Of a DNA stretch of 64,000 nucleotides, positions 1 to 64,000 are shown in pieces. A program made the position numbers and the translations under genes. Origin of the DNA: Alphaproteobacteria bacterium (lineage in GTDB: Bacteria; Pseudomonadota; Alphaproteobacteria; Caulobacterales; Hyphomonadaceae); NCBI GenBank assembly GCA_016125405.1, contig WGLW01000025.1, positions 1-64,000 on the forward strand, read 5' to 3'. A model generated the notes under the pieces. That model saw only the letters and a program-made list of their open reading frames with translations. It ran no database searches and was not told the origin of the DNA. Position 1 is the first letter of the stretch; each line of letters opens with the position of its first letter.

Positions 1-1
1 A

Positions 2-124
2 TTGCGAAAGCTGGCGCAGCGAAACGTCAACGGCCTCCGCCGCGCCATCGCCCGCTTCGTCCCAACTGTCAGCACAAACGAGGCCCGCGCTTACTTCCGC
101 CACGCCGGCTATGGTGCAACTTGA
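2..124 (+). CDS. IS630-family transposase, C-terminal fragment (cut by window edge)
   Basis: The open frame entering from the left edge ends in ARAYFRHAGYGAT followed by TGA. That ending (alanine/tyrosine, then RHAGYG) is the usual C-terminal tail of IS630-family DDE transposases, which insert at TA dinucleotides. Only about 40 residues are visible and the catalytic domain lies outside the window. The element end probably lies just after the stop. The first TA in the broken neighbouring gene is at 138-139 and is a plausible insertion point, but no terminal repeat can be compared because the other end is missing. Family assignment comes from the tail motif alone. Confidence 0.7.
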   Translation: MRKLAQRNVNGLRRAIARFVPTVSTNEARAYFRHAGYGAT

Positions 125-137
125 GCGGAATCTGCTT

Positions 138-608
138 TAGCGCGTCGCGCAGAGGCGAACGGGCGCCGACCTCGTCGTCGCGGTAGGTCACCAGGACCAG
201 TGCTTTCACTCCGGCGATGCGACGCGCCAGGAACCGGATCATGTCGAGCGTGGCTGCGTCCGCCCAGTGAACATCCTCCACGATGAGCAAGGCTGGCTTG
301 GTTCCATGGCCAAGCATGCTCAGCAGATTTTCGAACGCGGCCACATTGCCCTTCGACAGGTCGAGCTGCGTGTCGCCCGCACGAGCAATATCGCGCAAGG
401 GGAGGAGGGGTTCGGGCGTCGAGAGGTTTTCGCAGGCTCCGCGGTAGATGTTGGCGGCTGCCTGGCCCGACGAAAAGGCTTCGATAAGCGTGGTCTTGCC
501 TGCGCCGGCTTCGCCTGAAATTGCAAAAAGCCTGCCTCGACCCAGCGCGGCCTGGGCGAGCGCGGCGTCAAGGCGACGCAAATGCTCCTCGCGTTCCAGC
601 AGCTCCAT
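138..608 (-). pseudogene. AAA/LuxR-type ATPase regulator, N-terminal remnant cut by IS insertion
   Basis: The frame starts at ATG 608 behind an AGGA box and opens with MELLEREEHLRRLDAAL, the usual start of the large MalT/LuxR-like ATPase regulators (adenylate-cyclase/AAA_16 type). It carries Walker A (GEAGAGKTT, about residues 33-41) and a Walker B-like stretch (ALLIVEDVHWAD), then the TYRDDEV segment. Homology stops near SPLRDAL, about 157 residues in, exactly where the IS630 fragment begins. The remaining residues read through element sequence to a stop at 69. Intact members run to about 900 residues with a C-terminal LuxR helix-turn-helix, so this copy cannot bind DNA. The rest may lie beyond the element, outside the window. 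Confidence 0.75.
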
Positions 609-800
609 TTTTTTCCTGCCAATGACCCAACCGGCTTTAGTTGGGCGGCAGCTAACACACTTTCCAGGGAGTCCGGAATAAGCGGGCTCCGCCCGGCGTT
701 TCGGCATCGTTCCCGAGCTTGCTACGGCCCGATGGGCGCGGCTTTACGCTGATCGCCGCAGGCAAGCCCTGGAAGTGTCGGCGGCGCCTTCAGGAGGCGA

Positions 801-2972
801 CTATGGATGGGGTGTGACCGACCCCTTCGACGTCGAAGTCGCCTTTGCCGCAATCCGTTGGCCGTCGGCTGTCAGGCCCATGTCCTCAAGGAACGGTCCG
901 ATGTCGGGATCCTTGCCGTAGAAGGCCCGAAACATTGGAGCGTAGTCCTCCGTATGGCCTTTTGACAGGATCATGTCGCGGAAGCGCTGGCCGTTCTCGC
1001 GCGTCAGGCCGCCATGGCGTTCGAACCAGTCCGCTGCATCGGTCGCCAGCATCTTGGTCCACTCGTAGGCGTAATAGCCTGCGGAATAGCCATTCGCCCA
1101 GATGTGCAGGAAGTAAGTGGAACGGTAGCGCGTCGGAACATCCTCAACATCGAGGCCCGTTTGCGCCAACGCCTTTTTCTCGAATGCGTCCGGGTCCTGC
1201 TTGCCCGCATCTGGCGACAGGGTGTGCCAGCTCATGTCGAGCTCAGCTGCGGCAAGCGTCTGGCCGACGTCCCAGCCGGAGTTGAAGGTGGCGGCGCGCT
1301 TGATCTTGTCCACCAGCTCCTGCGGCATCGGTTTGCCGGTCTTATAGTGCACCGCGTAGTGGCTCATCAGGTTGCGGTCGAGAGCCCAGTGCTCGTTGAA
1401 CTGCGATGGAAACTCGACAAAATCGCGCGCGACATTTGTGCCCGATACACTGGGGTAGACCTGGTCCGCGAACAGGCCATGCAACGCGTGGCCGAACTCG
1501 TGGAACATCGTCGTCACATCATCGAAGCTGATCAATGCGGGCTGTCCGGCTGCCGGCTTGGTAAAGTTGGCGACGTTGTAGATGACCGGCTTGGTCCCGA
1601 GCAGCTTCGACTGGTTGACCAGGTTCGACATCCAGGCGCCGCCGTTCTTGTTGTCGCGCTTCCAGTAGTCGAAATACATGAGGCCCAGCGACTGGCCATT
1701 CGCCTCGAACACCTCATAGACCATCACGTCGGGATGCCAGACGGGCATGTCTGTCCGGCGCTTGAAGGTGACGCCATAAAGATCGGTCGCCGCCCGGAAG
1801 ACGCCGTCGACCAGGACCTTGTGAATCTCAAGGTAGGGCTTGAGTTCGTCCTGATTGAGGTCATAGCGCGCCTTGCGCAGCTTTTCCGCGTAGAACTGCC
1901 AGTCCCATGGCTCAAGCTTGAACGTTCCGCCCTCTTCCTTGATCTGCGCCTGGAGTTCAGCGGCTTCCCGGTGCTGTTCGATTGCCAACGGACGGCCCAT
2001 GCGCTGCATGAACTCCATCGCTGTCTTTGGCGTTTTTGCCATCTGGTCGGAGAGAACATAGTCCGCCCAGGTCGCGAAACCGAGCAACTTGGCTTTGTCG
2101 GCGCGCAGGACGGCGAGAGTGGCGATCGTGTCGCGCGTATCGTTTGCATCGCCCTTGGACGCGCGGGTCCATCCTGCATTGAACAGGGCCTGCCGCGTCG
2201 CCCGGTCGGTCAGGGCTGTGAGGCTCGGCTGCTCGGTCGTATTTTGCAGGGGCAGCACCCATTTCCCTTCAAGACCGCGAGCCTTTGCCGCGTCTGCTGC
2301 TGCAGCGATCTCGGCCTCGGAGAGCCCTGCAAGGCTGGCCTTGTTGTCCACCACGAGCGCACCGGCCTTGGTCGCCGCGAGAAGCTTCTGCTGAAAAGCG
2401 ATCTCCAGGGTCGATATCTGCCGGTTGATGTCGCTCAGCGCCGCCTTGTCCTTGGACGATAGCAGGGCGCCAGCACGCACCATGTCCTGATAGGTCAGCG
2501 TCAATACCTGCAGCTGTTCGGGCGTCAGTTTCAGCGAGGTGCGCCTGTCGTAGAGCGACTTCACGCGCGCGAAGAGTTTGGGGTTGAGATAGATGGCGTC
2601 CTGATGCTCGGCGAATTTTGGCGCGAGTGCGCTCTCGGCCGCTTGCAGTGTATCGTCGGTATTGGCGCCGGTCACGGCGTTGAATGCGAGTGAGGCCCGC
2701 TCAAGCAATCGACCGGAGCGTTCGACAGCCGCAATCGTATTGTCGAATGTCGCCGGCGCCTTGTTATCAACGACCCTGGAAATCTCATCCAGTTGCTCGC
2801 GCATCCCGGCTTCGATCGCGGGCTGATAATCGGAATCCCTTATCCGGTCGAACGGCGGCGCCTGGTACGGCAGTGTACTTGGTTTCGCAAACGGGTTGGA
2901 TGCCGGCAGCGTCTGCGCCGCGGCCGAAGCGCAAATCAGGGACAAGGCAGCCACCAACGGGATAAAGCGCAT
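801..2972 (-). CDS. dcp: Peptidyl-dipeptidase Dcp, M3 zinc metallopeptidase (secreted)
   Basis: This is a 723-residue M3 family peptidase, close to the usual Dcp length. The zinc motif HEFGH is at residues 491-495, with a downstream glutamate (DFVEFPSQFNEHW, about residue 520) as the third ligand. The N-terminus (RFIPLVAALSLICASAAAQ) is a clear signal peptide, so the enzyme should work in the periplasm, releasing C-terminal dipeptides from oligopeptides. It sits 134 bp downstream of the exporter operon on the same strand, with no obvious functional link to it. The ATG at 2972 was chosen because the signal peptide begins there, although the ribosome site is weak. Oligopeptidase A is the alternative, but it is normally cytoplasmic. 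Confidence 0.93.
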   Translation of the reverse strand: MRFIPLVAALSLICASAAAQTLPASNPFAKPSTLPYQAPPFDRIRDSDYQPAIEAGMREQLDEISRVVDNKAPATFDNTIAAVERSGRLLERASLAFNAVTGANTDDTLQAAESALAPKFAEHQDAIYLNPKLFARVKSLYDRRTSLKLTPEQLQVLTLTYQDMVRAGALLSSKDKAALSDINRQISTLEIAFQQKLLAATKAGALVVDNKASLAGLSEAEIAAAADAAKARGLEGKWVLPLQNTTEQPSLTALTDRATRQALFNAGWTRASKGDANDTRDTIATLAVLRADKAKLLGFATWADYVLSDQMAKTPKTAMEFMQRMGRPLAIEQHREAAELQAQIKEEGGTFKLEPWDWQFYAEKLRKARYDLNQDELKPYLEIHKVLVDGVFRAATDLYGVTFKRRTDMPVWHPDVMVYEVFEANGQSLGLMYFDYWKRDNKNGGAWMSNLVNQSKLLGTKPVIYNVANFTKPAAGQPALISFDDVTTMFHEFGHALHGLFADQVYPSVSGTNVARDFVEFPSQFNEHWALDRNLMSHYAVHYKTGKPMPQELVDKIKRAATFNSGWDVGQTLAAAELDMSWHTLSPDAGKQDPDAFEKKALAQTGLDVEDVPTRYRSTYFLHIWANGYSAGYYAYEWTKMLATDAADWFERHGGLTRENGQRFRDMILSKGHTEDYAPMFRAFYGKDPDIGPFLEDMGLTADGQRIAAKATSTSKGSVTPHP

Positions 2973-3106
2973 GGAACAAGTCGACCTTTGAGGCGATGGT
3001 CACACATGAAGCTGGCACGTTATATCATACTATTGTCGCCAGCCACCCCTTGCTTTCAGCGTCGGCAACTGACTTGCCAGCCGCCGAAAAACTGCACGAG
3101 AAATCC

Positions 3107-4264
3107 TCAGTCCAGTGTTCGACGATAGCGCAGCATCGCCAGCGCGGTCACCACGCACACGAACACGCCCAAAGCTGTAAGGCTTGGCCAAAGCACGCCA
3201 ATTCCTTCGCCTTTCAGCAGGGCGCCGCGAACCACGCGCAGGAAATGGGTGACGGGGATCATTGTGCCGATGGCCTGCGCCCATTGCGGCATTCCCCGGA
3301 ACGGGAACATGAAGCCCGAGAGCAGGATCGAGGGCAGCAGGTAGAATATCGACATCTGCATCGCCTGAAGCTGGGTGCGCGCAAGCGTCGAAAAGAAAAA
3401 GCCAAGCGCCAGACTGCCAGTGATGAAGAGCAGCACGCCGACCGACAGCGCCAGCCAGCCGCCCGCCATCGGCACGTTGAACAGGAGGCGAGCCAGCACG
3501 AGGATGATCACTGTCTGGATGAGGCCGACGATCACATAGGGCGCCAGCTTGCCGATCATGACTTCGATCGGCTGCGCGGGCGTGGCGAGCAAGCTTTCCA
3601 TTGTTCCGCGCTCGATCTCGCGAGTGACCGACAACGCGGTGAAGATCACAAGCGTCAGGGTCAGGATCACGCCCAGCAGGCCCGGGACAATATTGTAGGA
3701 CGTGATGCCTTCAGGATTGTAGCGGTTGTGCACCACCACTTCGAACGGCGGCGGCCGTGCGGCGCGTGGGCCCAGCCCGCCCTTGAGATCGTGTGAAAGA
3801 GCCTGGGAGGGCAGGCCCGTGGCGGCGGCGATGGCGGGCTGCGTGGCCGACGGATCGGTCGCGTCCGCCTCCAGCAGAACCTGCGGCTGGTCGCCCAGAG
3901 CCACTCGCCGCGTGAAATCGCCTGGAATGGTTAGTGCGAAGGTGACTTCGCCCGTTGCGATCAGGCGGTCGAGCTCGGCGGGCGTCCGGGCCGTGTGCGT
4001 GATGTCGAAGAAGCCGGTGTTGACGAATGCGGCGAGTGTCGAACGGGCAAGGACGCTGTTGTCCTGCACGAGCACGGCCATCGGGAGATGCCGCGGCTGG
4101 GTGTTGATGGCGTAGCCAAACAAAAGGAGCTGCATGATCGGCACGGCCAGGATCATCGCATAGGTAAGCCGGTCGCGCGTCAGCTGGGTAAACTCCTTGA
4201 CCAGGATGGCGAGCACCCGCAATTCCCATGAGTCCGGTCGTTTTCGCCGGGCGGGCGCGGTCAT
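3107..4264 (-). CDS. ABC-2 type exporter permease (YbhS/YhhJ-like)
   Basis: This is a 385-residue ABC-2 permease. It has an N-terminal membrane segment (residues about 30-50, ending FGYAINTQPRHLP), a large periplasmic domain, then a block of five or so hydrophobic segments containing the family hallmark REIERGTMESLLATPAQPIEVMIGKL. The start ATG 4264 overlaps the ATPase stop as ATGA, so translation is coupled. It is the last gene of the TetR-HlyD-ATPase-permease operon. E. coli ybhGFSR has two permeases and only one is present here, so it probably works as a homodimer. The substrate cannot be read from sequence; related systems export drugs or other hydrophobic cations. Confidence 0.9.
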   Translation of the reverse strand: MTAPARRKRPDSWELRVLAILVKEFTQLTRDRLTYAMILAVPIMQLLLFGYAINTQPRHLPMAVLVQDNSVLARSTLAAFVNTGFFDITHTARTPAELDRLIATGEVTFALTIPGDFTRRVALGDQPQVLLEADATDPSATQPAIAAATGLPSQALSHDLKGGLGPRAARPPPFEVVVHNRYNPEGITSYNIVPGLLGVILTLTLVIFTALSVTREIERGTMESLLATPAQPIEVMIGKLAPYVIVGLIQTVIILVLARLLFNVPMAGGWLALSVGVLLFITGSLALGFFFSTLARTQLQAMQMSIFYLLPSILLSGFMFPFRGMPQWAQAIGTMIPVTHFLRVVRGALLKGEGIGVLWPSLTALGVFVCVVTALAMLRYRRTLD

Positions 4265-5199
4265 TTGTAATTGTCCTCCGCCTGACCCATCAGGTGGATA
4301 AAGGCGTCTTCCAATGTCGGCTCGGATTCGCGCCATTTGAACGGTGCATGTTCATAAGGCGTGAGAGCCCGTTTCAGCGCCTCACGGTCTGTGCCGCTGA
4401 CATGCAGGGTAGCGCCGAAGGGTGCAGCCGCCTCGACGCCCGGCCTCCCGGCGATTTCGGGTCCCAGGCGGTCGACGCCGGCGCCCGATCCTTCGTAGGT
4501 GACCAGCTTCGTCTGCCTGAGAATGTCCGAGACTGTGCCGCGGGCGATCAGCTCGCCGTAGGAGATGTACGCAATGTCATGGCAGCGCTCGGCCTCGTCC
4601 ATGTAGTGTGTGGAGACGAGAACGGTGAGGCCTTCCGCAGACAAGCTATGAATCTCGTCCCAGAAAGTGCGCCGCGCCTTGGGGTCGACGCCAGCCGTGG
4701 GTTCGTCAAGCAAAAGCAGATCAGGCTCGTGCAGGGTTGCGGCGGCAAGGGCGAGGCGCTGTTTCCATCCGCCCGACAGCTTGCCGGCCAGTTGCCTGCG
4801 GCGCTCAACCAGACCGAGCCGCTCCAGCGCGTCTCGCACCCGTTCGTGGCGCCGATCCAGCGCATGAACGCGGGCCATGAACATCAGGTTCTCTTCGATC
4901 GTTAGGTCGTCGTAGAGCGAGAACTTCTGCGTCATGTAGCCGACATTGCATTTAATGTCTTCGGTCTGCTCCACGATGTCGAAGCCAAGGCATTTTCCCG
5001 TACCGGAATCCGGCGTCAGCAGGCCGCAAAGCATGCGTAGCGTGGTCGTCTTGCCCGAACCGTTCGGCCCCAGAAATCCCGTGATACGCCCCTTCGCGAC
5101 CTGGATCGAGAAATCCTTCACGACGTGCTTGTCGCTGAAGGATTTGTTGAGGCCATGAACATCGATGACGAGTTCGTCTGGCGCGTCCGTTTCGCTCAT
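4261..5199 (-). CDS. ABC exporter ATP-binding protein (YbhF-like, single domain)
   Basis: This is a 312-residue ATPase with Walker A GPNGSGKTT (residues 44-52), the Q-loop region YMTQKFSLYDDLT, ABC signature LSGGWKQR (141-148), Walker B LLLLDEP (161-167) and a switch histidine in VSTHYMDEA. The long C-terminal part (about 230-312) is the regulatory tail seen in DrrA/CcmA-type exporters. E. coli YbhF is a double-length ATPase; this one is single. The start at 5199 was chosen because it makes an ATGA overlap with the upstream HlyD-type gene, whereas the frame could extend 63 codons further into that gene. It powers the permease encoded directly downstream. Confidence 0.92.
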   Translation of the reverse strand: MSETDAPDELVIDVHGLNKSFSDKHVVKDFSIQVAKGRITGFLGPNGSGKTTTLRMLCGLLTPDSGTGKCLGFDIVEQTEDIKCNVGYMTQKFSLYDDLTIEENLMFMARVHALDRRHERVRDALERLGLVERRRQLAGKLSGGWKQRLALAAATLHEPDLLLLDEPTAGVDPKARRTFWDEIHSLSAEGLTVLVSTHYMDEAERCHDIAYISYGELIARGTVSDILRQTKLVTYEGSGAGVDRLGPEIAGRPGVEAAAPFGATLHVSGTDREALKRALTPYEHAPFKWRESEPTLEDAFIHLMGQAEDNYK

Positions 5200-6182
5200 T
5201 GTCCACGCGCCGGCGCAAGCGGCTGCACATCCACGGGCAGGCCAGGCGTCAAATCTTCGGGTTTCTGCGGAATGGCCTCGACGAGAAAGACCAGCCGATC
5301 CCGTGCTTGCCGGCTGTAGATCACTGGCGGCGTAAATTCGGGCCGCGGACTTACGTAATTGATGCGTGCAGAAAGGCCGCTTGTGCATCCATCGCAGGCG
5401 AACGCGATATCGCGGCCGATGCGATAATCGGCGACGTGATCCTGCGGAACAAAAAAGCGGATACGGATGCGATCAGCCGGCAGCAGGGACAATACTGGCT
5501 GATTGGCCGGCACCCATTCCCCGATCTGGAAGAATGTGTCCTCGATACGGCCTGCGAGCGGCGCCGTCGGGGCGAGGTCGGAGAGCCGGGAGGCGGCCCC
5601 GGCAAGTCCGGCTTCCGCGCCGCGCACCCGGCTGTCGGCCGCCGCGATCTGCTCAGCCCGCTGGCCCAGCGTGGCGACCTGCAATTGCTTTTCTATGGCG
5701 CGCACCTGAGCCTCGGCGGTGTCGCGCGCCGCGATTGCGGCGTCGAGATCGGCGCGGGACGCAGCGCCTGCGTCAGTGAGAGGCTTCACCCTTGCATAGG
5801 TCTTCTGCGCATCGTTCAGCGACGCCTGGGCGGCCGACAGGTTTGCCTTGATGACGGCGAGTTCTGCCGGCCTCTGGCCGCGGCGCGCATCTTCGGCCAA
5901 AGCCTGGCTCGCGGCGACATCCGCACTTGCTTGTTCGCGTGCGGCTTCGCCCTGTGACGGATCGATGGCGAACAGCGGCGCGCCGGCGGAGACAATGTCG
6001 CCACGCTTCACGTCGATGCGCACAAGTCGGCCAGAGAGAGGGGAGGCGGGATAGAGCGGTTCGCCCTCGATATATCCAGAGAGCGTCGCTGCGGGTTTGA
6101 AGCGGGGCGCCAGCACGAGGAAGGCCACAAGACCGGCGGCCGCGAGCAGCAGGGCCACGATCAGAATGCGTTGGGGTTTCAT
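5196..6182 (-). CDS. HlyD-family membrane fusion protein of ABC exporter (YbhG-like)
   Basis: This is a 328-residue periplasmic adaptor. One N-terminal membrane anchor (residues about 7-28) is followed by the biotinyl/lipoyl-like half motif (SGRLVRIDVKRGDIVSAGAPLFAIDP), a long alanine-rich coiled-coil hairpin (about 75-200) and the return half (PLAGRIEDTFFQIGEWVPANQPVLSLLP). This layout is typical of the YbhG/HlyD proteins that join an inner-membrane ABC exporter to an outer-membrane channel. Start and stop overlap both neighbours by four bases (ATGA), placing it second in the operon behind its TetR regulator. No TolC-like gene is in the window, so a distant outer-membrane partner is implied. 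Confidence 0.92.
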   Translation of the reverse strand: MKPQRILIVALLLAAAGLVAFLVLAPRFKPAATLSGYIEGEPLYPASPLSGRLVRIDVKRGDIVSAGAPLFAIDPSQGEAAREQASADVAASQALAEDARRGQRPAELAVIKANLSAAQASLNDAQKTYARVKPLTDAGAASRADLDAAIAARDTAEAQVRAIEKQLQVATLGQRAEQIAAADSRVRGAEAGLAGAASRLSDLAPTAPLAGRIEDTFFQIGEWVPANQPVLSLLPADRIRIRFFVPQDHVADYRIGRDIAFACDGCTSGLSARINYVSPRPEFTPPVIYSRQARDRLVFLVEAIPQKPEDLTPGLPVDVQPLAPARGQ

Positions 6183-6823
6183 CGTCCGTCGCTTTCAACG
6201 AGCAGACCCGGCAGCACCGTTTCAATGTGTTGTCGGGCGAGTGCGGGAATGTCGAAGCCGGTACCGCCAACCGGTTCGAAGGTCTCGCGGAAAAGAACGG
6301 CGATAAGCATGGGCGAGATGAGGCTGACGGCGTAGTTGCGCGGATCGCCCGGTTTCACTTCGCCGCGGGTTTGCGCCCGCTCGATGAGGCCGGTGAGAAT
6401 GCCGAGTGCGCGGGCAATCAACTCGTCGTGCCAGATCCTGGCCAACTCGGGAAAATTTCCGGACTCGCCGACCACCATCTTGATGACTTTGCCCAGCGAA
6501 GACGTCGCGGCGATCTGCGCGATCGAGGGAATGATCAGCCGCACGAGGTCGGCAAACGGTCCTGGGTGCTGCAGGGCCATGGTTTCGATCGCGCCGATAT
6601 TGGGTGCGATCGCGTCGTGGACCACCGCTTCAAAAATGTCCTGCTTGTTCCCGAAGTAGAGATAGAGGGCGCCTTTCGAGACGCCCGCACGCTGGGCGAT
6701 GTCGTCCAGCTTTGCTGCGGAGAACCCCTTTTCCGCGAACACGGCATAGGCGGCGGAGACGATTTCCGCCGGCCGCTCTTTGCTGCGGCGTCGCCACTTT
6801 GGATGTTCCGACGGGTTTGGCAT
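6179..6823 (-). CDS. TetR-family regulator of the ABC exporter operon (CecR-like)
   Basis: This is a 214-residue TetR protein. The N-terminal helix-turn-helix spans residues about 18-60 (IVSAAYAVFAEKGF, then DDIAQRAGVSKGALYLYFGNKQDIF). A C-terminal ligand domain resembles TetR_C_33/CecR types. It is the first gene of a four-gene operon in which every junction is an ATGA overlap, so it controls its own expression together with the HlyD, ATPase and permease genes. A 20-bp interrupted palindrome lies 12 bp before its start codon and is the likely operator. The order regulator-adaptor-ATPase-permease matches E. coli cecR-ybhGFSR. Confidence 0.93.
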   Translation of the reverse strand: MPNPSEHPKWRRRSKERPAEIVSAAYAVFAEKGFSAAKLDDIAQRAGVSKGALYLYFGNKQDIFEAVVHDAIAPNIGAIETMALQHPGPFADLVRLIIPSIAQIAATSSLGKVIKMVVGESGNFPELARIWHDELIARALGILTGLIERAQTRGEVKPGDPRNYAVSLISPMLIAVLFRETFEPVGGTGFDIPALARQHIETVLPGLLVESDGR

Positions 6824-6834
6824 GGCTATGGTTA

Positions 6835-6854
6835 ATAACTGACTGGATAGTTAT
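6835..6854. promoter_or_regulatory. Candidate TetR operator upstream of the exporter operon
   Basis: A 20-bp interrupted palindrome, ATAACT-N8-AGTTAT, sits just ahead of the TetR start codon in an AT-rich stretch. The centre reads GACTGGAT; ACTGACT-type half-sites are common in TetR-family operators. Autorepression of the exporter operon is inferred from symmetry and position only. Confidence 0.55.
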
Positions 6855-7390
6855 ATATGAAAATGCCGGGATAATCAACAAGGTGTGGGGCCGGCTAGGG
6901 CGCCGCCGTCTGGCGCTCCTTGTTCCTCGTCTCTCGCGCGGTTGGCGTGGAGCGGGGCGCGCGCCGACCTACTGCCCACCCCGTCGGGATCGAGGCGAGC
7001 TACAAAGTGATCCGCTGCCCGGACCAACTCGGCCGGTCGTCGCCCTCATGTCCAAGGCATGAAGCCTAGTTCACTATCTCGCGAGTGAGCATTGACGGTT
7101 GGCGATGACTGCGCTCACCTCGGTGCAGGAGGGGGACATGTCCCTGCTCAGGCCCTGGGTGGCCTAAAGGCGGAAGCCGTTCGGCAGATGATTGCCGCGC
7201 ATGCCGGGCAGGGTCGTCAAATGAAGTGCATCCCTCAGCCGATTACTCATGTTGCACTCGTCGAAGAGGCAAGCCGCGGCTTTCGAGCAATGATTATGAA
7301 CGGAGCCGGTCTGAAGGTTGAATCGCCCGCCGTGTTTCAATGAGGCGAACGCGCGACAGCGCGAAAACAAGACAGTGTGGAGGAATGAAC
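6855..7390. other. Intergenic region, no convincing gene
   Basis: About 535 bp separate the exporter operon from the divergent esterase genes. An 83-codon plus-strand frame (7092-7343) has no recognisable domain, no good ribosome site and mixed composition, so I do not call it. One perfect 12-bp palindrome, GGGACATGTCCC, lies at 7133-7144. The region may hold the promoter for the 7391 gene or the remains of a lost gene. Confidence 0.4.
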
Positions 7391-8590
7391 ATGGTCGTTC
7401 GACATGCCTTGGCGACGGCGGTCGTCGCAGGCCTTTCGGCGCTTGGCGCCGCGAGAGCTCAGGCTCCGGACCCCGGTATTGCGCACGCGGACTACTCCAA
7501 CCCCGCAATCTGGCTTTGCCGCCCGGATCTGAAAGACGACAAGTGCAAGGTTGACCTCACCACAACTGTGATCCCGGCCAACGGCAAGACCTCGATCGAG
7601 GCCTTCACGCCTGCGAAAGATCCGAAGATCGACTGCTTCTTCGTTTATCCGACCGTTTCGCTCGACCCCGGTTACCAGAGCGACTTCGTTCCAGATCACA
7701 TGGAGTTTGACGACATCAAGCTGCAGTTCGCGCGGTTTGGCGCGGCGTGTCGGCAGTTCGCCCCCGTCTACAGGCAGGGCACCACGACCGCCATACGCGC
7801 TTCGGCCGGCGGTCCCCCCGTGGTTGGCGAGCGTCCGCCTCCAGGCCTGGGTCGTTATGCAGACGTTCTGGATGCCTGGAACTACTACATGAGCCACGAC
7901 AACAAGGGTCGCGGCGTCGTGCTCATCGGTCACAGCCAGGGCGCTGCGCTGCTTGAACGGCTGATCGCAAACGAGATCGAAGGCAAGCCCGTTCAGAAAC
8001 AGCTGGTCTCGGCCATCATTCTTGGCTCAACAGTTCTGGTGCCGGAAGGCAAGGATGTTGGTGGCACCTACAAGTCTGTGCCGCTCTGCAGAAAGGAAAC
8101 GCAGACGGGGTGCGTCATCTCCTACATGAGCTTCCGCGACGCCAATCCTCCGCCGGACGATTCTCTCTTCGGCAAATCTCGCAATGGTCTCCTGGCCGCC
8201 TGTGTGAACCCGGCCAATCTCGCGACCGGAACGGGCGAGCCGAAAAGCTACTTCCTGACGAAGAGTTTTCTCAACGATGCCGGGGGAAACACCCAGCCCG
8301 ACTGGCTGACGCCGCATCAGGACATCAAGACGCCTTTCGTTCGCACACCGGGACTTGTCTCGACCACGTGCGTGCACAAGGGCGAATTCACCTACCTCCA
8401 GATGCATGTGAACGCCGACCCGAAAGACCCGCGCACGGATGACGTTGGCGGCGAGATTGTACGCGCGAGCGGACCCGATCTCAGATGGGGTCTCCACCTC
8501 ATCGACATGGATCTGTCCATGGGCGATCTCGTTCGCATCGTGAAGAAACAGGGCGCCGCCTATGTCAGCAAGGCTGGCAAGCCGGGCTGA
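7391..8590 (+). CDS. DUF3089 alpha/beta-hydrolase, exported
   Basis: This is a 399-residue protein of the DUF3089 family, an alpha/beta-hydrolase-like group. The signal peptide is VVRHALATAVVAGLSALGAARAQ. A typical DUF3089 opening follows (HADYSNPAIWLCRPD, DCFFVYPTVS), and a nucleophile elbow GHSQG lies within VVLIGHSQGAALL. The start at 7391 is preferred because GGAGG lies seven bases ahead; the in-frame ATG at 7385 would be too close. It is followed 46 bp later by a second exported esterase on the same strand. It probably hydrolyses an ester outside the inner membrane, but the substrate is unknown. Confidence 0.85.
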   Translation: MVVRHALATAVVAGLSALGAARAQAPDPGIAHADYSNPAIWLCRPDLKDDKCKVDLTTTVIPANGKTSIEAFTPAKDPKIDCFFVYPTVSLDPGYQSDFVPDHMEFDDIKLQFARFGAACRQFAPVYRQGTTTAIRASAGGPPVVGERPPPGLGRYADVLDAWNYYMSHDNKGRGVVLIGHSQGAALLERLIANEIEGKPVQKQLVSAIILGSTVLVPEGKDVGGTYKSVPLCRKETQTGCVISYMSFRDANPPPDDSLFGKSRNGLLAACVNPANLATGTGEPKSYFLTKSFLNDAGGNTQPDWLTPHQDIKTPFVRTPGLVSTTCVHKGEFTYLQMHVNADPKDPRTDDVGGEIVRASGPDLRWGLHLIDMDLSMGDLVRIVKKQGAAYVSKAGKPG

Positions 8591-8636
8591 CGATCTTGAT
8601 GCCGGCGGCGGTGCGATAGATGGGAGTCTGAATTCA

Positions 8637-10283
8637 ATGGCGCACAAATCTTCGTCCGCCTTTGCGGCGATTGTCATGGCCGCACTTGCGTTCTTCGCCG
8701 CCAGCGCGCCTGGATGGTCACAAACGCCGGGTGCGTCGGCCGCCGGTCGAAGAGCGGCGCCGCCGGAACCAGCTCCTGCCGGCATGGCCGCTGTCGTCAG
8801 GATCGGTTCTGGCGAAATCCAGGGCATCGTGTTCGACGATGTCGCCGAATATCGCGGCATCCCCTACGCCGCGCCACCGGTCGGCGACCTTCGCTGGCGC
8901 GCTCCGCAGGCCGTTCAGCCATGGAAAGGCGTGCGAGGCGCCGCAGAGTTTGGCAAGAGCTGCACCGCGCCGCCAGCGGGTTCGGAGGACTGCCTCTATT
9001 TGAATGTCTACAAGCCTGCGGACGCGGCGCCGGGTGCGAAGTTGCCCGTGATGTTCTGGATTCACGGTGGCGGATTCACACATGGGTCCGGTTCGATCTA
9101 CGACGGGTCGTCCTTTGTGAAGAAGGGCGTCATCTATGTCTCGATCAACTATCGCATGGGGCGCGCGGGTTGGTTTGCCCACCCGGCCATCACAAAGAAT
9201 GCGCCCAAAGGCGAGGCTGTCGACAATTTCGGCCTCCAGGACCAGATCGCGGCGCTGAAGTGGGTTCAGGCCAACATCGGCGCATTCGGGGGCGATAGGA
9301 ACAACGTTACTGTTTTTGGCGAATCCGCTGGCGGCGTCTCCGATCTTTATCTCGTGTCCGTAGAGGCGGCGCGTGGACTGTTCCAGAAGATGATCTCGGA
9401 ATCCGGTTTCGGCCTCACGCCTGCTTTTGACCCCGCTGCGGCTGAACAGGTCGGCGCCGATTATTTTGCGGCCAGGGGTATTACGGGGGAATCTGCCGCC
9501 ACTCTCAAAGAGATGCGCAAGGCGCCATGGGCTGACCTGCAGGGCGGCACGAAGGTTGGCGAAACGCAGCCGATCCTTGATGGCAAGCTGATCAAGCGAG
9601 ACACCGGCGCGGCCTTCTCCGAAGGCAGGGAGATGAAAATTCCCATCCTGCTTGGCGGGAACAGCAATGAAGCGAGCCTGTGGCCTACGGCTGATCCCGC
9701 CGCGCGGCTGACGAAGCTGGGGCCGCTGCCTCCCGAGTACAATCCAGACGGAAGCTACGACGCCAAGCGCATCAACAACATGATGGTGACAGACTATTTC
9801 ATGGGCGAACAGGATCGCGAGATGGCCCGCTGGCACACACGGAACGGCGCGCCGACCTACCGGTACTATTTTTCCTATCTATCTCCGGATCGACGGACGC
9901 CGGAATCCTTCGGCGTACCGCATGGCGGCGAGATTGGCTACGTCTTCGGTCGCAATACGGCCAATCCCGATGATGCGGCCATGACAGCCGCTGTTCAGGC
10001 CTACTGGGTCGCGTTTGCAAAAACGGGCGACCCCGGAAACGCCGGTGGTCCGGCCTGGCCGAAGTATGACCTTGCGCATGAACCGGTAATGGATTTCAGC
10101 TCGGACGGACCCGTCGTTCGCGATCATCTGTTTGATGCGCGCTATGACTGGGTGAGGGACCGGCGGGAAAAGATAGGCTTGACGGCAGATCCCGGCATTC
10201 CACCGCTGATGAACTCGATTCCCGCGCACGAAGGTGCGCGTCAGTGGGTGATCCCGGATGCCGGAGGCGCTTCCCGGCATTAA
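8637..10283 (+). CDS. Type-B carboxylesterase, exported
   Basis: This is a 548-residue carboxylesterase of the cholinesterase/para-nitrobenzyl-esterase family. A signal peptide ends near WSQ. Family blocks run in order: YRGIPYAAPPVGDLRWRAP; the EDCLYLNVY signature; the oxyanion loop HGGGFTHG; the nucleophile elbow GESAGG (serine about residue 236); an acidic region; and the catalytic histidine in PHGGEIGYVFG. The start at 8637 begins the signal peptide and leaves a short gap after the DUF3089 gene, so the two are probably co-transcribed. The TetR gene and TonB receptor downstream suggest an imported ester is the substrate. Confidence 0.92.
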   Translation: MAHKSSSAFAAIVMAALAFFAASAPGWSQTPGASAAGRRAAPPEPAPAGMAAVVRIGSGEIQGIVFDDVAEYRGIPYAAPPVGDLRWRAPQAVQPWKGVRGAAEFGKSCTAPPAGSEDCLYLNVYKPADAAPGAKLPVMFWIHGGGFTHGSGSIYDGSSFVKKGVIYVSINYRMGRAGWFAHPAITKNAPKGEAVDNFGLQDQIAALKWVQANIGAFGGDRNNVTVFGESAGGVSDLYLVSVEAARGLFQKMISESGFGLTPAFDPAAAEQVGADYFAARGITGESAATLKEMRKAPWADLQGGTKVGETQPILDGKLIKRDTGAAFSEGREMKIPILLGGNSNEASLWPTADPAARLTKLGPLPPEYNPDGSYDAKRINNMMVTDYFMGEQDREMARWHTRNGAPTYRYYFSYLSPDRRTPESFGVPHGGEIGYVFGRNTANPDDAAMTAAVQAYWVAFAKTGDPGNAGGPAWPKYDLAHEPVMDFSSDGPVVRDHLFDARYDWVRDRREKIGLTADPGIPPLMNSIPAHEGARQWVIPDAGGASRH

Positions 10284-10476
10284 CGATCGCTGCAGGCAGA
10301 AGATCAGCCGCTTCGGCGCCCACGGCGGTTGCGTCCATGGGTTTCCGCGCCGCTGCGGCGAGCGAGCAATTGACAAATCACGATTGGGAAGGAACTACAA
10401 AAACAGCAGACATTCGGCGGAATACGTTTGGCATCCAGTCTGATCGATCTGCCTGACCAACATGAGGATTGGACAG

Positions 10477-11202
10477 ATGTCAGAAGCGGCAACCGCAAAG
10501 CGTCCGCGTCGGACAAAGACAGCGCAACGGCCGCAGCGGGCGAAGGCCGAACAACGCCCGCGCCGCACGAAGGCCGAGCAGCGCGCCGAGAGCCTGGAAA
10601 AGATTCTCGACGCCGCGGAATATCTTTTTTCCAAGAATGGATTTCACGGCGTCACATTGCGCGATGTCGCCCAGCGTGTCGGAATCCACACCACGCTGCT
10701 GCACTATTATTTCGAGGACAAGAAAGACGTTTTCGAAGCCGTCTTTGCGCGCAGAGCGGGTGTGACCAGTGCGCGCCGCATCGCCGCGCTTGAAAAGTAC
10801 GAAAAAGAAGCCGGCAAGAAGCCGACGGTCGAAGGCGCGCTGCACGCTTTCCTCGATACAGACCTGGACCTCTACTATGAGGGCGGGGAACTCTGGATGA
10901 ATTACGCGGCCTTCTGCGCGCGTGTCAGCAACACGCCCGAGGGTGCAGAATTGATGGACATCCACTTCGATCCGGTTGTCCTCAAACTAGTGAGCATATT
11001 GAGGCGCGCGCTTCCAAGTTATTCGGAAGAGGATATTTTCTGGGGCTATCACTTCGTCACAGGCGCCCTGATGAATACGCTCGCGCGCACGGGCCGTATT
11101 GACCGCCTCTCAGGGGGCCTTTGTCATTCTGATGACTTTCCGGCCGTGAAAAGGCGCATGGCAAAGTTCATGGCGGCGGGCTTCCTGGCTCTGAAGGCCT
11201 AG
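10477..11202 (+). CDS. TetR-family regulator with basic repeat tail at the N-terminus
   Basis: This is a 241-residue TetR protein. The helix-turn-helix (ILDAAEYLFSKNGFHGVTLRDVAQRVG, then LLHYYFEDKKDVF) lies unusually far in, after about 37 residues of extremely basic sequence made of three near-identical nine-residue units. The start ATG 10477 has AGGA eight bases ahead; an in-frame ATG 15 bases earlier has no ribosome site. A TTGACA hexamer at 10370-10375 could be a promoter -35 element, but no good -10 follows. It sits between the esterase pair and the TonB receptor/acyl-CoA ligase genes and is the likely regulator of this module. Confidence 0.9.
   Translation: MSEAATAKRPRRTKTAQRPQRAKAEQRPRRTKAEQRAESLEKILDAAEYLFSKNGFHGVTLRDVAQRVGIHTTLLHYYFEDKKDVFEAVFARRAGVTSARRIAALEKYEKEAGKKPTVEGALHAFLDTDLDLYYEGGELWMNYAAFCARVSNTPEGAELMDIHFDPVVLKLVSILRRALPSYSEEDIFWGYHFVTGALMNTLARTGRIDRLSGGLCHSDDFPAVKRRMAKFMAAGFLALKA
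10504..10584 (+). repeat. Three tandem 27-bp coding repeats (PRRTKxxQR units)
   Basis: Three consecutive 27-bp units encode PRRTKTAQR, PQRAKAEQR and PRRTKAEQR ahead of the TetR helix-turn-helix. The in-frame unit length means copy number can change without a frameshift. The highly basic arm could add non-specific DNA contacts. Confidence 0.85.
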
Positions 11203-11374
11203 AACAGCGCCATTCCAGCGCTCTGGCCTGGCGTTCCGCCCAATTTCTGTCCTCTCGTAGTCCTCTGAGCATTGGGGATCATGGCGCGCCCGCCCCATGC
11301 GGTCGGCCGGACTAATTAATTCACTAAGGAGAGCGTGAAAATCTATTGACCTGGAATTTGGCCTCATGAAAACT

Positions 11375-11394
11375 CCCTCACACAAGAATGAGGG
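11375..11394 (+). other. Small hairpin in leader of the TonB receptor gene
   Basis: CCCTCA and TGAGGG flank an eight-base loop, followed by TCTTT, 30 bp before the receptor start codon and downstream of a TTGACC hexamer at 11346-11351. It could be a short leader hairpin. Nothing more is supported. Confidence 0.3.
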
Positions 11395-11424
11395 TCTTTG
11401 GACTCAAATAAGGGGAGGAATTCC

Positions 11425-14400
11425 ATGAGGATCGCGTTCCGCGGCGCGTCGAGCGCTGCGCTTCTTGTCGGCTTGGCGGGCGGGGTATTGCCTGCCTGGG
11501 GCCAGCAAGCCCAGCAGACCGTGCAGATAGCCCCGGCCGACGCGTCAGGGCCGCAGGAAGCCGCGGCGCCGGCTGCTGTGGACCAGACCCGTCCGGTCGC
11601 GCCGGCGGCCGCTCAAGCGGACTCTGACAAGGTGGTCATTACCGGTTCGCTTATTCAGGGCACGCCGGAAGATACAGCCTTGCCGGTAGAGGTCTTCTCT
11701 CAAGCGGAGATGGAGGATCAAGGATCGCCCACCGCGCTCGAGTTTGCCAAGAACCTCACGATCTCCGGCCCGACGACGGGCGAGTCCTATTATTTTGGCG
11801 GCTCTGCGCCCGGCATCGTCTCTTACAACCTCCGCGGCCTCGGCGCCGATAAGACACTGACGCTTCTGAACGGGCGTCGTGTCAGCGAGAACGCCTCGAA
11901 TATCCCGATGGCCGCGCTGGCGCGCACCGAGGTTCTCAAGGACGGCGCTGCTGTGACCTACGGCGCCGACGCAACCGGCGGCGTCGTCAACTTCATCACG
12001 CGCGACCACTTTGTCGGCCTCGAAGCCAAGGCAAGCTACAAGTATGTCGATGGTTCGGATGGCGACTACAACGCCAGCTTGCTCGCCGGTGTCGGGGATG
12101 ACCGCGTCAACTTCATGATCTCGGCCGAGTACGAGCACCGCTCCAGGCTCAACACGCTCGATCGGGATTTCACCTATGATTCTCTTGATCCAACCAAGCC
12201 GGGCTACAACCCGGCGCCCTGGTCGACACTGACCAACCTTGCAGGGTGGGTCACACGTGGCGCTCTGCCAGCCGTCCCGGACGCCACGGCCAATGGAGAA
12301 TGGGGTTCCCCACTTGGTCTTGTATCAGACTTCACACCAGCTTCCTGCGCGGCAGTCGGCGGTCGATACGACAACGCCTACACCTGCGCCTACAACTATA
12401 TTCCGTACTATCGGCTCGTCGAGAACAACGACATTTATCGCGCCTATGCGCAGCTCAACGCGACCGTCAACGATCGCATGGACGTCCACGTCGAGGCGTC
12501 TTACGGCGAAGTCAGCACGCCTCAGGTGATGGGCTCCCCATCGCAGCCGATCGTTCGTGGGCCGGCGCTCGCCACTGGGTTGACGTATCAGTTCTACGTC
12601 CCGATCACCAATCCCTACGCCGCTGAGTTCGCCACAATGCATGGCCTTACGGGGGTATCGGGCTTCACGCCGGTGACCTACCGTATGCTGGCTCATGGCG
12701 GCAACGCCTATCTTGCCAACGGCGACGGCTTCGGCGTTCCCGACAAGATCGACAACCAGACCTGGCGCGTATCTGCCGGCGTCAAAGGATCGTTCGGAGA
12801 TTGGGCCGGGTTCCTGAAAGACACGAACTACGACTTCGCCGTGACTTACAACCAGGCGATCTCATCCAACACGCATGCCGACGTGATCGGCTATCGACTG
12901 GAAGAGGCTCTCAACGGGTTCGGCGGTCCTGGCTGCAATGCGGCTGACCTCGATCCGACGCGTTTTGGCACCCAGAATCCGGCAGCGGCGGGGCAGGGTA
13001 ACTGCCACTGGTGGAATCCCTTCTCGACTTCTTTCGCCAAGCAACCTGTGCTCGGGCTTTCCAACCCGAACTACGTCGTCGGTGACGAGAACACCGCGGA
13101 ACTGACCCGCTGGATGTTCGATCCGCGCGCCAACGACACCATCGCTCATAACCTGACCATTGATCTGGTATTCAACGGCAAGCTTCCGTTCGAGCTTCCA
13201 GGCGGACAGGTGGCCTGGGCGCTTGGCGGGCAGGGCAGGATGTCGGAAAGCCGGCAGGACAATCCCGATCCGATCTACAACGGAACAATCGAATGCGCCT
13301 GGCCGCACGGCACGACCAGCGCCAACGGCGCCGGATCGGCCAACCTCGAGGCCAACCCGCTTCCGCCCTCGGACCCGAACTATCGCGGCTGCACGCCGGA
13401 CGCCCCCGGGCCATTCGTGCTTTTCGCAACAAGCCCGTCGAACTATTCCGACCGGCAACAGCAGTCCGTCTTCGGCGAGTTGCAGATCCCTGTATTCGAC
13501 CGCCTCAACCTGCAGGCCGCGGTGCGACGCGAGGATTTCTCCGGCGGTCTTGGCGCAACCGTCTACAAGTTTGCCGGAAAGTGGGATGTCTGGGGACCTC
13601 TGTCAGTGCGCGGATCCTACGGCACCAACTACCAGACCCCTCCGGTCGGCGTGATTCCCGGCACGGTTACCAACTCCGCGCGAACCTATTCGGTTGCGGC
13701 CAACAACTGGCTAGGGGCGCAGTTCATCACTGACTCCAGCCTCAAGCCGGAAACGGCGAAATCCTGGAACGTTGGCGTGATCTGGCAGAGCCGCGGCATC
13801 GCTGTGAGCCACGATTTCCGCGTGATCGTCGACTACTTCGATATCCGGACGAAGGACGAGATCGGCCAGATCGCCGATCCGAACCAGATCGCCAGCCTCG
13901 TGTTCAACGGCGCTGGCGGAACGATCACCACCTGCGATCCCAACGTTCAGCCACTGCTCAACCGCATCACGTTCAACAGCGGGTGCACGGTGGGGATGAG
14001 CGGCGTGGGTTCGTTCTCGTCGGTGTCGACCCTTTACGGCAATGGCCCAGGCCAGACCACGAATGGCTACGATATCCAGGTGAACTATTCGCTGCCGCTG
14101 GGGCCGGGCGATCTCGCCCTCGACCTCACGGCCACCAAGGTGACGGAGCTCAAGACAGGCCCCACATCGCTCGACGGTGTTGTCGTTTCATCTGGCGACG
14201 ATCGTCTCGGATATCTCAACTTCGCGACGGTCGCTGCGGCGGCGCCGGAGTGGCGCGCAAACTTCAGCGCCAACTACAAGATGGCTCGCCACAACTTCCG
14301 TCTGGGCGTCAACTATGTCTCGGCCGTTACTGATGAACGTCCCGGCATCCAGTATGGAGAAAATGGCGAGGACTGGATCACCGCTGACTTCACCTACCGC

Positions 14401-14553
14401 TACGAGCTCAGCGACAGCTTCTCCCTCACCGGCACGGTTGCGAACATCTTCGATCGTGATCCCCCGCCGGCGCAGGAGGAGTTCGGCTACGACCCGCGTA
14501 TGGGCAACCCGTTGGGGCGCACCTTCGAAGTCGGGCTGAAGAAGACCTTCTAA
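11425..14553 (+). CDS. TonB-dependent outer-membrane receptor
   Basis: This is a 1042-residue receptor. The signal peptide ends at GQQAQQ and a proline/alanine-rich linker follows. The plug domain begins at VVITGSLIQGTPEDTALPVEV and includes LRGLGADKTLTLLNGRR and AVTYGADATGGVVNFITR. The rest is a long beta-barrel ending in an aromatic residue (GLKKTF), as outer-membrane proteins do. The start at 11425 follows a strong GGGGAGGAA ribosome site; an upstream TTG is less likely. This receptor class is common in Caulobacter-like and sphingomonad genomes and often takes up organic substrates. Neighbouring esterases and an acyl-CoA ligase suggest an ester or aromatic/fatty acyl ligand. Confidence 0.93.
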   Translation: MRIAFRGASSAALLVGLAGGVLPAWGQQAQQTVQIAPADASGPQEAAAPAAVDQTRPVAPAAAQADSDKVVITGSLIQGTPEDTALPVEVFSQAEMEDQGSPTALEFAKNLTISGPTTGESYYFGGSAPGIVSYNLRGLGADKTLTLLNGRRVSENASNIPMAALARTEVLKDGAAVTYGADATGGVVNFITRDHFVGLEAKASYKYVDGSDGDYNASLLAGVGDDRVNFMISAEYEHRSRLNTLDRDFTYDSLDPTKPGYNPAPWSTLTNLAGWVTRGALPAVPDATANGEWGSPLGLVSDFTPASCAAVGGRYDNAYTCAYNYIPYYRLVENNDIYRAYAQLNATVNDRMDVHVEASYGEVSTPQVMGSPSQPIVRGPALATGLTYQFYVPITNPYAAEFATMHGLTGVSGFTPVTYRMLAHGGNAYLANGDGFGVPDKIDNQTWRVSAGVKGSFGDWAGFLKDTNYDFAVTYNQAISSNTHADVIGYRLEEALNGFGGPGCNAADLDPTRFGTQNPAAAGQGNCHWWNPFSTSFAKQPVLGLSNPNYVVGDENTAELTRWMFDPRANDTIAHNLTIDLVFNGKLPFELPGGQVAWALGGQGRMSESRQDNPDPIYNGTIECAWPHGTTSANGAGSANLEANPLPPSDPNYRGCTPDAPGPFVLFATSPSNYSDRQQQSVFGELQIPVFDRLNLQAAVRREDFSGGLGATVYKFAGKWDVWGPLSVRGSYGTNYQTPPVGVIPGTVTNSARTYSVAANNWLGAQFITDSSLKPETAKSWNVGVIWQSRGIAVSHDFRVIVDYFDIRTKDEIGQIADPNQIASLVFNGAGGTITTCDPNVQPLLNRITFNSGCTVGMSGVGSFSSVSTLYGNGPGQTTNGYDIQVNYSLPLGPGDLALDLTATKVTELKTGPTSLDGVVVSSGDDRLGYLNFATVAAAAPEWRANFSANYKMARHNFRLGVNYVSAVTDERPGIQYGENGEDWITADFTYRYELSDSFSLTGTVANIFDRDPPPAQEEFGYDPRMGNPLGRTFEVGLKKTF

Positions 14554-14568
14554 CCCCCGTGGTAACTG

Positions 14569-14600
14569 GGCAGGCGGCTTCAGCCGCCTGCCGCTATTTT
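14569..14600 (+). terminator. Rho-independent terminator after the TonB receptor
   Basis: A perfect 10-bp GC stem (GGCAGGCGGC / GCCGCCTGCC) with a TTCA loop is followed by GCTATTTT, 16 bp after the receptor stop codon. It should end most transcripts before the acyl-CoA ligase gene, which therefore probably needs readthrough or its own promoter. Confidence 0.88.
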
Positions 14601-14694
14601 CGAACCCGCTGACTTATGGCCGGCAAGTCATTGCCCAAACAGGGCCCTCCTGAAGATGGATGGCCATCAAAGGATGGCGGACAGATCGAGAGCG

Positions 14695-16320
14695 ATGACT
14701 CAATCCTACGTCCAGGAATTTCCCCTCAGACTGGCCGGCTTTCTGGAGCACGCCGCAAAATGGCGGCCGGATGCGGGTGTCGTCACCGCCACAGGACGCG
14801 GAACCACGGCGCGGATACGCTACCGCGATCTTCTGCAGGCCAGCCGGCGCTTCTCGACTGCACTGCGGCGCTTTTCCGTCGGCGCTGGCGATCGCGTTGC
14901 GACCCTCGCGTGGAACACGCAGGCGCACGCAGAGGCGTGGTATGGTATCGCGGGCATGGGCGCCGTCGTCCACACACTCAATCCGCGGCTGTCGCCAGAC
15001 ACATTGGGGAGCATGGCGCGACAGGCGGAGGACCGCGTGCTGGTGGTGTCCGCCAGCCTTGCGTCGCTGGGCGCCGAGTTGGCGAAATTAGCCCCGTCGA
15101 TCGAACGGTTGATTGTGATCGACGAGGCTCTGGACTTGGGAGCCCTGGATGCACCTGTCCCCGTGAGCCTGCACGGCGAAATGGCCGACTATCCGCCTGG
15201 CGAGTGGGGCGGTGATGACGAGAACGCGCCAGCCACACTGTGCTTCACATCCGGCACGACCGGCGAGCCTAAGGGCGTCATCTATACGCATCGCTCGTCT
15301 TATCTGCACACATTGCGACTGTTGCAGGCCGAAGTGATCGGCCCGACCGCAGCGGACCGGATTCTGATGGTGGTGCCCATGTTCCACGCCAACGGGTGGG
15401 GACTGCAGTTTGCGGCGCCGGCTGCCGGCGCGTCCCTGATCTTGCCGGGTCGCCATTCGGACGGCGAAAGCCTCGCCAGCCTGATCCGGACCGAAGGCGT
15501 CACGGTGGCCGCCGGCGTTCCGACCGTGTGGCTTGGTCTCATCGATCACATCGACCAGACTGGAGAAGACTTGCCGACGCTCAAGCGAATCATTGTCGGC
15601 GGCGCGCCAATGGGCAGCCAGCTCATGGAGCGAATCGAGCGCAGGTTGGGCGCCATCGTGCAGACCAGCTGGGGCATGACCGAACTGACGCCGCTGGGGA
15701 CGATTGCTCCCGCGGACCTGCCATGCCGTGATGCGGCAAGCGCTGGCCGTGTGGCCGTCGGCGTGGATCTGTTGCTGAAAGACGAGAATGGTCGGCCCTT
15801 GCCCGACCAGCGCGAAGCCGAGGGACGACTCCACATCAAAGGCCAAAGCGTAGTGAACCGGTACTACGGCCAAAGCGAACCCGCGGTCGATGCTGAGGGC
15901 TGGTTCGACACGGGTGACCTGGCTCGCATTGGCGAGGACGGTTCGCTCTTCATAACCGGGCGGGCAAAGGACCTGATAAAGTCCGGCGGAGAGTGGATAA
16001 ATCCGGCTGAAATCGAGTCGATCGTGGGGGCTTCGCCGCTGGTTTCGCAGGTCGCCGTGATTGCCCGGCTGGATCCGAAGTGGGGCGAGCGCCCAATCCT
16101 TATCGTCGAAATGGCCGACAACGCCACAGCAACAGATGATCAGCTTGTGCAGCGCTTGCGCGGTCGGGTTCCCTCGTGGTGGGCGCCCGATGCGGTCATC
16201 AGGGTGGCGGCGATGCCACTGGCCGCCACGGGCAAGATTGACAAGCAGAAACTGAGAGACGCGTTTGGCCAGGGCGAGGAAGCACCCGGAGCCAGACAAC
16301 TGCCCGAGACAGAGAATTGA
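14695..16320 (+). CDS. Acyl-CoA synthetase (AMP-forming ligase, FadD-like)
   Basis: This is a 541-residue ANL-superfamily ligase. The phosphate loop TSGTTGEPKGV lies near residue 185, the adenine-binding motif is SWGMTELTPLG, the GWFDTGDLARIGEDGSLFITGR hinge is intact, and the C-terminal lysine motif is ATGKIDKQKLRD. It activates a carboxylic acid to acyl-AMP and then acyl-CoA in the cytoplasm. Sequence style fits medium/long-chain fatty acid or aryl acid ligases, and the exact acid cannot be read. In-frame ATGs at 14656 and 14674 are possible; 14695 was chosen because the conserved N-terminal region begins soon after. It could activate the acid released by the upstream esterases. Confidence 0.9.
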   Translation: MTQSYVQEFPLRLAGFLEHAAKWRPDAGVVTATGRGTTARIRYRDLLQASRRFSTALRRFSVGAGDRVATLAWNTQAHAEAWYGIAGMGAVVHTLNPRLSPDTLGSMARQAEDRVLVVSASLASLGAELAKLAPSIERLIVIDEALDLGALDAPVPVSLHGEMADYPPGEWGGDDENAPATLCFTSGTTGEPKGVIYTHRSSYLHTLRLLQAEVIGPTAADRILMVVPMFHANGWGLQFAAPAAGASLILPGRHSDGESLASLIRTEGVTVAAGVPTVWLGLIDHIDQTGEDLPTLKRIIVGGAPMGSQLMERIERRLGAIVQTSWGMTELTPLGTIAPADLPCRDAASAGRVAVGVDLLLKDENGRPLPDQREAEGRLHIKGQSVVNRYYGQSEPAVDAEGWFDTGDLARIGEDGSLFITGRAKDLIKSGGEWINPAEIESIVGASPLVSQVAVIARLDPKWGERPILIVEMADNATATDDQLVQRLRGRVPSWWAPDAVIRVAAMPLAATGKIDKQKLRDAFGQGEEAPGARQLPETEN

Positions 16321-16489
16321 GTGAAAGCCTGACCGTGCCATTTGCTCAGTCGTCAGGCGTTGCGTACGTTCAGAAAGCGGTGAGCCTCGCCTGGTGAGCT
16401 GCTGCTTGGGTGTGCCGCGTCTGAAAGGCCCTACAAGTTCTGAAAGACCTGGCCTGACAATCCTCAACACGACGTTCCGGCAAGCGAAA

Positions 16490-16521
16490 CAGGCGGGCCA
16501 TTAGTGGGCCCGCCTGCTTTT
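16490..16521. terminator. Bidirectional terminator between convergent genes
   Basis: A perfect 10-bp stem (CAGGCGGGCC / GGCCCGCCTG) with an ATTAGTG loop is followed by CTTTT on the plus strand. It lies between the acyl-CoA ligase (plus) and the redoxin/cytochrome fusion (minus), whose stop is about 30 bp away, so it may serve both. Confidence 0.85.
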
Positions 16522-16549
16522 GTGTCGCTTCGGAACGAGTGGCTGGCGG

Positions 16550-18541
16550 CTAGTGCAGGTCTTGCTCGCTTGCGTCCTTCTGCGCCCGGCGTCCCATCAT
16601 CTTCGACACGACGGCGAGTTCCGGCGCTTCCAGGGCGCCGTCCTTATTGGCGTCCAGCTTGTCGAAATTAGCCAGCAGCATCTTGCTCATCCGGCCTCTC
16701 ACCTCGGACTTCTCGACCTTGCCGTCGATGTTGGTGTCCAGAATGCCCATCATTCGGCCCGAGTTCAGCTCGGTCATGTATTCCGGTTTCTGGTTGGCGA
16801 CGGTTTCGTCGTCCCAGCGGAACGCGATGGCCGTGTACTGCATCTCGTCGAAGGATTGCTCGCCCCAGGTGATTTCGCGTGTCGGGTCGGGATTGGCGAG
16901 GTTGTTCGGCGAGTTGTCGTACTCGTAGCGTGTAACGATACGCGAGCCTTTCGGCACCTTGATAGGCGCTGCGAAATCGTAGAAGCGCTGCCAGTTGAAG
17001 TCGTATTGCGGCAGGCTGAGGATCAACTCCTCCTTGCCGCCCGGCTTCTGCAGGTAGATGTGCGCGTTCTCGCCGCGATAGTGGGCGTGCGGGAAGATCG
17101 AATAGATCGTCGCGTCTTCCGGAAAGTCGAGATAGGCGACCTCCTTGTGGTGCGCCTTGCCGGCCGGGATATCGATGTTGATGTTGGCGATCACCGCTGA
17201 GCGGCGAACGATCGTTGGCGGCGCATCCTTCGGATAGAAGTAGAGGCCGACGCGGGTCACGTCCGTCGTTTCCTTGCCATAGGGCGTATAGTGCATCTGG
17301 AACTGGAACGGCGTGCCGGGCTCCACCCAGCTGCCGGAGCCTTTCTGGAAGACGACTGATTCGGCGCCCACCGCGTAGCTACCCACGCCGTTGGAGAGCA
17401 GGTGGTGGACAGCCTGACGATCGCCGGCGATCACCGTCGTCGCTCTTAGCCAGTGGTCTTCCTTCAATTCGTTCGCGACCTTTGGATACTGGTAGTCGAC
17501 GACGCCCGACGCCGGGACCTTGAACGGCGGCAGCGTGATGATGAAGTCCGGTTTGCCCAGCGGCCACTCAGGCGCCGGCTTTGCGCTGGCCTTCAATGGA
17601 TCGATGGCGCTGTCGCCGCGGGCGGCGCCGGCTTCGATCCAGTGCACGAGGGTCTGGGCGTCCTTGTTGGAGAGGTTGAGGTCGCCCGAGAACTTGCCGA
17701 TGTGTGGATCGGCGTTGTAGGGCGGCATCCGGTCGTTCCGGATCACTTCGCGGATCATCGGGGCGAAACCCTTCACCTTCTGATAGCTGTCCATCGCAAA
17801 AGGCGCGATGCCGCCTTCCGAGTGGCAGGCGACGCAGTTCTTCTGAAGGATCGGCGCCACGTCATTTGCGTAGGAGATCTTCACGAAGTCCGCCTGGTGG
17901 TCGCGCTGCGGGAAGGCGATCGAGGGGCTTTCGAGTTTCGCGGTCGACACCTGAACGCCTTCGCCGGCGAGCAGGCTATCGAGCGTGTCGGCGAGGTAGG
18001 CCGTCTTGACGGCGGCCTTCGGTTTGGCTGATCGGCCAGAGAAGCGATCGTCAATCGGGCCGTGATAGGCGACTTTCCAGCCTTTGGGGTCGATCACGAA
18101 CGCTTCGCCAACATGGGAAATGCCGAGGTTCTCGCCGATCAGCTGAGCATCATCGATCAGCACCGGCATATCGATTCCGATCTTTTCGGCTTCCTGCTTG
18201 ACGGCGATCTCGTCGTTCACCGGCGTCGAGTTCATCATGTAGAACACAACACCCTTGTCTGCGTACTTCGCCTTGAGCGCGTTCAGCGCGGGAACCAGAT
18301 CGTGGACAAACGGCGAGCCATTGACCTGCGAGACGATCACGACCGCCGGAGCGTTCTTGTGATAATAGAGGTCGTGGGCGATCGAATTCTGGTCGACAAG
18401 ACGAAAATCGCCGACCTTTGCCGGCACCTTTACGTCCGTTACCGAGGCGGCTTCGCGACTGGTTTGACCGACTGCTGCGACGCCCAGCAATGCGGCTGCG
18501 GCGACCGTCGCTGTCATAATTCCAATAAGTCGGTGTTTCAT
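16550..18541 (-). CDS. Redoxin / cytochrome c / PHM-like copper monooxygenase / EF-hand fusion, exported
   Basis: This is a 663-residue exported multidomain protein. In order: a signal peptide; a redoxin (AhpC/TSA-like) domain, about 40-195, whose usual cysteine site reads NGSPFVHDL and has no cysteine; a c-type haem site CVACH at 236-240 with a likely axial methionine in NDRMPPY; a copper type II ascorbate-dependent (PHM-like) domain with HHLLS, MHYTPYG and FPHAHYRG as candidate copper ligands; and two complete EF-hand loops, DTNIDGKVEKSE and DANKDGALEAPE. The start was set by GAGGAGAC seven bases before ATG 18541. The order resembles redoxin-cytochrome-monooxygenase proteins of other Gram-negatives. 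The reaction is unknown; electron delivery from haem to copper is inferred. It lies downstream of apbE on the same strand. Confidence 0.85.
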   Translation of the reverse strand: MKHRLIGIMTATVAAAALLGVAAVGQTSREAASVTDVKVPAKVGDFRLVDQNSIAHDLYYHKNAPAVVIVSQVNGSPFVHDLVPALNALKAKYADKGVVFYMMNSTPVNDEIAVKQEAEKIGIDMPVLIDDAQLIGENLGISHVGEAFVIDPKGWKVAYHGPIDDRFSGRSAKPKAAVKTAYLADTLDSLLAGEGVQVSTAKLESPSIAFPQRDHQADFVKISYANDVAPILQKNCVACHSEGGIAPFAMDSYQKVKGFAPMIREVIRNDRMPPYNADPHIGKFSGDLNLSNKDAQTLVHWIEAGAARGDSAIDPLKASAKPAPEWPLGKPDFIITLPPFKVPASGVVDYQYPKVANELKEDHWLRATTVIAGDRQAVHHLLSNGVGSYAVGAESVVFQKGSGSWVEPGTPFQFQMHYTPYGKETTDVTRVGLYFYPKDAPPTIVRRSAVIANINIDIPAGKAHHKEVAYLDFPEDATIYSIFPHAHYRGENAHIYLQKPGGKEELILSLPQYDFNWQRFYDFAAPIKVPKGSRIVTRYEYDNSPNNLANPDPTREITWGEQSFDEMQYTAIAFRWDDETVANQKPEYMTELNSGRMMGILDTNIDGKVEKSEVRGRMSKMLLANFDKLDANKDGALEAPELAVVSKMMGRRAQKDASEQDLH

Positions 18542-18877
18542 GGCATGTCTCCTCGACAGCAAATTCTGCGCGCAAGTCGGGATATCTCGACGGACATCGA
18601 TGCAGCGCTGCAGGCCACACTCACAAAAGTTGGAAATCGATGCAAGGAAGCGGAGGCCCGTTAGACCCTCTCACGCGCAATCCGGCAGTAAGATCGTCGC
18701 AACTTTCCGCGAGATTTGTAACATCCTGTCGCGTAATCAGTGCTCGCACCTGACTTTATGGCGCTGGCGCGTGGCCTCGCTCTCCGCAATCAGACCAACG
18801 CTAACCAGTCTCTGCCTCTCGCGTATCCGGGTGGCAGGGGCGATGAGACGCCATTTAGTCGGGTCCCGACAGATCTG
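18542..18877. other. Intergenic region, no gene seen
   Basis: These 336 bp lie between apbE and the redoxin/cytochrome fusion. I see no coding frame with family features, no strong terminator and no repeat. The gap and the ribosome site of the following gene suggest the fusion gene has its own promoter rather than belonging strictly to the apbE operon. Confidence 0.4.
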
Positions 18878-19777
18878 CTAACGAACCCACCATGCCTTAA
18901 TGCCTTCACGTCGAAGAAACCGCTCCGCACCCCGGCCATGAAGCATGGCCACTGTCGATAGTACGCCGGCCTCAAGGCAGGTCGTTGCGGCGACAGTTAC
19001 CGACCGTGGCGGATCCTTCACTGGCCATCCGGTGCGAGGGTCCAGAATATGACTGTAACGGACGCCATCCTTGAGCAGGTATCGACGCGCGTCGCCACTC
19101 GTCGTGAGTGCGCCGGCGCCGATTTCAAGATGCGCGCCTGAGGGGCCGGATCGGTCGACCGACTCGATATCCACGCGCCATCTCGTTCCATCCGCGCGCA
19201 ACTTGCTGGCTCTGAGATCGCCGCCAAAATTCACCAGAACGGGAACATCGCTTGCGGCCTCGATGATCTCGATTGCCCGATCAACAGCATACTCCTTTCC
19301 GATGCCGCCAAAGTCGATCTCCATTCCCGGCGGTATTTGAATAATCGGGCTTCGCCAGGTAATCTTGTTCCATCCGACAAAAGGCAGGAGTTCCCGCACA
19401 CTCGCCTTCGACGGCAGACGATCCGATCCGTCAAATCGCCAGACCTTGCGAAGAATGCCGGAGGTGACGTCAAACCGGCCATCGCTCAGCGCGTAACAGT
19501 TCGAAGCATAATCGAGCAGGGCGGCCGTTTCTTCGTCAACTGGCAGGGACTGGCCATTTGAAGCGTTTATGGCGGACAAGAGGCTGTCGTCTCGATAGCG
19601 ACTGTATTTGTATTCGACGCGCGTCGCTTCGGCTTCTGCGAGCCGGCCAAGGCGCAGGGCTATGTCCTGATCGTTGGTCTCAATGTGGACCTCGCATGGC
19701 GAAGCCATCGACCGAAATTGATAAAGATGGCCCTGAACCAGCCTTGTGAGCATCGCCGAATTCGGTTCAATCGGCAT
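18878..19777 (-). CDS. apbE: ApbE-type FAD:protein FMN transferase
   Basis: This is an about 299-residue ApbE-family enzyme, which attaches FMN from FAD to a threonine or serine of a target protein. Family blocks are present: FRSMASPCEVHI; the YSRYRDDSLLSAIN region; FDVTSGILRKVWRF; IDFGGIGKEYAVDRA; TSGDARRYLLKDGVRYSHILDPRTGWPV; and the Mg-binding segment CLEAGVLSTVAM, where the usual aspartate is a glutamate. No signal peptide or lipobox is visible, unlike many exported ApbE proteins. The start is uncertain (19777 chosen; 19753 and a TTG at 19798 are possible). It lies 33 bp (12 bp if the TTG start is used) after the DUF3570 gene, whose product carries a candidate FMN-acceptor motif. Confidence 0.9.
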   Translation of the reverse strand: MPIEPNSAMLTRLVQGHLYQFRSMASPCEVHIETNDQDIALRLGRLAEAEATRVEYKYSRYRDDSLLSAINASNGQSLPVDEETAALLDYASNCYALSDGRFDVTSGILRKVWRFDGSDRLPSKASVRELLPFVGWNKITWRSPIIQIPPGMEIDFGGIGKEYAVDRAIEIIEAASDVPVLVNFGGDLRASKLRADGTRWRVDIESVDRSGPSGAHLEIGAGALTTSGDARRYLLKDGVRYSHILDPRTGWPVKDPPRSVTVAATTCLEAGVLSTVAMLHGRGAERFLRREGIKAWWVR

Positions 19778-19810
19778 TCGCTCTGGCGCCCATTGCAATC
19801 CATTCCAAAT

Positions 19811-21217
19811 CTACCGGAACGCGAAACTCAAGCCTATGATTGCACTCGTTGCATTCACGCCGCCAAACAGATTTTGGTCTGCGAGACCACCCGGCGCGCC
19901 TGCAGGGTGCGTCGTCCCGGATTGCCTGTAATCCTCGTATTGAAAGTAGATTTCGCTGTATCGCGTGATGCGGAAACCCAGCTTCAAGCCTGCGGTGATT
20001 GCGCTGAACTTTCCGAGCCGGCTGTCGGAACTGGCGAACGATGGAAGCGGCTGCCCGTCGATAAGGTAGTTGTGAAAGAAGTCAGCGGCGCCCTGGTTGT
20101 AGTAACGGACGCCAGGTTCGAGATAGAAGCGCTGACCAAATGGAATGCGGTCGGACAGGCTTACGGTATATGACGTGATGCCCCAGTCGTCGTGGTAAGC
20201 ACGTGCGGAAAAATCCGCAAACGTAGGGCCCAGTGCAACCTTGTTGCCCCAGAATACGCTTTGTCGAAGGCGATTATCAGGCCGGCCCTCATAGAGATAT
20301 CGTATTGGCGCGCCTGATACCCCGTCCACGACCGATATGATCTTGTAGGGATCCGTTTGGTAGCCAGTGCTCCGTCCGACGCTATAGTTCAGTTGCGTCA
20401 GCCAGTAGCGGTTCATGACCTGAGTGACGCCAGCGACGAGGCCAATAACCGATTTCGACCTGTCGCCGCCTTTTACGTCGGCGTTCATCTCGGTGAACGG
20501 CGTAGGCGTGCCGAAGATCGGCGCGGACTGGTCGTACTCATAATCGAGTGCTGCGGAAACTGTCGTATTCCGGTGATTGAAGTCGCGAGAAAGCCCCGCA
20601 TTGACCGAGAAAGAACGATAGTCCCGTTCATCCGAGTAGCTGCCGCCCAGTGAGTAACGACTTGCCGCGCCAAGCGGCGAGGAATAGCCGATGTCGACTG
20701 CATAACGTTGATCCCGGAAGCCGGAATCAACGGGCAGCGTGTTCGCGGGCGCTGTGTACTGACGCGCGACCGTGCCCGTACCCGGGATCGTGACGATGCG
20801 ACTACCGCCGGACGCGCCGGTAACGGTCGCGGTTGTGCCGGGAGCGTGTGCGGGCGTGGTGAATACCTGATCCTGGCTCCAGGGTGCAGCGCCGTTGGGT
20901 GTCGCGCCCGTCAACGTGTCGGAGGTGAGCTTGAGGTTCAGCGTTTCCCCGTCGGATCCATTGAGGGTAAAGCTCGTGACCGGCTCGGTTGCTTTAACTC
21001 GACCTCCGGCTTCCTGGTAGAATAATACAGAACTGTCGATTCTTGTTCTTCCTGTCGCAAGATCAGAGCCAGGATCGTAATCGTCCTGCGTCGTTGTAAC
21101 GGTCTGCGCTATCTGGTCGACCGGTCGTTCCTGGGCATGGGCCGCCACCGCCGACAGGAGATTGGCGGTCAGAAGTCCCAATGCACTGCTGATCTGCCTG
21201 TTGCGTCCGCTACGCAT
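19811..21217 (-). CDS. DUF3570 outer-membrane beta-barrel protein with candidate flavinylation motif
   Basis: This is a 468-residue DUF3570 protein: signal peptide (LTANLLSAVAAHAQ), then alternating amphipathic strands throughout, ending SFAFR with a terminal-strand pattern. The sequence DTLTGAT at about residues 100-106 (bases 20920-20900) matches the Dxx(S/T)GAT core that ApbE enzymes flavinylate in proteins such as NqrC. The ATG at 21217 overlaps the DUF4266 stop (TGATG), so translation is coupled. TlpA, DUF4266, DUF3570 and ApbE genes recur together in proteobacteria, but the family has no established function that I know of. Covalent FMN on this barrel is my inference. Confidence 0.85.
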   Translation of the reverse strand: MRSGRNRQISSALGLLTANLLSAVAAHAQERPVDQIAQTVTTTQDDYDPGSDLATGRTRIDSSVLFYQEAGGRVKATEPVTSFTLNGSDGETLNLKLTSDTLTGATPNGAAPWSQDQVFTTPAHAPGTTATVTGASGGSRIVTIPGTGTVARQYTAPANTLPVDSGFRDQRYAVDIGYSSPLGAASRYSLGGSYSDERDYRSFSVNAGLSRDFNHRNTTVSAALDYEYDQSAPIFGTPTPFTEMNADVKGGDRSKSVIGLVAGVTQVMNRYWLTQLNYSVGRSTGYQTDPYKIISVVDGVSGAPIRYLYEGRPDNRLRQSVFWGNKVALGPTFADFSARAYHDDWGITSYTVSLSDRIPFGQRFYLEPGVRYYNQGAADFFHNYLIDGQPLPSFASSDSRLGKFSAITAGLKLGFRITRYSEIYFQYEDYRQSGTTHPAGAPGGLADQNLFGGVNATSAIIGLSFAFR

Positions 21218-21468
21218 CAGTTGCACCCGCAACCTCCGCCATCGAACGTCCGTCCACCGCTGGAGCCTTCCTTGCTGAAGTAGATGTGCTCTTCGGCGGC
21301 GGTGATATTCGGATGCGTGTTGAGCTCCATCGCCTGCTTGGCCATCAGATCACGATCCCAGGCAGCCGCACCGAGGTGGACGCAACCACCTGACGCCGCC
21401 ATCAGACTTCCCGCTAACAAGACCCGTGCAATGCGGGGCGCTTTTGCTTTTGAAGTGTCATCTTTCAT
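21217..21468 (-). CDS. DUF4266 small lipoprotein with C-terminal GGGCGCN
   Basis: This is an 83-residue DUF4266 protein. The N-terminal segment RIARVLLAGSLMAASGGC ends in a probable lipobox cysteine (about residue 28). The family core follows (WDRDLMAKQAMEL, EEHIYFSKEGSSGG) and the protein ends in GGGCGCN. The start at 21468 was set by GGAG seven bases ahead; it overlaps the TlpA stop by 11 bases, and its own stop overlaps the next start. The paired C-terminal cysteines next to a thioredoxin gene suggest a redox-active or metal-binding tail, but no function is established. Confidence 0.85.
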   Translation of the reverse strand: MKDDTSKAKAPRIARVLLAGSLMAASGGCVHLGAAAWDRDLMAKQAMELNTHPNITAAEEHIYFSKEGSSGGRTFDGGGCGCN

Positions 21469-22000
21469 GGAGAAGCTCCGTGATGTGGGCGTCATAAAGG
21501 GGCGTTTTTTCAGGGAAAAAGCCCTTGTGTATGTAGCGAATGCTTCCATCACGGCCGATCAGGATGGATGTCGGCATTTCCTTGACGCCGAAACGGGTCG
21601 CCAATTTTCCGGAACTGTCGAACAGGATCGGAACGTTGCCTCCGAAGCGCTTCAGGAACGCATCCGCCTTGGCGCGATCGTGGTCTACATCGACCGCAAT
21701 GACAGCGAGATCGCTGCCGGGAAATCGCGTCGTCAGACCATTCATGTAGGGGAAGGAGAGGTGGCAGGGCCCGCACCAGGAAGCCCAGAAGTCAAGGTAG
21801 AGGACCTTGCCTCTATAATCAGCAAGATCGAAATCCGGATTAGGCGGTGCAGCGGTTGCAGCCGGTCCGGAGACGAGAATTCCCGCCACTGCAAGAATAC
21901 AGGCCCGCCGTGTTGGATAGACGGCGTGACAGGGAAGTGGCTCTGCAGCGGCGGTGCTGTTCGGACAATCGACAGTCTTGTTCCTGGGCGAACTCAACAT
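21458..22000 (-). CDS. TlpA-like thioredoxin-fold oxidoreductase
   Basis: This is an about 180-residue exported thiol-disulfide protein. It has a hydrophobic N-terminal segment (TRRACILAVAGILVSGPAATA), then the thioredoxin fold with active site WCGPC at residues 75-79 and the cis-proline loop KEMPTSILIGRDG. It probably reduces disulfides in the periplasm. It is the first well-supported gene of the TlpA-DUF4266-DUF3570-ApbE operon and overlaps the DUF4266 start. The start is uncertain: ATG 22000 or GTG 22009. A plausible partner is the cysteine pair at the C-terminus of DUF4266; that link is inferred from position only. Confidence 0.9.
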   Translation of the reverse strand: MLSSPRNKTVDCPNSTAAAEPLPCHAVYPTRRACILAVAGILVSGPAATAAPPNPDFDLADYRGKVLYLDFWASWCGPCHLSFPYMNGLTTRFPGSDLAVIAVDVDHDRAKADAFLKRFGGNVPILFDSSGKLATRFGVKEMPTSILIGRDGSIRYIHKGFFPEKTPLYDAHITELLHER

Positions 22001-22087
22001 TGGACCCACCAGTTCGAAGTCGCGGCGATAGGATCGCCGTTGTCGCGCGTTAGACCCGGTCTGGTCAGACCGAGGTCACAGCCGGAC

Positions 22088-22255
22088 TTATGCGTCCTTG
22101 TCGACTATGGCGCCCTGGGTTGAGGGCAAGGCGGCCTTGCCCTTTGCGCCATCGCCATCGCCATCGTGGTCAGGATCAATCGCAACCTTCGGAGCAGGTT
22201 GCGATTGATGGCTTGGGGGAATGACAGGCTGCAAGTTGACCGGTTTGATATTCAT
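22088..22255 (-). CDS. 55-residue peptide with DxDxDG calcium-type loop
   Basis: A short frame starts at ATG 22255 with a good GGAGG box. The product has a proline/glutamine-rich N-terminal half (NIKPVNLQPVIPPSHQSQPAPK) and the acidic stretch DPDHDGDGDG at residues 27-36, matching the DxDxDG calcium-binding loop pattern. There is no signal peptide or membrane segment. It precedes the TlpA gene on the same strand by about 90 bp. Similar tiny DxDxDG peptides occur in proteobacteria without known function. I believe it is a gene because of the ribosome site and the motif, but the evidence is thin. Confidence 0.5.
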   Translation of the reverse strand: MNIKPVNLQPVIPPSHQSQPAPKVAIDPDHDGDGDGAKGKAALPSTQGAIVDKDA

Positions 22256-22321
22256 GCGGGCCTCCGTGAGCGGCGATTGGAATAGTCGGCGCACGATCAT
22301 TGAGACGTCACGAGTAGGGGT

Positions 22322-22759
22322 TTACCTCAGGTCGTTGCGTTGAGCGGGTTCTTGTCGAAGGTCGCAAGGAGCGGATTCCTGGCGCCGCCGTGAAACCCAG
22401 CCATCACCGACCTTCACCGCCAAGGACGCCGGCATCATCAAATAGGTTGCAAGAATGCTGTGGCTGCATGACGAACAACGCATTCCAGCCAGGACAATCG
22501 ATTGAGCGTGCCGTCCCATTTCCGCGATGTAGTGGCCGTTCCCGCACCTCGGGCAAAATGGCACGGACGCCCAGACCTCCCGAGCCAGAGAAGCCGCCCT
22601 TTCCGCCAGTCGTAACGGCTTGAGGACCCCTTCACGTGTGTTGACCCGAGCGCTTCGATGTCGCGTCTTCTCCGTCAATCCGAATCCCCGTTCTGCGGCG
22701 TCAACCGGGTGTCGTCGGTCCAAAGGACGAACCCGGGCGCAAATTTCTGGCGCCTCCAA
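22322..22759 (-). CDS. Possible zinc-ribbon-like hypothetical protein
   Basis: This 145-codon frame contains FCPRCGNGHYIAEMGRH followed 20 residues later by RCSSCSHSIL, i.e. two CxxC pairs as in zinc ribbons. The N-terminal third is arginine-rich and looks less protein-like, so the true start is probably internal. No clear ribosome site was found. It lies between the Fec-type receptor and the small peptide gene on the same strand. It may equally be non-coding; the paired CxxC spacing is the only reason to list it. Confidence 0.3.
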   Translation of the reverse strand: MEAPEICARVRPLDRRHPVDAAERGFGLTEKTRHRSARVNTREGVLKPLRLAERAASLAREVWASVPFCPRCGNGHYIAEMGRHAQSIVLAGMRCSSCSHSILATYLMMPASLAVKVGDGWVSRRRQESAPCDLRQEPAQRNDLR

Positions 22760-22814
22760 AGGTCAAGACGCCGCCGCGGCCTGAAGACCGGAGCCCGTAC
22801 ATAAATCTCTGCGT

Positions 22815-25208
22815 TCAGAAGGACTTGCGGAGGGAAATTCCAACGGTTCTCGGCCGCAACGGCGTCACCAGCGTTTGTTGCGGCTGGTAGGGGTTACCCG
22901 CCGAGTAGGTCTTGCCGTCGGAATTGGTGAGATTATCGACGTAGAGAGTGGCTTGCCAGGATTGGACCGTCAGACCGAGGCGCGCACGCACCGTGATGTA
23001 ATCGCCAATCGGCGGGCCGACGCCGAAACCGAGCGTCGATTCGCCGACATAGTCTCCGCCCAGCTCCATAAAGGCGCGGGACTGAACTGATCCGAACTGG
23101 AGGTATTTCGAATACTGTATCAAGGCGCCGCCCGAATATTCCGGCGACCCCGGCAATCCTCCTGTGATCGCCTGGGGGAAGGAGGCGCTTACATGCGAGA
23201 TATCGGGTTCGTTGATCAGGCCGTGAGCCTGCAGGGCGAGATCGGGCGTGGGTTCATATTTGACTTCGAATTCCAGTCCCGTTGCCTGTGCGTTACCGAC
23301 ATTGCCGGAATATGGAAATCCGTTGACGACAAGAGCGTCCGTCTGAACGCCACGCCAGTCGCTTTCGAACACCGTTGCACGCAGCGCCAGCCGGTCGTCC
23401 ATCAGCGTTAGCCGCGCGCCGATTTCGTACGTCCAGATCTCGTCATCCAGATAACGCTGGAAGGGCTGTGACGAGGCCGAGAATGGCTGATCGATCGGCC
23501 CGCCGGTGTTGAAGCCGCCAGCGCGATACCCGCTCGCAGCGGAGAGGTACAGGAGAAACGCATGAGATGGCTGGAATGATAACCTGATGTCCGGCGCAAT
23601 TCCCCTGGACGTAAGATGATCAGCTGTAGCTTTCTGCGATCCCAGAAGCGGCTCGCTTGTGGTGGAATGCATACTGAGGGTCGACCTGAACAACCGCAGC
23701 CCTGTGCTCAATGATATCTGCGGCGTGAGGCTCCATGTCGCCTGGCCGAAAAGAGCGAGTTCATCCACCGCGTCCCGCCGGCTTTCCAGGTAATCGAGAC
23801 TGTCCCAGACACCGTAATCTCCGTCACGAAGGGCGACATCCCGATTGCTGTCCCCATCCGCATAGAAAAACCCGAAAAACCACGGAAGCGATGCGCTTGC
23901 AGGTGAACTGAGCCTTGTCTCATGAACAAGGATGCCGAGAGAATCCTGTTCGTCGATCGGTTGGACCGTGTCTGGCGGGGCTCCAAATTGATCGAATGCC
24001 CCGCTCGCATCAAACCGGCTTCCGAACTGGTGCTTCACGTAAGAAGTCGTTGACGTGAGGTCGCCCCAGTCCGTTTTGCCACGCAAAGTCAGGCCTATCA
24101 TACCAAAGTCGTTGTCATGTGGTTCGGGCATCGCGGCCGTGCGTTGCAGGCCCGACGGGGTTTCGGAAAGGTACTGGGAGTCCTTCGAGGTGATTCCCTG
24201 CGTGACCCCAGTCAACTCAACGGACCAACTGTTGCTTATCTTCAGCAGAGCCGCCAGACGGGCGCCATTTCTGCCCGCGGCGTTGGTATTGCTTGTTCCA
24301 AGTTTCGGGTTATCGAGCCAGCCACCCCAGGACTGATTGTAGAATACGGTTCTGACGCCGAGACGGCCTCGCACAAGCGGTGCGTTGAGCACCGCCTCTC
24401 CATTTGTTCCGGTGTCGCCGCCGTTCGTCGCCTCCGAGGAGACGAGCATTGAGCCGTTAAAATGATCGAGGTCCACCTGGTTGGCGTCGATCCGCATGAT
24501 CCCGCCGAGCGCTCCTGCGCCATAGAGGGCGCCTTGCGGTCCGCGCAATACCTCGACCGAGGCGATATCGACGAGTTGTAGATCAGGGTCCGGCGCGCCA
24601 TAGGTGATGCGTGTGTCATTGAAATAAAGACCCACCAGAGACTGCGTGCGGCCCGTCAGGGCGCCATCGGAGAGTCCTCGCAGCAGGATCTTGTTTCGCC
24701 CTTCGCCGAGATTGGTGAAGGATAATCCGCTGATACTGCCTGAAAGGCCGGAATCGCTGGTTATTCCGGCGGCAGTCGTCTGGTCGATTTCCAGGTGCGT
24801 TACGTCTCGTGGAAGATCCGACTCGAAACTTGGCGCTTTCGCCGAAACAATAATTACGTCGGGCGCCTGCGAAGGGGAGGTCGGTCTCGCCGGTCGGGCA
24901 GCCTTCGTCGTTTTGGGAAAAATCCGATACCCACCCTGACCCACGCGCTCGAAGGCATAGCCGGTTCCCGACAGAAGACCCGTTAGCGCGCTCTCTGGAG
25001 TACGTGCCCCAGACAGTCCTTCGCTCTTTATGGACTGCAAGCCGTTTGGCGGAAGGGATAGCGAGACATTGGCCTGCAATGCAAAACGAACAAGCGCCGA
25101 CTCAAGCGATTGAGGCGGGATCTCGAACGTCACCACCTCTTGCGCGCGGGCCACGGGCAGGCCGCACAATAGCGCTCCGGATAGTGCGAGAAGCGCTGGC
25201 CTGATCAA
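22815..25208 (-). CDS. FecA-type TonB receptor with N-terminal signalling (STN) domain
   Basis: This is a 797-residue receptor. The signal peptide ends at ARAQ; an STN signalling domain (FEIPPQSLESALVRFALQANVSL to GGYRIF, about residues 25-100) is followed by a linker, the plug (ISGLSFTNLGEGRNKILLRGLSDG, ALYGAGALGGIMRIDAN) and a barrel ending in SLRKSF. The STN domain is what lets FecA-like receptors signal to an inner-membrane FecR protein, and the fecR-like and sigma genes lie immediately upstream. The barrel resembles the iron-complex receptor subgroup of sphingomonads. The ligand is unknown; a siderophore, haem or metal chelate is likely. It is separated from the fecR-like stop by only five bases. 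Confidence 0.93.
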   Translation of the reverse strand: MIRPALLALSGALLCGLPVARAQEVVTFEIPPQSLESALVRFALQANVSLSLPPNGLQSIKSEGLSGARTPESALTGLLSGTGYAFERVGQGGYRIFPKTTKAARPARPTSPSQAPDVIIVSAKAPSFESDLPRDVTHLEIDQTTAAGITSDSGLSGSISGLSFTNLGEGRNKILLRGLSDGALTGRTQSLVGLYFNDTRITYGAPDPDLQLVDIASVEVLRGPQGALYGAGALGGIMRIDANQVDLDHFNGSMLVSSEATNGGDTGTNGEAVLNAPLVRGRLGVRTVFYNQSWGGWLDNPKLGTSNTNAAGRNGARLAALLKISNSWSVELTGVTQGITSKDSQYLSETPSGLQRTAAMPEPHDNDFGMIGLTLRGKTDWGDLTSTTSYVKHQFGSRFDASGAFDQFGAPPDTVQPIDEQDSLGILVHETRLSSPASASLPWFFGFFYADGDSNRDVALRDGDYGVWDSLDYLESRRDAVDELALFGQATWSLTPQISLSTGLRLFRSTLSMHSTTSEPLLGSQKATADHLTSRGIAPDIRLSFQPSHAFLLYLSAASGYRAGGFNTGGPIDQPFSASSQPFQRYLDDEIWTYEIGARLTLMDDRLALRATVFESDWRGVQTDALVVNGFPYSGNVGNAQATGLEFEVKYEPTPDLALQAHGLINEPDISHVSASFPQAITGGLPGSPEYSGGALIQYSKYLQFGSVQSRAFMELGGDYVGESTLGFGVGPPIGDYITVRARLGLTVQSWQATLYVDNLTNSDGKTYSAGNPYQPQQTLVTPLRPRTVGISLRKSF

Positions 25209-25213
25209 GGCGA

Positions 25214-26212
25214 TTATCTGCTCCTGATGACGATTTCTCCCTTCTCTTCATCCGAGCGTAGCGGGAGAAACGCCTCCAACTGTGAGACCATATTTCTGGC
25301 GGGCTGTATCATGAGTACGCCCGAAAAGCGAAGCTGCCCAACGGATGTATCCGCCAGCCGGATGGGCTCGGCGCCGTAACGGTTCAGGTCCTCGACAATC
25401 GTTGCGAGGGTCGCATCATGATAAATCAGCCGGCCTTGCCGCCACGCGAACGCATCGTCCGGGTTGACCTGAGACAGGATCGCCTGATGCTTTGCGTGGT
25501 CGACGAGAAGGGCGTGTCCGGCGTTTACGTTGACTGACGTCCCGCCAGGGCCTTTCACGCCGACGGCGCCATCTCGCACAGTAACAAGCAACCCGTCGGC
25601 CCGTCGCTGGAGGTTGAACTCTGTTCCGATATCCCGGACCGTGTCCTCTCCAGCCAGTACGAGAAAGGGATGTGCAGGGTCATGATTGACGCTGAACGCA
25701 GCTTCGCCCTTGTCCAGGTAGACACGGCGTTCCTTCACTGTCCATCGTACGCGGATTACGGCTCCGCGGTTGAGGTCGGCTATAGACATGTCCGGCAATG
25801 TTATGGAGCGTGATGCATCGGCAGGAGCGGAATAGCTTGTCTCCTCAACGGATGGTGTCATCACCCTCGGAACAACGAAGAATGCAGCAGCACTCGCCAG
25901 AGCCAGGGCGATCGCGCCGCCCCAGGCCGCTCGAATACGTCCCTGGGAGCGCCTCCCGGAGCGCATCGGAGTGACCTTTGTACTCCTTACCGGCGACTTG
26001 AGCGCCGCTGCGATCTCTCCGGCGTGATCATCAATTTCAGCGATCGCGTTTTCGACGACGACGAGCGCCGCCTTGTTCTCCGCATCACCCAGCCAGGCCT
26101 CGAAGTTTAGCCAGTCCGTCTCGGAGGCGTCGTCCGACTGGAGGCGAACCAGCCAGGCCGCCGCGGCCTCGCGGCGCTCGTCTTCGGTGTTTGGCGACTG
26201 GTCCGCGCTCAT
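25214..26212 (-). CDS. FecR-type transmembrane anti-sigma/sigma regulator
   Basis: This is a 332-residue FecR-family protein: a cytoplasmic N-terminal DUF4880 domain (EAAAAWLVRLQSDDASETDWLNFEAWL), one membrane segment (about residues 95-118), the FecR periplasmic domain (ADLNRGAVIRVRW to VTVRDGAVGV) and a DUF4974 STN-like tail (ATLATIVEDLNRYGAEPIRLADTSVGQLRFSGV). It relays ligand occupancy of the adjacent receptor to the ECF sigma factor. It is placed in the order sigma-FecR-receptor on one strand, the standard arrangement. The start at 26212 is supported by GGGA just upstream, although spacing is tight. Confidence 0.93.
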   Translation of the reverse strand: MSADQSPNTEDERREAAAAWLVRLQSDDASETDWLNFEAWLGDAENKAALVVVENAIAEIDDHAGEIAAALKSPVRSTKVTPMRSGRRSQGRIRAAWGGAIALALASAAAFFVVPRVMTPSVEETSYSAPADASRSITLPDMSIADLNRGAVIRVRWTVKERRVYLDKGEAAFSVNHDPAHPFLVLAGEDTVRDIGTEFNLQRRADGLLVTVRDGAVGVKGPGGTSVNVNAGHALLVDHAKHQAILSQVNPDDAFAWRQGRLIYHDATLATIVEDLNRYGAEPIRLADTSVGQLRFSGVLMIQPARNMVSQLEAFLPLRSDEEKGEIVIRSR

Positions 26213-26312
26213 ATTCCCGTGGCCCTGGACGAAGGTCTGCACTCTTCCTGTTGTAGTAGACGCCGCGCACGCAATGGCGCCACAGCCAATTGAGGCGAAA
26301 TATAGGCGCAGG

Positions 26313-26819
26313 TCACGGCTTGTGCTCCGAAAGGCGCTTCAGGGCCGTGATCATGTGCTTTTCGACCGCACTGCGCGAAATTCCCAGCAGTGTCGCAATT
26401 TCCGCGTAACTGCGATCTTCGAATTTATGCATGGTAAAGACGCGCCTGCACTGAGGCGGCAAGGCTTCGACGGATCTGACGAGGCGATCCAGGCGCTGCT
26501 TTGCATCCAGTCTGGCCTCCGGAGAGGGCAGGTCCGCTTCATCTTCGCCAACCGGCTGCCCGGTTCGATGAGTGCGGTAATAGGCGTCATCGCGAACGGT
26601 CGCGCGTCGTCGGGCCCGCGCCCTGTCCAGCATGACGTTGGAGCCCAGACGGTAAAGATACGCGGCGCCGTTTTCAATCCCGGTATCATCAACGCTCGAA
26701 AGCTTCAGGAAGATGTCCTGGACGATATCCTCAGCCTCGCCGGGCGATGACGTTCTGGCCGCAAAAAAGCGAACAAGATCGGCGCGTTTGGCCAGATACA
26801 GCGTCATCAAGGCCGACAT
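26313..26819 (-). CDS. ECF sigma factor, FecI-type
   Basis: This is an about 168-residue sigma-70 of the extracytoplasmic-function class. Region 2 (LVRFFAARTSSPGEAEDIVQDIFLKL and AAYLYRLGSNVMLDRARARRR) is followed by region 4 (EALPPQCRRVFTMHKFEDRSYAEIATLLGISRSAVEKHM), both intact. It heads the sigma-FecR-receptor set and should direct transcription of the receptor gene when the receptor binds its ligand. The start is uncertain: ATG 26819 lacks a clear ribosome site, and TTG 26843 is an alternative. Confidence 0.92.
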   Translation of the reverse strand: MSALMTLYLAKRADLVRFFAARTSSPGEAEDIVQDIFLKLSSVDDTGIENGAAYLYRLGSNVMLDRARARRRATVRDDAYYRTHRTGQPVGEDEADLPSPEARLDAKQRLDRLVRSVEALPPQCRRVFTMHKFEDRSYAEIATLLGISRSAVEKHMITALKRLSEHKP

Positions 26820-26977
26820 GCGAGGTTCGGTCGAATGTCCCAAGTGTCCGCCAGCGCGCGACTAATATCCTTCTGGAGCTTCACCTCGCGGGCGCGTTCG
26901 TCAATCCCGATTCGCTTGATCACATTGCCGCTGGGTTGAGCCGCACTTGCGCCCGAATTCGGGCCCGCCAGCCGGAG

Positions 26978-27211
26978 TTAGACAGGTCCGGCGCCCTCAT
27001 CGGCGCCTTCGGCCAACCCCGCGCCCAATAGAGTCGCGATATGCACGAGCGTCCCCAGGGAAAGTGCTGGGAAATGTCCGTCACAAGCGAATGCACCGCC
27101 GACGATGGCATAGACGCCAAGTGCGATCACGCCCAGGATGGCGAACGTCGGTCTTCGGGTCGCGAGCCCAGCCTCGCCGACAGGGTCAGATGATGCGATG
27201 CGTCCATCCAT
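26978..27211 (-). CDS. Small membrane protein, hypothetical
   Basis: This is a 77-codon frame with a start ATG at 27211 and GGAG nine bases ahead. The product has two predicted membrane segments (FAILGVIALGVYAIVGGAFA and LGTLVHIATLLGAGLA) joined by a short polar turn, and an acidic tail. I do not recognise a family. It lies alone between the sigma factor gene and the glycolipid operon. The hydrophobic pattern and ribosome site support a gene; the lack of homology keeps confidence low. Confidence 0.4.
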   Translation of the reverse strand: MDGRIASSDPVGEAGLATRRPTFAILGVIALGVYAIVGGAFACDGHFPALSLGTLVHIATLLGAGLAEGADEGAGPV

Positions 27212-27306
27212 CCGGCCTGTCTCCATCGACCGCTCCGAAGCTGAAATTTGCGGACGCCCCAAAAAGCGCCGCCTCGAACATTAGACGCCGCCAGCGGAAC
27301 GGCGCC

Positions 27307-27774
27307 TCACGGTCTCATATGAACAGGGTCGGCGTTTTCCTGCCCGTGTTCATCCGGGAAATGGAGGAGCGTCCTGATCCGAAATACCCAGATCGAGCTG
27401 ATCATGAAATTCACAAATGGAATAAGCCCCCAACCGATCATGAGGCCGATCCAGAAGGGCCAGCCAAGCAGGTCGACCGTTTTCATTGTGACAAGAGTCG
27501 CCGCAAATCCGCAGGCGGCAAGAACCGCGAACCGCCTCCATTGAGTTCGCGATGCTCCCGCGTCGGGGTAGGTGATATGGCGATGGGCGAAGAATGCGAG
27601 AGGTTGGGTTAGTGTGAAAGCCGCAGCGCTTGCAGCGGTTGGATCGCGGATCAGGCGCCCTTCGACAAGGATCACCAGAAGCAGCGAATAGAAAGCGGCG
27701 ACGCCTGCACCTACCAGGCCGTAGCGAAGCAGGCGTTCAAACCGCCCATGCAGGGAGATCAACTGTGCAAGCAT
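27307..27774 (-). CDS. GtrA-like flippase membrane protein
   Basis: This is a 155-residue GtrA-family protein with four membrane helices. The family opening FERLLRYGLVGAGVAAFYSLLLVILV, the middle segment AAFTLTQPLAFFAHRHITY and the end FVNFMISSIWVF are present. GtrA proteins are thought to flip undecaprenyl-linked sugars for glycosyltransferases in the same operon. It is the last gene of the GT39-GT2-AsnB-GtrA operon and starts four bases after the AsnB stop. The frame extends far upstream, but that part lies inside asnB and is not used. Confidence 0.88.
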   Translation of the reverse strand: MLAQLISLHGRFERLLRYGLVGAGVAAFYSLLLVILVEGRLIRDPTAASAAAFTLTQPLAFFAHRHITYPDAGASRTQWRRFAVLAACGFAATLVTMKTVDLLGWPFWIGLMIGWGLIPFVNFMISSIWVFRIRTLLHFPDEHGQENADPVHMRP

Positions 27775-27778
27775 CTGA

Positions 27779-29704
27779 TTAACCGACACTCCCGGCCGAG
27801 ACAGGCAGGAGCGATGGGGGAGCCGTAGCAGCTGGCGTCGCATAATCCCGGGTGAGACGCCCGAATGACTGGACAGAGAGCCAGCTCCAGAGAAACATCC
27901 TGTTATCCGCGCTGCCGTTCCGGTGGTCGCTCCAGGCCGAAGCGACCCGATCCATTCGAACGCCGGGAACAGGGTCAAGTGGCGGATTCGTCGGCATCGA
28001 TTTGAGCCAGCTTGCAGTAGGGATTCCAAACCCCTTCTTGGCGCGGCCGATGATATCTTGTGGGAGTAGGCCCTCCAGGGCCTTCTTCAGAAGGTATTTT
28101 CGCTTGCCGCTGCGCATCTTGAAGCGATGAGGCAGGCGACGGCAGAAATCCACGAGATCGTTGTCGAGAAATACCGCACGCGATTCAAGCGACGCCAGCA
28201 TGGTCGCTCGATCGACCTTGGTGAGGATTCCATCCTGCAGGTAGAAATTGGTGTAAAACTCCAGGGACCGGTCGATCAGCGCCTGTTCGCCATTGGCGCT
28301 CCAGACATCCAGGGCCTCGGAATAGAGCTCCTCGGGGGTGAGTGGCTCTTCAAAAAGATCCCGCATGAATTCTGGATCGACCGGCGCCAGCCAGACAGGA
28401 TTCCAGAGTTCCGGGGGATAGCTCAACCCGGCGAGTGTTCGTCGCAGTTTGAAATCCAGGCTCATATTGCGCGTGGAAACTGGAAGCCGGTTCGTCGCAG
28501 CCCGTAAAATTGAATGCAGCGGTCGCGGAACGAAGGCGTTGTAAATGCGTGCGGGCGCCAACGCCGAGAACGGATCGTAGCCTGCAAAGAGTTCATCCCC
28601 GCCGTCGCCGGAAAGTGCGACGGTAACGCTTTGGCGCGTGAAGCGGCTAAGCAGGTGGGTTGGAAGAACCGAAGGGTCGCATGATGGTTCGTCAAGACGC
28701 GAAAGAATATCGGGCGCCTGTTGTCGGGCCGTTTCGAGCTCGAGCCAGTCGATGGAATTTCGAACGCCGAATGCATCAGCAACGCGTCGCGCCGGCCTTG
28801 ATTCGTCAAAGGACGCTTCGGTAAATCCAAGTGTAAAGGACTGAAGGTCTTCAGCCGCTCGAAATTTTGTCGCGGCTGCAAGCACAGCGCTGGAATCGAT
28901 CCCCCCGCTGAGGAACAATCCGAGTGGGACATCGGCGTTCATGCGGCGCCGAACAGCCTCGAAGAGCAATTCGCGCAATTCTTCGACAAGCGTGGACTCT
29001 GGCCGGTCGCGCCAACCATGCTCAGGCTCGAGCCTGAATTGCCAATAGCGGTGTGCGTGTATGGCGCCCGAGCGCACGTCCACAGTAAGCCATGAGCCGC
29101 CGGGAAGCTTTTCGCAATTCTCAAGAATGGCGTTTGGCGCCGGCAGAAAGCCGTAGGCCAGAAGCTTTTGCAGGCTGCGTCGCCGAATTTGCGAGGAAAA
29201 ATGCGAATGCTGTGCAATCGAGGTCAATTCGCTGGCGAAGGAGAAGAGGCCGCCCTGTTGGGAGTAGAAGAGGGGCTTTTCTCCGAACCGGTCGCGCGCC
29301 AGAAACAAACGCGCGCGTGTTCGGTCATAGATGCAGAACGCGAACATTCCGTTCAGTTTCTCGGGAAGACTCTCGCCCCATTCTGCATAACCATGGATCA
29401 GAACTTCAGTGTCTGAATGGTCAGTCCGAAATTGATGACCGCGCCGCTCGAGTTTTCGGCGCAACTCCACGTGATTATAGATCTCGCCGTTGAAGACGAC
29501 TCCGATGGATCCCTCGGCGTTCCACATGGGCTGCGCTCCGCCGCCGGGATCGATGATCGCGAGTCGTCGGTGCCCCAGGAATACAGAAGCGTTCGGATCG
29601 TGATACGTGCCGGCGCCGTCTGGACCGCGGTGCTCCAGCGCAGACATCATGCGGCGCAGATCGGCAAGTCCTCCAGGGCCGACAAACCCCGCAATGCCGC
29701 ACAT
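27779..29704 (-). CDS. asnB: Asparagine synthase-type glutamine amidotransferase
   Basis: This 641-residue protein begins MCGIAGFVG, giving the N-terminal nucleophile cysteine of class II glutamine amidotransferases after methionine removal. Glutaminase motifs (ALEHRGPDGAG, FNGEIYNH, DTEVLIHGYAEWGE) lead into the synthetase domain with the SGGIDSS pyrophosphatase loop (about residue 260). The start overlaps the GT2 stop as TGATG. In a glycosyltransferase/flippase operon, such AsnB homologues may amidate a sugar acid or other envelope precursor rather than make free asparagine. That is inferred from context; a free asparagine synthetase cannot be excluded. Confidence 0.92.
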   Translation of the reverse strand: MCGIAGFVGPGGLADLRRMMSALEHRGPDGAGTYHDPNASVFLGHRRLAIIDPGGGAQPMWNAEGSIGVVFNGEIYNHVELRRKLERRGHQFRTDHSDTEVLIHGYAEWGESLPEKLNGMFAFCIYDRTRARLFLARDRFGEKPLFYSQQGGLFSFASELTSIAQHSHFSSQIRRRSLQKLLAYGFLPAPNAILENCEKLPGGSWLTVDVRSGAIHAHRYWQFRLEPEHGWRDRPESTLVEELRELLFEAVRRRMNADVPLGLFLSGGIDSSAVLAAATKFRAAEDLQSFTLGFTEASFDESRPARRVADAFGVRNSIDWLELETARQQAPDILSRLDEPSCDPSVLPTHLLSRFTRQSVTVALSGDGGDELFAGYDPFSALAPARIYNAFVPRPLHSILRAATNRLPVSTRNMSLDFKLRRTLAGLSYPPELWNPVWLAPVDPEFMRDLFEEPLTPEELYSEALDVWSANGEQALIDRSLEFYTNFYLQDGILTKVDRATMLASLESRAVFLDNDLVDFCRRLPHRFKMRSGKRKYLLKKALEGLLPQDIIGRAKKGFGIPTASWLKSMPTNPPLDPVPGVRMDRVASAWSDHRNGSADNRMFLWSWLSVQSFGRLTRDYATPAATAPPSLLPVSAGSVG

Positions 29705-30720
29705 CAGCTGGCAGGCTCGAAATTGATGCGCTCGCGTATCAGATACGGCCGAAGGTCCTGCGCCTCGAAATAGGTGCGCGTCACCATCTCGGCCAGCAAT
29801 CCCATAAGGATACTGGTGCACCCCATAAGAAACAGCATCGCAGCCAGCAACGGCAGAGGCGTCAATATGAGCGAAACGCCTGCGATGAACTTGTTCGCAA
29901 GGGCGAGCCCGAGCGCGCCAAACGACAGCAAAATGCAGGTTACGCCGAAGCCGCCAAATATGTAGATCGGCTTGACCAGGTAGGATTCCAGAAACTTGAC
30001 GACTGTGAGGTCGAGAATGACTTTGAGAACCCGCCCGAGGCCATACTTGGAGCGCCCGAATTTTCTCGCATGATGGCGGACGGGAATCTCAACAACCTTT
30101 GCGCCCATCCAGCTGGCGTAAATCGGGATCAGTCGATGCATCTCGCCATAAAGGCGGACATTCTCCATCACGTCGCGGCGATAGGCTTTCAGCGTGCAGC
30201 CATAGTCCCGCAGTTTGACGCCGGAGATTGTGGAGATCAGGAAGTTTGCAATCTTGCTCGGAATTTTCCGGCTGAGCGTCGCATCCTGACGGTCGGCCCG
30301 CCAACCGGAAACGACATCAAATCCTTCCCGGAGTTTGCCCATCATCTCGGGAATGTCTGCAGGATCATTCTGAAGGTCCGCGTCCAGCGTAACGATGACG
30401 TCGCCGCGCGCATTGTCGAAGCCGGCCATCAGCGCAGCGGTCTGTCCGTAGTTTCTGCGAAACTCGATGACGCGCAGACTTGGGTATTGCCGCGCGAAGT
30501 CCCGCAACACCCGGATGGAGCCATCATGGCTTCCATCGTTCACAACAAGCACTTCAAAGGTGCACTTCAGGGATTCGAGTATCGGGAAGAGCTTGCCGAG
30601 CAGCGGGCCGATGCTCTCTTCTTCATCGTAGACCGGAACGACGATCGTCAGATCAAGCGCTGCCGGTAGCGATAGATGTGTCACATCCACCAGTGGGGCA
30701 ATTCGTCGAAATTCAGTCAT
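29704..30720 (-). CDS. Family 2 glycosyltransferase, ArnC/DPM1-like
   Basis: This is a 338-residue membrane glycosyltransferase. The GT2 domain (LTIVVPVYDEEESIGPLL to about residue 235) has the catalytic/metal motif VTLDADLQNDP; two C-terminal membrane helices (about 245-310) follow. This matches polyisoprenyl-phosphate hexose transferases such as ArnC and DPM1, which make lipid-linked sugar donors on the cytoplasmic face. It overlaps the GT39 gene by eight bases and the asnB start by one, so the four genes form one operon. The lipid-linked sugar would be used by the GT39 protein after flipping. Confidence 0.92.
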   Translation of the reverse strand: MTEFRRIAPLVDVTHLSLPAALDLTIVVPVYDEEESIGPLLGKLFPILESLKCTFEVLVVNDGSHDGSIRVLRDFARQYPSLRVIEFRRNYGQTAALMAGFDNARGDVIVTLDADLQNDPADIPEMMGKLREGFDVVSGWRADRQDATLSRKIPSKIANFLISTISGVKLRDYGCTLKAYRRDVMENVRLYGEMHRLIPIYASWMGAKVVEIPVRHHARKFGRSKYGLGRVLKVILDLTVVKFLESYLVKPIYIFGGFGVTCILLSFGALGLALANKFIAGVSLILTPLPLLAAMLFLMGCTSILMGLLAEMVTRTYFEAQDLRPYLIRERINFEPAS

Positions 30721-32254
30721 TGCGGCGACCCAGGTTCATTGGCGGATAGACCGCGTCGAGGACGGGTCCAATTGCTCCCGAAAGACGATAGGCGGAGTAG
30801 GTGTTGATGAGCGCGCCGTTGCGCTCTCGCCGAAATGCCCCGAGCAAATCGACATGATTGAAGCCGCGTTTCAGGTATGGGATGTATGGACAGGCGTCCT
30901 TGCAGACATAGAGCAGGGGGCCGTCCAGAAGGTCTTTGTCCGGTTGGGGAGCATTTACCCACCGAACGCGCTCATTCAGCTGAATGACCGGCGCTTTTGA
31001 GGGAACATAGAAGGTAAGCCACCCTGCGAGCGTGTAGTCAGTCGCCACATAGGCTGGAATGCCGGCGTTTCTTCGCAGTTCGTCGATGGATGTTGCAAGC
31101 TGACGCCAACCCACCGCCAGGACCCGCGCGGTGGGATCCTTGTGACCAAGCGGGACAATTCCGAAGGCGCCTTGAAGCAGCGCCAATGCTGTGATTGCGC
31201 CCCCGATCGGGGCAGATGAAATTCGAGACCAGCGCACGACGCGCCGTGACATGTCGGAACGGAATGGCAGGTCCCGGGCGGCGATCGCAGCGGCGATTGC
31301 CAGGGCGGGGTAAGCTGGTTCCGGCCAGTTTCCTTGAACCCGTTCGTGAAGTGAATGCCAAAGAAAGTATGCGGCAATCGGCAAGACGAAGGAGCAGAGC
31401 AGAACCAGGCTTGCTCGCATCTCCCTTTGGGCGACTCCGACGGACGAAAGTCCGAAGCATCCGAGAATGAATATTGGCGGCGAAACCAGAAGGAGCTGGG
31501 AGCCGATCAGTTCGACCACGTAACGAAGAGACCAGTGCTGAACGGTCATCCGGTGGGTCTGGTAAGCAAACGACGCCCAGTGATGGCCCGCGTTCCAGAG
31601 CACAACCGGTGAAAAGAGGACGATTGCGATCAGGCCGCCCGCGAACGACCAGGGGTTCAGAATCCATCTGCGGTTGGCGGGAACAAGGACAAGCCAGGCG
31701 AGAATGCCGGACGCGAAGAAGGCGGTCGTGTATTTTGAATCCATTCCGAGGCCGAAAGCGACGCCCGCGACCAGCCACCAGTAGCCACGGCCCGACTGCT
31801 GCAATTTCGCCAGGGAATAAAGGAGAAACGAGCTGGTCAGGACGACGACCATGTCAGACGTCGCCGCCAGAGAGCCTACGCTTATCGCTGTCATGAGGTT
31901 GAACAGGACGCCCGCTTCCGGGCCTGCGCCTGCATCATTCGACAGAATGATAGCTGATCTCCAGACAGCCCAGGTCGCGGGAATGCTGAGGAGAACAGCC
32001 ATGAGCCGCACGCCAAGAGGCGTATCTCCGAGCAGGGTTGTTCCCACCCGGATCAACAGCGGGTTCATGAACGGATGGTCGATGAATCCCGGCGACAGGT
32101 GCCTGGAATACATCCAGTAAAGCGACTCATCGCCTGACAGGGGCAGCAGGGCCGCGAAGATCAGTCTGACAACGATCAGTGCAGCAATCGCACCAAGTGT
32201 CAGATTCAATCGGCTTTGCTCGGGGGATTCAGCCGAAGCTACGGACAGCAACAA
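30713..32254 (-). CDS. Family 39 glycosyltransferase, ArnT-like integral membrane protein
   Basis: This is an about 513-residue polytopic protein with around 12 helices. The early SGDESLYWMYSRHLSPGFIDHPFM motif holds the catalytic acidic residues of ArnT/PMT-type enzymes that take sugars from polyprenyl-phosphate donors on the periplasmic side. The start is set by a strong AGGAGG five bases before TTG 32254. An ATG 15 bases upstream would place that box inside the gene and itself has no ribosome site. First gene of the glycolipid operon. Likely acceptors are lipid A or another envelope lipid or glycan; the sequence does not say which. Confidence 0.88.
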   Translation of the reverse strand: MLLSVASAESPEQSRLNLTLGAIAALIVVRLIFAALLPLSGDESLYWMYSRHLSPGFIDHPFMNPLLIRVGTTLLGDTPLGVRLMAVLLSIPATWAVWRSAIILSNDAGAGPEAGVLFNLMTAISVGSLAATSDMVVVLTSSFLLYSLAKLQQSGRGYWWLVAGVAFGLGMDSKYTTAFFASGILAWLVLVPANRRWILNPWSFAGGLIAIVLFSPVVLWNAGHHWASFAYQTHRMTVQHWSLRYVVELIGSQLLLVSPPIFILGCFGLSSVGVAQREMRASLVLLCSFVLPIAAYFLWHSLHERVQGNWPEPAYPALAIAAAIAARDLPFRSDMSRRVVRWSRISSAPIGGAITALALLQGAFGIVPLGHKDPTARVLAVGWRQLATSIDELRRNAGIPAYVATDYTLAGWLTFYVPSKAPVIQLNERVRWVNAPQPDKDLLDGPLLYVCKDACPYIPYLKRGFNHVDLLGAFRRERNGALINTYSAYRLSGAIGPVLDAVYPPMNLGRRND

Positions 32255-33296
32255 TCGCTCCTCCTGCATTGGAGCGAAACAGGCATGCAGCGGGCAACGA
32301 CCGATATCCGGTACGGCCGATGGAAATGGCGCGTTTGCGCACGCTCACGCGTGCAGCCGGCGGTGATTTCCCCCGACAGTCGGGATAATTGGGGCAAGCC
32401 AAACCGTTCGTTCTCTCGCTGCGAGAAAAAGGCTATCGAAAGCGAGACGCCTCTGCGCATCCGGCGCCTCACGTCGCAGCGAGAATTTATTTTGCTGCCG
32501 GTCCACGGCGCCGGAACGGTGTCGCTTGCCCTTCACCTCCGAACCCACTTATGCGAAATCGGCGCGCCCTGATCTGACAGGCGACTGACGGATTGTCTGT
32601 GTTCGGAGGAAATACCCGCGAAACGGGGGTGTCGCTTTGACGCCATCCAGTCTCTGGTTCCCGCTTGTTTGGCGTGGGGTAGGGGCGTTGATGAGCCGAA
32701 TTCCCAATAAGAGGCCTGGTTTGCGGCCGTGGTCATTCAGCGCGTGGTCGGCTCCACTTTCGCTTCATGCTGACCTTCCGGGACGCCGAGAAGGCGCTAG
32801 CCCAACGTGGTATAGGCGTCTCCCGGGGAACGATGCGCTGCTGGATGATCAGGTTCGGTCTCAAAAGTCGCGGTCAACATGTCGAGCCGCAGACGATCAG
32901 GACAGACACACTGCGCTCATGTCCTGCCGCGCCGAAGATCCTCTGCGGCTTGGATCTGAGCCGACCAGGCCGATTGAGAGACAAAAAAACCGCTCTGGGA
33001 ATTCGCCTCTATCCATCCGACGTCGCGAACGCAGGATGCAGGGTTTCAGGTGGGGGCATCCGTGCAGCAGCGTCTCGATACGCAGGCAAGCTTCCACGAC
33101 GCGCTCTACGGATAGCGGTGTCCACCGGGACGTCGTGAATCGCGCACGCTGTGAGCGCGCTCGGATTCTGTCTGGAGCGCAGCGGTCGCCCAACTGTCGA
33201 GAGGTTCAAAAGCTCACATAGGCGCCGTGCGAGTTTGCGGGACAGCTCTCGACCACACGATGGCGTTTCGAGGAGGGCGCAGGGGTCCCCGCCCCC
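32255..33296. other. Long non-coding stretch with decayed transposon
   Basis: This 1.04-kb region contains only a decayed IS6-type transposase start (32691-32880). The remaining frames are arginine/serine-rich with no family features. 32255-32690 probably holds the glycolipid operon promoter. 32881-33296 follows the last gene of the inositol-linked minus-strand operon. I see no strong terminator hairpin. Confidence 0.5.
32691..32880 (+). pseudogene. IS6-family transposase N-terminal remnant, frameshifted
   Basis: Pieces in more than one frame rebuild the typical IS6/IS26-family N-terminus: MSRIPNK in one frame, FAAVVIQRVV in another, then FRFMLTFRDAEKALAQRGIGVSRGTMRCWMIRFG in a third. The family pattern is a helix ending RF-x-L-(S/T)FRD-(A/V)E-x-LA-x-RG followed by an HTH with a tryptophan (RCWMIRFG). 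Homology ends near 32880 and the DDE catalytic domain is absent. At least two frameshifts and the missing C-terminus mean it is inactive. Confidence 0.7.
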
Positions 33297-34415
33297 TCAG
33301 GCTACGTTCGCCCATGTTTGCGAGTGATGAGATGTGCGGATCGCCTCTGCGACTCGCTCGACGTCCAACCCAAATCTGAAGTCCTTGTTGAGGGAGGGCA
33401 GTCCGTGAATGGCGTGGATCATCTCCTTGACTTCAATCGTCTTGAGATCGTTGTAGCCCAGTTGGTGACCACTTGCGGGGCAGAACGCGGCATAATCGCC
33501 GTGCGAGACGCCAGCCTCGATGCGTACGAACCCGCGGCTGTGCGACGGCCCATGGGCGCGAAACAGCTGAAGTTCGTTGAGCCGTTCCTGCGTAAAGGAG
33601 ATCGCGCCCCTGGTTCCCGTCAGTTCGAAGGCCAGACCCATTTTCCGGCCGGAAGCAATCCAGCTTGCGGCAAGGACGCCCGTTGCGCCGTTCTTGAATC
33701 TAACGACCGCATCCATCTGGTCGTCAACATTGACCAGGCGCTCAACGCCGTCACGGCCGCGACGGTGTGTGTGGATCGTCGACAGGGCGCCGCTGACGGA
33801 TTCGATGCCGCCCGCCAGATGCAGAGCCAGCGACACGATATGGCTGCCAATGTCCGCGAGCGCGCCGCCCGCATTCTCAGGCTCGCAGCGCCAATTGAAG
33901 GGGGCCTCCGGATCGGCCATGAAATCTTCGGCGTGAACGCCCCTGAACCCTGTGATTTCGCCGATTTCTCCCGATGCAACGAGTTCGCGCGCAAACTGGA
34001 TCATGGGATTGTGGAGGTAGGTGAAGCCGACGCCATTCGCCACGCCGCGGGCGGTCGCAGCGCGCATCATCTGCTCAGAATCCTCGAAGCGCGCCGCGAG
34101 AGGCTTTTCGCAGTAGACGGCCTTGCCGGCTTCCATCGCGGCCAATGCAATGGGTGCATGCAGTATGTTTGGTGTTGCGATCGCCACGAGATCAATTGCC
34201 GGATCCGTGACGACCTTGCGCCAATCTCCGGTCGAACGCCGAAATCCGAGACTTAAGGCCGCTTGCGCCGCGCGTTGTTCGTCGATGTCGGCGATGCAGT
34301 CGAGCTCCGGTTCTGCAGGCAGATCGAAGGTGAATGCAGCCGCACGAAAGGCCTGGGCATGCGCCCGGCCCATGAAGCCAGATCCGATCAGGCCGATTCG
34401 CAAGGTTTTGGTCAT
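33297..34415 (-). CDS. Gfo/Idh/MocA-family dehydrogenase (possible inositol dehydrogenase)
   Basis: This is a 372-residue NAD(P)-dependent oxidoreductase. The Rossmann motif GLIGSGFMGRAH is at residues 7-18, the family signature EKPLA follows at about 97-101, and the C-terminal domain holds the GGALADIGSHIVSLALHLAGG catalytic helix with aspartate and histidine as in myo-inositol 2-dehydrogenase. It is the last gene after an MFS transporter and a sulfatase and is divergent from an iol operon that has no other dehydrogenase gene. It may therefore be the IolG step or act on an inositol isomer or derivative. The start at 34415 opens the Rossmann fold; the ribosome site is weak. Confidence 0.88.
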   Translation of the reverse strand: MTKTLRIGLIGSGFMGRAHAQAFRAAAFTFDLPAEPELDCIADIDEQRAAQAALSLGFRRSTGDWRKVVTDPAIDLVAIATPNILHAPIALAAMEAGKAVYCEKPLAARFEDSEQMMRAATARGVANGVGFTYLHNPMIQFARELVASGEIGEITGFRGVHAEDFMADPEAPFNWRCEPENAGGALADIGSHIVSLALHLAGGIESVSGALSTIHTHRRGRDGVERLVNVDDQMDAVVRFKNGATGVLAASWIASGRKMGLAFELTGTRGAISFTQERLNELQLFRAHGPSHSRGFVRIEAGVSHGDYAAFCPASGHQLGYNDLKTIEVKEMIHAIHGLPSLNKDFRFGLDVERVAEAIRTSHHSQTWANVA

Positions 34416-34479
34416 TGGGTGCAACCAGTGGTCTGAGGTTGAGGGAAAAAGGGGGATGGGCCTCGACCGGCGGGTGTCA

Positions 34480-35985
34480 TCATGCCGAGTGTTCGGATTG
34501 CAGGTGCAGGCGCTCGAACGCTTCGGGCGGCGCATCGTTGGCCGCCATCAGTTGCGCCATGAGCGAGCGCATGCGGGCCTCTACCTTGGAATCCGTTAGA
34601 GGCTTCTGTTGGCCAGGATCGGTTTCCAGATCGAACAGGCGCGTCTCGTTTTCGATGAGGCAGCCGGGCCCATAGTTATTGTACATGGGTGATCGTTCGA
34701 TCACCGGGATTCTCAGGAGCGGGGAGGACTTCGTCCAGCTGAACGGTTTGGCCAACGTGGCGCCGGCCAGCTCTGCGGGCGTGAACGGCTTTGCGATGTG
34801 TGCGGGCATCACCGTGTACTGGAAGATGTTCTGGGCATGCAGATCGGGTGGGTAGAGGTGATAGGTGTAGCGCCCGTCGGTTACGTTCACGGCGCCTCCG
34901 AAATATCCAAACAAGGCGGCTTCGCGGTCATTGGGCCTCAACACTGACTTGCCTTGCGCCTCCGCAGGAAGTTCCAGGTCATGAAGGTCAAGGAGCGTGG
35001 CTGCGAGATCGATCGTCTGCGTCAGCTCTGGCGAGCGGCTGGCGCCGGGATTGCGGGGGTCGTGCACGAAGAGAGGGATGTGCACGATCTCCTCGTACAT
35101 TGTCATCCGGTTCTTGGCCCAGAAATCGTGTTCGCCGAGCAGGAAGCCGTGATCCGTTGCGACGACGAGGGCGGTGTCCTCCCACATGTTGTGGGCGTCA
35201 AAATCGTCGAGCAGGGTTCCCAGCAGGTCGTCGCACATCGCTACGGTTGCGTAGTAGTTCGCGCGGAGCTCTTCCGCTTCTTCGGGGAGTTCATCGACCT
35301 TTCCATAACGCGGCCAGTCGCGGATCGGGCCATTCCAGCCGGTCGCAAACGGCTTCTTGAAGCGGGCAGGGGCGAAGAAGGGTTCGTGAGGGTCGAAGGT
35401 TTCGATCTGCAGGAGCCAGTTGTCGGCGTTGCGGTTCATCTCGAGGAATTCGCGACCGTGCCGGAAACACTGGACGGCGGGGAAATCCTCTTCTTCGCGG
35501 ATGAACTCACGATTGACGATATGGCGGTTGAACCGTGGTCCAGATTGGCGCTCGTGGTACTTCTCTCGCAAGCGCTCCCATGGGGGCTGAACCATGGCTT
35601 TCCATGGATCGTGTTCCTGACCGCGAACAAATTCGAACGTCGTGTAGCGATTGTGGTAGGTTGCTCCGCCGTCTTCCCAGTAGTGGTAGTGGTCAGTGAC
35701 GAGGTGCGTGTAGACGTCGTGCCGCCCCATGATTTCCGGGAAGGAATTGTCGAAAGGCTCCAGGGGCCCCCAGCTGCGATGAAGGAATGTCAATCGGCCG
35801 GTGTGCATGTCACGGCGCGCAGGCATGCATGGCAGCGAACCGACATAGTGACGATCGAACACCTGCGCTTTCTTCGCCAACCGGTCAAAATTTGGTGTGG
35901 GAATACGATTGCCGCCATAGCATCCGAGCAAATGGCGGTTCAGGGAATCAAACAGAACAAATACGGTCTTCACGCTCGCGCTCAC
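34480..35985 (-). CDS. Type I sulfatase, cytoplasmic-type
   Basis: This is a 501-residue S1-family sulfatase. The first metal-binding aspartate lies at FDSLN (about residue 13); the modification site C-M-P-A-R is at residues 53-57, the CxPxR pattern whose cysteine becomes formylglycine. Other metal residues are in ATDHGFLLGEHDFWAKN. There is no signal peptide, so the substrate must enter the cell first. The start overlaps the stop of the MFS transporter gene as ATGA, which ties transport to desulfation. Neighbouring iol genes suggest an inositol sulfate or a related sulfated polyol. No formylglycine-generating enzyme is in the window. Phosphonate monoester hydrolases are close relatives and remain an alternative. 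Confidence 0.9.
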   Translation of the reverse strand: MSASVKTVFVLFDSLNRHLLGCYGGNRIPTPNFDRLAKKAQVFDRHYVGSLPCMPARRDMHTGRLTFLHRSWGPLEPFDNSFPEIMGRHDVYTHLVTDHYHYWEDGGATYHNRYTTFEFVRGQEHDPWKAMVQPPWERLREKYHERQSGPRFNRHIVNREFIREEEDFPAVQCFRHGREFLEMNRNADNWLLQIETFDPHEPFFAPARFKKPFATGWNGPIRDWPRYGKVDELPEEAEELRANYYATVAMCDDLLGTLLDDFDAHNMWEDTALVVATDHGFLLGEHDFWAKNRMTMYEEIVHIPLFVHDPRNPGASRSPELTQTIDLAATLLDLHDLELPAEAQGKSVLRPNDREAALFGYFGGAVNVTDGRYTYHLYPPDLHAQNIFQYTVMPAHIAKPFTPAELAGATLAKPFSWTKSSPLLRIPVIERSPMYNNYGPGCLIENETRLFDLETDPGQQKPLTDSKVEARMRSLMAQLMAANDAPPEAFERLHLQSEHSA

Positions 35986-37418
35986 TCCAACGCTTCGTCC
36001 AGCGACTTTCCTTTAGACTCGTAGCGCCGGTTCATCAGGACGAAACCTCCAAGCACGACGCCAACCACGCTCAGCGCCAGAAACGTAGGTGCAAAGCCTA
36101 CGGCCTCGACGCCTGTCGGCACCAGCCAGGTTGTAAATCCCGCCATCAAGCGAGAGGCGCCGCTGCCGAGTCCCTGCGCTCGCGCCCGGAGATGGGTTGG
36201 CAGAAGTTCCGTTGGCAAGAGCCAGTTCGATGAAGACCCAAACCACACGCAAACGCCGTAGAGCGTATATGTCGCAACAAACAGTACGGGCACTTTCACT
36301 GTCAATGTGAGCAGGATCAGGCAGGTGGCTGACCCCCAGAATGCAATGGCCGTGGAGCGAAAACGGCCGAGGCGATCGACAGTGAGGAATGCAATGATGG
36401 AGCCGACGAAGCCGCCGATCCAGATCAGGATGCTTCCGCCAAGGGACGTGACGGCTCCAAGGTCGCCGACAAAATGCATGACGTAAGGCGCCGCCACGCT
36501 CGCGGCCGACCCTACAAGAGGACCAATACCCAGGACAGTAATTACGAATACGGCCCGCCGCGTATGCGGCGCCCGAAAGATGTCGAGATACGATCCTCGC
36601 GCCCTGGCTTCGGTTTCCAGCGCTGGCTGAGTTTCATCGCGCGCCGACACCGACGTCTCAAGACCAAAGGCGCGCATTGCGGCGTCAGCCTCCGCAAAGT
36701 GCCCTTGAGAGACGAGCCAACGTGGCGATTCCGGCACCGAATGCCGCCCGACCAGGATTATGAGGGCCGGGACGACGCCGAAGCCGAAGAGCCATCTCCA
36801 CGCGTGCTCGCCGGCGATCGTGATGAGGACGGCGGCCATCGCAAGCGACGACATGGCTCCGAGCGTCCAGGCGATCTGGGGAACGGCGCCTGCCCAGCGG
36901 CCGCGTGATTTCCTGGGCGATATTTCCGCAAGAAAGGGGATAGAAATTGCGATGTCCGCCCCGATGCAGACGCCTAGCAAAAATCGAACGGCAAATAGCT
37001 GTGCGAAATTCATGACCAGCGCGGATAGCCCCGCCAGGATCGCAAACAGCCAGAAGACCTGAACGAATATAGTTCTACGCCCGATCCGATCCGCAACCGA
37101 GCCCGCCACGAGCAACCCGAGTGTGGCGCCAAAGAACGAGCTGGCGCCCAACAGCCCGGTCTGCGAGGCCGTAAGGTGGAATTGTACATTAAGCTGAAGC
37201 AGGGCGCCGGCGATTGCTATCAGGTCATAGCCATCCAGGTATTCGCCGAGCGCGATCATGATCATGGCGCGACGCCGGGCTGGCGTAGGGCGACCGCCGT
37301 CGAAATCCGCCAAGTGATCGTTAGGATTGAGAGTGGGCGCTTGTGCCGTCAAACCCGATGATTGCATGCCTCGCGCCCGACCGGACGGGTCATTTGCGTC
37401 GTCAGTGGGTTTGTCCAT
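35982..37418 (-). CDS. MFS sugar/polyol transporter
   Basis: This is a 478-residue 12-helix transporter of the sugar-porter-like MFS. Signatures are GEYLDGYDLIAIAGAL in helix 1, the loop motif DRIGRRT after helix 2, and PESPRWLVSQGH before the central loop. The start at 37418 has GAGGA seven bases ahead; the frame continues upstream without a ribosome site. It is first in the MFS-sulfatase-dehydrogenase operon, with ATGA coupling to the sulfatase. Given the neighbours it probably imports the sulfated substrate or free inositol by proton symport. Confidence 0.9.
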   Translation of the reverse strand: MDKPTDDANDPSGRARGMQSSGLTAQAPTLNPNDHLADFDGGRPTPARRRAMIMIALGEYLDGYDLIAIAGALLQLNVQFHLTASQTGLLGASSFFGATLGLLVAGSVADRIGRRTIFVQVFWLFAILAGLSALVMNFAQLFAVRFLLGVCIGADIAISIPFLAEISPRKSRGRWAGAVPQIAWTLGAMSSLAMAAVLITIAGEHAWRWLFGFGVVPALIILVGRHSVPESPRWLVSQGHFAEADAAMRAFGLETSVSARDETQPALETEARARGSYLDIFRAPHTRRAVFVITVLGIGPLVGSAASVAAPYVMHFVGDLGAVTSLGGSILIWIGGFVGSIIAFLTVDRLGRFRSTAIAFWGSATCLILLTLTVKVPVLFVATYTLYGVCVWFGSSSNWLLPTELLPTHLRARAQGLGSGASRLMAGFTTWLVPTGVEAVGFAPTFLALSVVGVVLGGFVLMNRRYESKGKSLDEALE

Positions 37419-37772
37419 GCTTGATCCTCGTCCGGCCGTGTTCGCCGCGGCCTCTGGCGGGCGTCGGCGAGCGTCCCGCGCCCCATCCTCGCATCTTGGG
37501 AGGGTTGGGCGATCGAACACGCGCGGGCACTATCTAGTAGTCAACAAAATAGTCAAGAATTGCCATGATTGAGAAAAATGAAAAAAATATTCCGTGACTG
37601 CGGTTCGCCGGTTCTTCGCTAGTGCATTGAAAAACTGCGGTTATGAAGCCGCACAGCTACGACGGATGTCGCGATCAACATCGCGCGCGCGAGTGGCTGA
37701 CAAATTCCACTTGCATAACGAGAGAAAAAATCGTTTCAAAAAACCAGGAAGCTTTTGGGCGAGGATGCGCGC
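37419..37772. promoter_or_regulatory. Divergent promoter region of the inositol-linked operons
   Basis: This 354-bp region lies between the MFS operon (minus) and the tandem hydrolases (plus). It contains a marked AT-rich core at about 37535-37595 in otherwise GC-rich DNA, two direct TAGTCAA copies 12 bp apart (37538-37544 and 37550-37556), and a GGAATAT-N3-TTTC motif on the minus strand. No gene is seen within it. Confidence 0.6.
37580..37593 (-). promoter_or_regulatory. Candidate IolR/RpiR-type operator, copy 1
   Basis: The minus strand reads GGAATATTTTTTTC, matching GGAATAT-N3-TTTC found again ahead of iolC. The spacing resembles the GGAA-N6-TTCC motif described for the RpiR-type IolR of Sinorhizobium. 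It would let the window's RpiR protein control the divergent MFS-sulfatase and hydrolase genes. The assignment is by motif similarity only. Confidence 0.45.
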
Positions 37773-38654
37773 ATGATGAAACGCGGTGCCACGATAATGC
37801 TAGCCCTGCTCGGTTTCGCCCTGACCAGCTGCGTATCTCGACCCCCGCACGTCTCGGTGTTCCGTCCGGAGATGGGCTGCGCGGGTGTCGCCCCCGAACC
37901 CGACAACATTGAAGGGGCGAAATCCTTCACCTACAAGACGGCTTCCGGCCGCGCCCTGCGTATACACGTATTTGAACCGAAGGATGCTGGATCCGGTCAT
38001 CCGGCCGTACTCTTCTTCTTTGGCGGCGGCTGGCGCATCGGGTCGGTCCTTCAATTTGTCGATAAGGCGAATTACTTCGCCGACCGTGGCTACGTCACCG
38101 CGATTGCAGACTATCGCGTCAGCTGCCGTGACAACTCGGACGTTGTTCAATCAGATGAAGATGCGCGGAGCGCATATTCCTGGTTGCGTGAGCGCAGCGC
38201 TGAGTTCGGGGTCGATTCCAAAAGGATGTTTCTGGCAGGCGGTTCGGCTGGAGGACAGCTTGCACTTTACGCGGCGCTGAAAGCGCAGCCGGGCGAAAAG
38301 CCTCTGGGCCTCGTGCTCTACAACCCAGCCATCGATCTTCGCAATCTTGCAAAACCCGGCGAATTGAAAGCGGCGATCGCAATCTCTCCGAGCGACCTGC
38401 CCGTCAAGAATGCCCCGGCAATGATCATCATGCATGGTGATGCCGATACCAAAGCGCCAATTGAAGCATCACGGACCTTTTGCGCGCGCGTGAAAGCGGC
38501 AGGCCGCGAATGTCAGTTGGTGGAGTATGTTGGTCGCGATCACGGATTTTGGAGCGATCGGAAAGTCGATCCGCACATTGGTCGCTCGCCCTACGACGAT
38601 ACATTGGCCAGGACGGAAGCGTTTTTGGAGAGCCACAAACAACTGGAACGGTAA
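37773..38654 (+). CDS. Alpha/beta-hydrolase lipoprotein (esterase), copy 1
   Basis: This is a 293-residue alpha/beta-hydrolase of the BD-FAE/acetyl-esterase type. The N-terminus ends in the lipobox LTSC, so it is probably membrane-anchored in the periplasm. The oxyanion motif is FFGGGWRIG (in place of HGGG), the nucleophile elbow GGSAGG, with later aspartate (HGDADTKAP) and histidine (GRDHGFW). The start at 37773 has GAGG eight bases ahead. It is followed 15 bp later by a clear paralogue. Position divergent from the MFS-sulfatase operon and upstream of the iol genes suggests it removes acyl groups from the same substrate, but this is context only. Confidence 0.88.
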   Translation: MMKRGATIMLALLGFALTSCVSRPPHVSVFRPEMGCAGVAPEPDNIEGAKSFTYKTASGRALRIHVFEPKDAGSGHPAVLFFFGGGWRIGSVLQFVDKANYFADRGYVTAIADYRVSCRDNSDVVQSDEDARSAYSWLRERSAEFGVDSKRMFLAGGSAGGQLALYAALKAQPGEKPLGLVLYNPAIDLRNLAKPGELKAAIAISPSDLPVKNAPAMIIMHGDADTKAPIEASRTFCARVKAAGRECQLVEYVGRDHGFWSDRKVDPHIGRSPYDDTLARTEAFLESHKQLER

Positions 38655-38669
38655 TTGGGAACCGCGGCG

Positions 38670-39536
38670 ATGAGATTTGCAATTTGCGCGGCGTTTTTGG
38701 CAGCGGCGGTCGGGATCGCCAATCCGGCTGCTTCCCAGACCGTTTCGGTCCCAAGGCTTGAGCTTGGGTGCGCCGGTGTGGTTCCACAGCCTGAGCATCT
38801 CGCCGGCGCTGAGAGCTTCACGTATTCCAGGCCGGCCGGGCGTGACTTGCGCATACACGTATTCTCTCCGCCCACGAGAAAATCGAAGCGCACAGCTGTC
38901 GTCTTCTTCTTCGGGGGCGGGTGGCGCATTGGAAGAATCCAGACATTTGAAGACGAGGCGCGCGCACTGGCGGAGCAGGGTTATGTCACGGCTCTCGCCG
39001 ACTATAGAGTGAGCTGTCGCGACCGATCGACCATCGATGAATCCCTCGCCGATGCAGAGGCGGCCTACGCCTGGATGCGGCATCGCTCAGATCGACTTGG
39101 GATCGATCCGGCGCGCATTGTAATGGCGGGCACGTCTGCGGGCGGCCATATTGCGCTTGCTGCGTCCTTGCTCGCTCCAGCAGATGAAAGACCGGCGGCG
39201 ATCCTCTTGTACAATCCCGCGATTGATCTGATGCGGTTCGCCAAGCCAAAAGAGTTCGAGGCGGCCAAGGCGATCTCACCAAGCGAAATGCCGTTGGAAA
39301 ACCTGCCGCCCACGGCGATATTTCACGGCACCGCGGACAGGACGGTGTCGATTGAGGAGCCGCGGGCATTCTGCGCGCGTGCCCTGGCGGCAGGCGCAGA
39401 TTGTGAATTGACCGAGTATCCGGGGCGGGATCATTCATTCTTCCACGATAAATCTATCGATGCCGCCCTCGGATTTGCGCCCTACAGCGACACGCTGGAA
39501 AAATCGCTCGCCTTTCTTCGTGCGCACGGGCTTTAG
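38670..39536 (+). CDS. Alpha/beta-hydrolase (esterase), exported, copy 2
   Basis: This is a 288-residue paralogue of the gene just upstream. It shares the block order ELGCAGVVPQPEHLAGAESFTYSRPAGR, FFGGGWRIG, ADYRVSCRDRS, GTSAGG, ILLYNPAIDL and GRDHSFFHDKS. This copy has an ordinary cleavable signal peptide (RFAICAAFLAAAVGIANPAASQ) where copy 1 has a lipobox, so the pair would be one soluble and one anchored periplasmic enzyme. Gene duplication is evident from alignable sequence over the full length. The start ATG 38670 has GGGAA upstream. Confidence 0.88.
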   Translation: MRFAICAAFLAAAVGIANPAASQTVSVPRLELGCAGVVPQPEHLAGAESFTYSRPAGRDLRIHVFSPPTRKSKRTAVVFFFGGGWRIGRIQTFEDEARALAEQGYVTALADYRVSCRDRSTIDESLADAEAAYAWMRHRSDRLGIDPARIVMAGTSAGGHIALAASLLAPADERPAAILLYNPAIDLMRFAKPKEFEAAKAISPSEMPLENLPPTAIFHGTADRTVSIEEPRAFCARALAAGADCELTEYPGRDHSFFHDKSIDAALGFAPYSDTLEKSLAFLRAHGL

Positions 39537-39772
39537 CCCCGATCGATGTGATGGGGGGAATTGCGCCCTCAGGTGATCCGAACCTTTTGCTCCGACAGAA
39601 AAGGAAACCGAAGTTGTCGAAGGACGATTGAACTTCCACAGCGTCCCCGACTCATTCAGCGAAGAGCAAGTGCATTCCATTCCGGGGTCGGATAGAATAT
39701 TTTGTCGTTCGTTGCGCCGTTCTGTAGCCGGCCGCAGCTATGCTGCGATGAGTCTCACGAATTAATTGGAGC

Positions 39773-40624
39773 ATGGAACCCTTGTCGCCGCCAACAACCG
39801 CCGCGGAACTGCGCGAAGCGATCCTTGAACAATATGACGGCCTTTCGAAGCGGCTGCAGCAAATCGCTCGTTACGTGTTGGATGAGCCTGATGAGCTGGC
39901 GCTGGAGACACTGGCGGTCATAGCGGAACGGAGCGGCGTGCAGCCTTCCGCCATTGTTCGATTCGCAAAATTCTTCGGGTTCGAAGGCGCAAGCCAGATG
40001 CAGCGCATATTCCGCGACGGGCTCGTCTCGAGCCACGCGGCGCTGGGGTATAATGAACGGGTCCGCAAGTTCGCGAAGAACGTAAACGGGACGAAGGCTG
40101 ACGACATACTGGGCGAGTTCATCGAAGGAAACGTTCTGGCCCTTCAGAGTCTCAAACAGACCGTCACTAGCGACGACATACGCAGGGCGGTTCGCTTGGT
40201 TCAGGACGCTGAAACCGTATTCGTTGCGGGTTTCCGCAGGTCGTTCCCCGTTTCGTCATATCTTGCCTACTCCTTGCAGCAGACAGGCAAGCGGACCGTC
40301 TTTGTTAGCGGAGTTGGCGGGATGACGCGTCAGCAGCTGCAGACGGCGAGCAACCGCGACCTGCTTGTGGCCGTGAGCTTCTCGCCCTACGCACAGGAAG
40401 CCGTGGAATGTGCGGAATTGGCGGTTGAGCGAGGCGTGCCTATTCTGTCGATCGCCGACAGCCCGGTCAGCCCCATCGCCAAGCTCGCAGATAGTACGTT
40501 GCAGGTTCGTGAATCCGAGATTCGAACGTTTCGGACGCTTTCGGCGTCTCTTTGCCTGGCGCAAGCGTTGGCGATTGGCTTTGCGTTCGAGTCGAGCAAG
40601 CGAAAGCGCGTGCGCGGCAGCTGA
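39773..40624 (+). CDS. RpiR-family regulator, probable inositol repressor (IolR-type)
   Basis: This is a 283-residue RpiR/MurR protein with an N-terminal HTH_6 domain (residues about 8-85, with LAVIAERSGVQPSAIVRFAKFFGFEG) and a C-terminal SIS sugar-phosphate-binding domain (about 125-255, VFVAGFRRSFPVSSYLAY, VAVSFSPYAQEAVECAELA). RpiR-type IolR repressors control iol genes in Sinorhizobium. This gene directly precedes iolC. The start has TTGGAG six bases ahead. A weaker relative of the iol motif, AGAATATTTTGTC at 39694-39706, lies upstream of this gene, so autoregulation is possible. Confidence 0.9.
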   Translation: MEPLSPPTTAAELREAILEQYDGLSKRLQQIARYVLDEPDELALETLAVIAERSGVQPSAIVRFAKFFGFEGASQMQRIFRDGLVSSHAALGYNERVRKFAKNVNGTKADDILGEFIEGNVLALQSLKQTVTSDDIRRAVRLVQDAETVFVAGFRRSFPVSSYLAYSLQQTGKRTVFVSGVGGMTRQQLQTASNRDLLVAVSFSPYAQEAVECAELAVERGVPILSIADSPVSPIAKLADSTLQVRESEIRTFRTLSASLCLAQALAIGFAFESSKRKRVRGS

Positions 40625-40718
40625 CCTCTCTGGTCGCAACATGCGCGGCGATCTTGCGGTCACTCCCTTCCTGGTCGCGACCACGGTATGAAATTGTCTT
40701 TGCAAAAATAGAAAATAT

Positions 40719-40732
40719 GGAATATCGATTTC
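40719..40732 (+). promoter_or_regulatory. Candidate IolR/RpiR-type operator, copy 2, before iolC
   Basis: GGAATATCGATTTC lies about 40 bp before the iolC start in an AT-rich stretch. It shares 11 of 14 bases and exact spacing with the site in the MFS/hydrolase divergent region. GAAA at 40711 and TTTC at the end of the site also form outer inverted arms. Control by the adjacent RpiR protein is inferred. Confidence 0.5.
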
Positions 40733-40772
40733 AAATCACGTCATGATGGTTTGGCCGCATAGGGCGGAGGAT

Positions 40773-42683
40773 ATGGACAGACTGGAACTGCTCGCCCTCG
40801 GCCGATCCGGCATCGATCTCTACGGTCAGGATGTCGGCGGCCGGCTCGAGGACTGTTCCGGCTTTGCCAAATATGTCGGGGGCAGCCCTACAAATACCGC
40901 GATAGGCGCATCGAGGCTGGGGTTGAGGGCAGGGCTCATCTCGCGGGTGGGCGCCGATCATATGGGCCGCTTCGTTCGCGAACAGCTCTTGCGCGAAGGC
41001 GTCGATGTCCGCGGGGTGATCCCTGACCCGGAGCGATTGACTGCGCTTGTATTGCTCGGGCTTCGCGACCGCGAGACCTTTCCCCTGATCTTCTATCGAG
41101 AAAACTGCGCCGACATGGCCCTGTCAGCAGAAGACATCGATCCTGAATTTGTTGCCAGGGCCGGGACATTGCTGATCAACGGGACGCATCTGTCCCGTCC
41201 AGGTGTCTATGAGGCGTCGTTGCGTGCGGCGAGCCTGATAAAGGACGCTGGCGGACGCGTCGTCCTGGACGTCGACTATCGACCCGTCCTGTGGGGCCTT
41301 GCGCCACGCGACATGGGCGAGAACAGGTTCGTGGCGCATGTCGCGGTGACTGAGGTCTTCCAGCGGATTCTGCCGATGTGCGATCTTGTCGTGGGCACCG
41401 AGGAGGAGATGCATATCCTTGGCGGCGATACCGACACGATCACGGCGCTTCGCGCTGTTCGCAAGAGAACGCAAGCCGTTCTCGTCTGCAAGCTTGGTCC
41501 CAAAGGCTGCGCGGCGTTCCCTGAAGACGTGCCGGACATCGTGAACGAGGGGATATACGTCCCCGGGTTCGAGGTGGAGGTCTTCAATGTGCTCGGCGCA
41601 GGGGACGCCTTCATGGCCGGGTTTCTGCGGGGTTGGCTTCGCGATCTGCCGCTCGCAGAATGCTGTCGTTTTGGGAATGCCTGCGGCGCGATCGTGGTGT
41701 CCAGGCACGGCTGCGCGCCAGCCATGCCGACCTGGGTCGAACTTGAGGCCTTCCTTGCGAATGACAAGCGCCCATACCGACTGCGGGATGACGTCGAGCT
41801 TGCGCACATACATTGGGCGAGCACGCGCGCGCGGCGCTATGAGGACCTGACCATCCTCGCCGTGGACCATCGAAGCCAGTTCGAGGACATCTCGGCGGAC
41901 GTCGGGGCCGACCCCGCGCGCATCTCCCGGTTCAAGGAGCTGGCGTTATCGGCTTTGGATAAGGTAGCGCAAGGCGATCCTGGTTTTGGCATCCTGCTTG
42001 ACGGGCGGCACGGTTTCGATGCGCTCGCTGCGGCTGGCGAGCATCCTTATTGGGTTGGACGCTGCATCGAGGTGCCGCGATCCCGCCCGCTGGAATTTGA
42101 GTCCTCCCCGGACGTCGCCACCGAGCTTGCGACTTGGCCGCTCAACCAGGTGGTGAAGGTGCTGGTCTTCTACCATCCGGACGATGAGGTGCAGCTGCGC
42201 GAGCGGCAGGAACGACAAATTCTGCGGTTGTTTGACGCCTGCCGGAAGACAAGACACGAACTTCTGCTCGAGATCATTCCGCCCAGCGGCATGGAAACGG
42301 ACGAGACAACTGTCGTGCGCGCAATGGATCGGTTTTATGATCTTGGCGTCAGGCCCGACTGGTGGAAGCTGGAACCGGCGGCTGATCCAGCGATCTGGCG
42401 CAAGGTTGAAGATGTGATTCAGCGACGTGATCCATTGTGTCGTGGCGCTCTGATTCTGGGACTTGAGCAGTCCGTGGAGGCGCTGGAAGCGGCCTTTGCG
42501 GCAACCGCTCACATTAACGTTGTGAAGGGTTTCGCCATCGGTCGGGCCATTTGGCATCGGTCCGCGCTGGATTGGTTGTCGGGCAAGATCGACGACGCGG
42601 CTGTTGAGAACGAGCTTGCGACAAACTTCAGCCGACTGGCGAGCGCCTGGCGCCGCAGTCGCCAGAAGGAAAGCGTCGCGTGA
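40773..42683 (+). CDS. iolC: Fused 5-dehydro-2-deoxygluconokinase / DUF2090 aldolase-like protein (IolC)
   Basis: This is a 636-residue fusion. The N-terminal PfkB kinase (about 1-325) has the substrate motif FAKYVGGSPTNTAIGASRLG and the catalytic GAGDAF loop (NVLGAGDAFMAGFLRG). The C-terminal DUF2090 domain (about 335-630, opening LTILAVDHRSQFEDI) is the class I aldolase-like part annotated in proteobacteria as the phosphogluconate aldolase. The two steps phosphorylate 5-dehydro-2-deoxygluconate and split it to dihydroxyacetone phosphate and malonate semialdehyde. The start at 40773 follows GGCGGAGG; an in-frame ATG at 40743 lacks a ribosome site. No separate iolJ is needed. Confidence 0.93.
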   Translation: MDRLELLALGRSGIDLYGQDVGGRLEDCSGFAKYVGGSPTNTAIGASRLGLRAGLISRVGADHMGRFVREQLLREGVDVRGVIPDPERLTALVLLGLRDRETFPLIFYRENCADMALSAEDIDPEFVARAGTLLINGTHLSRPGVYEASLRAASLIKDAGGRVVLDVDYRPVLWGLAPRDMGENRFVAHVAVTEVFQRILPMCDLVVGTEEEMHILGGDTDTITALRAVRKRTQAVLVCKLGPKGCAAFPEDVPDIVNEGIYVPGFEVEVFNVLGAGDAFMAGFLRGWLRDLPLAECCRFGNACGAIVVSRHGCAPAMPTWVELEAFLANDKRPYRLRDDVELAHIHWASTRARRYEDLTILAVDHRSQFEDISADVGADPARISRFKELALSALDKVAQGDPGFGILLDGRHGFDALAAAGEHPYWVGRCIEVPRSRPLEFESSPDVATELATWPLNQVVKVLVFYHPDDEVQLRERQERQILRLFDACRKTRHELLLEIIPPSGMETDETTVVRAMDRFYDLGVRPDWWKLEPAADPAIWRKVEDVIQRRDPLCRGALILGLEQSVEALEAAFAATAHINVVKGFAIGRAIWHRSALDWLSGKIDDAAVENELATNFSRLASAWRRSRQKESVA

Positions 42684-44539
42684 ACGCGATGATCCGCCTT
42701 ACAGCCGCGCAAGCCATGGTTCGCTGGCTGGGCGCACAACGCGTCGAGAGTGAAGGAGAGGTTCAGCCCTACTTCGCGGGATGTTGGGCGATATTCGGGC
42801 ATGGAAATGTCGCCGGGTTGGGCGAGGCGCTCGCGTCGGCAGGCGACCTCATTCCAACCTGGCGCGCCCACAACGAGCAGGCGATGGCGCACGCTGCGAT
42901 CGCTTTCGCCAAACAATCGCGTCGACGTCGCGCCATGGTGTGCACGACCTCTGTTGGTCCGGGCGCAACAAACATGGTGACCGCCGCGGCTTTGGCGCAT
43001 GTCAATCGATTGCCGGTCCTGCTGGTCCCGGGCGACATCTTCGCCGGCCGTCGACCTGATCCAGTGCTTCAGCAGGTGGAGAATTTCTCCGACGCAACGG
43101 TTTCCGCCAATGACTGCTTCAGGCCAGTTTCGAGATACTTTGACCGCATCACCCGTGCCGAACAGTTGCTGGCGTCCCTGCCTCGGGCGATGTCGGTACT
43201 GACCGATCCGGCACAGTGCGGCCCGGCGACAATCGCCTTCTGTCAGGATGTGCAGGCCGAGGCGGCTGATTGGCCGGAGGCGTTTTTTGCGCCGCGAACC
43301 TGGCGACTTCGCAGGCAGTCGCCAGACAGCCGCGAAATCGCCGATCTGGTCGATCTGCTGACGCGTGCAAAACGACCCATGATTGTGGCCGGCGGGGGCG
43401 TTCGATACGCGGGAGCCGAGACGAGGCTCCGCGAATTTGCGTCACGGTTTGTCATCCCTGTGGCCGAGACGCAGGCCGGGAAGGGAGCGCTGGTCTGGGA
43501 TGATCCGATGAGTGTCGGCGCAGTCGGCGTGACCGGAACATCTGCAGCAAATGCCTTGGTGCGACAGGCGGACCTCGTTATTGGCGTCGGTACGCGGCTT
43601 CAGGACTTCACCACCGGTTCGGCGGCGTTGATTCCCGTGGAAGGCCAGCGCCTGGTGCAGATCAATGTCGCAGGTTTCGACGCCCACAAGCACGGCGCCT
43701 TGGCGGTGGTCGGCGACGCTGATGCGACACTTGATATCCTGTCGTCTGCGTTGGGACCTTGGCGTACGCCGTCGGCGTGGACAGCGAAGGCGCGAAGACT
43801 GACAGACGAGTGGACGGTTGCGGCGGACGCCGCGATGAAGGCTCCGGCCGAGCAACACCTTCCAACCGACGCGCAGGTGCTTGGCGCCGTCTGGCGACAG
43901 ACAAATGAAGATACAGTGGTCGTTGCGGCCGCTGGCGGCCTGCCGGGGGAGCTGCATCGCCTCTGGCGCACCCGCTCGGTCGGCGGCTATCACGTGGAAT
44001 ACGGCTATTCGTGCATGGGCTACGAGATCGCCGGAGCGCTTGGCGTCAAGATGGCTGCGCCGGAGCGCGACGTGCATGTCGTGCTCGGCGACGGCAGCTA
44101 CCTGATGATGAATTCCGAGATCGCGACCTCGGTCATGCTCGGGCTGAAGCTGACGATAACGGTTCTGGACAATCGCGGCTTCGGTTGCATCAACCGGTTG
44201 CAGCAAAGCGTCGGCGGCCGGCCATTCAACAACCTGCTTTCGGACACCGAACAGGTTGTGGCGCCAGACATCGATTTCGCGGCGCATGCTGCAAGCCTCG
44301 GGGCAAAGGCGGAAAAGGTCGCTGGCATTGCCGAGCTGGAGGCGGCGCTGCACCGCGCGGCCGGGGAGGAAAGCACGGTAGTCATCGTGATCGACACCGA
44401 TCCGGACCGGACGTCAGAAATCGGCGGGGCGTGGTGGGATGTTGCGGTGCCGGAGGTGTCAGAGCGCCCGGAAGTTCGCGCCGCCCGGGCGACTTATGAC
44501 GCGGCGCTCTCCGCCAGAGCGCGAGGAGAGAAGCCATGA
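42680..44539 (+). CDS. iolD: 3D-trihydroxycyclohexane-1,2-dione hydrolase (IolD)
   Basis: This is a 619-residue thiamine-diphosphate enzyme that opens the inositol ring of the diketone intermediate. The N-terminal domain has the cofactor-activating glutamate in WRAHNEQAMAHAA, and the C-terminal domain has the ThDP motif LGDGSYLMMNSEIATSV through LDNRGFGCINRLQ. The start is GTG 42680, forming a GTGA overlap with the iolC stop; AAGGA lies eight bases ahead. ATG 42689 is the alternative. Length and motifs fit IolD rather than acetolactate synthase. Confidence 0.95.
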   Translation: MNAMIRLTAAQAMVRWLGAQRVESEGEVQPYFAGCWAIFGHGNVAGLGEALASAGDLIPTWRAHNEQAMAHAAIAFAKQSRRRRAMVCTTSVGPGATNMVTAAALAHVNRLPVLLVPGDIFAGRRPDPVLQQVENFSDATVSANDCFRPVSRYFDRITRAEQLLASLPRAMSVLTDPAQCGPATIAFCQDVQAEAADWPEAFFAPRTWRLRRQSPDSREIADLVDLLTRAKRPMIVAGGGVRYAGAETRLREFASRFVIPVAETQAGKGALVWDDPMSVGAVGVTGTSAANALVRQADLVIGVGTRLQDFTTGSAALIPVEGQRLVQINVAGFDAHKHGALAVVGDADATLDILSSALGPWRTPSAWTAKARRLTDEWTVAADAAMKAPAEQHLPTDAQVLGAVWRQTNEDTVVVAAAGGLPGELHRLWRTRSVGGYHVEYGYSCMGYEIAGALGVKMAAPERDVHVVLGDGSYLMMNSEIATSVMLGLKLTITVLDNRGFGCINRLQQSVGGRPFNNLLSDTEQVVAPDIDFAAHAASLGAKAEKVAGIAELEAALHRAAGEESTVVIVIDTDPDRTSEIGGAWWDVAVPEVSERPEVRAARATYDAALSARARGEKP

Positions 44540-45435
44540 GTATCCGCTTTGGCGTGAGCCCGATTGCATGGGCCAATGACGACATGCCGGAACTGGGCGG
44601 CGATACGCCGGTTGAAACGATCCTGTCCGATGCTGATGCGATCGGCTTCCAGGGCGTCGAACTGGGCGGCCGGTTTCCACGTGAGCCGAAAGTGTTGAAG
44701 ACCATGCTGGGCCATCACGGACTCGATCTCGTGGCGGGCTGGTATTCGAGTTCGCTGCTGACCCGCAAGGTTGACGAGGAGATCGCCGCCGCGCAGGACC
44801 ACCTGCGGCTACTGAAGGCGACGGGCGTTGGGGTCTGGGTGCACGCCGAGACGTCGAATGCGATCCACGGCCTGAAGGGCGCGCCGCTGAGCACGACGCC
44901 GCGTCTGGACGAAAAGACCTGGAAGGTCTTCGCAGATCGCGTGACAGAGTTCGCGGACTACATCTCGGGTCAGGGATTGCGGTTCGCCTATCACCACCAT
45001 CTCGGCACCGTCGTCGAGCGAGGGCAGGATCTCGATACCTTTCTTGGGTCTACCGGTGACGCTGTCGGCCTGACGCTAGACACCGGCCATGCGGCGCTTG
45101 GCGGGATTGATGCTGTCGCCGTCATACGCCGGCATGCGGACCGGATCGCGCATGTGCATTGCAAGGACGTGCGGCCAGAGGTGTTCGAGCGCGTCGAGTC
45201 CGGGAACCAGAGTTTTCTCGACGGCGTTCTGGCCGGAATGTTCACGGTGCCCGGCGACGGTTCACTGGATTTCGACGCCGTGATGCACGCGCTGGCGGCT
45301 GTCGGTTACGACGGCTGGATCGTGATCGAAGCTGAACAGGATCCGGCCATCGCTCCGCCGAAGCCCTATGGTGAATTGGGGCTTCAGACGCTTGTCGCGG
45401 CGGCCCGAAAGGCGGGCTTGAGGGAGGCGGTTTGA
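44536..45435 (+). CDS. iolE: myo-Inosose-2 dehydratase (IolE)
   Basis: This is a 299-residue TIM-barrel enzyme of the xylose-isomerase-like superfamily. The opening FGVSPIAWANDDMPELGGDTPVE is the IolE signature. Metal-binding residues appear in YHHHLGTVVE, LTLDTGHAALGG, HVHCKDVRP and VIEAEQDP. It dehydrates scyllo-inosose to the diketone used by IolD. The start overlaps the iolD stop as ATGA and its stop overlaps the iolB start by one base. Confidence 0.95.
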   Translation: MSIRFGVSPIAWANDDMPELGGDTPVETILSDADAIGFQGVELGGRFPREPKVLKTMLGHHGLDLVAGWYSSSLLTRKVDEEIAAAQDHLRLLKATGVGVWVHAETSNAIHGLKGAPLSTTPRLDEKTWKVFADRVTEFADYISGQGLRFAYHHHLGTVVERGQDLDTFLGSTGDAVGLTLDTGHAALGGIDAVAVIRRHADRIAHVHCKDVRPEVFERVESGNQSFLDGVLAGMFTVPGDGSLDFDAVMHALAAVGYDGWIVIEAEQDPAIAPPKPYGELGLQTLVAAARKAGLREAV

Positions 45436-46241
45436 TGTCGCGTCTGCGCGTACGGCCACAATCGCCGGACAAGAATGGCCGTGTGCTCTCGGTGACGCCC
45501 GAGAGCGCCGGATGGCGGCATGTGGGTTTCGCTGTTCACGCCATCGTGCCCGGCCAGACTGTTTCAGGCTGTGAGGCCGGGCGCGAGGTTTGCCTCGTCG
45601 TCCTGAAAGGCGCGGCTGACGTGCGGGTTGGCGATGACGTCCATTCACATGTCGGCGGCAGAAAGAGCGTGTTTGAGGATACGGCGCCGGGAGCTGTGTA
45701 CGTCCCCGCCGGCGTCGCGTGGAGCGTGACGGCAAGCGATACAGTCGAACTCGCCGTCTGTTCGGCGCCCGGCAAGGGCGGTCTCGCGGCGAGGCGGATT
45801 GATCCTGCCCGGATGACCGGCGAGGTTCGCGGAACGGGCACAAACCTGCGGCGAGTGCGAAACATCCTGCCGGAAACGGAGCCAGCCGAAGGCCTTCTTG
45901 TGGTTGAGGTGATCACGCCCGGCGGCCATTGGTCGAGCTATCCCCCGCACAAGCACGACACGGCCTCGCAGGGTGAGGAAACCCAGCTCGAGGAGACCTA
46001 TTATCATCGTCTCAATCCGCCTCAGGGTTTTGCGGTGCAGCGCGTTTACACCGACGACCGCTCGATCGATGAAACCGTCTCGGTGGAAGACGGCGACGTG
46101 GTGATGGTGCCGTGCGGCTACCACCCGGTCGGAGCACCGCATGGCTACGATCTCTACTACCTGAACGTGATGGCGGGACCGGAACGGCGATGGGTTTTCA
46201 GAAATGACCCCCACCACGAGTGGATCGTGAAGAAAGGCTAA
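45435..46241 (+). CDS. iolB: 5-Deoxy-glucuronate isomerase (IolB)
   Basis: This is a 268-residue bicupin isomerase converting 5-deoxyglucuronate to 5-dehydro-2-deoxygluconate. Family blocks are GGHWSSYPPHKHDT, LEETYYHRLNPPQGFAVQRVYTDD and VMVPCGYHPVGAPHGYDLYYLNVMAG, containing the metal histidines and glutamate. ATG 45435 forms TGATG with the iolE stop and has GGAGG seven bases ahead. An upstream TTG is less likely. The first cupin half is shortened in recognisable motifs, which is normal for the family. Confidence 0.95.
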   Translation: MSRLRVRPQSPDKNGRVLSVTPESAGWRHVGFAVHAIVPGQTVSGCEAGREVCLVVLKGAADVRVGDDVHSHVGGRKSVFEDTAPGAVYVPAGVAWSVTASDTVELAVCSAPGKGGLAARRIDPARMTGEVRGTGTNLRRVRNILPETEPAEGLLVVEVITPGGHWSSYPPHKHDTASQGEETQLEETYYHRLNPPQGFAVQRVYTDDRSIDETVSVEDGDVVMVPCGYHPVGAPHGYDLYYLNVMAGPERRWVFRNDPHHEWIVKKG

Positions 46242-46244
46242 TCC

Positions 46245-47744
46245 GTGCGCACACTTTCGCATCTTATCGGCGGCAAAGCTGTCGCCGGCGAATCCGATCG
46301 CTTGGGCGATGTCTTCGATCCCAACACGGGTCAGGTGCAAGCTCGGGTGCGACTGGCAAGCGCGGCCGATGTGGCTGTGGCGGTGGAGAACGCCAAGCTG
46401 GCGCAACCTGCATGGACCCAGACGAATCCCCAGCGTCGCGCACGTGTGTTGTTCGAGTTCAAGCGCCTGCTGGAACGCGATATGACGGCGCTCGCGGAGC
46501 TTCTTGCGAGCGAACACGGGAAGGTCCTCTCCGACGCCAAGGGCGACATCCAGAGAGGGCTTGAAGTGATCGAGTTCGCCTGCGGCATCCCTCATTTGCT
46601 CAAGGGGGAATATACTCGAGGCGCCGGGCCGGGGATCGATGTCTATTCGGCGCGTGAGGCGCTGGGCGTCGTCGCAGGCATCACGCCTTTCAATTTCCCG
46701 GCGATGATACCGATGTGGATGGTTGGTCCCGCAATCGCGGCGGGGAACGCCTTCATTCTCAAGCCTTCGGAACGCACGCCTTCCGTTACCGCGCGGTTGG
46801 CGGAGCTGATGCTCGAAGCCGGATTGCCGCCCGGTATCCTTAATCTGGTGAACGGCGACAAGGTGGCCGTCGACGCCATTCTGGATCATCCGGACATCAA
46901 GGCGGTCAGCTTTGTGGGGTCGTCAGACATCGCACAGGCGGTCTATGCGCGCGCCACAGCAAATGGAAAACGTTGCCAGGCGATGGGCGGCGCCAAGAAC
47001 CACGGGATCGTACTTCCGGACGCCGATCTGGATCAGGCGGTCGCGGATATCGTTGGGGCCGCCTATGGTTCGGCAGGCGAACGCTGCATGGCGCTGCCCG
47101 TAGTGGTGGCTGTGGGCAAGAGCACAGCTCGGGCGTTGCGCGCGCGACTAGCGGAAGCCGCCGAAGGGCTACGGGTTGGACGCTCTTTGGATCCGGATGC
47201 CCACTTTGGTCCCGTAGTTTCGGCGCAGCACCGTGCCCGCATTGAGAGCTACATTGATATGGCCGTGCGGGAGGGCGCTGAGCTCGTTGTGGATGGTCGC
47301 CGGCTTGCACTGCAGGGGCATGAGGGCGGGTTCTTCATTGGTCCGACGCTGCTCGATCACGTCACACCGGGTATGCGATCGTATCATGACGAGATCTTCG
47401 GCCCCGTTCTCCAGCTGATGCGTACCGACACGCTTGAAGAAGCACTCGCTCTGCCAACGGCGCATCAGTACGGAAATGGCGTCGCGCTCTTCACCCGGGA
47501 CGGGGATGCCGCGCGGGAGTTCTGCGATCGGGTTGAAGTCGGCATGGTCGGCGTGAACGTGCCAATCCCTGTCCCCGTAGCGTATCATTCATTCGGCGGC
47601 TGGAAGCGGTCGGGTTTCGGCGACCTCAACCAATACGGAATGGATGGCGTGAGGTTCTACACGCGGCAGAAGATAGTCACCCAGCGATGGCCGAGGGCAG
47701 GCGCTGCGGTTGGTTCGAGCTTTGTCATTCCAACCATGAACTGA
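46245..47744 (+). CDS. iolA: CoA-acylating methylmalonate-semialdehyde dehydrogenase (IolA/MmsA)
   Basis: This is a 499-residue aldehyde dehydrogenase. It has the cofactor pocket ITPFNFPAMIPMWM, the glycine motif SFVGSSDIAQ, and the catalytic cysteine in GSAGERCMALP (about residue 284). The cysteine context ERCMAL and NVPIPVPVAYHSFGGWK are specific to the CoA-acylating MmsA/IolA group. It converts malonate semialdehyde from the pathway to acetyl-CoA and CO2. The GTG start at 46245 has AAAGG ahead and lies three bases after the iolB stop. Confidence 0.94.
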   Translation: MRTLSHLIGGKAVAGESDRLGDVFDPNTGQVQARVRLASAADVAVAVENAKLAQPAWTQTNPQRRARVLFEFKRLLERDMTALAELLASEHGKVLSDAKGDIQRGLEVIEFACGIPHLLKGEYTRGAGPGIDVYSAREALGVVAGITPFNFPAMIPMWMVGPAIAAGNAFILKPSERTPSVTARLAELMLEAGLPPGILNLVNGDKVAVDAILDHPDIKAVSFVGSSDIAQAVYARATANGKRCQAMGGAKNHGIVLPDADLDQAVADIVGAAYGSAGERCMALPVVVAVGKSTARALRARLAEAAEGLRVGRSLDPDAHFGPVVSAQHRARIESYIDMAVREGAELVVDGRRLALQGHEGGFFIGPTLLDHVTPGMRSYHDEIFGPVLQLMRTDTLEEALALPTAHQYGNGVALFTRDGDAAREFCDRVEVGMVGVNVPIPVPVAYHSFGGWKRSGFGDLNQYGMDGVRFYTRQKIVTQRWPRAGAAVGSSFVIPTMN

Positions 47745-49558
47745 TGAAAGCCCGCAACCCGCGATACCTCGCCGCTGCGGTGAAACGATTCGTCAATCTC
47801 AAGCGCCCGCCATATTCGATTGACCTGTCGCGATCGTTGCGATTGCTTCGGCGTCAACTCCGGGCAAGCGAGATGTGGTTCATCGCTCTCGCCGTCATGA
47901 TCGGCGGCGCGGCGGGGCTGCTGTCCGTACTGCAGAACGACATTGCGGATAGCTTGCAGGCATTTCTGTACCAGGCCCCCGGCGCGCATATCGACGCCCT
48001 GCCGTACGTTCCGCCCAGCTCGCTGATCTGGCTGCCGATCGGCGGTGTGATCCTGGGAATGATCGCCTGGCAAGTCCAGCGATCGCGCACGAGGCCGCTA
48101 ATCGATGTTGTCGAAGCGAACGCGCTCTACGGCGGTTTGCTTTCGCTACGAGACAGCGCGATCGTCTGTGTTCAGACCTGGCTTTCAAACGGATTCGGCG
48201 GCTCGGTAGGCTTGGAGGCTGCATATGCCCAGTCTGGAGGGGCCGCTGCTTCGGCGATCGGACAGGCGCTGCGCGTTCGACGCCAGGATCTTCGCACACT
48301 ACTGGGCGCTGGAGCTGGTGCAGCTATAGGCGCTGCTTTTGGAGCGCCGCTAACCGGCGCATTCTATGCATTCGAGATCGTTATCGGGTCCTACGCACCC
48401 TCCATGATTGCGCCGGTAGCGGCCGCATGTCTTGCGAGCGTTCTTGTCGCGACGAGCCTGGGCGCTGCGCCCTATTCGCTTCACGTGCATGTCCTGCAAG
48501 CGCCCGGGGCCTGGGACTACGTCACTTTTGCCGGTCTCGGCTTCATCTCAGCTCTCGTCGGCATAGCAGTCATGCGCTTGGCGGCCCGGGTGGATTCCTT
48601 GGTTCAAAAATCCGGCCTTCCTGTCTGGATCCGGCCGTTTTGTGGTGGAGTTATACTTGCCGTTCTCGGCTTCGTGCAGCCTCAAACACTTTCATCCGGT
48701 CATGGAGCGCTCACCCAGGACCTGACCGGAAAGTTGGCGATTGACGTTCTCACGGGCATATTCCTTCTCAAGGCGTGTGCATCAATCGTGTCGCTGGGCT
48801 TCGGTTTTCGGGGCGGGTTGTTCTTCGCGTCTTTATTGCTGGGAGCTTTGCTGGGGCAGATCTATGTCGATGCGCTTGTATCGATGGGCGCGCCGCTTGC
48901 GATGCAGCGTGACTCGGCCGCTCTGGTTGGAATGGGCTCTCTCGGTGTCGCGATCGTCGGCGGCCCACTCACAATGTCGTTTCTTGTGCTCGAGTCGACC
49001 CGCGATTTTGGCGTGTCCGCCGCGACGTTGGCGGCTTCACTCATCGGCAGCACCATCGTGCGCGAACGATTTGGTTATTCATTCTCTACATGGCGCCTGC
49101 ACCTTAGGGGAGAGACCATCCGGAGTGCGCGTGACGTGGGTTGGATGCGCAAGCTAACAGCTGGCCGCATGATGCGGACAAGCTTTTCGACAATTGCAGC
49201 TGGCGCCACGATTGCCGAGTTTCGGAGGCGCTTTCCGCTCGGTTCCAGAACCTTCGTTGTCGCGATCGACGAAACTCAGCACTACGCAGGCATTGCTCTT
49301 GTAGCTGACGCCTGGCGAGAGGGACGTAGCGAGGTTGAGTTGGTAGGCGCCATTGCCGGTCCCGCAACCTACACGCTGTCTCCGCAGAGCGACGTAGACG
49401 ACGTTATGCGCATGTTCGATCAGGCCGAAGCCGAGGAACTGGTCGTCGTCGATGGAGCTGGAAGCCCGATCGGCACTTTGTCTGAAGTATACGTTGCCCG
49501 CCGCTATGCGCGTGAGTTGGAAGAAGTGCACAACAGCGTGTTTGGCGAGAGACGATAG
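47744..49558 (+). CDS. ClC-type chloride channel/antiporter with C-terminal CBS-like domain
   Basis: This is a 604-residue ClC-family protein. The membrane part (about 40-420) carries FGGSVGLEAAYAQSG at the position of the usual GREGP selectivity/gate segment, then GAAIGAAFGAPLTGAFYAFE, the second-half GFGFRGGLFFASLLLGALLG (GxFxP-like region) and VGMGSLGVAIVGGPLTMSFLVLE. The C-terminal 130 residues look like CBS domains. The start ATG 47744 overlaps the iolA stop as TGATG, so it is co-translated with the iol genes. Why a halide channel closes this operon is unclear; charge or acid balance for anionic substrate uptake is one guess. Confidence 0.88.
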   Translation: MKARNPRYLAAAVKRFVNLKRPPYSIDLSRSLRLLRRQLRASEMWFIALAVMIGGAAGLLSVLQNDIADSLQAFLYQAPGAHIDALPYVPPSSLIWLPIGGVILGMIAWQVQRSRTRPLIDVVEANALYGGLLSLRDSAIVCVQTWLSNGFGGSVGLEAAYAQSGGAAASAIGQALRVRRQDLRTLLGAGAGAAIGAAFGAPLTGAFYAFEIVIGSYAPSMIAPVAAACLASVLVATSLGAAPYSLHVHVLQAPGAWDYVTFAGLGFISALVGIAVMRLAARVDSLVQKSGLPVWIRPFCGGVILAVLGFVQPQTLSSGHGALTQDLTGKLAIDVLTGIFLLKACASIVSLGFGFRGGLFFASLLLGALLGQIYVDALVSMGAPLAMQRDSAALVGMGSLGVAIVGGPLTMSFLVLESTRDFGVSAATLAASLIGSTIVRERFGYSFSTWRLHLRGETIRSARDVGWMRKLTAGRMMRTSFSTIAAGATIAEFRRRFPLGSRTFVVAIDETQHYAGIALVADAWREGRSEVELVGAIAGPATYTLSPQSDVDDVMRMFDQAEAEELVVVDGAGSPIGTLSEVYVARRYARELEEVHNSVFGERR

Positions 49559-50040
49559 CTCAGCATCTCACTCGTGAGGCGCCGGCCCTGCGAAGGGGCG
49601 GACCGCCGCGCTCCGAACGGTGGTTTCATCCCATGCAAGTCGCCATGGACACCGCCCGCCTTCAACAGGCCGACCGTTCAGCAGGCGGAACCTGCATGTC
49701 CTCGAGCCAGAAACATATGGGCTCGCGTTCAGCGACCGCCTCAAGGCGCCTTGGTTGCTGATGGATTGCCGCTCTTTGGGATAGCTCCGCTCGGTTTTTG
49801 CCGAGGCCCCGTCAAGGGCAGGCTTCCTGTCTGTGTCTCTCGTCGGATTACGCAAGGGCAAGCGCGCCATCCGGCCGAAGAGGCCCGTCAGGAACACCAA
49901 TTATTCGGGGTCATCAGGCTGGAACATTTCAATTATACAAAAAATGAAAAAAACAGTTCATTTTTTCCCCGCGCCCCTTTATGGTTGTCCGCAATGCGAC
50001 GCGAGACGCGCTTGAGACCTGAGATAATTGGGAGGATCCA
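49559..50040. promoter_or_regulatory. Intergenic/promoter region before the sugar-type TonB receptor
   Basis: These 482 bp have no convincing gene. The final 120 bp turn AT-rich and hold a perfect 10-bp inverted repeat (49939-49966). The receptor ribosome site GGGAGG precedes ATG 50041. Frames seen here are low-complexity and lack family features. Confidence 0.5.
49939..49966. promoter_or_regulatory. 28-bp palindrome upstream of the TonB receptor
   Basis: AAAAAATGAA, an eight-base spacer (AAAAACAG) and TTCATTTTTT make a perfect 10-bp inverted repeat 74 bp before the receptor start. A run of AAAAATGAAAAAAA is shared with the iol divergent region at 37575-37587, hinting at a common regulator, though simple AT-richness could explain it. 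It could be an operator or a terminator-like hairpin. Confidence 0.45.
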
Positions 50041-52863
50041 ATGAAGAGAAGCCAGTGGACCGTGCTGTCAGCCTTGTCGGCAGTCCTCAGCGCAACAGGC
50101 GTAGCGAATGCGCAAGTCGCAGATGGATCCGTCGAACAGATCAACCAGGCGCCCCAACAGGAGCAGGACAATCGGGTTGTCGTGACGGGCATCAAGGGAA
50201 GTCTGCAATCGGCGGCTGAACAGAAGCGCGACGCTTCGCAGGTCATTGATGCGATCACCGCGGAAGATATCGGCAAATTCCCGACGGAGAACGTGGCCGA
50301 GGCTGTGCAGCACGTAACCGGCGTCCAGATTACGAGGACACGCGGGGAGGGGACCTCTGCAAGCATCCGGGGTCTGCCGTCTGAATTTACAAGGGTCGAA
50401 CTCAACGGGGGAACGCTGGCCTCAGCGACTGTCGATCTGCGCGGCGGTGGCGGGGGAGGCGATCTCAATCGGAGCTTCGACTTCCGTCTGCTGCCAGCGG
50501 AGTTTGTTCGCACGCTGGAAGTCGTAAAGTCGCCCACGGCGAACATGCAGGAAGGAGGGCTTTCGGGCACGATCAACGTCGTGACCGCGCGGCCGCTCGA
50601 CCTTGGCAAGCTGACGCTGGTTGGTTCCGGGTTTGCCTCGCAGAACTCCAATTCCGGAAAAACCGATCCTCAGTTTTCGGGCCTCTTCTCGAATGTGTTC
50701 ATGGACGGACGTCTCGGCGTGCTGCTGACTGCCGGCTACACGAAGTCGCGTCCAGAGACGCACTCGATGTACGGAACGGTATGGGGCACCCAGTCCGAAT
50801 CGGTGCGCCACATCGACTACAACAACGACGGCGACCAAACCGACACGTTCAACATTCCAGGTCAGCTCAGGCCCGAGATTACGCGCGAGGACAATGCGCG
50901 AACGGCGCTTGCCGGAGTGGTCGAGTTCGACGCATCAGATGATCTCCGGCTGTCTGCCGAGGGCTTCTACAGCAAACGTGACACTGTTTCCCAGAGTTTC
51001 GAGTATCTGCACATCCCCAGCAACGCCAATGGGCCTGTCTTTGACAACTCAAAGACCCAATTCCTTGACATCGCCGGGATCGATCCGACGCAGGTCGCGT
51101 TCGGCATTCCGTATATGACCGGTGCAGCTCTGGATGCGACCGATGTCCGGGGAAACGATCGGGTGAACGATTCAACCTCTGACACCTCGTGGATCAAGAT
51201 CGGAGGCTCGTACGACAATGACGTTTGGTCGGCCGATCTTTCTGTCGCCTATTCGGAATCCAACCTCCTTGGGGACAATCTTAACCTGGCTCAAATCCAG
51301 CGTTTTGGCGTCGCCTACGATTGCATACCCGGCGAGCAGGTGTGCGGCATTGATTATTCCGATGAGACGCGCGCACGCTATCTCGATCCGAACCAGGGAA
51401 TCGTGGCGAGTCTCAATGGCGCATTCGATCGTCGGACCAAGGACGAGCTGACGGAAGTTCGCGCCGACTTTGCGCGACGCTTCGACGGCGCCCTGATTAA
51501 CCGGATCTCGTTTGGCGGGGTCGCATCCCAGCGGGACATTTACTCAAATGCCCAGGCGCTCGTGGTGTCCGCAAGCGCCTTGGCCAATCTCGTTGGTCTG
51601 CAGCCATCGACCGTACAACCGGGCGGGTACAATGTCGCACCGTTCACGCAACTGGTACACGCCGGAAGCGGCTCCTTCCTGGGCGCCTATCACGGGAACA
51701 TGACCTTTCCTACGCAATGGATCGCAACAGATACACTGGCTCTGCTTGCCGCAATTCCGCGCAAGGACCTTGTCGCCAATGGCAGGCTCCTTGAAAACCT
51801 CAATCAGGTCGTCGACGTTTCCGAGGACATCGCGGCAGTCTACGCGCAAGCAGATTTTGAATCACCCGATGGAAACCTGACCGGCAATTTCGGCGTCAGG
51901 GTCGTTCACACAAAACAATCCTCGGCGGGTGTTGCTCCGGATCTGACAAATCTGGTTTCGCTGGTTGATGCAGGCGGCACGCTTCTTGTGCCGCCAGCCG
52001 GCAATATTGCAGCCAAGCATGAATACACCGAGATCCTGCCGTCCTTGAACGTCAAGCTCGATCTCACCAACGACTTCCTGCTGCGTTTTGGGGCCTCGCG
52101 TACCCTGGCGCGTCCATCCCTGACCCAGATTTCGCCGTCGACGACTGCGGTCGGCGGCGCCGGCAACTTTTCGATCACGTCGGGAAATCCGGAACTCGAT
52201 CCGTTCATCGCCCTCAACTTCGATTTTGCGGCCGAGTGGTATCCGAACACGGATACATCTCTGACGCTGGCGGTATTCCACAAGGACCTGGCGACGCTGG
52301 TGCGTACAGTTTCGGACCAGACCTTCATTCCAGTGACCTTCAGAACTGAATCAACCAATACCGATGAAGTGCGGCTTGCGCAGTTCACCAGGAACCGTCC
52401 TGAGAACCAGGAGGGCGTCAAGCTGACCGGCTTTGAGCTGGGCTACCAGCAGTTCTTCTCATTCCTTCCTGGTCCGTTCGAAAACCTGGGCGTCCAGGCG
52501 AACTACACCTTCATCGACAACTCGGACGAAAATGTTCTGACCGCGGCGTCCAAGAACAACTACAACATCAGCGCCTTCTACGAGACCGATCACTTCGGCG
52601 CCCGCGTGTCCTACACCTGGCGTGACAAGTACGTCACCGCGGGGCTCCCGGATGGTAACAACGGATTGGGGGAGCGGGCAGGCACCAGCGCGACGCTGGA
52701 TGCGAACCTGAGCTACAATCTGAACGATCATGTCTCGTTCATCCTGGAGGGCGTGAATCTGCTGGAGGACACCGAGGAGACGCGGTCGATTCTCGGTGAT
52801 CTGCCGTTCGACTTCTTCGACACAGGAAGGAGACTGATGATTGGGGCCAGGGTTCGATACTAA
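50041..52863 (+). CDS. TonB-dependent receptor, Xanthomonas/Caulobacter carbohydrate type
   Basis: This is a 940-residue receptor of the TIGR01782-like class, often tied to sugar uptake. Signal peptide to ANAQ; TonB-box-like VVVTGIKGSLQSAAEQKRDASQV; plug with DAITAEDIGKFPTENVAEAVQHVTGVQITR and ASIRGLPSEFTRVELNGG; barrel ending in GARVRY. Ribosome site GGGAGG is six bases before the ATG. It follows the iol operon on the same strand, after a 480-bp promoter region, so it has its own control but is plausibly the outer-membrane entry for the inositol-derived substrate. A terminator follows directly. Confidence 0.93.
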   Translation: MKRSQWTVLSALSAVLSATGVANAQVADGSVEQINQAPQQEQDNRVVVTGIKGSLQSAAEQKRDASQVIDAITAEDIGKFPTENVAEAVQHVTGVQITRTRGEGTSASIRGLPSEFTRVELNGGTLASATVDLRGGGGGGDLNRSFDFRLLPAEFVRTLEVVKSPTANMQEGGLSGTINVVTARPLDLGKLTLVGSGFASQNSNSGKTDPQFSGLFSNVFMDGRLGVLLTAGYTKSRPETHSMYGTVWGTQSESVRHIDYNNDGDQTDTFNIPGQLRPEITREDNARTALAGVVEFDASDDLRLSAEGFYSKRDTVSQSFEYLHIPSNANGPVFDNSKTQFLDIAGIDPTQVAFGIPYMTGAALDATDVRGNDRVNDSTSDTSWIKIGGSYDNDVWSADLSVAYSESNLLGDNLNLAQIQRFGVAYDCIPGEQVCGIDYSDETRARYLDPNQGIVASLNGAFDRRTKDELTEVRADFARRFDGALINRISFGGVASQRDIYSNAQALVVSASALANLVGLQPSTVQPGGYNVAPFTQLVHAGSGSFLGAYHGNMTFPTQWIATDTLALLAAIPRKDLVANGRLLENLNQVVDVSEDIAAVYAQADFESPDGNLTGNFGVRVVHTKQSSAGVAPDLTNLVSLVDAGGTLLVPPAGNIAAKHEYTEILPSLNVKLDLTNDFLLRFGASRTLARPSLTQISPSTTAVGGAGNFSITSGNPELDPFIALNFDFAAEWYPNTDTSLTLAVFHKDLATLVRTVSDQTFIPVTFRTESTNTDEVRLAQFTRNRPENQEGVKLTGFELGYQQFFSFLPGPFENLGVQANYTFIDNSDENVLTAASKNNYNISAFYETDHFGARVSYTWRDKYVTAGLPDGNNGLGERAGTSATLDANLSYNLNDHVSFILEGVNLLEDTEETRSILGDLPFDFFDTGRRLMIGARVRY

Positions 52864-52893
52864 GAACCCCCATCGGTCTGTCTCTGCGATTTC

Positions 52894-52925
52894 GCGGCGC
52901 CATCTTCCGGGGTGGCGCCGCTTTT
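52894..52925 (+). terminator. Rho-independent terminator after the TonB receptor
   Basis: A perfect 9-bp stem (GCGGCGCCA / TGGCGCCGC) with a 10-base loop is followed by TTTT, 31 bp after the receptor stop. It ends the plus-strand transcription unit before the convergent acyl-CoA dehydrogenase gene. Confidence 0.85.
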
Positions 52926-52974
52926 CGACGCGGCGGTCGCGGCCACGCTACAGAACACGCGGCGGAAGTCGGTT

Positions 52975-54699
52975 TTAATGGGCTCGACCAAAGGTCAGGG
53001 GAGCGTCAGCATAGCCGCCCGGGTCGCCCATCAACGGCCCAAAGTCGTCCTCATTACCTGCGGCCGCCAGCGGGTCCTTTGTCGCCAGGCGGTGACGTAC
53101 CACGGCGCGCGCGACCGCCAAACGATGGGGGAGAGCCAACTCTCGGGCCTCCATGGCAAGGCTGGCGGCCGACGCGACATGATAAAGCGCAGATGCAGCC
53201 GAGCGGGTGAGGTCCGGATTGTCGATCGCCTTCTCTGCAAGAGCGACCGCTCGTTCAGCCATGTCTTTGAGGCCCGGCAGGGTTCCCTGATCAAGATGGC
53301 CGATATGGCGTAGCAAGACAGGCAGAGCTTGCTCGCGGCTTGCGGCGCGGATGACGTCCAGCGCGACGATATTGCTGGTGCCTTCCCATATGCTGCCAAG
53401 GTGCACATCGCGCACAAGCCTGGGATCAGGCCATTCTTCGATATAGCCGCAGCCGCCGCGCACCTCCATCGCGTCGCCCGTAACGCGTCGCGCATCGCGA
53501 CAGGCGCGGAACTTGATGAGGGGTGTGAGCAGCCGGACAAGTGCATACGCCTCCTTGTCTCCGGCATCTGAACGGTGAAGCGCCTCGGCCGTCTGTAGCA
53601 TCATGCTGCGGGCCTGTTCGGTCGGTACGATCATCTTGGCCAGCTGCCGGCGCATCAGCGGCATCTCGATCAGCCTGCGGCCGAAGGCCTTTCGGCGGTG
53701 GGCGATGAACAAGGCTTCCGTTGTGGCGCGACGCATCAGACCGGCGGCGCGCATTCCGTTTGAAAGCCGCGAGTTGTTGACCATATCGGCCATCTGCTTG
53801 AAGCCCGCCTCGGGATCGCCGACGAGCCAGGCGGTGGCGCCCTCCAGCCTTATTTCTCCGCTCGCCATTGAGCGCGTGCCCATCTTGTCCTTGAGGCGCA
53901 CGATCCGGTAGGCGTTTGGCGACCGGTCCGGCAGTATACGCGGCAACAGGAACAGCGAGACGCCCTTCAATCCGGCCGCGCCGTCCGAACGGCGCGCAAG
54001 GACCATGGCGAGTTCGGCGTCGGCGTTTGAGCAGAACCATTTATCGCCACTTAGCGACCACGTGCCGTCTCCACGCGGGGTAGCTTCCACGCTCGTGGCG
54101 GCGATGTCTGATCCTGCGCCTTGTTCTGTCATGAACATGGCGCCCTGGAAGAGACCATCCATATCCTGGCTGGTAAGGGCGGGCAGGTATCGATCAACCA
54201 GTTCGGAGGAGCCAAATTTTCGTAGCGTACGGGTCAGGCTGTCGGTCATGCTCAATGGGCAGCACACACCGAACTCGGCCTGCACGTAGAGGTAGGTCAA
54301 CAGGTATTTCGCGGCCGGCGGCATCGGCGCGTCCCAACCCAGGACGCCGCCGCGGTGCGACAGCGCCGCCAGTCCGAACTCGCCGAAGGCAATCTGCTCC
54401 ATCCTGCGATACGACGGATGATAGATAATGCTCTGCAGGTCCTCGCCACGGCGGGAGCGAACTGCAAGTTCCGGCGGATTGTTATCCGCAGTTCGCGCCG
54501 CCTCATCCAATTCACCCCCTGCAAGTCCGCCCAGCCTGTCGAAATGGGGGATCAGGTGGTCGGCAAGCTCCCGGGGAAGATAAAGAGATGACAGCGCCGC
54601 AAAATCCGGGTCAGCGCGGAAGAGATTAATGCCGCTGCTGTCCGGTATGGCCTCGGCGCCCGAAATGGTGTTCCGCATTGTCTCTCTTTGCATGTCCAT
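52975..54699 (-). CDS. Acyl-CoA dehydrogenase, AidB-like
   Basis: This is a 574-residue flavin-dependent acyl-CoA dehydrogenase-fold protein, longer than the usual 380, as in AidB and related enzymes. Family motifs are FMTEQGAGSDIAATSVEATP, WSLSGDKWFCSNADAELAMVLAR, RHRKAFGR-like IAHRRKAFGRRL, and the C-terminal GGCGYIEEWPDPRLVRDVHLGSIWEGTSNIVALDVIRA with WEGTSNI. It could oxidise a branched acyl-CoA or act in alkylation protection as AidB does; the sequence does not decide. Starts at 54699, 54693 and 54678 are possible. It stands alone, with terminator DNA on one side and a divergent gene on the other. Confidence 0.9.
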   Translation of the reverse strand: MDMQRETMRNTISGAEAIPDSSGINLFRADPDFAALSSLYLPRELADHLIPHFDRLGGLAGGELDEAARTADNNPPELAVRSRRGEDLQSIIYHPSYRRMEQIAFGEFGLAALSHRGGVLGWDAPMPPAAKYLLTYLYVQAEFGVCCPLSMTDSLTRTLRKFGSSELVDRYLPALTSQDMDGLFQGAMFMTEQGAGSDIAATSVEATPRGDGTWSLSGDKWFCSNADAELAMVLARRSDGAAGLKGVSLFLLPRILPDRSPNAYRIVRLKDKMGTRSMASGEIRLEGATAWLVGDPEAGFKQMADMVNNSRLSNGMRAAGLMRRATTEALFIAHRRKAFGRRLIEMPLMRRQLAKMIVPTEQARSMMLQTAEALHRSDAGDKEAYALVRLLTPLIKFRACRDARRVTGDAMEVRGGCGYIEEWPDPRLVRDVHLGSIWEGTSNIVALDVIRAASREQALPVLLRHIGHLDQGTLPGLKDMAERAVALAEKAIDNPDLTRSAASALYHVASAASLAMEARELALPHRLAVARAVVRHRLATKDPLAAAGNEDDFGPLMGDPGGYADAPLTFGRAH

Positions 54700-55119
54700 T
54701 CAGCTCTCGCGACGTCGAACCCAGAAATATATACGATTGAGTTCGTCGACCAGCATCGCAAGATGCAGGGTTCCTGGCCGCCAGCTCTAGCGCAGCGCTT
54801 TCTGGAAACGCACGCGCCGGTCTACAACGCCCACACTATCCAGCCCCAGCTGTTGAGCCCCAGCGTCATGTACGCCAGGAGCAGGCCAGATTTCCGTCCG
54901 GAACGCAGCCGAAGCCTCAGCACGTGACTGCTTGATAGATCTCCATGGAACCTGCGCGCGCCTATCCGACAGCCCTGCTATTACGTGTCGGGGCGCGCGA
55001 CCGCCTCTCATAAGATCGGAGCGCCCTACCTTGCCTCATGTTCCTCCCAGGTAGACACTCAGGCCCAAGGCCGGAGGACAGGGGGGACAGCCCGGCCCCG
55101 GTGTTGGGGAGGAAGAGAT
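54700..55119. other. Divergent intergenic region, no gene seen
   Basis: These 420 bp separate the acyl-CoA dehydrogenase (minus) from the secreted protein at 55120 (plus). An AT-rich AAATATATACG element at 54725-54735 could belong to the dehydrogenase promoter. Frames here are arginine/proline-rich and look non-coding. Confidence 0.4.
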
Positions 55120-56274
55120 ATGCGTTTCATGCTTGCGCCAGCGTCCGCGCTGGCGATGATTCTTGTCGGCCAGGCCAATGCGCAGAACGCGCCGGACCCC
55201 TACAAAGTAAACCCGTTCCTCGGAAAGGCCACGGCGGCTCCCGCTGTTCCCGCAGCGTCCTCGCTCGAAGCAGCGACATCTTTGGAGGCCATCGCGGAGA
55301 GCCGGGCGGAGATGGCGAAGCCACGCTCCGAACCCGGCTACTCTCCGCCGCGCCTGTCGGATGGCCATCCTGACCTGCAGGGCGTCTGGTCCAACGCCTC
55401 AAACACCGTGCTGACGCGGCCAGCGAAATTCTCCTCGCTGGTGATGAACGATGCGGAGGCCGCCAAGGCGCGGCGCGAGCACCCGCAGAACATTCGCCAG
55501 GCGACCGATGATAACCAGAAGGAGGCGGATGGCCTGCTGAATGGCCGCGATCTGGCCGCCGGGCGCGGATACAACTCCTTCTGGATCGATCCCGGCACCA
55601 ACTATTCGCTGACCAAGGGCACGTGGTGCACCTCCTGGATCGTCGATCCGCCAAATGGCCAAATTCCCTATTCCGAGGATGGCCGCAAATGGCTGGCCTC
55701 GCATCGCCGCGACCGCGGAAACGGGTTCGACAATCCCGAAGAGCGCAGCCTTGCCGAGCGCTGTATCTTTTTCGGCCGCAGCGCCGGGCCGCCGCTGACC
55801 AACGGGCTCTACAACAACAACTACCGCATAACCCAATCCGCGAACGCCGTGGCGATCGAGGCGGAGATGATCCACGAGACCCGCATCATCCGCCTCAACG
55901 CAAAGCACGACCCGGCGGTGCTCAACCGTTATGCCGGCGATTCTATCGGCTGGTGGGAGGGCGACACGCTGGTGGTCGAGACGGTCAATATGAACTCGAC
56001 TGGCGGCGGGTCTGCGCCGCTGACGCCATCGGGAAAGATCATCGAACGTTTCACGCGCTACAACGAGAAGCAGGTGCTTTACGAGTTCGAGGTAGATGAC
56101 CCCGCGCTTTATACCCAGGTCTGGAAAGGCGAGATGGGTCTCAACGCGGCGCCCAATCTCTACGAGTACGCCTGCCATGAAGGCAATTACGGTCTGAGCG
56201 GAATTCTGTCGGGAGGGCGCGCCAACGACCGAAAGGGCGTATCCAACTTCCAGAACGGACGGCGGGAGGAATAG
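55120..56274 (+). CDS. Secreted protein of unknown function
   Basis: This is a 384-residue exported protein: signal peptide RFMLAPASALAMILVGQANAQ, an alanine-rich linker, then a globular region starting SDGHPDLQGVWSNASNTVLTRP. Other blocks are WCTSWIVDPPNGQIPYSEDGRKWL, GWWEGDTLVVETVNMN, IIERFTRYNEKQVLYEFEVDDPALY and EYACHEGNYGLSGILSGGR. I recognise this as a recurrent uncharacterised family of soil proteobacteria, often near PQQ dehydrogenases and TonB receptors, but know no activity. GGGGAGGAAGAG precedes the start. It sits 184 bp before a PQQ dehydrogenase gene on the same strand. Confidence 0.8.
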   Translation: MRFMLAPASALAMILVGQANAQNAPDPYKVNPFLGKATAAPAVPAASSLEAATSLEAIAESRAEMAKPRSEPGYSPPRLSDGHPDLQGVWSNASNTVLTRPAKFSSLVMNDAEAAKARREHPQNIRQATDDNQKEADGLLNGRDLAAGRGYNSFWIDPGTNYSLTKGTWCTSWIVDPPNGQIPYSEDGRKWLASHRRDRGNGFDNPEERSLAERCIFFGRSAGPPLTNGLYNNNYRITQSANAVAIEAEMIHETRIIRLNAKHDPAVLNRYAGDSIGWWEGDTLVVETVNMNSTGGGSAPLTPSGKIIERFTRYNEKQVLYEFEVDDPALYTQVWKGEMGLNAAPNLYEYACHEGNYGLSGILSGGRANDRKGVSNFQNGRREE

Positions 56275-56324
56275 GCGCGGTTTCGCTCGCGGCTGACGCT
56301 GGAGATCAGTTGGCTGCAAGTGGC

Positions 56325-56348
56325 GGAGTAGATCTTCGGATCTGCTCC
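56325..56348 (+). other. Stable C(UUCG)G hairpin between secreted protein and PQQ gene
   Basis: GGAGTAGATC-TTCG-GATCTGCTCC forms a 10-bp stem (one wobble pair) capped by the very stable CUUCGG tetraloop. There is no T-run after it, so it is more likely an mRNA-processing or stability element than a full terminator. Confidence 0.6.
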
Positions 56349-56434
56349 AAACATGCTCCGCCCTGTCCAGGCATCGAAAGATTGATGCGTTGCAACAATG
56401 ACAAGGTAGCGGGCTCATCGCATACCTCAGGGGT

Positions 56435-56447
56435 CTGACGGCGTCAG
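56435..56447. promoter_or_regulatory. Palindrome next to the PQQ gene ribosome site
   Basis: CTGACG-g-CGTCAG is a perfect 6-bp inverted repeat directly before the GGGGAGGGAAG ribosome site of the PQQ dehydrogenase. It could be an operator or a hairpin affecting translation. Evidence is symmetry and position only. Confidence 0.35.
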
Positions 56448-56458
56448 GGGAGGGAAGA

Positions 56459-58777
56459 ATGGGTCTCCAGTCTGCAAGAGCGTTGAAGCAACGTCTTCCA
56501 GCCAGTCTTGTCGCGGCGGCCTTCCTAGCGGGTGTGGGCTGCACGAATTCGCCGACACCGGAAACGCGCGCGTCGACGCCCTCATCGGCGCTCGAAGCGA
56601 GCGCTGAGGCATTGTTCCAGAAACGCTGCGCGTCATGTCACGAGCCGAATATCGAGCGAGCGCCGTCGCGAAGCACGATCGCACTGATGTCGCCGGAGCA
56701 GATCGTGGGCGCGCTCGATGGCGGCGTCATGGCGCCGATGACTACAGGCCTGTCGAAAGCAGATATCGAGATGCTGGCGGATCATCTCGGCTCGCACGCC
56801 TCGTCGCAGAGGAGCGCAACGTCGGCCTCCCTGAAAACGGCGGGATCGACCAGACCAGTCGTCATCGACCCGACGGCCGCTCCGGTCGAATGGCTTACCT
56901 ACAATGGCGGCTACGCCAGCACGCGCTATTCGCCGCTCGACCAGATCAACAAGGATAACGTCAAGACGCTCCACGTCGTCTGGCGTCAGTCGCTGACGCC
57001 GGATGTCCCGCGCGGGGAAGGCATGAAGATCCCTCCGCCGTCGAGCAACAACGAAACCACGCCGCTCATGGCGGGCGGGCTGGTCTATTTCAGCACCGGC
57101 ATTGGCGGCGTCGCCGCCCTCGACGCGGCGACCGGTAAAGTCGTCTGGAACCTGGATTCGATCCCCACGGAGGAAGCCCGGTCGGCCGACGATCCTGCGC
57201 AGCGCGTCGGCGGGGCGACGCGCGCTTTGTCCTACTGGGCAGACGGCGGCGACGGACGGATCATCGCGCTGATCGGCGGGCGTTACCTTGCGGCCCTGGA
57301 CGCAAAGACGGGCAAGCCGGTCGCGGGTTTCGGCGTCGACGGGCAGGTCGACCTGCGCAAGGGACAGGACAGCGGCACGACGTTCAACTGGCGCACGGGT
57401 CCGACCGTGATCGTCCGCGGCGTCATCATCATCGGATCGGTTGTCAACGACATCAACGCAGCGCGCGGGCCTCAACGCAAGGAAGCCCAGCGGGGAGATG
57501 TGCGCGGCATCGACGCGAAGACCGGCAAGCAGCTGTGGATCTGGCATTCCATTCCGCAGGCCGGCGAAGACGGCAATGAGACCTGGCTGGACGGATCCTG
57601 GAAATATACCGGCCATACCAATGTCTGGGGCGCGATGAGCGCGGACGAGGACCTTGGACTTGTCTACATGCCGGAAACCACGCCGACCAACGACTGGTAT
57701 GGCGGCAAGCGCCCGGGCGCCGACCTGTTCGCCGAGAGCATCGTCGCGCTGGATGCGAGAACCGGAAAGCGCGTGTGGCACTTCCAGGGCGTGCATCATG
57801 GTCTCTGGGACTATGACTTCCCGTGCGCTCCGGTGCTGGTCGACATCACCGTTAACGACAAGAAGATCAAGGCGCTCGCTCAGCCGTCGAAGCAGGCGTT
57901 TCTCTACGTGCTGGATCGGGAGACTGGCAAACCCGTGTGGCCGATCGTCGAACGGCCCGTCCCCCAGGGCGATGCGCCCGGAGAATGGTATTCGCCGACG
58001 CAGCCTGTGCCGCTCAATGGCAAGGGTCAGCCCTTCGCCTACGACCAGCAGGGCGTGACGGTCGATGACCTCATCGACTTCACACCCGAACTGCGCGCTG
58101 AAGCGAAGAAAATGTTGGAAGACTATGCCTACGGGCCGATGTTCTTTCCTGTCGTGGTCCAGGGACAGGGCAAGGGCGCGGGCAAGAAGGGCTCGATCCA
58201 CATGCCTGGCTCATATGGCGGCACCAACTGGCCCGGCGCCGCTTTCGATCCTGAGACGAACATTCTCTATGTCCCCTCCGCTCACACGCCCGTGGTTGCG
58301 TCGTTGGTGCCGGCTCCGGACGGCTCGGACACGGGGATGACGCGCCAGCGCTACGAACCTCTGAGAGGCCCACAGGGTCTTCCGATGTTCAAGCCGCCTT
58401 ATGGCCGCCTCGTCGCAATCGATCTTAACAAGGGCGAGATCAAATGGACCGTCGCCAATGGCGACGGCCCCCGCGACAATCCAGCGCTGAAGGGATTGAA
58501 GCTTCCTCCGCTCGGCGTGCCAGGCCGCGTTGGCCCGCTGGCCACCAAGACGCTTGTCTTCATGGGCGAGGGGTTTCCGCAGGACCCGCCGGGTTCGGGG
58601 GGGAAGATGTTCCGGGCGTTCGACAAGGCGACCGGCGACGTGATCGCAGAGATTCCTCTCGACGGCGCCGTGACCGGTGTTCCGATGACCTATGCCTGGC
58701 AAGGCCGGCAGTACATCATCGTGCCGATGGGATATCCCGGACGCCCCGGAGAGTTCGTCGCTCTCACGGTCAACTAA
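56459..58777 (+). CDS. PQQ-dependent dehydrogenase with N-terminal cytochrome c, lipoprotein
   Basis: This is a 772-residue quinoprotein. The signal sequence ends in AGVGC, a lipobox. A small cytochrome c domain with CASCH (about residues 58-62) and a methionine-containing tail comes first; then a PQQ beta-propeller of the glucose-dehydrogenase-like type opens WLTYNGGYASTRYSPLDQINKDNV and carries repeated AALDAATGKVVWNL and ALDARTGKRVWHFQ propeller motifs. Haem before PQQ is the reverse of type II alcohol dehydrogenases, where the haem is C-terminal. It oxidises an alcohol or sugar on the periplasmic side and passes electrons to the haem. The substrate is unknown. Confidence 0.9.
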   Translation: MGLQSARALKQRLPASLVAAAFLAGVGCTNSPTPETRASTPSSALEASAEALFQKRCASCHEPNIERAPSRSTIALMSPEQIVGALDGGVMAPMTTGLSKADIEMLADHLGSHASSQRSATSASLKTAGSTRPVVIDPTAAPVEWLTYNGGYASTRYSPLDQINKDNVKTLHVVWRQSLTPDVPRGEGMKIPPPSSNNETTPLMAGGLVYFSTGIGGVAALDAATGKVVWNLDSIPTEEARSADDPAQRVGGATRALSYWADGGDGRIIALIGGRYLAALDAKTGKPVAGFGVDGQVDLRKGQDSGTTFNWRTGPTVIVRGVIIIGSVVNDINAARGPQRKEAQRGDVRGIDAKTGKQLWIWHSIPQAGEDGNETWLDGSWKYTGHTNVWGAMSADEDLGLVYMPETTPTNDWYGGKRPGADLFAESIVALDARTGKRVWHFQGVHHGLWDYDFPCAPVLVDITVNDKKIKALAQPSKQAFLYVLDRETGKPVWPIVERPVPQGDAPGEWYSPTQPVPLNGKGQPFAYDQQGVTVDDLIDFTPELRAEAKKMLEDYAYGPMFFPVVVQGQGKGAGKKGSIHMPGSYGGTNWPGAAFDPETNILYVPSAHTPVVASLVPAPDGSDTGMTRQRYEPLRGPQGLPMFKPPYGRLVAIDLNKGEIKWTVANGDGPRDNPALKGLKLPPLGVPGRVGPLATKTLVFMGEGFPQDPPGSGGKMFRAFDKATGDVIAEIPLDGAVTGVPMTYAWQGRQYIIVPMGYPGRPGEFVALTVN

Positions 58778-58807
58778 CCTCAAGAGGCGACGGCGGTGCT
58801 ATCATCT

Positions 58808-58821
58808 GTGGACGGCCCCTG
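58808..58821. repeat. Subterminal inverted repeat of IS1111-type element, left
   Basis: GTGGACGGCCCCTG matches the reverse complement of 60163-60176 in all 14 positions. IS1111-group elements carry such subterminal repeats, while the other IS110 group lacks them. Confidence 0.9.
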
Positions 58822-59071
58822 AGCTGCAAGGGGAAAGTTGAGCCGAGCTGAAGATCTGTCGGGTGCGGTCATCTGTCCGGCCTGTTTGCGCGGCTTGAGA
58901 CGAGCCGCTGGCCCTGATGGAGTCCGCTGACCAGGTCCCACTCAGTCTATCGAGCTTGATGCTCCGACAGCACCCCGGGTTGTCCTGTTCTGCGGTCCGC
59001 TTTTCGATCCTCATCAGCGCATCTGCACCCTCACAGTCCGAAGCAGCGGAGGTCGCCCGCTACAGACTCGA
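58822..59071 (-). ncRNA. Probable bridge (guide) RNA region of the IS1111-type element
   Basis: The 250-bp segment downstream of the transposase is where IS1111-group elements encode the bridge RNA that pairs with target and donor DNA. Two 8-nt words inside it repeat the two element junctions: TCAGTCTA at 58942-58949 equals 60181-60188, and TCATCTGT at 58869-58876 equals 58802-58809. In transcript order (minus strand) the first would be the target-binding loop and the second the donor-binding loop. Exact RNA ends cannot be fixed. Confidence 0.6.
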
Positions 59072-60094
59072 TCAGACGATCACCGGTGCGCGATAGACCT
59101 CGCCGCGGGTGAGGACGGCCCATGCTATCCTCGCGGTCTTGTTGGCCATGGCGACAGTGACCAACCGGCTCGGCTTGCGCGTCATCAAGGAGCGCACCCA
59201 GACACCGGTGGCTGATGCATTGACCGCCGCGCGGCGGATCACCGATGTCGCTCCAACCACCAACAGCTTCCTCAGATAGCCGTCACCCATCTTCGAGATG
59301 CGGCCCAGGCGGTCCTTGCCGCCGGAGGAGTTCTGTCGTGGGACGAGCCCAAGGAACGCGGCGAACTCGCGGCCAGAGCGGAACAGACCAGGCTCCGGGA
59401 CCGACGCGGCGAGGGCGGTCGCCGTGATGATCCCGACGCCGGGGATTGTCGCCAGGCGCTGGCTCGCTTCATTCTGGCGATGCCAGATCATCAATTGCCG
59501 ATCGAGAGCATGAATCTGCACGGCCAGCGCATCGAGCTGGTCGGCCAGCATCAGCAAGGCGGAGCGCGCGAGGTCTGGAAAGACGGGTGCTGGCGCATTG
59601 CTGAGCTGCTCGGTGAGTTCAGCCGATCGACGCGCGCCCTGCGGAGCGATTATCCCAAACTCGCCGCAATGGCCTCGGATGGCGTTGATCAACATGGTGC
59701 GCTGGCGCACCAGCAGATCGCGCGTTCGATGCAGCACCAAGACACTTTGCTGTTCGGCGCTCTTCACCGGTACGAATCGCATGCTGGGCCGCGTCACGGC
59801 TTCGCAGATCGCCTCGGCGTCGGCGGCATCGTTCTTCTGCCGGCGGAGATAAGCCTTCACGTAACTGGGGGGCATCAGTCGGACGTCGTGGCCCAAGGCG
59901 CTGATCTCTCGCGCCCAGAAGTGCGACGTGGCGCAAGCCTCCATGCCCACCCGGCAGGGCGGCAGCGCCTCGAAAAACTTCAATACCTCGGCGCGTCGTA
60001 GCTTCCTGCGGACAACGACCTGACCCGCTGCATCGACGCCATGGACCTGGAATACGGACTTGGCGAGATCAATCCCGATCGTGCTAATCTTCAT
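59072..60094 (-). CDS. IS110-family DEDD transposase (IS1111 group)
   Basis: This is a 340-residue transposase, full length and apparently intact. The RuvC-like DEDD domain opens TIGIDLAKSVFQVHGVD and has VGMEACATSHFWAREI and YLRRQKNDAADAEAICEA; the Tnp_20 domain has IPGVGIITATALAAS and NSSGGKDRLGRISKMGDGYLRKLLV with the catalytic serine. IS110-family transposases move by guide-RNA-directed recombination without terminal repeats or long target duplications. It is encoded on the minus strand between subterminal repeats. Confidence 0.95.
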   Translation of the reverse strand: MKISTIGIDLAKSVFQVHGVDAAGQVVVRRKLRRAEVLKFFEALPPCRVGMEACATSHFWAREISALGHDVRLMPPSYVKAYLRRQKNDAADAEAICEAVTRPSMRFVPVKSAEQQSVLVLHRTRDLLVRQRTMLINAIRGHCGEFGIIAPQGARRSAELTEQLSNAPAPVFPDLARSALLMLADQLDALAVQIHALDRQLMIWHRQNEASQRLATIPGVGIITATALAASVPEPGLFRSGREFAAFLGLVPRQNSSGGKDRLGRISKMGDGYLRKLLVVGATSVIRRAAVNASATGVWVRSLMTRKPSRLVTVAMANKTARIAWAVLTRGEVYRAPVIV

Positions 60095-60162
60095 GGTGGG
60101 CGGCTCCTGCTCGTGGCGGTTGCTTCAACAACGACCACCCTATGGCGCTTCGACGCCGGACA

Positions 60163-60176
60163 CAGGGGCCGTCCAC
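60163..60176. repeat. Subterminal inverted repeat of IS1111-type element, right
   Basis: CAGGGGCCGTCCAC is the exact reverse complement of the left repeat. It lies 68 bp upstream of the transposase start, so the 5' non-coding part is short, as expected for the IS1111 group. Confidence 0.9.
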
Positions 60177-60242
60177 CCCATCAGTCTAATGCGAAACTGT
60201 CTGCGTTTTCTCACGTGTTTGGCGCTAGGAGAGCCGTCATTT

Positions 60243-61625
60243 TCAGGTGGGCGACTTTCCAGAAGCCGGCCGGCGGAAGACGAAATAGCAGATGACCACG
60301 ACGAGGAGGCAAGCGCAGCTGGCGCCAAGCTCGATCGCGCTCTGTTTCTTGAACGCCATCGCCCCCAGGACGGCGAGCATGGCGATGATCGTGAGATAGC
60401 CGCTCCAGGGATAGAACCACGTCTTGATATGCAGATTTTCTGGCGGCGTTCGCGGCCGCAGGATCAATTGCGATACGACTATGCCGAGATAGACGAAGAT
60501 CATCAGCGCGCCGGTGGCGTTTACGAGGAAAGCAAACACGAGATCTGGCGAAATGACCGATGCGCCAACCGCCACAGCGGCGATCAGGGCGGCGATCAGG
60601 ATAGCGCGGGAAGGTACGCCGCGCGTGTCCACCCTAACCAGCCATTGTGGCGCGTCGCCCTTCGCCGCCAGCGTGAACAGGATGCGCGAGGCGACATAAA
60701 TCCCTGAATTGAGGCACGAGAGAACGGCTATGAGAACGATGATGTTCATGCCCAGTTCGGCGCCGGGAATGCCAATCCGTCCCAGCGTGGCGGCGAACGG
60801 CGACAGCCCGGTTTTCACCTCGTTCCATGGAATTACGGCGACAATCAAACCTACGGATCCGACGTAGAAAAGCAGGATGCGCACCACCAGCGTGGTGGAA
60901 AGGCTGGCGATAGCCTTTTCGGATTCGTTGGCCTCCGCCGCGGCGACAGTGGCGATCTCGGCGCCGGTCAGCGCGAAGATCAGCGTTGTGACCCCGATCA
61001 GGACCGGCGCCCATCCGTTCGGCGCGAAGCCGCCGAAATTCATCCAGTTGCCGAAGGTCGGTCCGTGCGGGGAGGTCAAACCACAGGCATAGCTCGCAGC
61101 AATGATGATAAAGACGATGATTGCAGCGACCTTGATCGACGAAAACCAGAATTCGAACTCGCCATACGACCGCGTCGACAGGAGATTGGATCCGGTGAGC
61201 GCCGCAGTGAGAACCAGGCCCGTCGCCCAAACCGGAAGGTCGGGCAGCCACTGGCCGACGATGCGTGCGCCGGCGATGGCCTCAATGGCTACCACGATCA
61301 CCCAGAAATACCAGTAGAGCCAGCCGGACGCGAAGCCGGCCAGCGGGCCGAGCGCGAGGCGTGAGAACTCGGTGAAGGCGCCAGCTTCAGGGTGGGACAT
61401 CGCCATTTCACCCAGCATGCGCATGACAAAGAGGACGATGACGCCGGTGAGAAGGTAACTGACGGTGACTGCGGGTCCGATGGCTGCGATCGCGTTGGAG
61501 GAGTTGACGAACAGGCCGGCCCCGATGATGCCGCCGATGGAGATCATCGTCACATGGCGGGTGCGAAGCGACCTGCTGAGCTTCGATGGCGCTAGTTCTG
61601 CGGCCGGTGCGCTTGCTTGCTCCAA
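60243..61625 (-). CDS. Amino-acid permease (APC superfamily, AAT family)
   Basis: This is an about 460-residue 12-helix permease. The first helix carries the APC motif ISIGGIIGAGLFVNSS, followed by YLLTGVIVLFVMRMLGEMAMSHPEAGAFTEF, both typical of GabP/ProY/AnsP-type amino-acid:proton symporters. The start is TTG 61625 with GAGGGG seven bases ahead; ATG choices further upstream would run into the divergent gene at 61779. It faces an amidohydrolase-aminotransferase operon, suggesting import of an amino acid or amide used by those enzymes. Confidence 0.88.
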   Translation of the reverse strand: MEQASAPAAELAPSKLSRSLRTRHVTMISIGGIIGAGLFVNSSNAIAAIGPAVTVSYLLTGVIVLFVMRMLGEMAMSHPEAGAFTEFSRLALGPLAGFASGWLYWYFWVIVVAIEAIAGARIVGQWLPDLPVWATGLVLTAALTGSNLLSTRSYGEFEFWFSSIKVAAIIVFIIIAASYACGLTSPHGPTFGNWMNFGGFAPNGWAPVLIGVTTLIFALTGAEIATVAAAEANESEKAIASLSTTLVVRILLFYVGSVGLIVAVIPWNEVKTGLSPFAATLGRIGIPGAELGMNIIVLIAVLSCLNSGIYVASRILFTLAAKGDAPQWLVRVDTRGVPSRAILIAALIAAVAVGASVISPDLVFAFLVNATGALMIFVYLGIVVSQLILRPRTPPENLHIKTWFYPWSGYLTIIAMLAVLGAMAFKKQSAIELGASCACLLVVVICYFVFRRPASGKSPT

Positions 61626-61778
61626 GACGTGACCCCTCGTCGCTGACCTAGGCTGCCGCGACGGCGCCGCGTGGTTCCGCCCATTGTGATTAGCCTCTGT
61701 CTTCCAGCGGTTGGCAACCGGCTTGGAGACCGAAGGGGCGAGGTCTAGGCTCGCGGGAAGCAGATCGGGGAGGCAGCC

Positions 61779-63500
61779 ATGAAAGTCGGACGGCGAGACA
61801 TTCTGCTGGGCGGCTCGGCTGCGCTCGCTGCGGCCTATGCCGGCCCGGCCAGGGCCGCGCCTGGCCAGACTGCAGACATGATCCTCCATGGCGGCCAGGT
61901 GCTGACGGTCGATCCCAAATTCCGCAAGGCCAGCGCGGTCGCGGTGAAGGGCGGTAAAATCGCCGCCGTCGGCGGGCCTGAACTGCTAAAGGACTGGTCG
62001 TCGGTCAACACGATCGATCTGGCCGGCCGCACGCTGATGCCCGGCTTCAACGACGCCCATGTCCACATCTATGCCATCGCTCCGCGCGCCATCGAACCCG
62101 ACAAGACGAAATCCATAATCGAGTTGCAGGATGTGCTGCGCGCCAAGGCGGCGTCCCTTGGCAAGGGCGAGTGGATCACCGGCTATGGCTGGGACGAGGC
62201 GCAATGGACGGAGAAGCGCAACCCGACCCGCGCCGATCTCGACAAGGCGACACCGGACAATCCTGTGGTGCTGACGCGTGCCGGCTCCCACTCAGCCGTT
62301 GTGAACTCCCGTGCACTGGAGCTGGCGCATATCACGCGGGCGACGCCGGACCCGCAAGCGGGAATTATCGAGAAGGACGCCTCGGGCGAACCCAACGGCA
62401 TTATCCGCGAGCGGTTCGATATCGTATCACGCCTGGTGCCGGGCGACAGGTTCGAGACGCTCCGGGAGAGCTATGTCCAGGCACTGAAAAACCTTCTGCC
62501 GCTCGGCATCACCAGCTTCCAGTCCGCCTCCACCGGCATCGGGGACGAGCCGGTCGATGGCGAGCCGGTACGCGACGGTTCAGGCCTCACCTGGCGGCGC
62601 ATGCGTGGCATCTACGACCAGTTCGGCGCCGACCTGCCGCGCGCGACACTATACATCAATTTCCCGGGCGAAGCCCGGATGAAGGCGTTCGGCAAGAAGT
62701 CTGGCGATGGCGACGATCGGGTGCGGCTGGGGCCCATAGGCGAGAATCTGGTCGATGGCGGCTTCACCGGTCCCACGGCCTGGCTGCTTGCCGACTACAA
62801 GGGTCAGCCCGGTTTTCGCGGGAAGGGGCGCTTCACCGACGAGGAGCTGCAGAAGATCGTCGACACGTCGAACGAGTATGGCTGGCAGATGGGCCTCCAC
62901 GCCATCGGCGACGCCGCCATCGTGCAGACGGTGAAGGCCTATGCAGCGTCGCTGAAAAAACGCCCGCGCACCGATCACCGGTGGTTCCTGTGCCACTTCA
63001 CCATAATGCCGCCCGACGACACGATGAAGACGATGCACGATAACGCCATCATGATCGCCCAGCAGCCCAACTTCCTCTATAACCTCGAGGCCCGTTACGA
63101 GGCCACGCTGGACGACTGGCGTCTGGAGCACAACAATCCCATCGCCACGCCCGTGAAGAAGCACGGACTCTTCATGGCATTCTCGTCCGATAACCTGCCG
63201 ATCGACCCGCGCGTTGCGATCTATGCCGCAACCACGCGCAAGGGGCCGAGCGGCCGGGTGCATGGAATCGAGGAGAAAGTCAGCCGCGAAGAGGCGATCC
63301 GCATGCACACCGCCAATGGCGCGCATCTGTCGTGGGAAGAAAAGACCAAAGGCACGCTGGAGGTCGGCAAGCTGGCCGACATGGTGATCCTCAAGCAGGA
63401 CCCGCTGAAAGTGGTCGACAGCGAACTGCTGACGCTTGACGTCGACGCCACCTATGTCGGCGGGAAAATGGCCTACAAGCGGCCGGGAGCGCGCGCCTGA
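61779..63500 (+). CDS. Tat-exported amidohydrolase, YtcJ-like
   Basis: This is a 573-residue metal-dependent amidohydrolase of the YtcJ/amidohydro_3 type. The N-terminus GRRDILLGGSAALAAAYA is a twin-arginine-type signal. The first metal motif is FNDAHVHI (HxH), with further histidines in MGLHAIGDAAIV and CHFTIMPP, and an aspartate in FSSDNLPIDPR. It should hydrolyse an amide or related bond in the periplasm. The stop overlaps the start of a class III aminotransferase as TGATG, so the products are made together. The start ATG 61779 is preceded by GGGGAGG. Confidence 0.9.
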   Translation: MKVGRRDILLGGSAALAAAYAGPARAAPGQTADMILHGGQVLTVDPKFRKASAVAVKGGKIAAVGGPELLKDWSSVNTIDLAGRTLMPGFNDAHVHIYAIAPRAIEPDKTKSIIELQDVLRAKAASLGKGEWITGYGWDEAQWTEKRNPTRADLDKATPDNPVVLTRAGSHSAVVNSRALELAHITRATPDPQAGIIEKDASGEPNGIIRERFDIVSRLVPGDRFETLRESYVQALKNLLPLGITSFQSASTGIGDEPVDGEPVRDGSGLTWRRMRGIYDQFGADLPRATLYINFPGEARMKAFGKKSGDGDDRVRLGPIGENLVDGGFTGPTAWLLADYKGQPGFRGKGRFTDEELQKIVDTSNEYGWQMGLHAIGDAAIVQTVKAYAASLKKRPRTDHRWFLCHFTIMPPDDTMKTMHDNAIMIAQQPNFLYNLEARYEATLDDWRLEHNNPIATPVKKHGLFMAFSSDNLPIDPRVAIYAATTRKGPSGRVHGIEEKVSREEAIRMHTANGAHLSWEEKTKGTLEVGKLADMVILKQDPLKVVDSELLTLDVDATYVGGKMAYKRPGARA

Positions 63501-64000
63501 TGCCGGATACCGTCCGCCCCAATTCGCTCGACGCCTTCTGGATGCCGTTCACGCCGAACCGGCAGTTCAAGGCCGATCCCCGGATGATCGTCCGGGCCGA
63601 AGGCATGCACTATTACACGCCCGAGGGTCGGGCGATCATCGACGGAACATCCGGCCTCTGGTGCTGCGCCGCCGGCCATGCCCGTCCGCGAATCGTAGCG
63701 GCGATCCAGAAGGCGGCGGCCGAGCTGGACTACGCGACGAGCTTCAACCTCGGCCATCCCCTGGCCTTCGAGTTCGCCAACCGGCTGGCGGGCATCCTGC
63801 CGGAGGGCATGGACCGTATCGCCTTCACCAATTCGGGTTCAGAAAGCGTCGATACGGCGCTGAAGATTGCGCTCGCCTATCAGCGGGCGCGGGGCAAGGC
63901 AGGGAAGTTCCGGCTGATCGGACGCGAGCGCGGTTATCACGGCGTCAATTTCGGCGGTACGTCGGTGGGCGGCATCACGCGCAATCGCATGATGTTCGGT
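63500..64000 (+). CDS. Class III aminotransferase, omega-amino acid type (runs off window)
   Basis: The first 167 residues of a pyridoxal-phosphate aminotransferase are visible: DAFWMPFTPNRQFKADPRMI, then GTSGLWCCAAGHARPRIV, FNLGHPLAFEFANRLA and the cofactor-phosphate loop TNSGSESVDTALKIALAYQRARG, ending RERGYHGVNFGGTSVGGITRNRMMFG. This matches beta-alanine/omega-amino acid:pyruvate aminotransferases. The catalytic lysine lies outside the window. It begins within the amidohydrolase stop codon (TGATG). It is likely to deaminate the amine released or imported by its neighbours. Confidence 0.92.
   Translation, partial: MPDTVRPNSLDAFWMPFTPNRQFKADPRMIVRAEGMHYYTPEGRAIIDGTSGLWCCAAGHARPRIVAAIQKAAAELDYATSFNLGHPLAFEFANRLAGILPEGMDRIAFTNSGSESVDTALKIALAYQRARGKAGKFRLIGRERGYHGVNFGGTSVGGITRNRMMFG

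Follow-up and report, generated by a model that had tools for sequence, protein, structure and literature searches.

The window, by which is meant the whole 64,000-nucleotide stretch of Hyphomonadaceae DNA analysed, carries a minus-strand operon whose DUF3570 protein is very probably flavinylated at a DTLTGAT motif by the neighboring ApbE, as judged from the motif and its gene context. Flavins are electron carriers derived from vitamin B2, and it seems rather likely that the four genes of the operon specify a cell-surface flavoprotein system, in which FMN is loaded before export onto a barrel that ends at the surface, TlpA and DUF4266 form the electron path, and an external acceptor receives the electrons. 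Flavinylation of DUF3570 is itself published; the additions made here are inferences from sequences and structure models.

Operon layout and the predicted DUF3570 barrel

The preliminary description listed four overlapping or closely spaced genes in the order TlpA-DUF4266-DUF3570-ApbE, and all four do lie there on the minus strand; the first three overlap one another, and ApbE starts 12 bases past the end of DUF3570. The four families of the ApbE/DUF3570/DUF4266/thioredoxin flavinylation cluster are encoded together. The first gene (21458-22009) encodes a TlpA/ResA-like thioredoxin (Pfam Redoxin, 4.2e-22) with a CGPC motif and a hydrophobic N-terminal stretch (peak 3.07). The second (21217-21462; PF14086, 1.7e-18) encodes the small DUF4266 lipoprotein, in which Cys27 and residues M45, H59, C78 and C80 are invariant among 25 aligned homologs; the two last cysteines form the CxC of a C-terminal GGGCGCN tail (21220-21240). 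This tail is present in 146 of 149 DUF4266 reading frames, a count that is no test of it, since most loci were fetched with the tail as query. At 0.58, the GC content of the operon is among the lower values in the window (0.61), which is no proof of transfer; searches of plasmid records with DUF3570, the EF-hand-like protein discussed below and the window ApbE (E up to 1e-30) gave no match. Upstream on the same strand lies a block (22815-26843) encoding an ECF sigma factor (26843-26313), FecR (26242-25214) and a TonB-dependent receptor (25208-22815); the arrangement is identical in a congener, and a putative functional link of these FecIR/receptor genes to the operon is based on two congeners.

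The DUF3570 gene (19811-21232; PF12094, 7.9e-104) is predicted to encode an outer-membrane β-barrel. Its AlphaFold2 model (mean pLDDT 85.4) is a barrel with an even number of membrane strands, 16, and long loops all on one side, and it gives full-length alignments with porins in the PDB (Z about 15 to 18); a sequence search of the PDB found no relative of DUF3570 or of DUF4266. With the barrel oriented (extracellular versus periplasmic side) as we infer it, 23 of the 28 positions that are at least 80% conserved are extracellular (Fisher p 0.01), and within the strands the conserved positions number 14 of 73 in the outer third and one of 73 in the third nearest the periplasm (p 0.0005).

The DTLTGAT motif reported in the preliminary description is present at 20920-20900 on the minus strand (residues 105-111), where in the model it closely follows strand 3 and lies on what is predicted to be the outer side of the membrane. 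A second possible site that had gone unremarked, TGAS (residues 138-141; 20810-20821, minus strand), lies in the same predicted loop; it is weaker, with no Asp at -3, is absent in a congener and falls in a low-confidence part of the model. Among 138 DUF3570 homologs (of 149 profile hits), there are 76 occurrences of D..[ST]GA[ST], where shuffled sequences predict 0.45, and 139 of [ST]GA[ST], where they predict 7.8, while the scrambled control [ST]AG[ST] occurs six times; the homologs are mutually related, so these occurrences are not independent events. All 139 [S/T]GA[S/T] motifs map to predicted extracellular loops, 130 of them to loop 2, and in a second model (L145) the three motifs are also in odd-numbered loops.

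The proposed check, whether Dxx(S/T)GA(T/S) is conserved beside apbE, had a mixed outcome. Across the 86 pairs in which the start of ApbE could be read and was no more than 1.1 kb from DUF3570, the strict form [DE]xx[ST]GA[ST] stands at the aligned site in 42; it is found in 40 of the 47 pairs in which the genes are ordered as in the window and ApbE is leaderless, and in one of the 36 in which ApbE is upstream of DUF3570. The latter pairs belong to a Bacteroidota branch in 35 of 36 cases and mostly have [ST]SAS at the aligned site, with [ST]GA[ST] anywhere in the protein in 22 of 36. No [S/T]GA[S/T] at all is found in 18 of the 86 linked DUF3570 proteins, which counts against the original proposal. 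The notion that DUF3570 proteins with neither SGAS nor an adjacent ApbE are flavin-free was dropped, as all 20 such genomes checked contain an ApbE, in six of them separated from DUF3570 by about 6 to 17 kb. In clusters of this kind D..[ST][GS]A[ST] is absent from all eight recurring families that were listed; three of these have one or two members with a bare [ST]GA[ST].

An unusual ApbE without an evident signal peptide

The window ApbE gene (18878-19798, minus strand) clearly belongs to its family (PF02424, 1.6e-66; 225 bits against a cut-off of 25.6), and the catalytic Ser and His are present (S234 and H250). The catalytic Asp is not; Gly278 (codon 18965-18967) takes the place of V. cholerae Asp285 by spacing, the intervals of 16 and 28 being equal to those of S241-H257-D285 as numbered in the published excerpt. 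Alignment to canonical sequences places Glu169 (codon 19292-19294) where canonical ApbEs have Gly. These two changes mark a supported clade (KE/AG) of which the window protein is a member: among 97 distinct ApbEs, each gene counted once, positions 169/278 are E/G in 50, G/D in 45 and G/E in two. A smaller set without the later genomes (93 ApbEs) gave 47, 41 and two, respectively, with three unreadable. In the ApbE of locus L209, KE and AG are in the correct frame.

Neither a signal peptide nor a lipobox was seen in the window ApbE, whose best 10-residue hydrophobicity ahead of the domain is 0.56. By the crude hydrophobicity measure used here (not SignalP), with each reading frame taken from its first possible start, 47 of 50 ApbEs downstream of DUF3570 have no N-terminal peak of 2.0 or more; in the same loci such a peak is found in 36 of 37 DUF4266 and 39 of 42 TlpA proteins. 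The measure does miss some exported proteins, as DUF3570 has a peak of 2.0 or more in just half of the loci (23 of 46) and reaches 1.8, the value of the window protein, in 38 of 46. Of the ApbEs upstream of DUF3570, 23 of 36 have a signal-like stretch (L076 was scored as having one although its reading frame extends far upstream), and so flavins are not generally loaded before export. The 12 upstream-type ApbEs that lack a leader are not united in a single clade. The lack of an evident signal peptide in the window ApbE, together with its place in the E/G clade, suggests that flavinylation precedes export. No assay of an ApbE from the KE/AG clade came to light.

Five of the sampled genomes have a window-type ApbE but no detected DUF3570. 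In three of them a small, leaderless EF-hand-like protein with an invariant [S/T]GAS adjoins the ApbE, the fourth has several copies unlinked to it, and in the fifth no such protein was found. We tentatively propose, at somewhat less than even odds, that a cytosolic ApbE branch whose catalytic acid has moved (Gly at the Asp285 position, Glu at 169 in its stead) loads FMN onto the barrel before secretion, so that flavins pass through Sec and BAM to the cell surface, and that small EF-hand-like proteins of the cytosol are a further, new class of substrates for this branch.

Proposed electron path and alternatives

In the favored scheme, the leaderless ApbE would transfer FMN from cytosolic FAD to Thr111 of the DUF3570 precursor, and perhaps to Ser141; the precursor would then pass through Sec and BAM and become a 16-strand barrel whose FMN-bearing second loop is outside. 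Thiol electrons may flow from a DsbD-type protein to periplasmic TlpA, from there to the C-terminal CxC of lipoprotein DUF4266 and finally to the flavin, a route whose outline is given in the published account consulted in part (Meheust et al. 2021, PMC8238504). The earlier suggestion that TlpA keeps the DUF4266 tail or the barrel reduced fits the DsbD/thioredoxin model in that account. The flavin might in turn reduce an external acceptor, and ferric iron is a guess made because FecI/FecR/TonB-receptor genes lie upstream. The operon has no DsbD gene and so falls outside the strict DsbD-system definition in the passages of PMC8238504; the genome has three DsbD_TM matches, one of them a 722-residue reading frame, all on other contigs. 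A DsbD-like gene is present in 11 loci overall and, within the sampled stretch, in ten of 47 loci similar to the window's. A 670-residue redoxin/cytochrome/monooxygenase-like gene of the window was considered as a recurrent DUF3570 neighbor and dropped: of the large thioredoxin-like hits in other loci two were scanned, and L048 is a DsbD above the curated cut-off while L172 matches DsbD below it.

The same system could operate with periplasmic flavinylation, the ApbE being exported by a route invisible in its sequence. ApbEs are typically anchored to the membrane in the periplasm according to the excerpted review (PMC12052999), and most upstream-type enzymes here look exported, but the downstream type rarely does even from the first possible start, and the same clade accompanies leaderless EF-hand-like proteins in four genomes (unlinked in one); we regard this variant as unlikely. 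A second view would make DxxTGAT mainly structural, a feature of the barrel's conserved outer end with little or no flavinylation, the atypical ApbE being weak or serving another substrate. Dxx[ST]xA[ST] is indeed kept in much of the family, both where the Gly is lost and where no ApbE is adjacent, and the window enzyme has no catalytic Asp. Against this stand the strict motif beside most leaderless downstream ApbEs and the E/G exchange without mixed states in the 97 distinct sequences, and the genome, which has one ApbE, yielded no FMN_bind, no DUF2271 and none of the other substrate families sought, whether known or candidate; we give this view little credence.

Two further explanations retain the flavin and change its role. 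DUF4266 could use Met45, His59 and its CxC tail to bind a soft metal such as copper, with TlpA keeping the thiols reduced and the surface flavin shifting metal valence. The invariance of these residues agrees with this, as do a CusA/CzcA-family pump after one Flavobacterium cluster (L129) and proteins that cluster with that pump in five loci; at most loci, however, no metal gene was identified among the few neighbors scanned, and two other two-component pairs or regulators are best matched by QseC/PmrA/QseB-type models, and metal handling seems to us somewhat improbable. It is likewise improbable, and slightly more so, that the flavin, instead of conducting electrons, belongs to a ligand-binding surface or a selective porin: the porin-like fold and the conservation at the outer mouth would suit such a role, but a thioredoxin and a CxC protein as neighbors, with DsbD in a share of clusters, would not.

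If the additions to the published system are correct, an outer-membrane electron carrier receives its cofactor before export, which would sidestep the need for FAD in the periplasm, and covalent flavins on the cell surface would be a counterpart to outer-membrane cytochromes. The ApbE family would then include two designs of active site, and the known flavinylated proteins would gain one of EF-hand-like type.

Comparison with known systems

The DUF3570 model shares its barrel fold with 16-strand porins and other outer-membrane barrels in the PDB (BcsC, PelB, CymA and BamA); it differs from them in having no PDB sequence relative found, flavin motifs in its loops and a conserved outer mouth. 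The preliminary description knew of no function for DUF3570 or DUF4266, but a 2021 paper described flavinylation clusters of ApbE, DUF3570, thioredoxin and DUF4266 along with the CxC tail of DUF4266, and demonstrated flavinylation of the C. luteolum DUF3570 at two [S/T]GA[S/T] sites (Meheust et al. 2021, PMC8238504, in part). Its idea of a covalently flavinylated barrel is therefore right in kind, agreeing with the motif, the sole ApbE and the predicted fold, and is not new. The DsbD-type clusters in the passages of PMC8238504 have the same families, DUF3570 [S/T]GA[S/T] motifs and DUF4266 CxC tail as the window, and the 316 clusters without DsbD reported there resemble it in that respect as well. 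The thioredoxin-like protein is PF13899 in that account and Redoxin/AhpC-TSA in the window, and nothing in its passages concerns the topology of the barrel, partner ApbEs without a leader or changes at catalytic residues, the features that are predicted here.

The signal peptides of the C. luteolum DUF3570 and ApbE had both been truncated for their coexpression in E. coli, and the product came from the cell pellet (PMC8238504, same passages), which implies that a cytosolic chain can serve as substrate. That apbE is described there as signal-peptide-truncated, whereas the window ApbE has no evident signal peptide to remove. The branch that holds the window-type DUF3570 proteins also includes one from the Chlorobiaceae (L152). 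Canonical ApbEs (13 PDB sequences matched, 1vrm best) are of the same family as the window enzyme and share its Ser and His, but differ in the Asp to Gly and Gly to Glu changes, the Asp being seen in the four PDB alignments inspected. The cytosolic ApbE of Klebsiella pneumoniae, as presented in the excerpted review (PMC12052999), likewise has no signal peptide; its substrate is a soluble fumarate reductase, whereas that of the window enzyme should be an exported, predicted outer-membrane barrel.

The operon and its published relatives

The preliminary description placed TlpA, DUF4266, DUF3570 and ApbE genes at 18878-22000 and a DTLTGAT motif in DUF3570; sequence and Pfam agree with this placement and put the genes, all on the minus strand, at 22009-21458, 21462-21217, 21232-19811 and 19798-18878 respectively. 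Its central idea, that ApbE flavinylates DUF3570, is already established for the family, because Chlorobium luteolum DUF3570 is flavinylated by its own ApbE, and loses flavinylation only when both serine sites are removed, according to the accessible part of Meheust et al. (2021, PMC8238504), the only source in the literature searched to mention DUF3570 or DUF4266. That part also notes the CxC tail of DUF4266, leaves the function uncertain and proposes iron assimilation for some members.

The window DUF3570 has two [S/T]GA[S/T] sites, DTLTGAT (residues 105-111) and TGAS (138-141), and flavinylation of Thr111, the last residue of the first, is very probable. The same operon occurs in a congener (G104), where DUF3570 carries a single site, DSLTGAS. 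DUF3570 is present, the window's own genome included each time, in 2 of 105 genomes in the family-level survey, 4 of 387 in the class sample (one of the four below the cut-off) and 29 of 397 in the phylum sample.

In both congeners ECF sigma, FecR and TonB-dependent receptor genes lie directly upstream of the operon (window 22815-26843, congener locus L036:13299-17327, both minus strand), and a 55-residue ORF lies upstream of TlpA (window 22088-22255, L036:13019-13186, both minus). Compared by eye, these ORFs share DPDxDGDxD...KGALP..QG..VDxDA; a Pfam scan of the window ORF gave no match. Downstream of ApbE the window encodes a 670-residue protein (16550-18562, minus) with redoxin-like, cytochrome-type and weak Cu2_monoox_C and EF-hand matches; the congener carries other genes there.

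Gene arrangements and the motif

The DUF4266-tail pattern, run on the named genomes, gave at least 118 loci, and among the matches listed one or more of the four genes could be recognized in 116 of 118. In 138 aligned DUF3570 sequences (tail-pattern loci, phylum loci and the window) three arrangements were seen. The window's order, TlpA, DUF4266, DUF3570, ApbE, occurs mostly in Pseudomonadota and also in Campylobacterota, Acidobacteriota, Verrucomicrobiota and others, and its aligned site is mostly Dxx[ST]GA[ST]. A Bacteroidota branch has the order TlpA, ApbE, DUF4266, DUF3570, mostly [ST]SAS at this site and often a second SGAS further along. The third, mainly gammaproteobacterial, has mostly S[SAN]AS; its genes are embedded in an extensive conserved cluster that also encodes an HZS_alpha-domain protein, TPR proteins and small barrel proteins, and in six genomes an ApbE lies at a distance of 6 to 17 kb. 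At L066:1-19901 and similar loci the DUF3570/DUF4266/TlpA cluster includes HZS_alpha/PD40, SH3, barrel and TPR proteins and a MotA/ExbB-type gene; the HZS_alpha/PD40 family was found in 19 loci.

The expected conservation of the motif in ApbE-linked DUF3570 proteins held in part: 42 of 86 pairs are strict at the aligned site, but 18 of 86 have no [ST]GA[ST] anywhere in DUF3570. The looser, putative sites may still be flavinylated, since motif substitutions reduce the reaction only partly; in the part of a review available (PMC12052999), Asp to Ala had minor effects and Gly to Ala lowered flavinylation to about 50%.

Side observations concern several other loci. L171:1518-6837 has two DUF3570/TlpA/DUF4266 sets in tandem, DUF3570 first, and no ApbE within the stretch examined; in one Flavobacterium (L129:3106-8000) a two-component pair and a CusA/CzcA-family pump directly follow DUF3570; and a DUF3570 from Chlorobiaceae (L152) groups with the window-type proteins, although the 3.1 kb examined around it showed no ApbE. 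A record titled Klebsiella pneumoniae MAG (L088) is probably a mislabelled bin, since its DUF3570 nests among Flavobacterium sequences.

Barrel topology and the predicted surface flavin

The window DUF3570 model (mean pLDDT 85.4) has 16 strands, with loops of 4, 63, 2, 21, 29, 4, 28 and 19 residues after odd strands and turns of 2 to 5 residues after even ones. Because both termini sit on the short-turn side, the usual barrel rule predicts that the long loops are extracellular. Structure comparison ranks a BamA model first (Z 20.8); porins, with Z near 15, align with residues 59-472. In the model, Thr111 follows closely on strand 3. When the alignment is used to place the motifs of the homologues on the model, every one of the 139 falls in a loop predicted to be extracellular, 130 of them in loop 2; such loops account for 31% of residues. 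Among the 28 positions at least 80% identical across 56 homologues (start Met excluded), 23 are in the outer strand third or outer loops, four in the middle third and one in the periplasmic third. Four Campylobacterota proteins (L123, L145, L169, L181) have three [ST]GA[ST] motifs each; in the L145 model all three are in odd loops, the third after strand 7.

The model thus suggests that the flavin is probably displayed at the surface. A putative relay from TlpA through DUF4266 to the flavin is possible but somewhat doubtful, and iron, a candidate acceptor, is an unlikely one. Our search found nothing on flavinylated beta-barrels except nosX work, and on cytosolic ApbE only the review PMC12052999, available in part; because most subscription papers and all preprints lay outside it, these absences are weak. 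The accessible part of Huang et al. (2024, PMC11334425) refers to the outer membrane once, when discussing substrates; the term DUF3570 is absent from the paper.

A leaderless, altered ApbE and a candidate second substrate

ApbEs were scored as leaderless when no hydrophobic peak reached 2.0 before the domain; by this test 47 of 50 encoded downstream of DUF3570 are leaderless (median peak of the 47, 0.33; two reach 1.8), whereas of 36 encoded upstream, 13 lack the peak and 23 have it. At the 47 leaderless loci 2.0 is reached by 36/37 DUF4266, 39/42 TlpA and 23/46 DUF3570 proteins, and 3 of 93 internal ApbE stretches reach it. Window-type ApbEs have Gly for the Asp of the ADALAT motif and Glu for the Gly after a conserved Lys (KE/AG, or E/G). 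Among 97 distinct ApbEs 50 are E/G, 45 the canonical G/D and two G/E, with no mixed states, and the E/G proteins form one split in a FastTree tree (support 0.986).

Searching 397 genomes with a profile of 31 window-type ApbEs yielded 26 matches of at least 240 bits, many of them query members or copies, and the next at 225 bits; 25 of the 26 are KE/AG by alignment and the last by its reading frame, and the next four loci fetched are G/D. DUF3570 was found in 21 of these 26 genomes. In three of the other five (G510, G571, G629) the gene adjoining ApbE codes for a protein of 104-133 residues that contains an EF-hand-like pair directly preceded by [ST]GAS and shows no hydrophobic peak at its N-terminus (values 0.26 to 0.82); in the congener such a protein (peak 0.95; weak Pfam EF-hand match, 4.6e-4, below cut-off) adjoins ApbE alongside DUF3570. 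These four small leaderless proteins (L221:9370-9759, minus; L224:4140-4541, L225:7709-8023 and L036:9497-9814, plus), with invariant [ST]GAS beside a KE/AG ApbE, are possible new ApbE substrates, judging from sequence.

Searched against the 397 genomes, the four matched 17, exceeding 100 bits in four of the five without detected DUF3570 (G510, G558, G571, G629) and reaching at most 46 bits in the other 13; only G558 is independent, since the other three supplied queries. Three copies with PQA[VI]SGAS occur in G558, unlinked to its ApbE (short contigs), as does a 713-residue protein (L253:1717-3858, minus) with related repeats and a degenerate PQAVSGAR start. Sequence search found no such protein in the fifth genome (G580) or the window's own; in the family of G558 it occurs in 1 of 18 genomes and window-type ApbE in 5 of 18. 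In the literature searched, EF-hand, flavinylation and ApbE came together in only one paper, on a Treponema sugar-binding protein and by its listing unrelated.

Loading of the flavin in the cytosol is modestly favored; the accessible part of the review describes cytosolic ApbEs serving a soluble fumarate reductase, and gives Ser241, His257 and Asp285 as conserved catalytic-centre residues of V. cholerae ApbE (PMC12052999). The window ApbE has S234, H250 and G278 at the same spacing, so that Asp is replaced by Gly, and the canonical Asp is present in the four PDB alignments printed; Glu169 is a candidate replacement acid. The window system is a member of the published cluster type; the features that set it apart are the leaderless KE/AG ApbE, the predicted topology with the flavin site at the surface, and an EF-hand-like protein as a possible further substrate.
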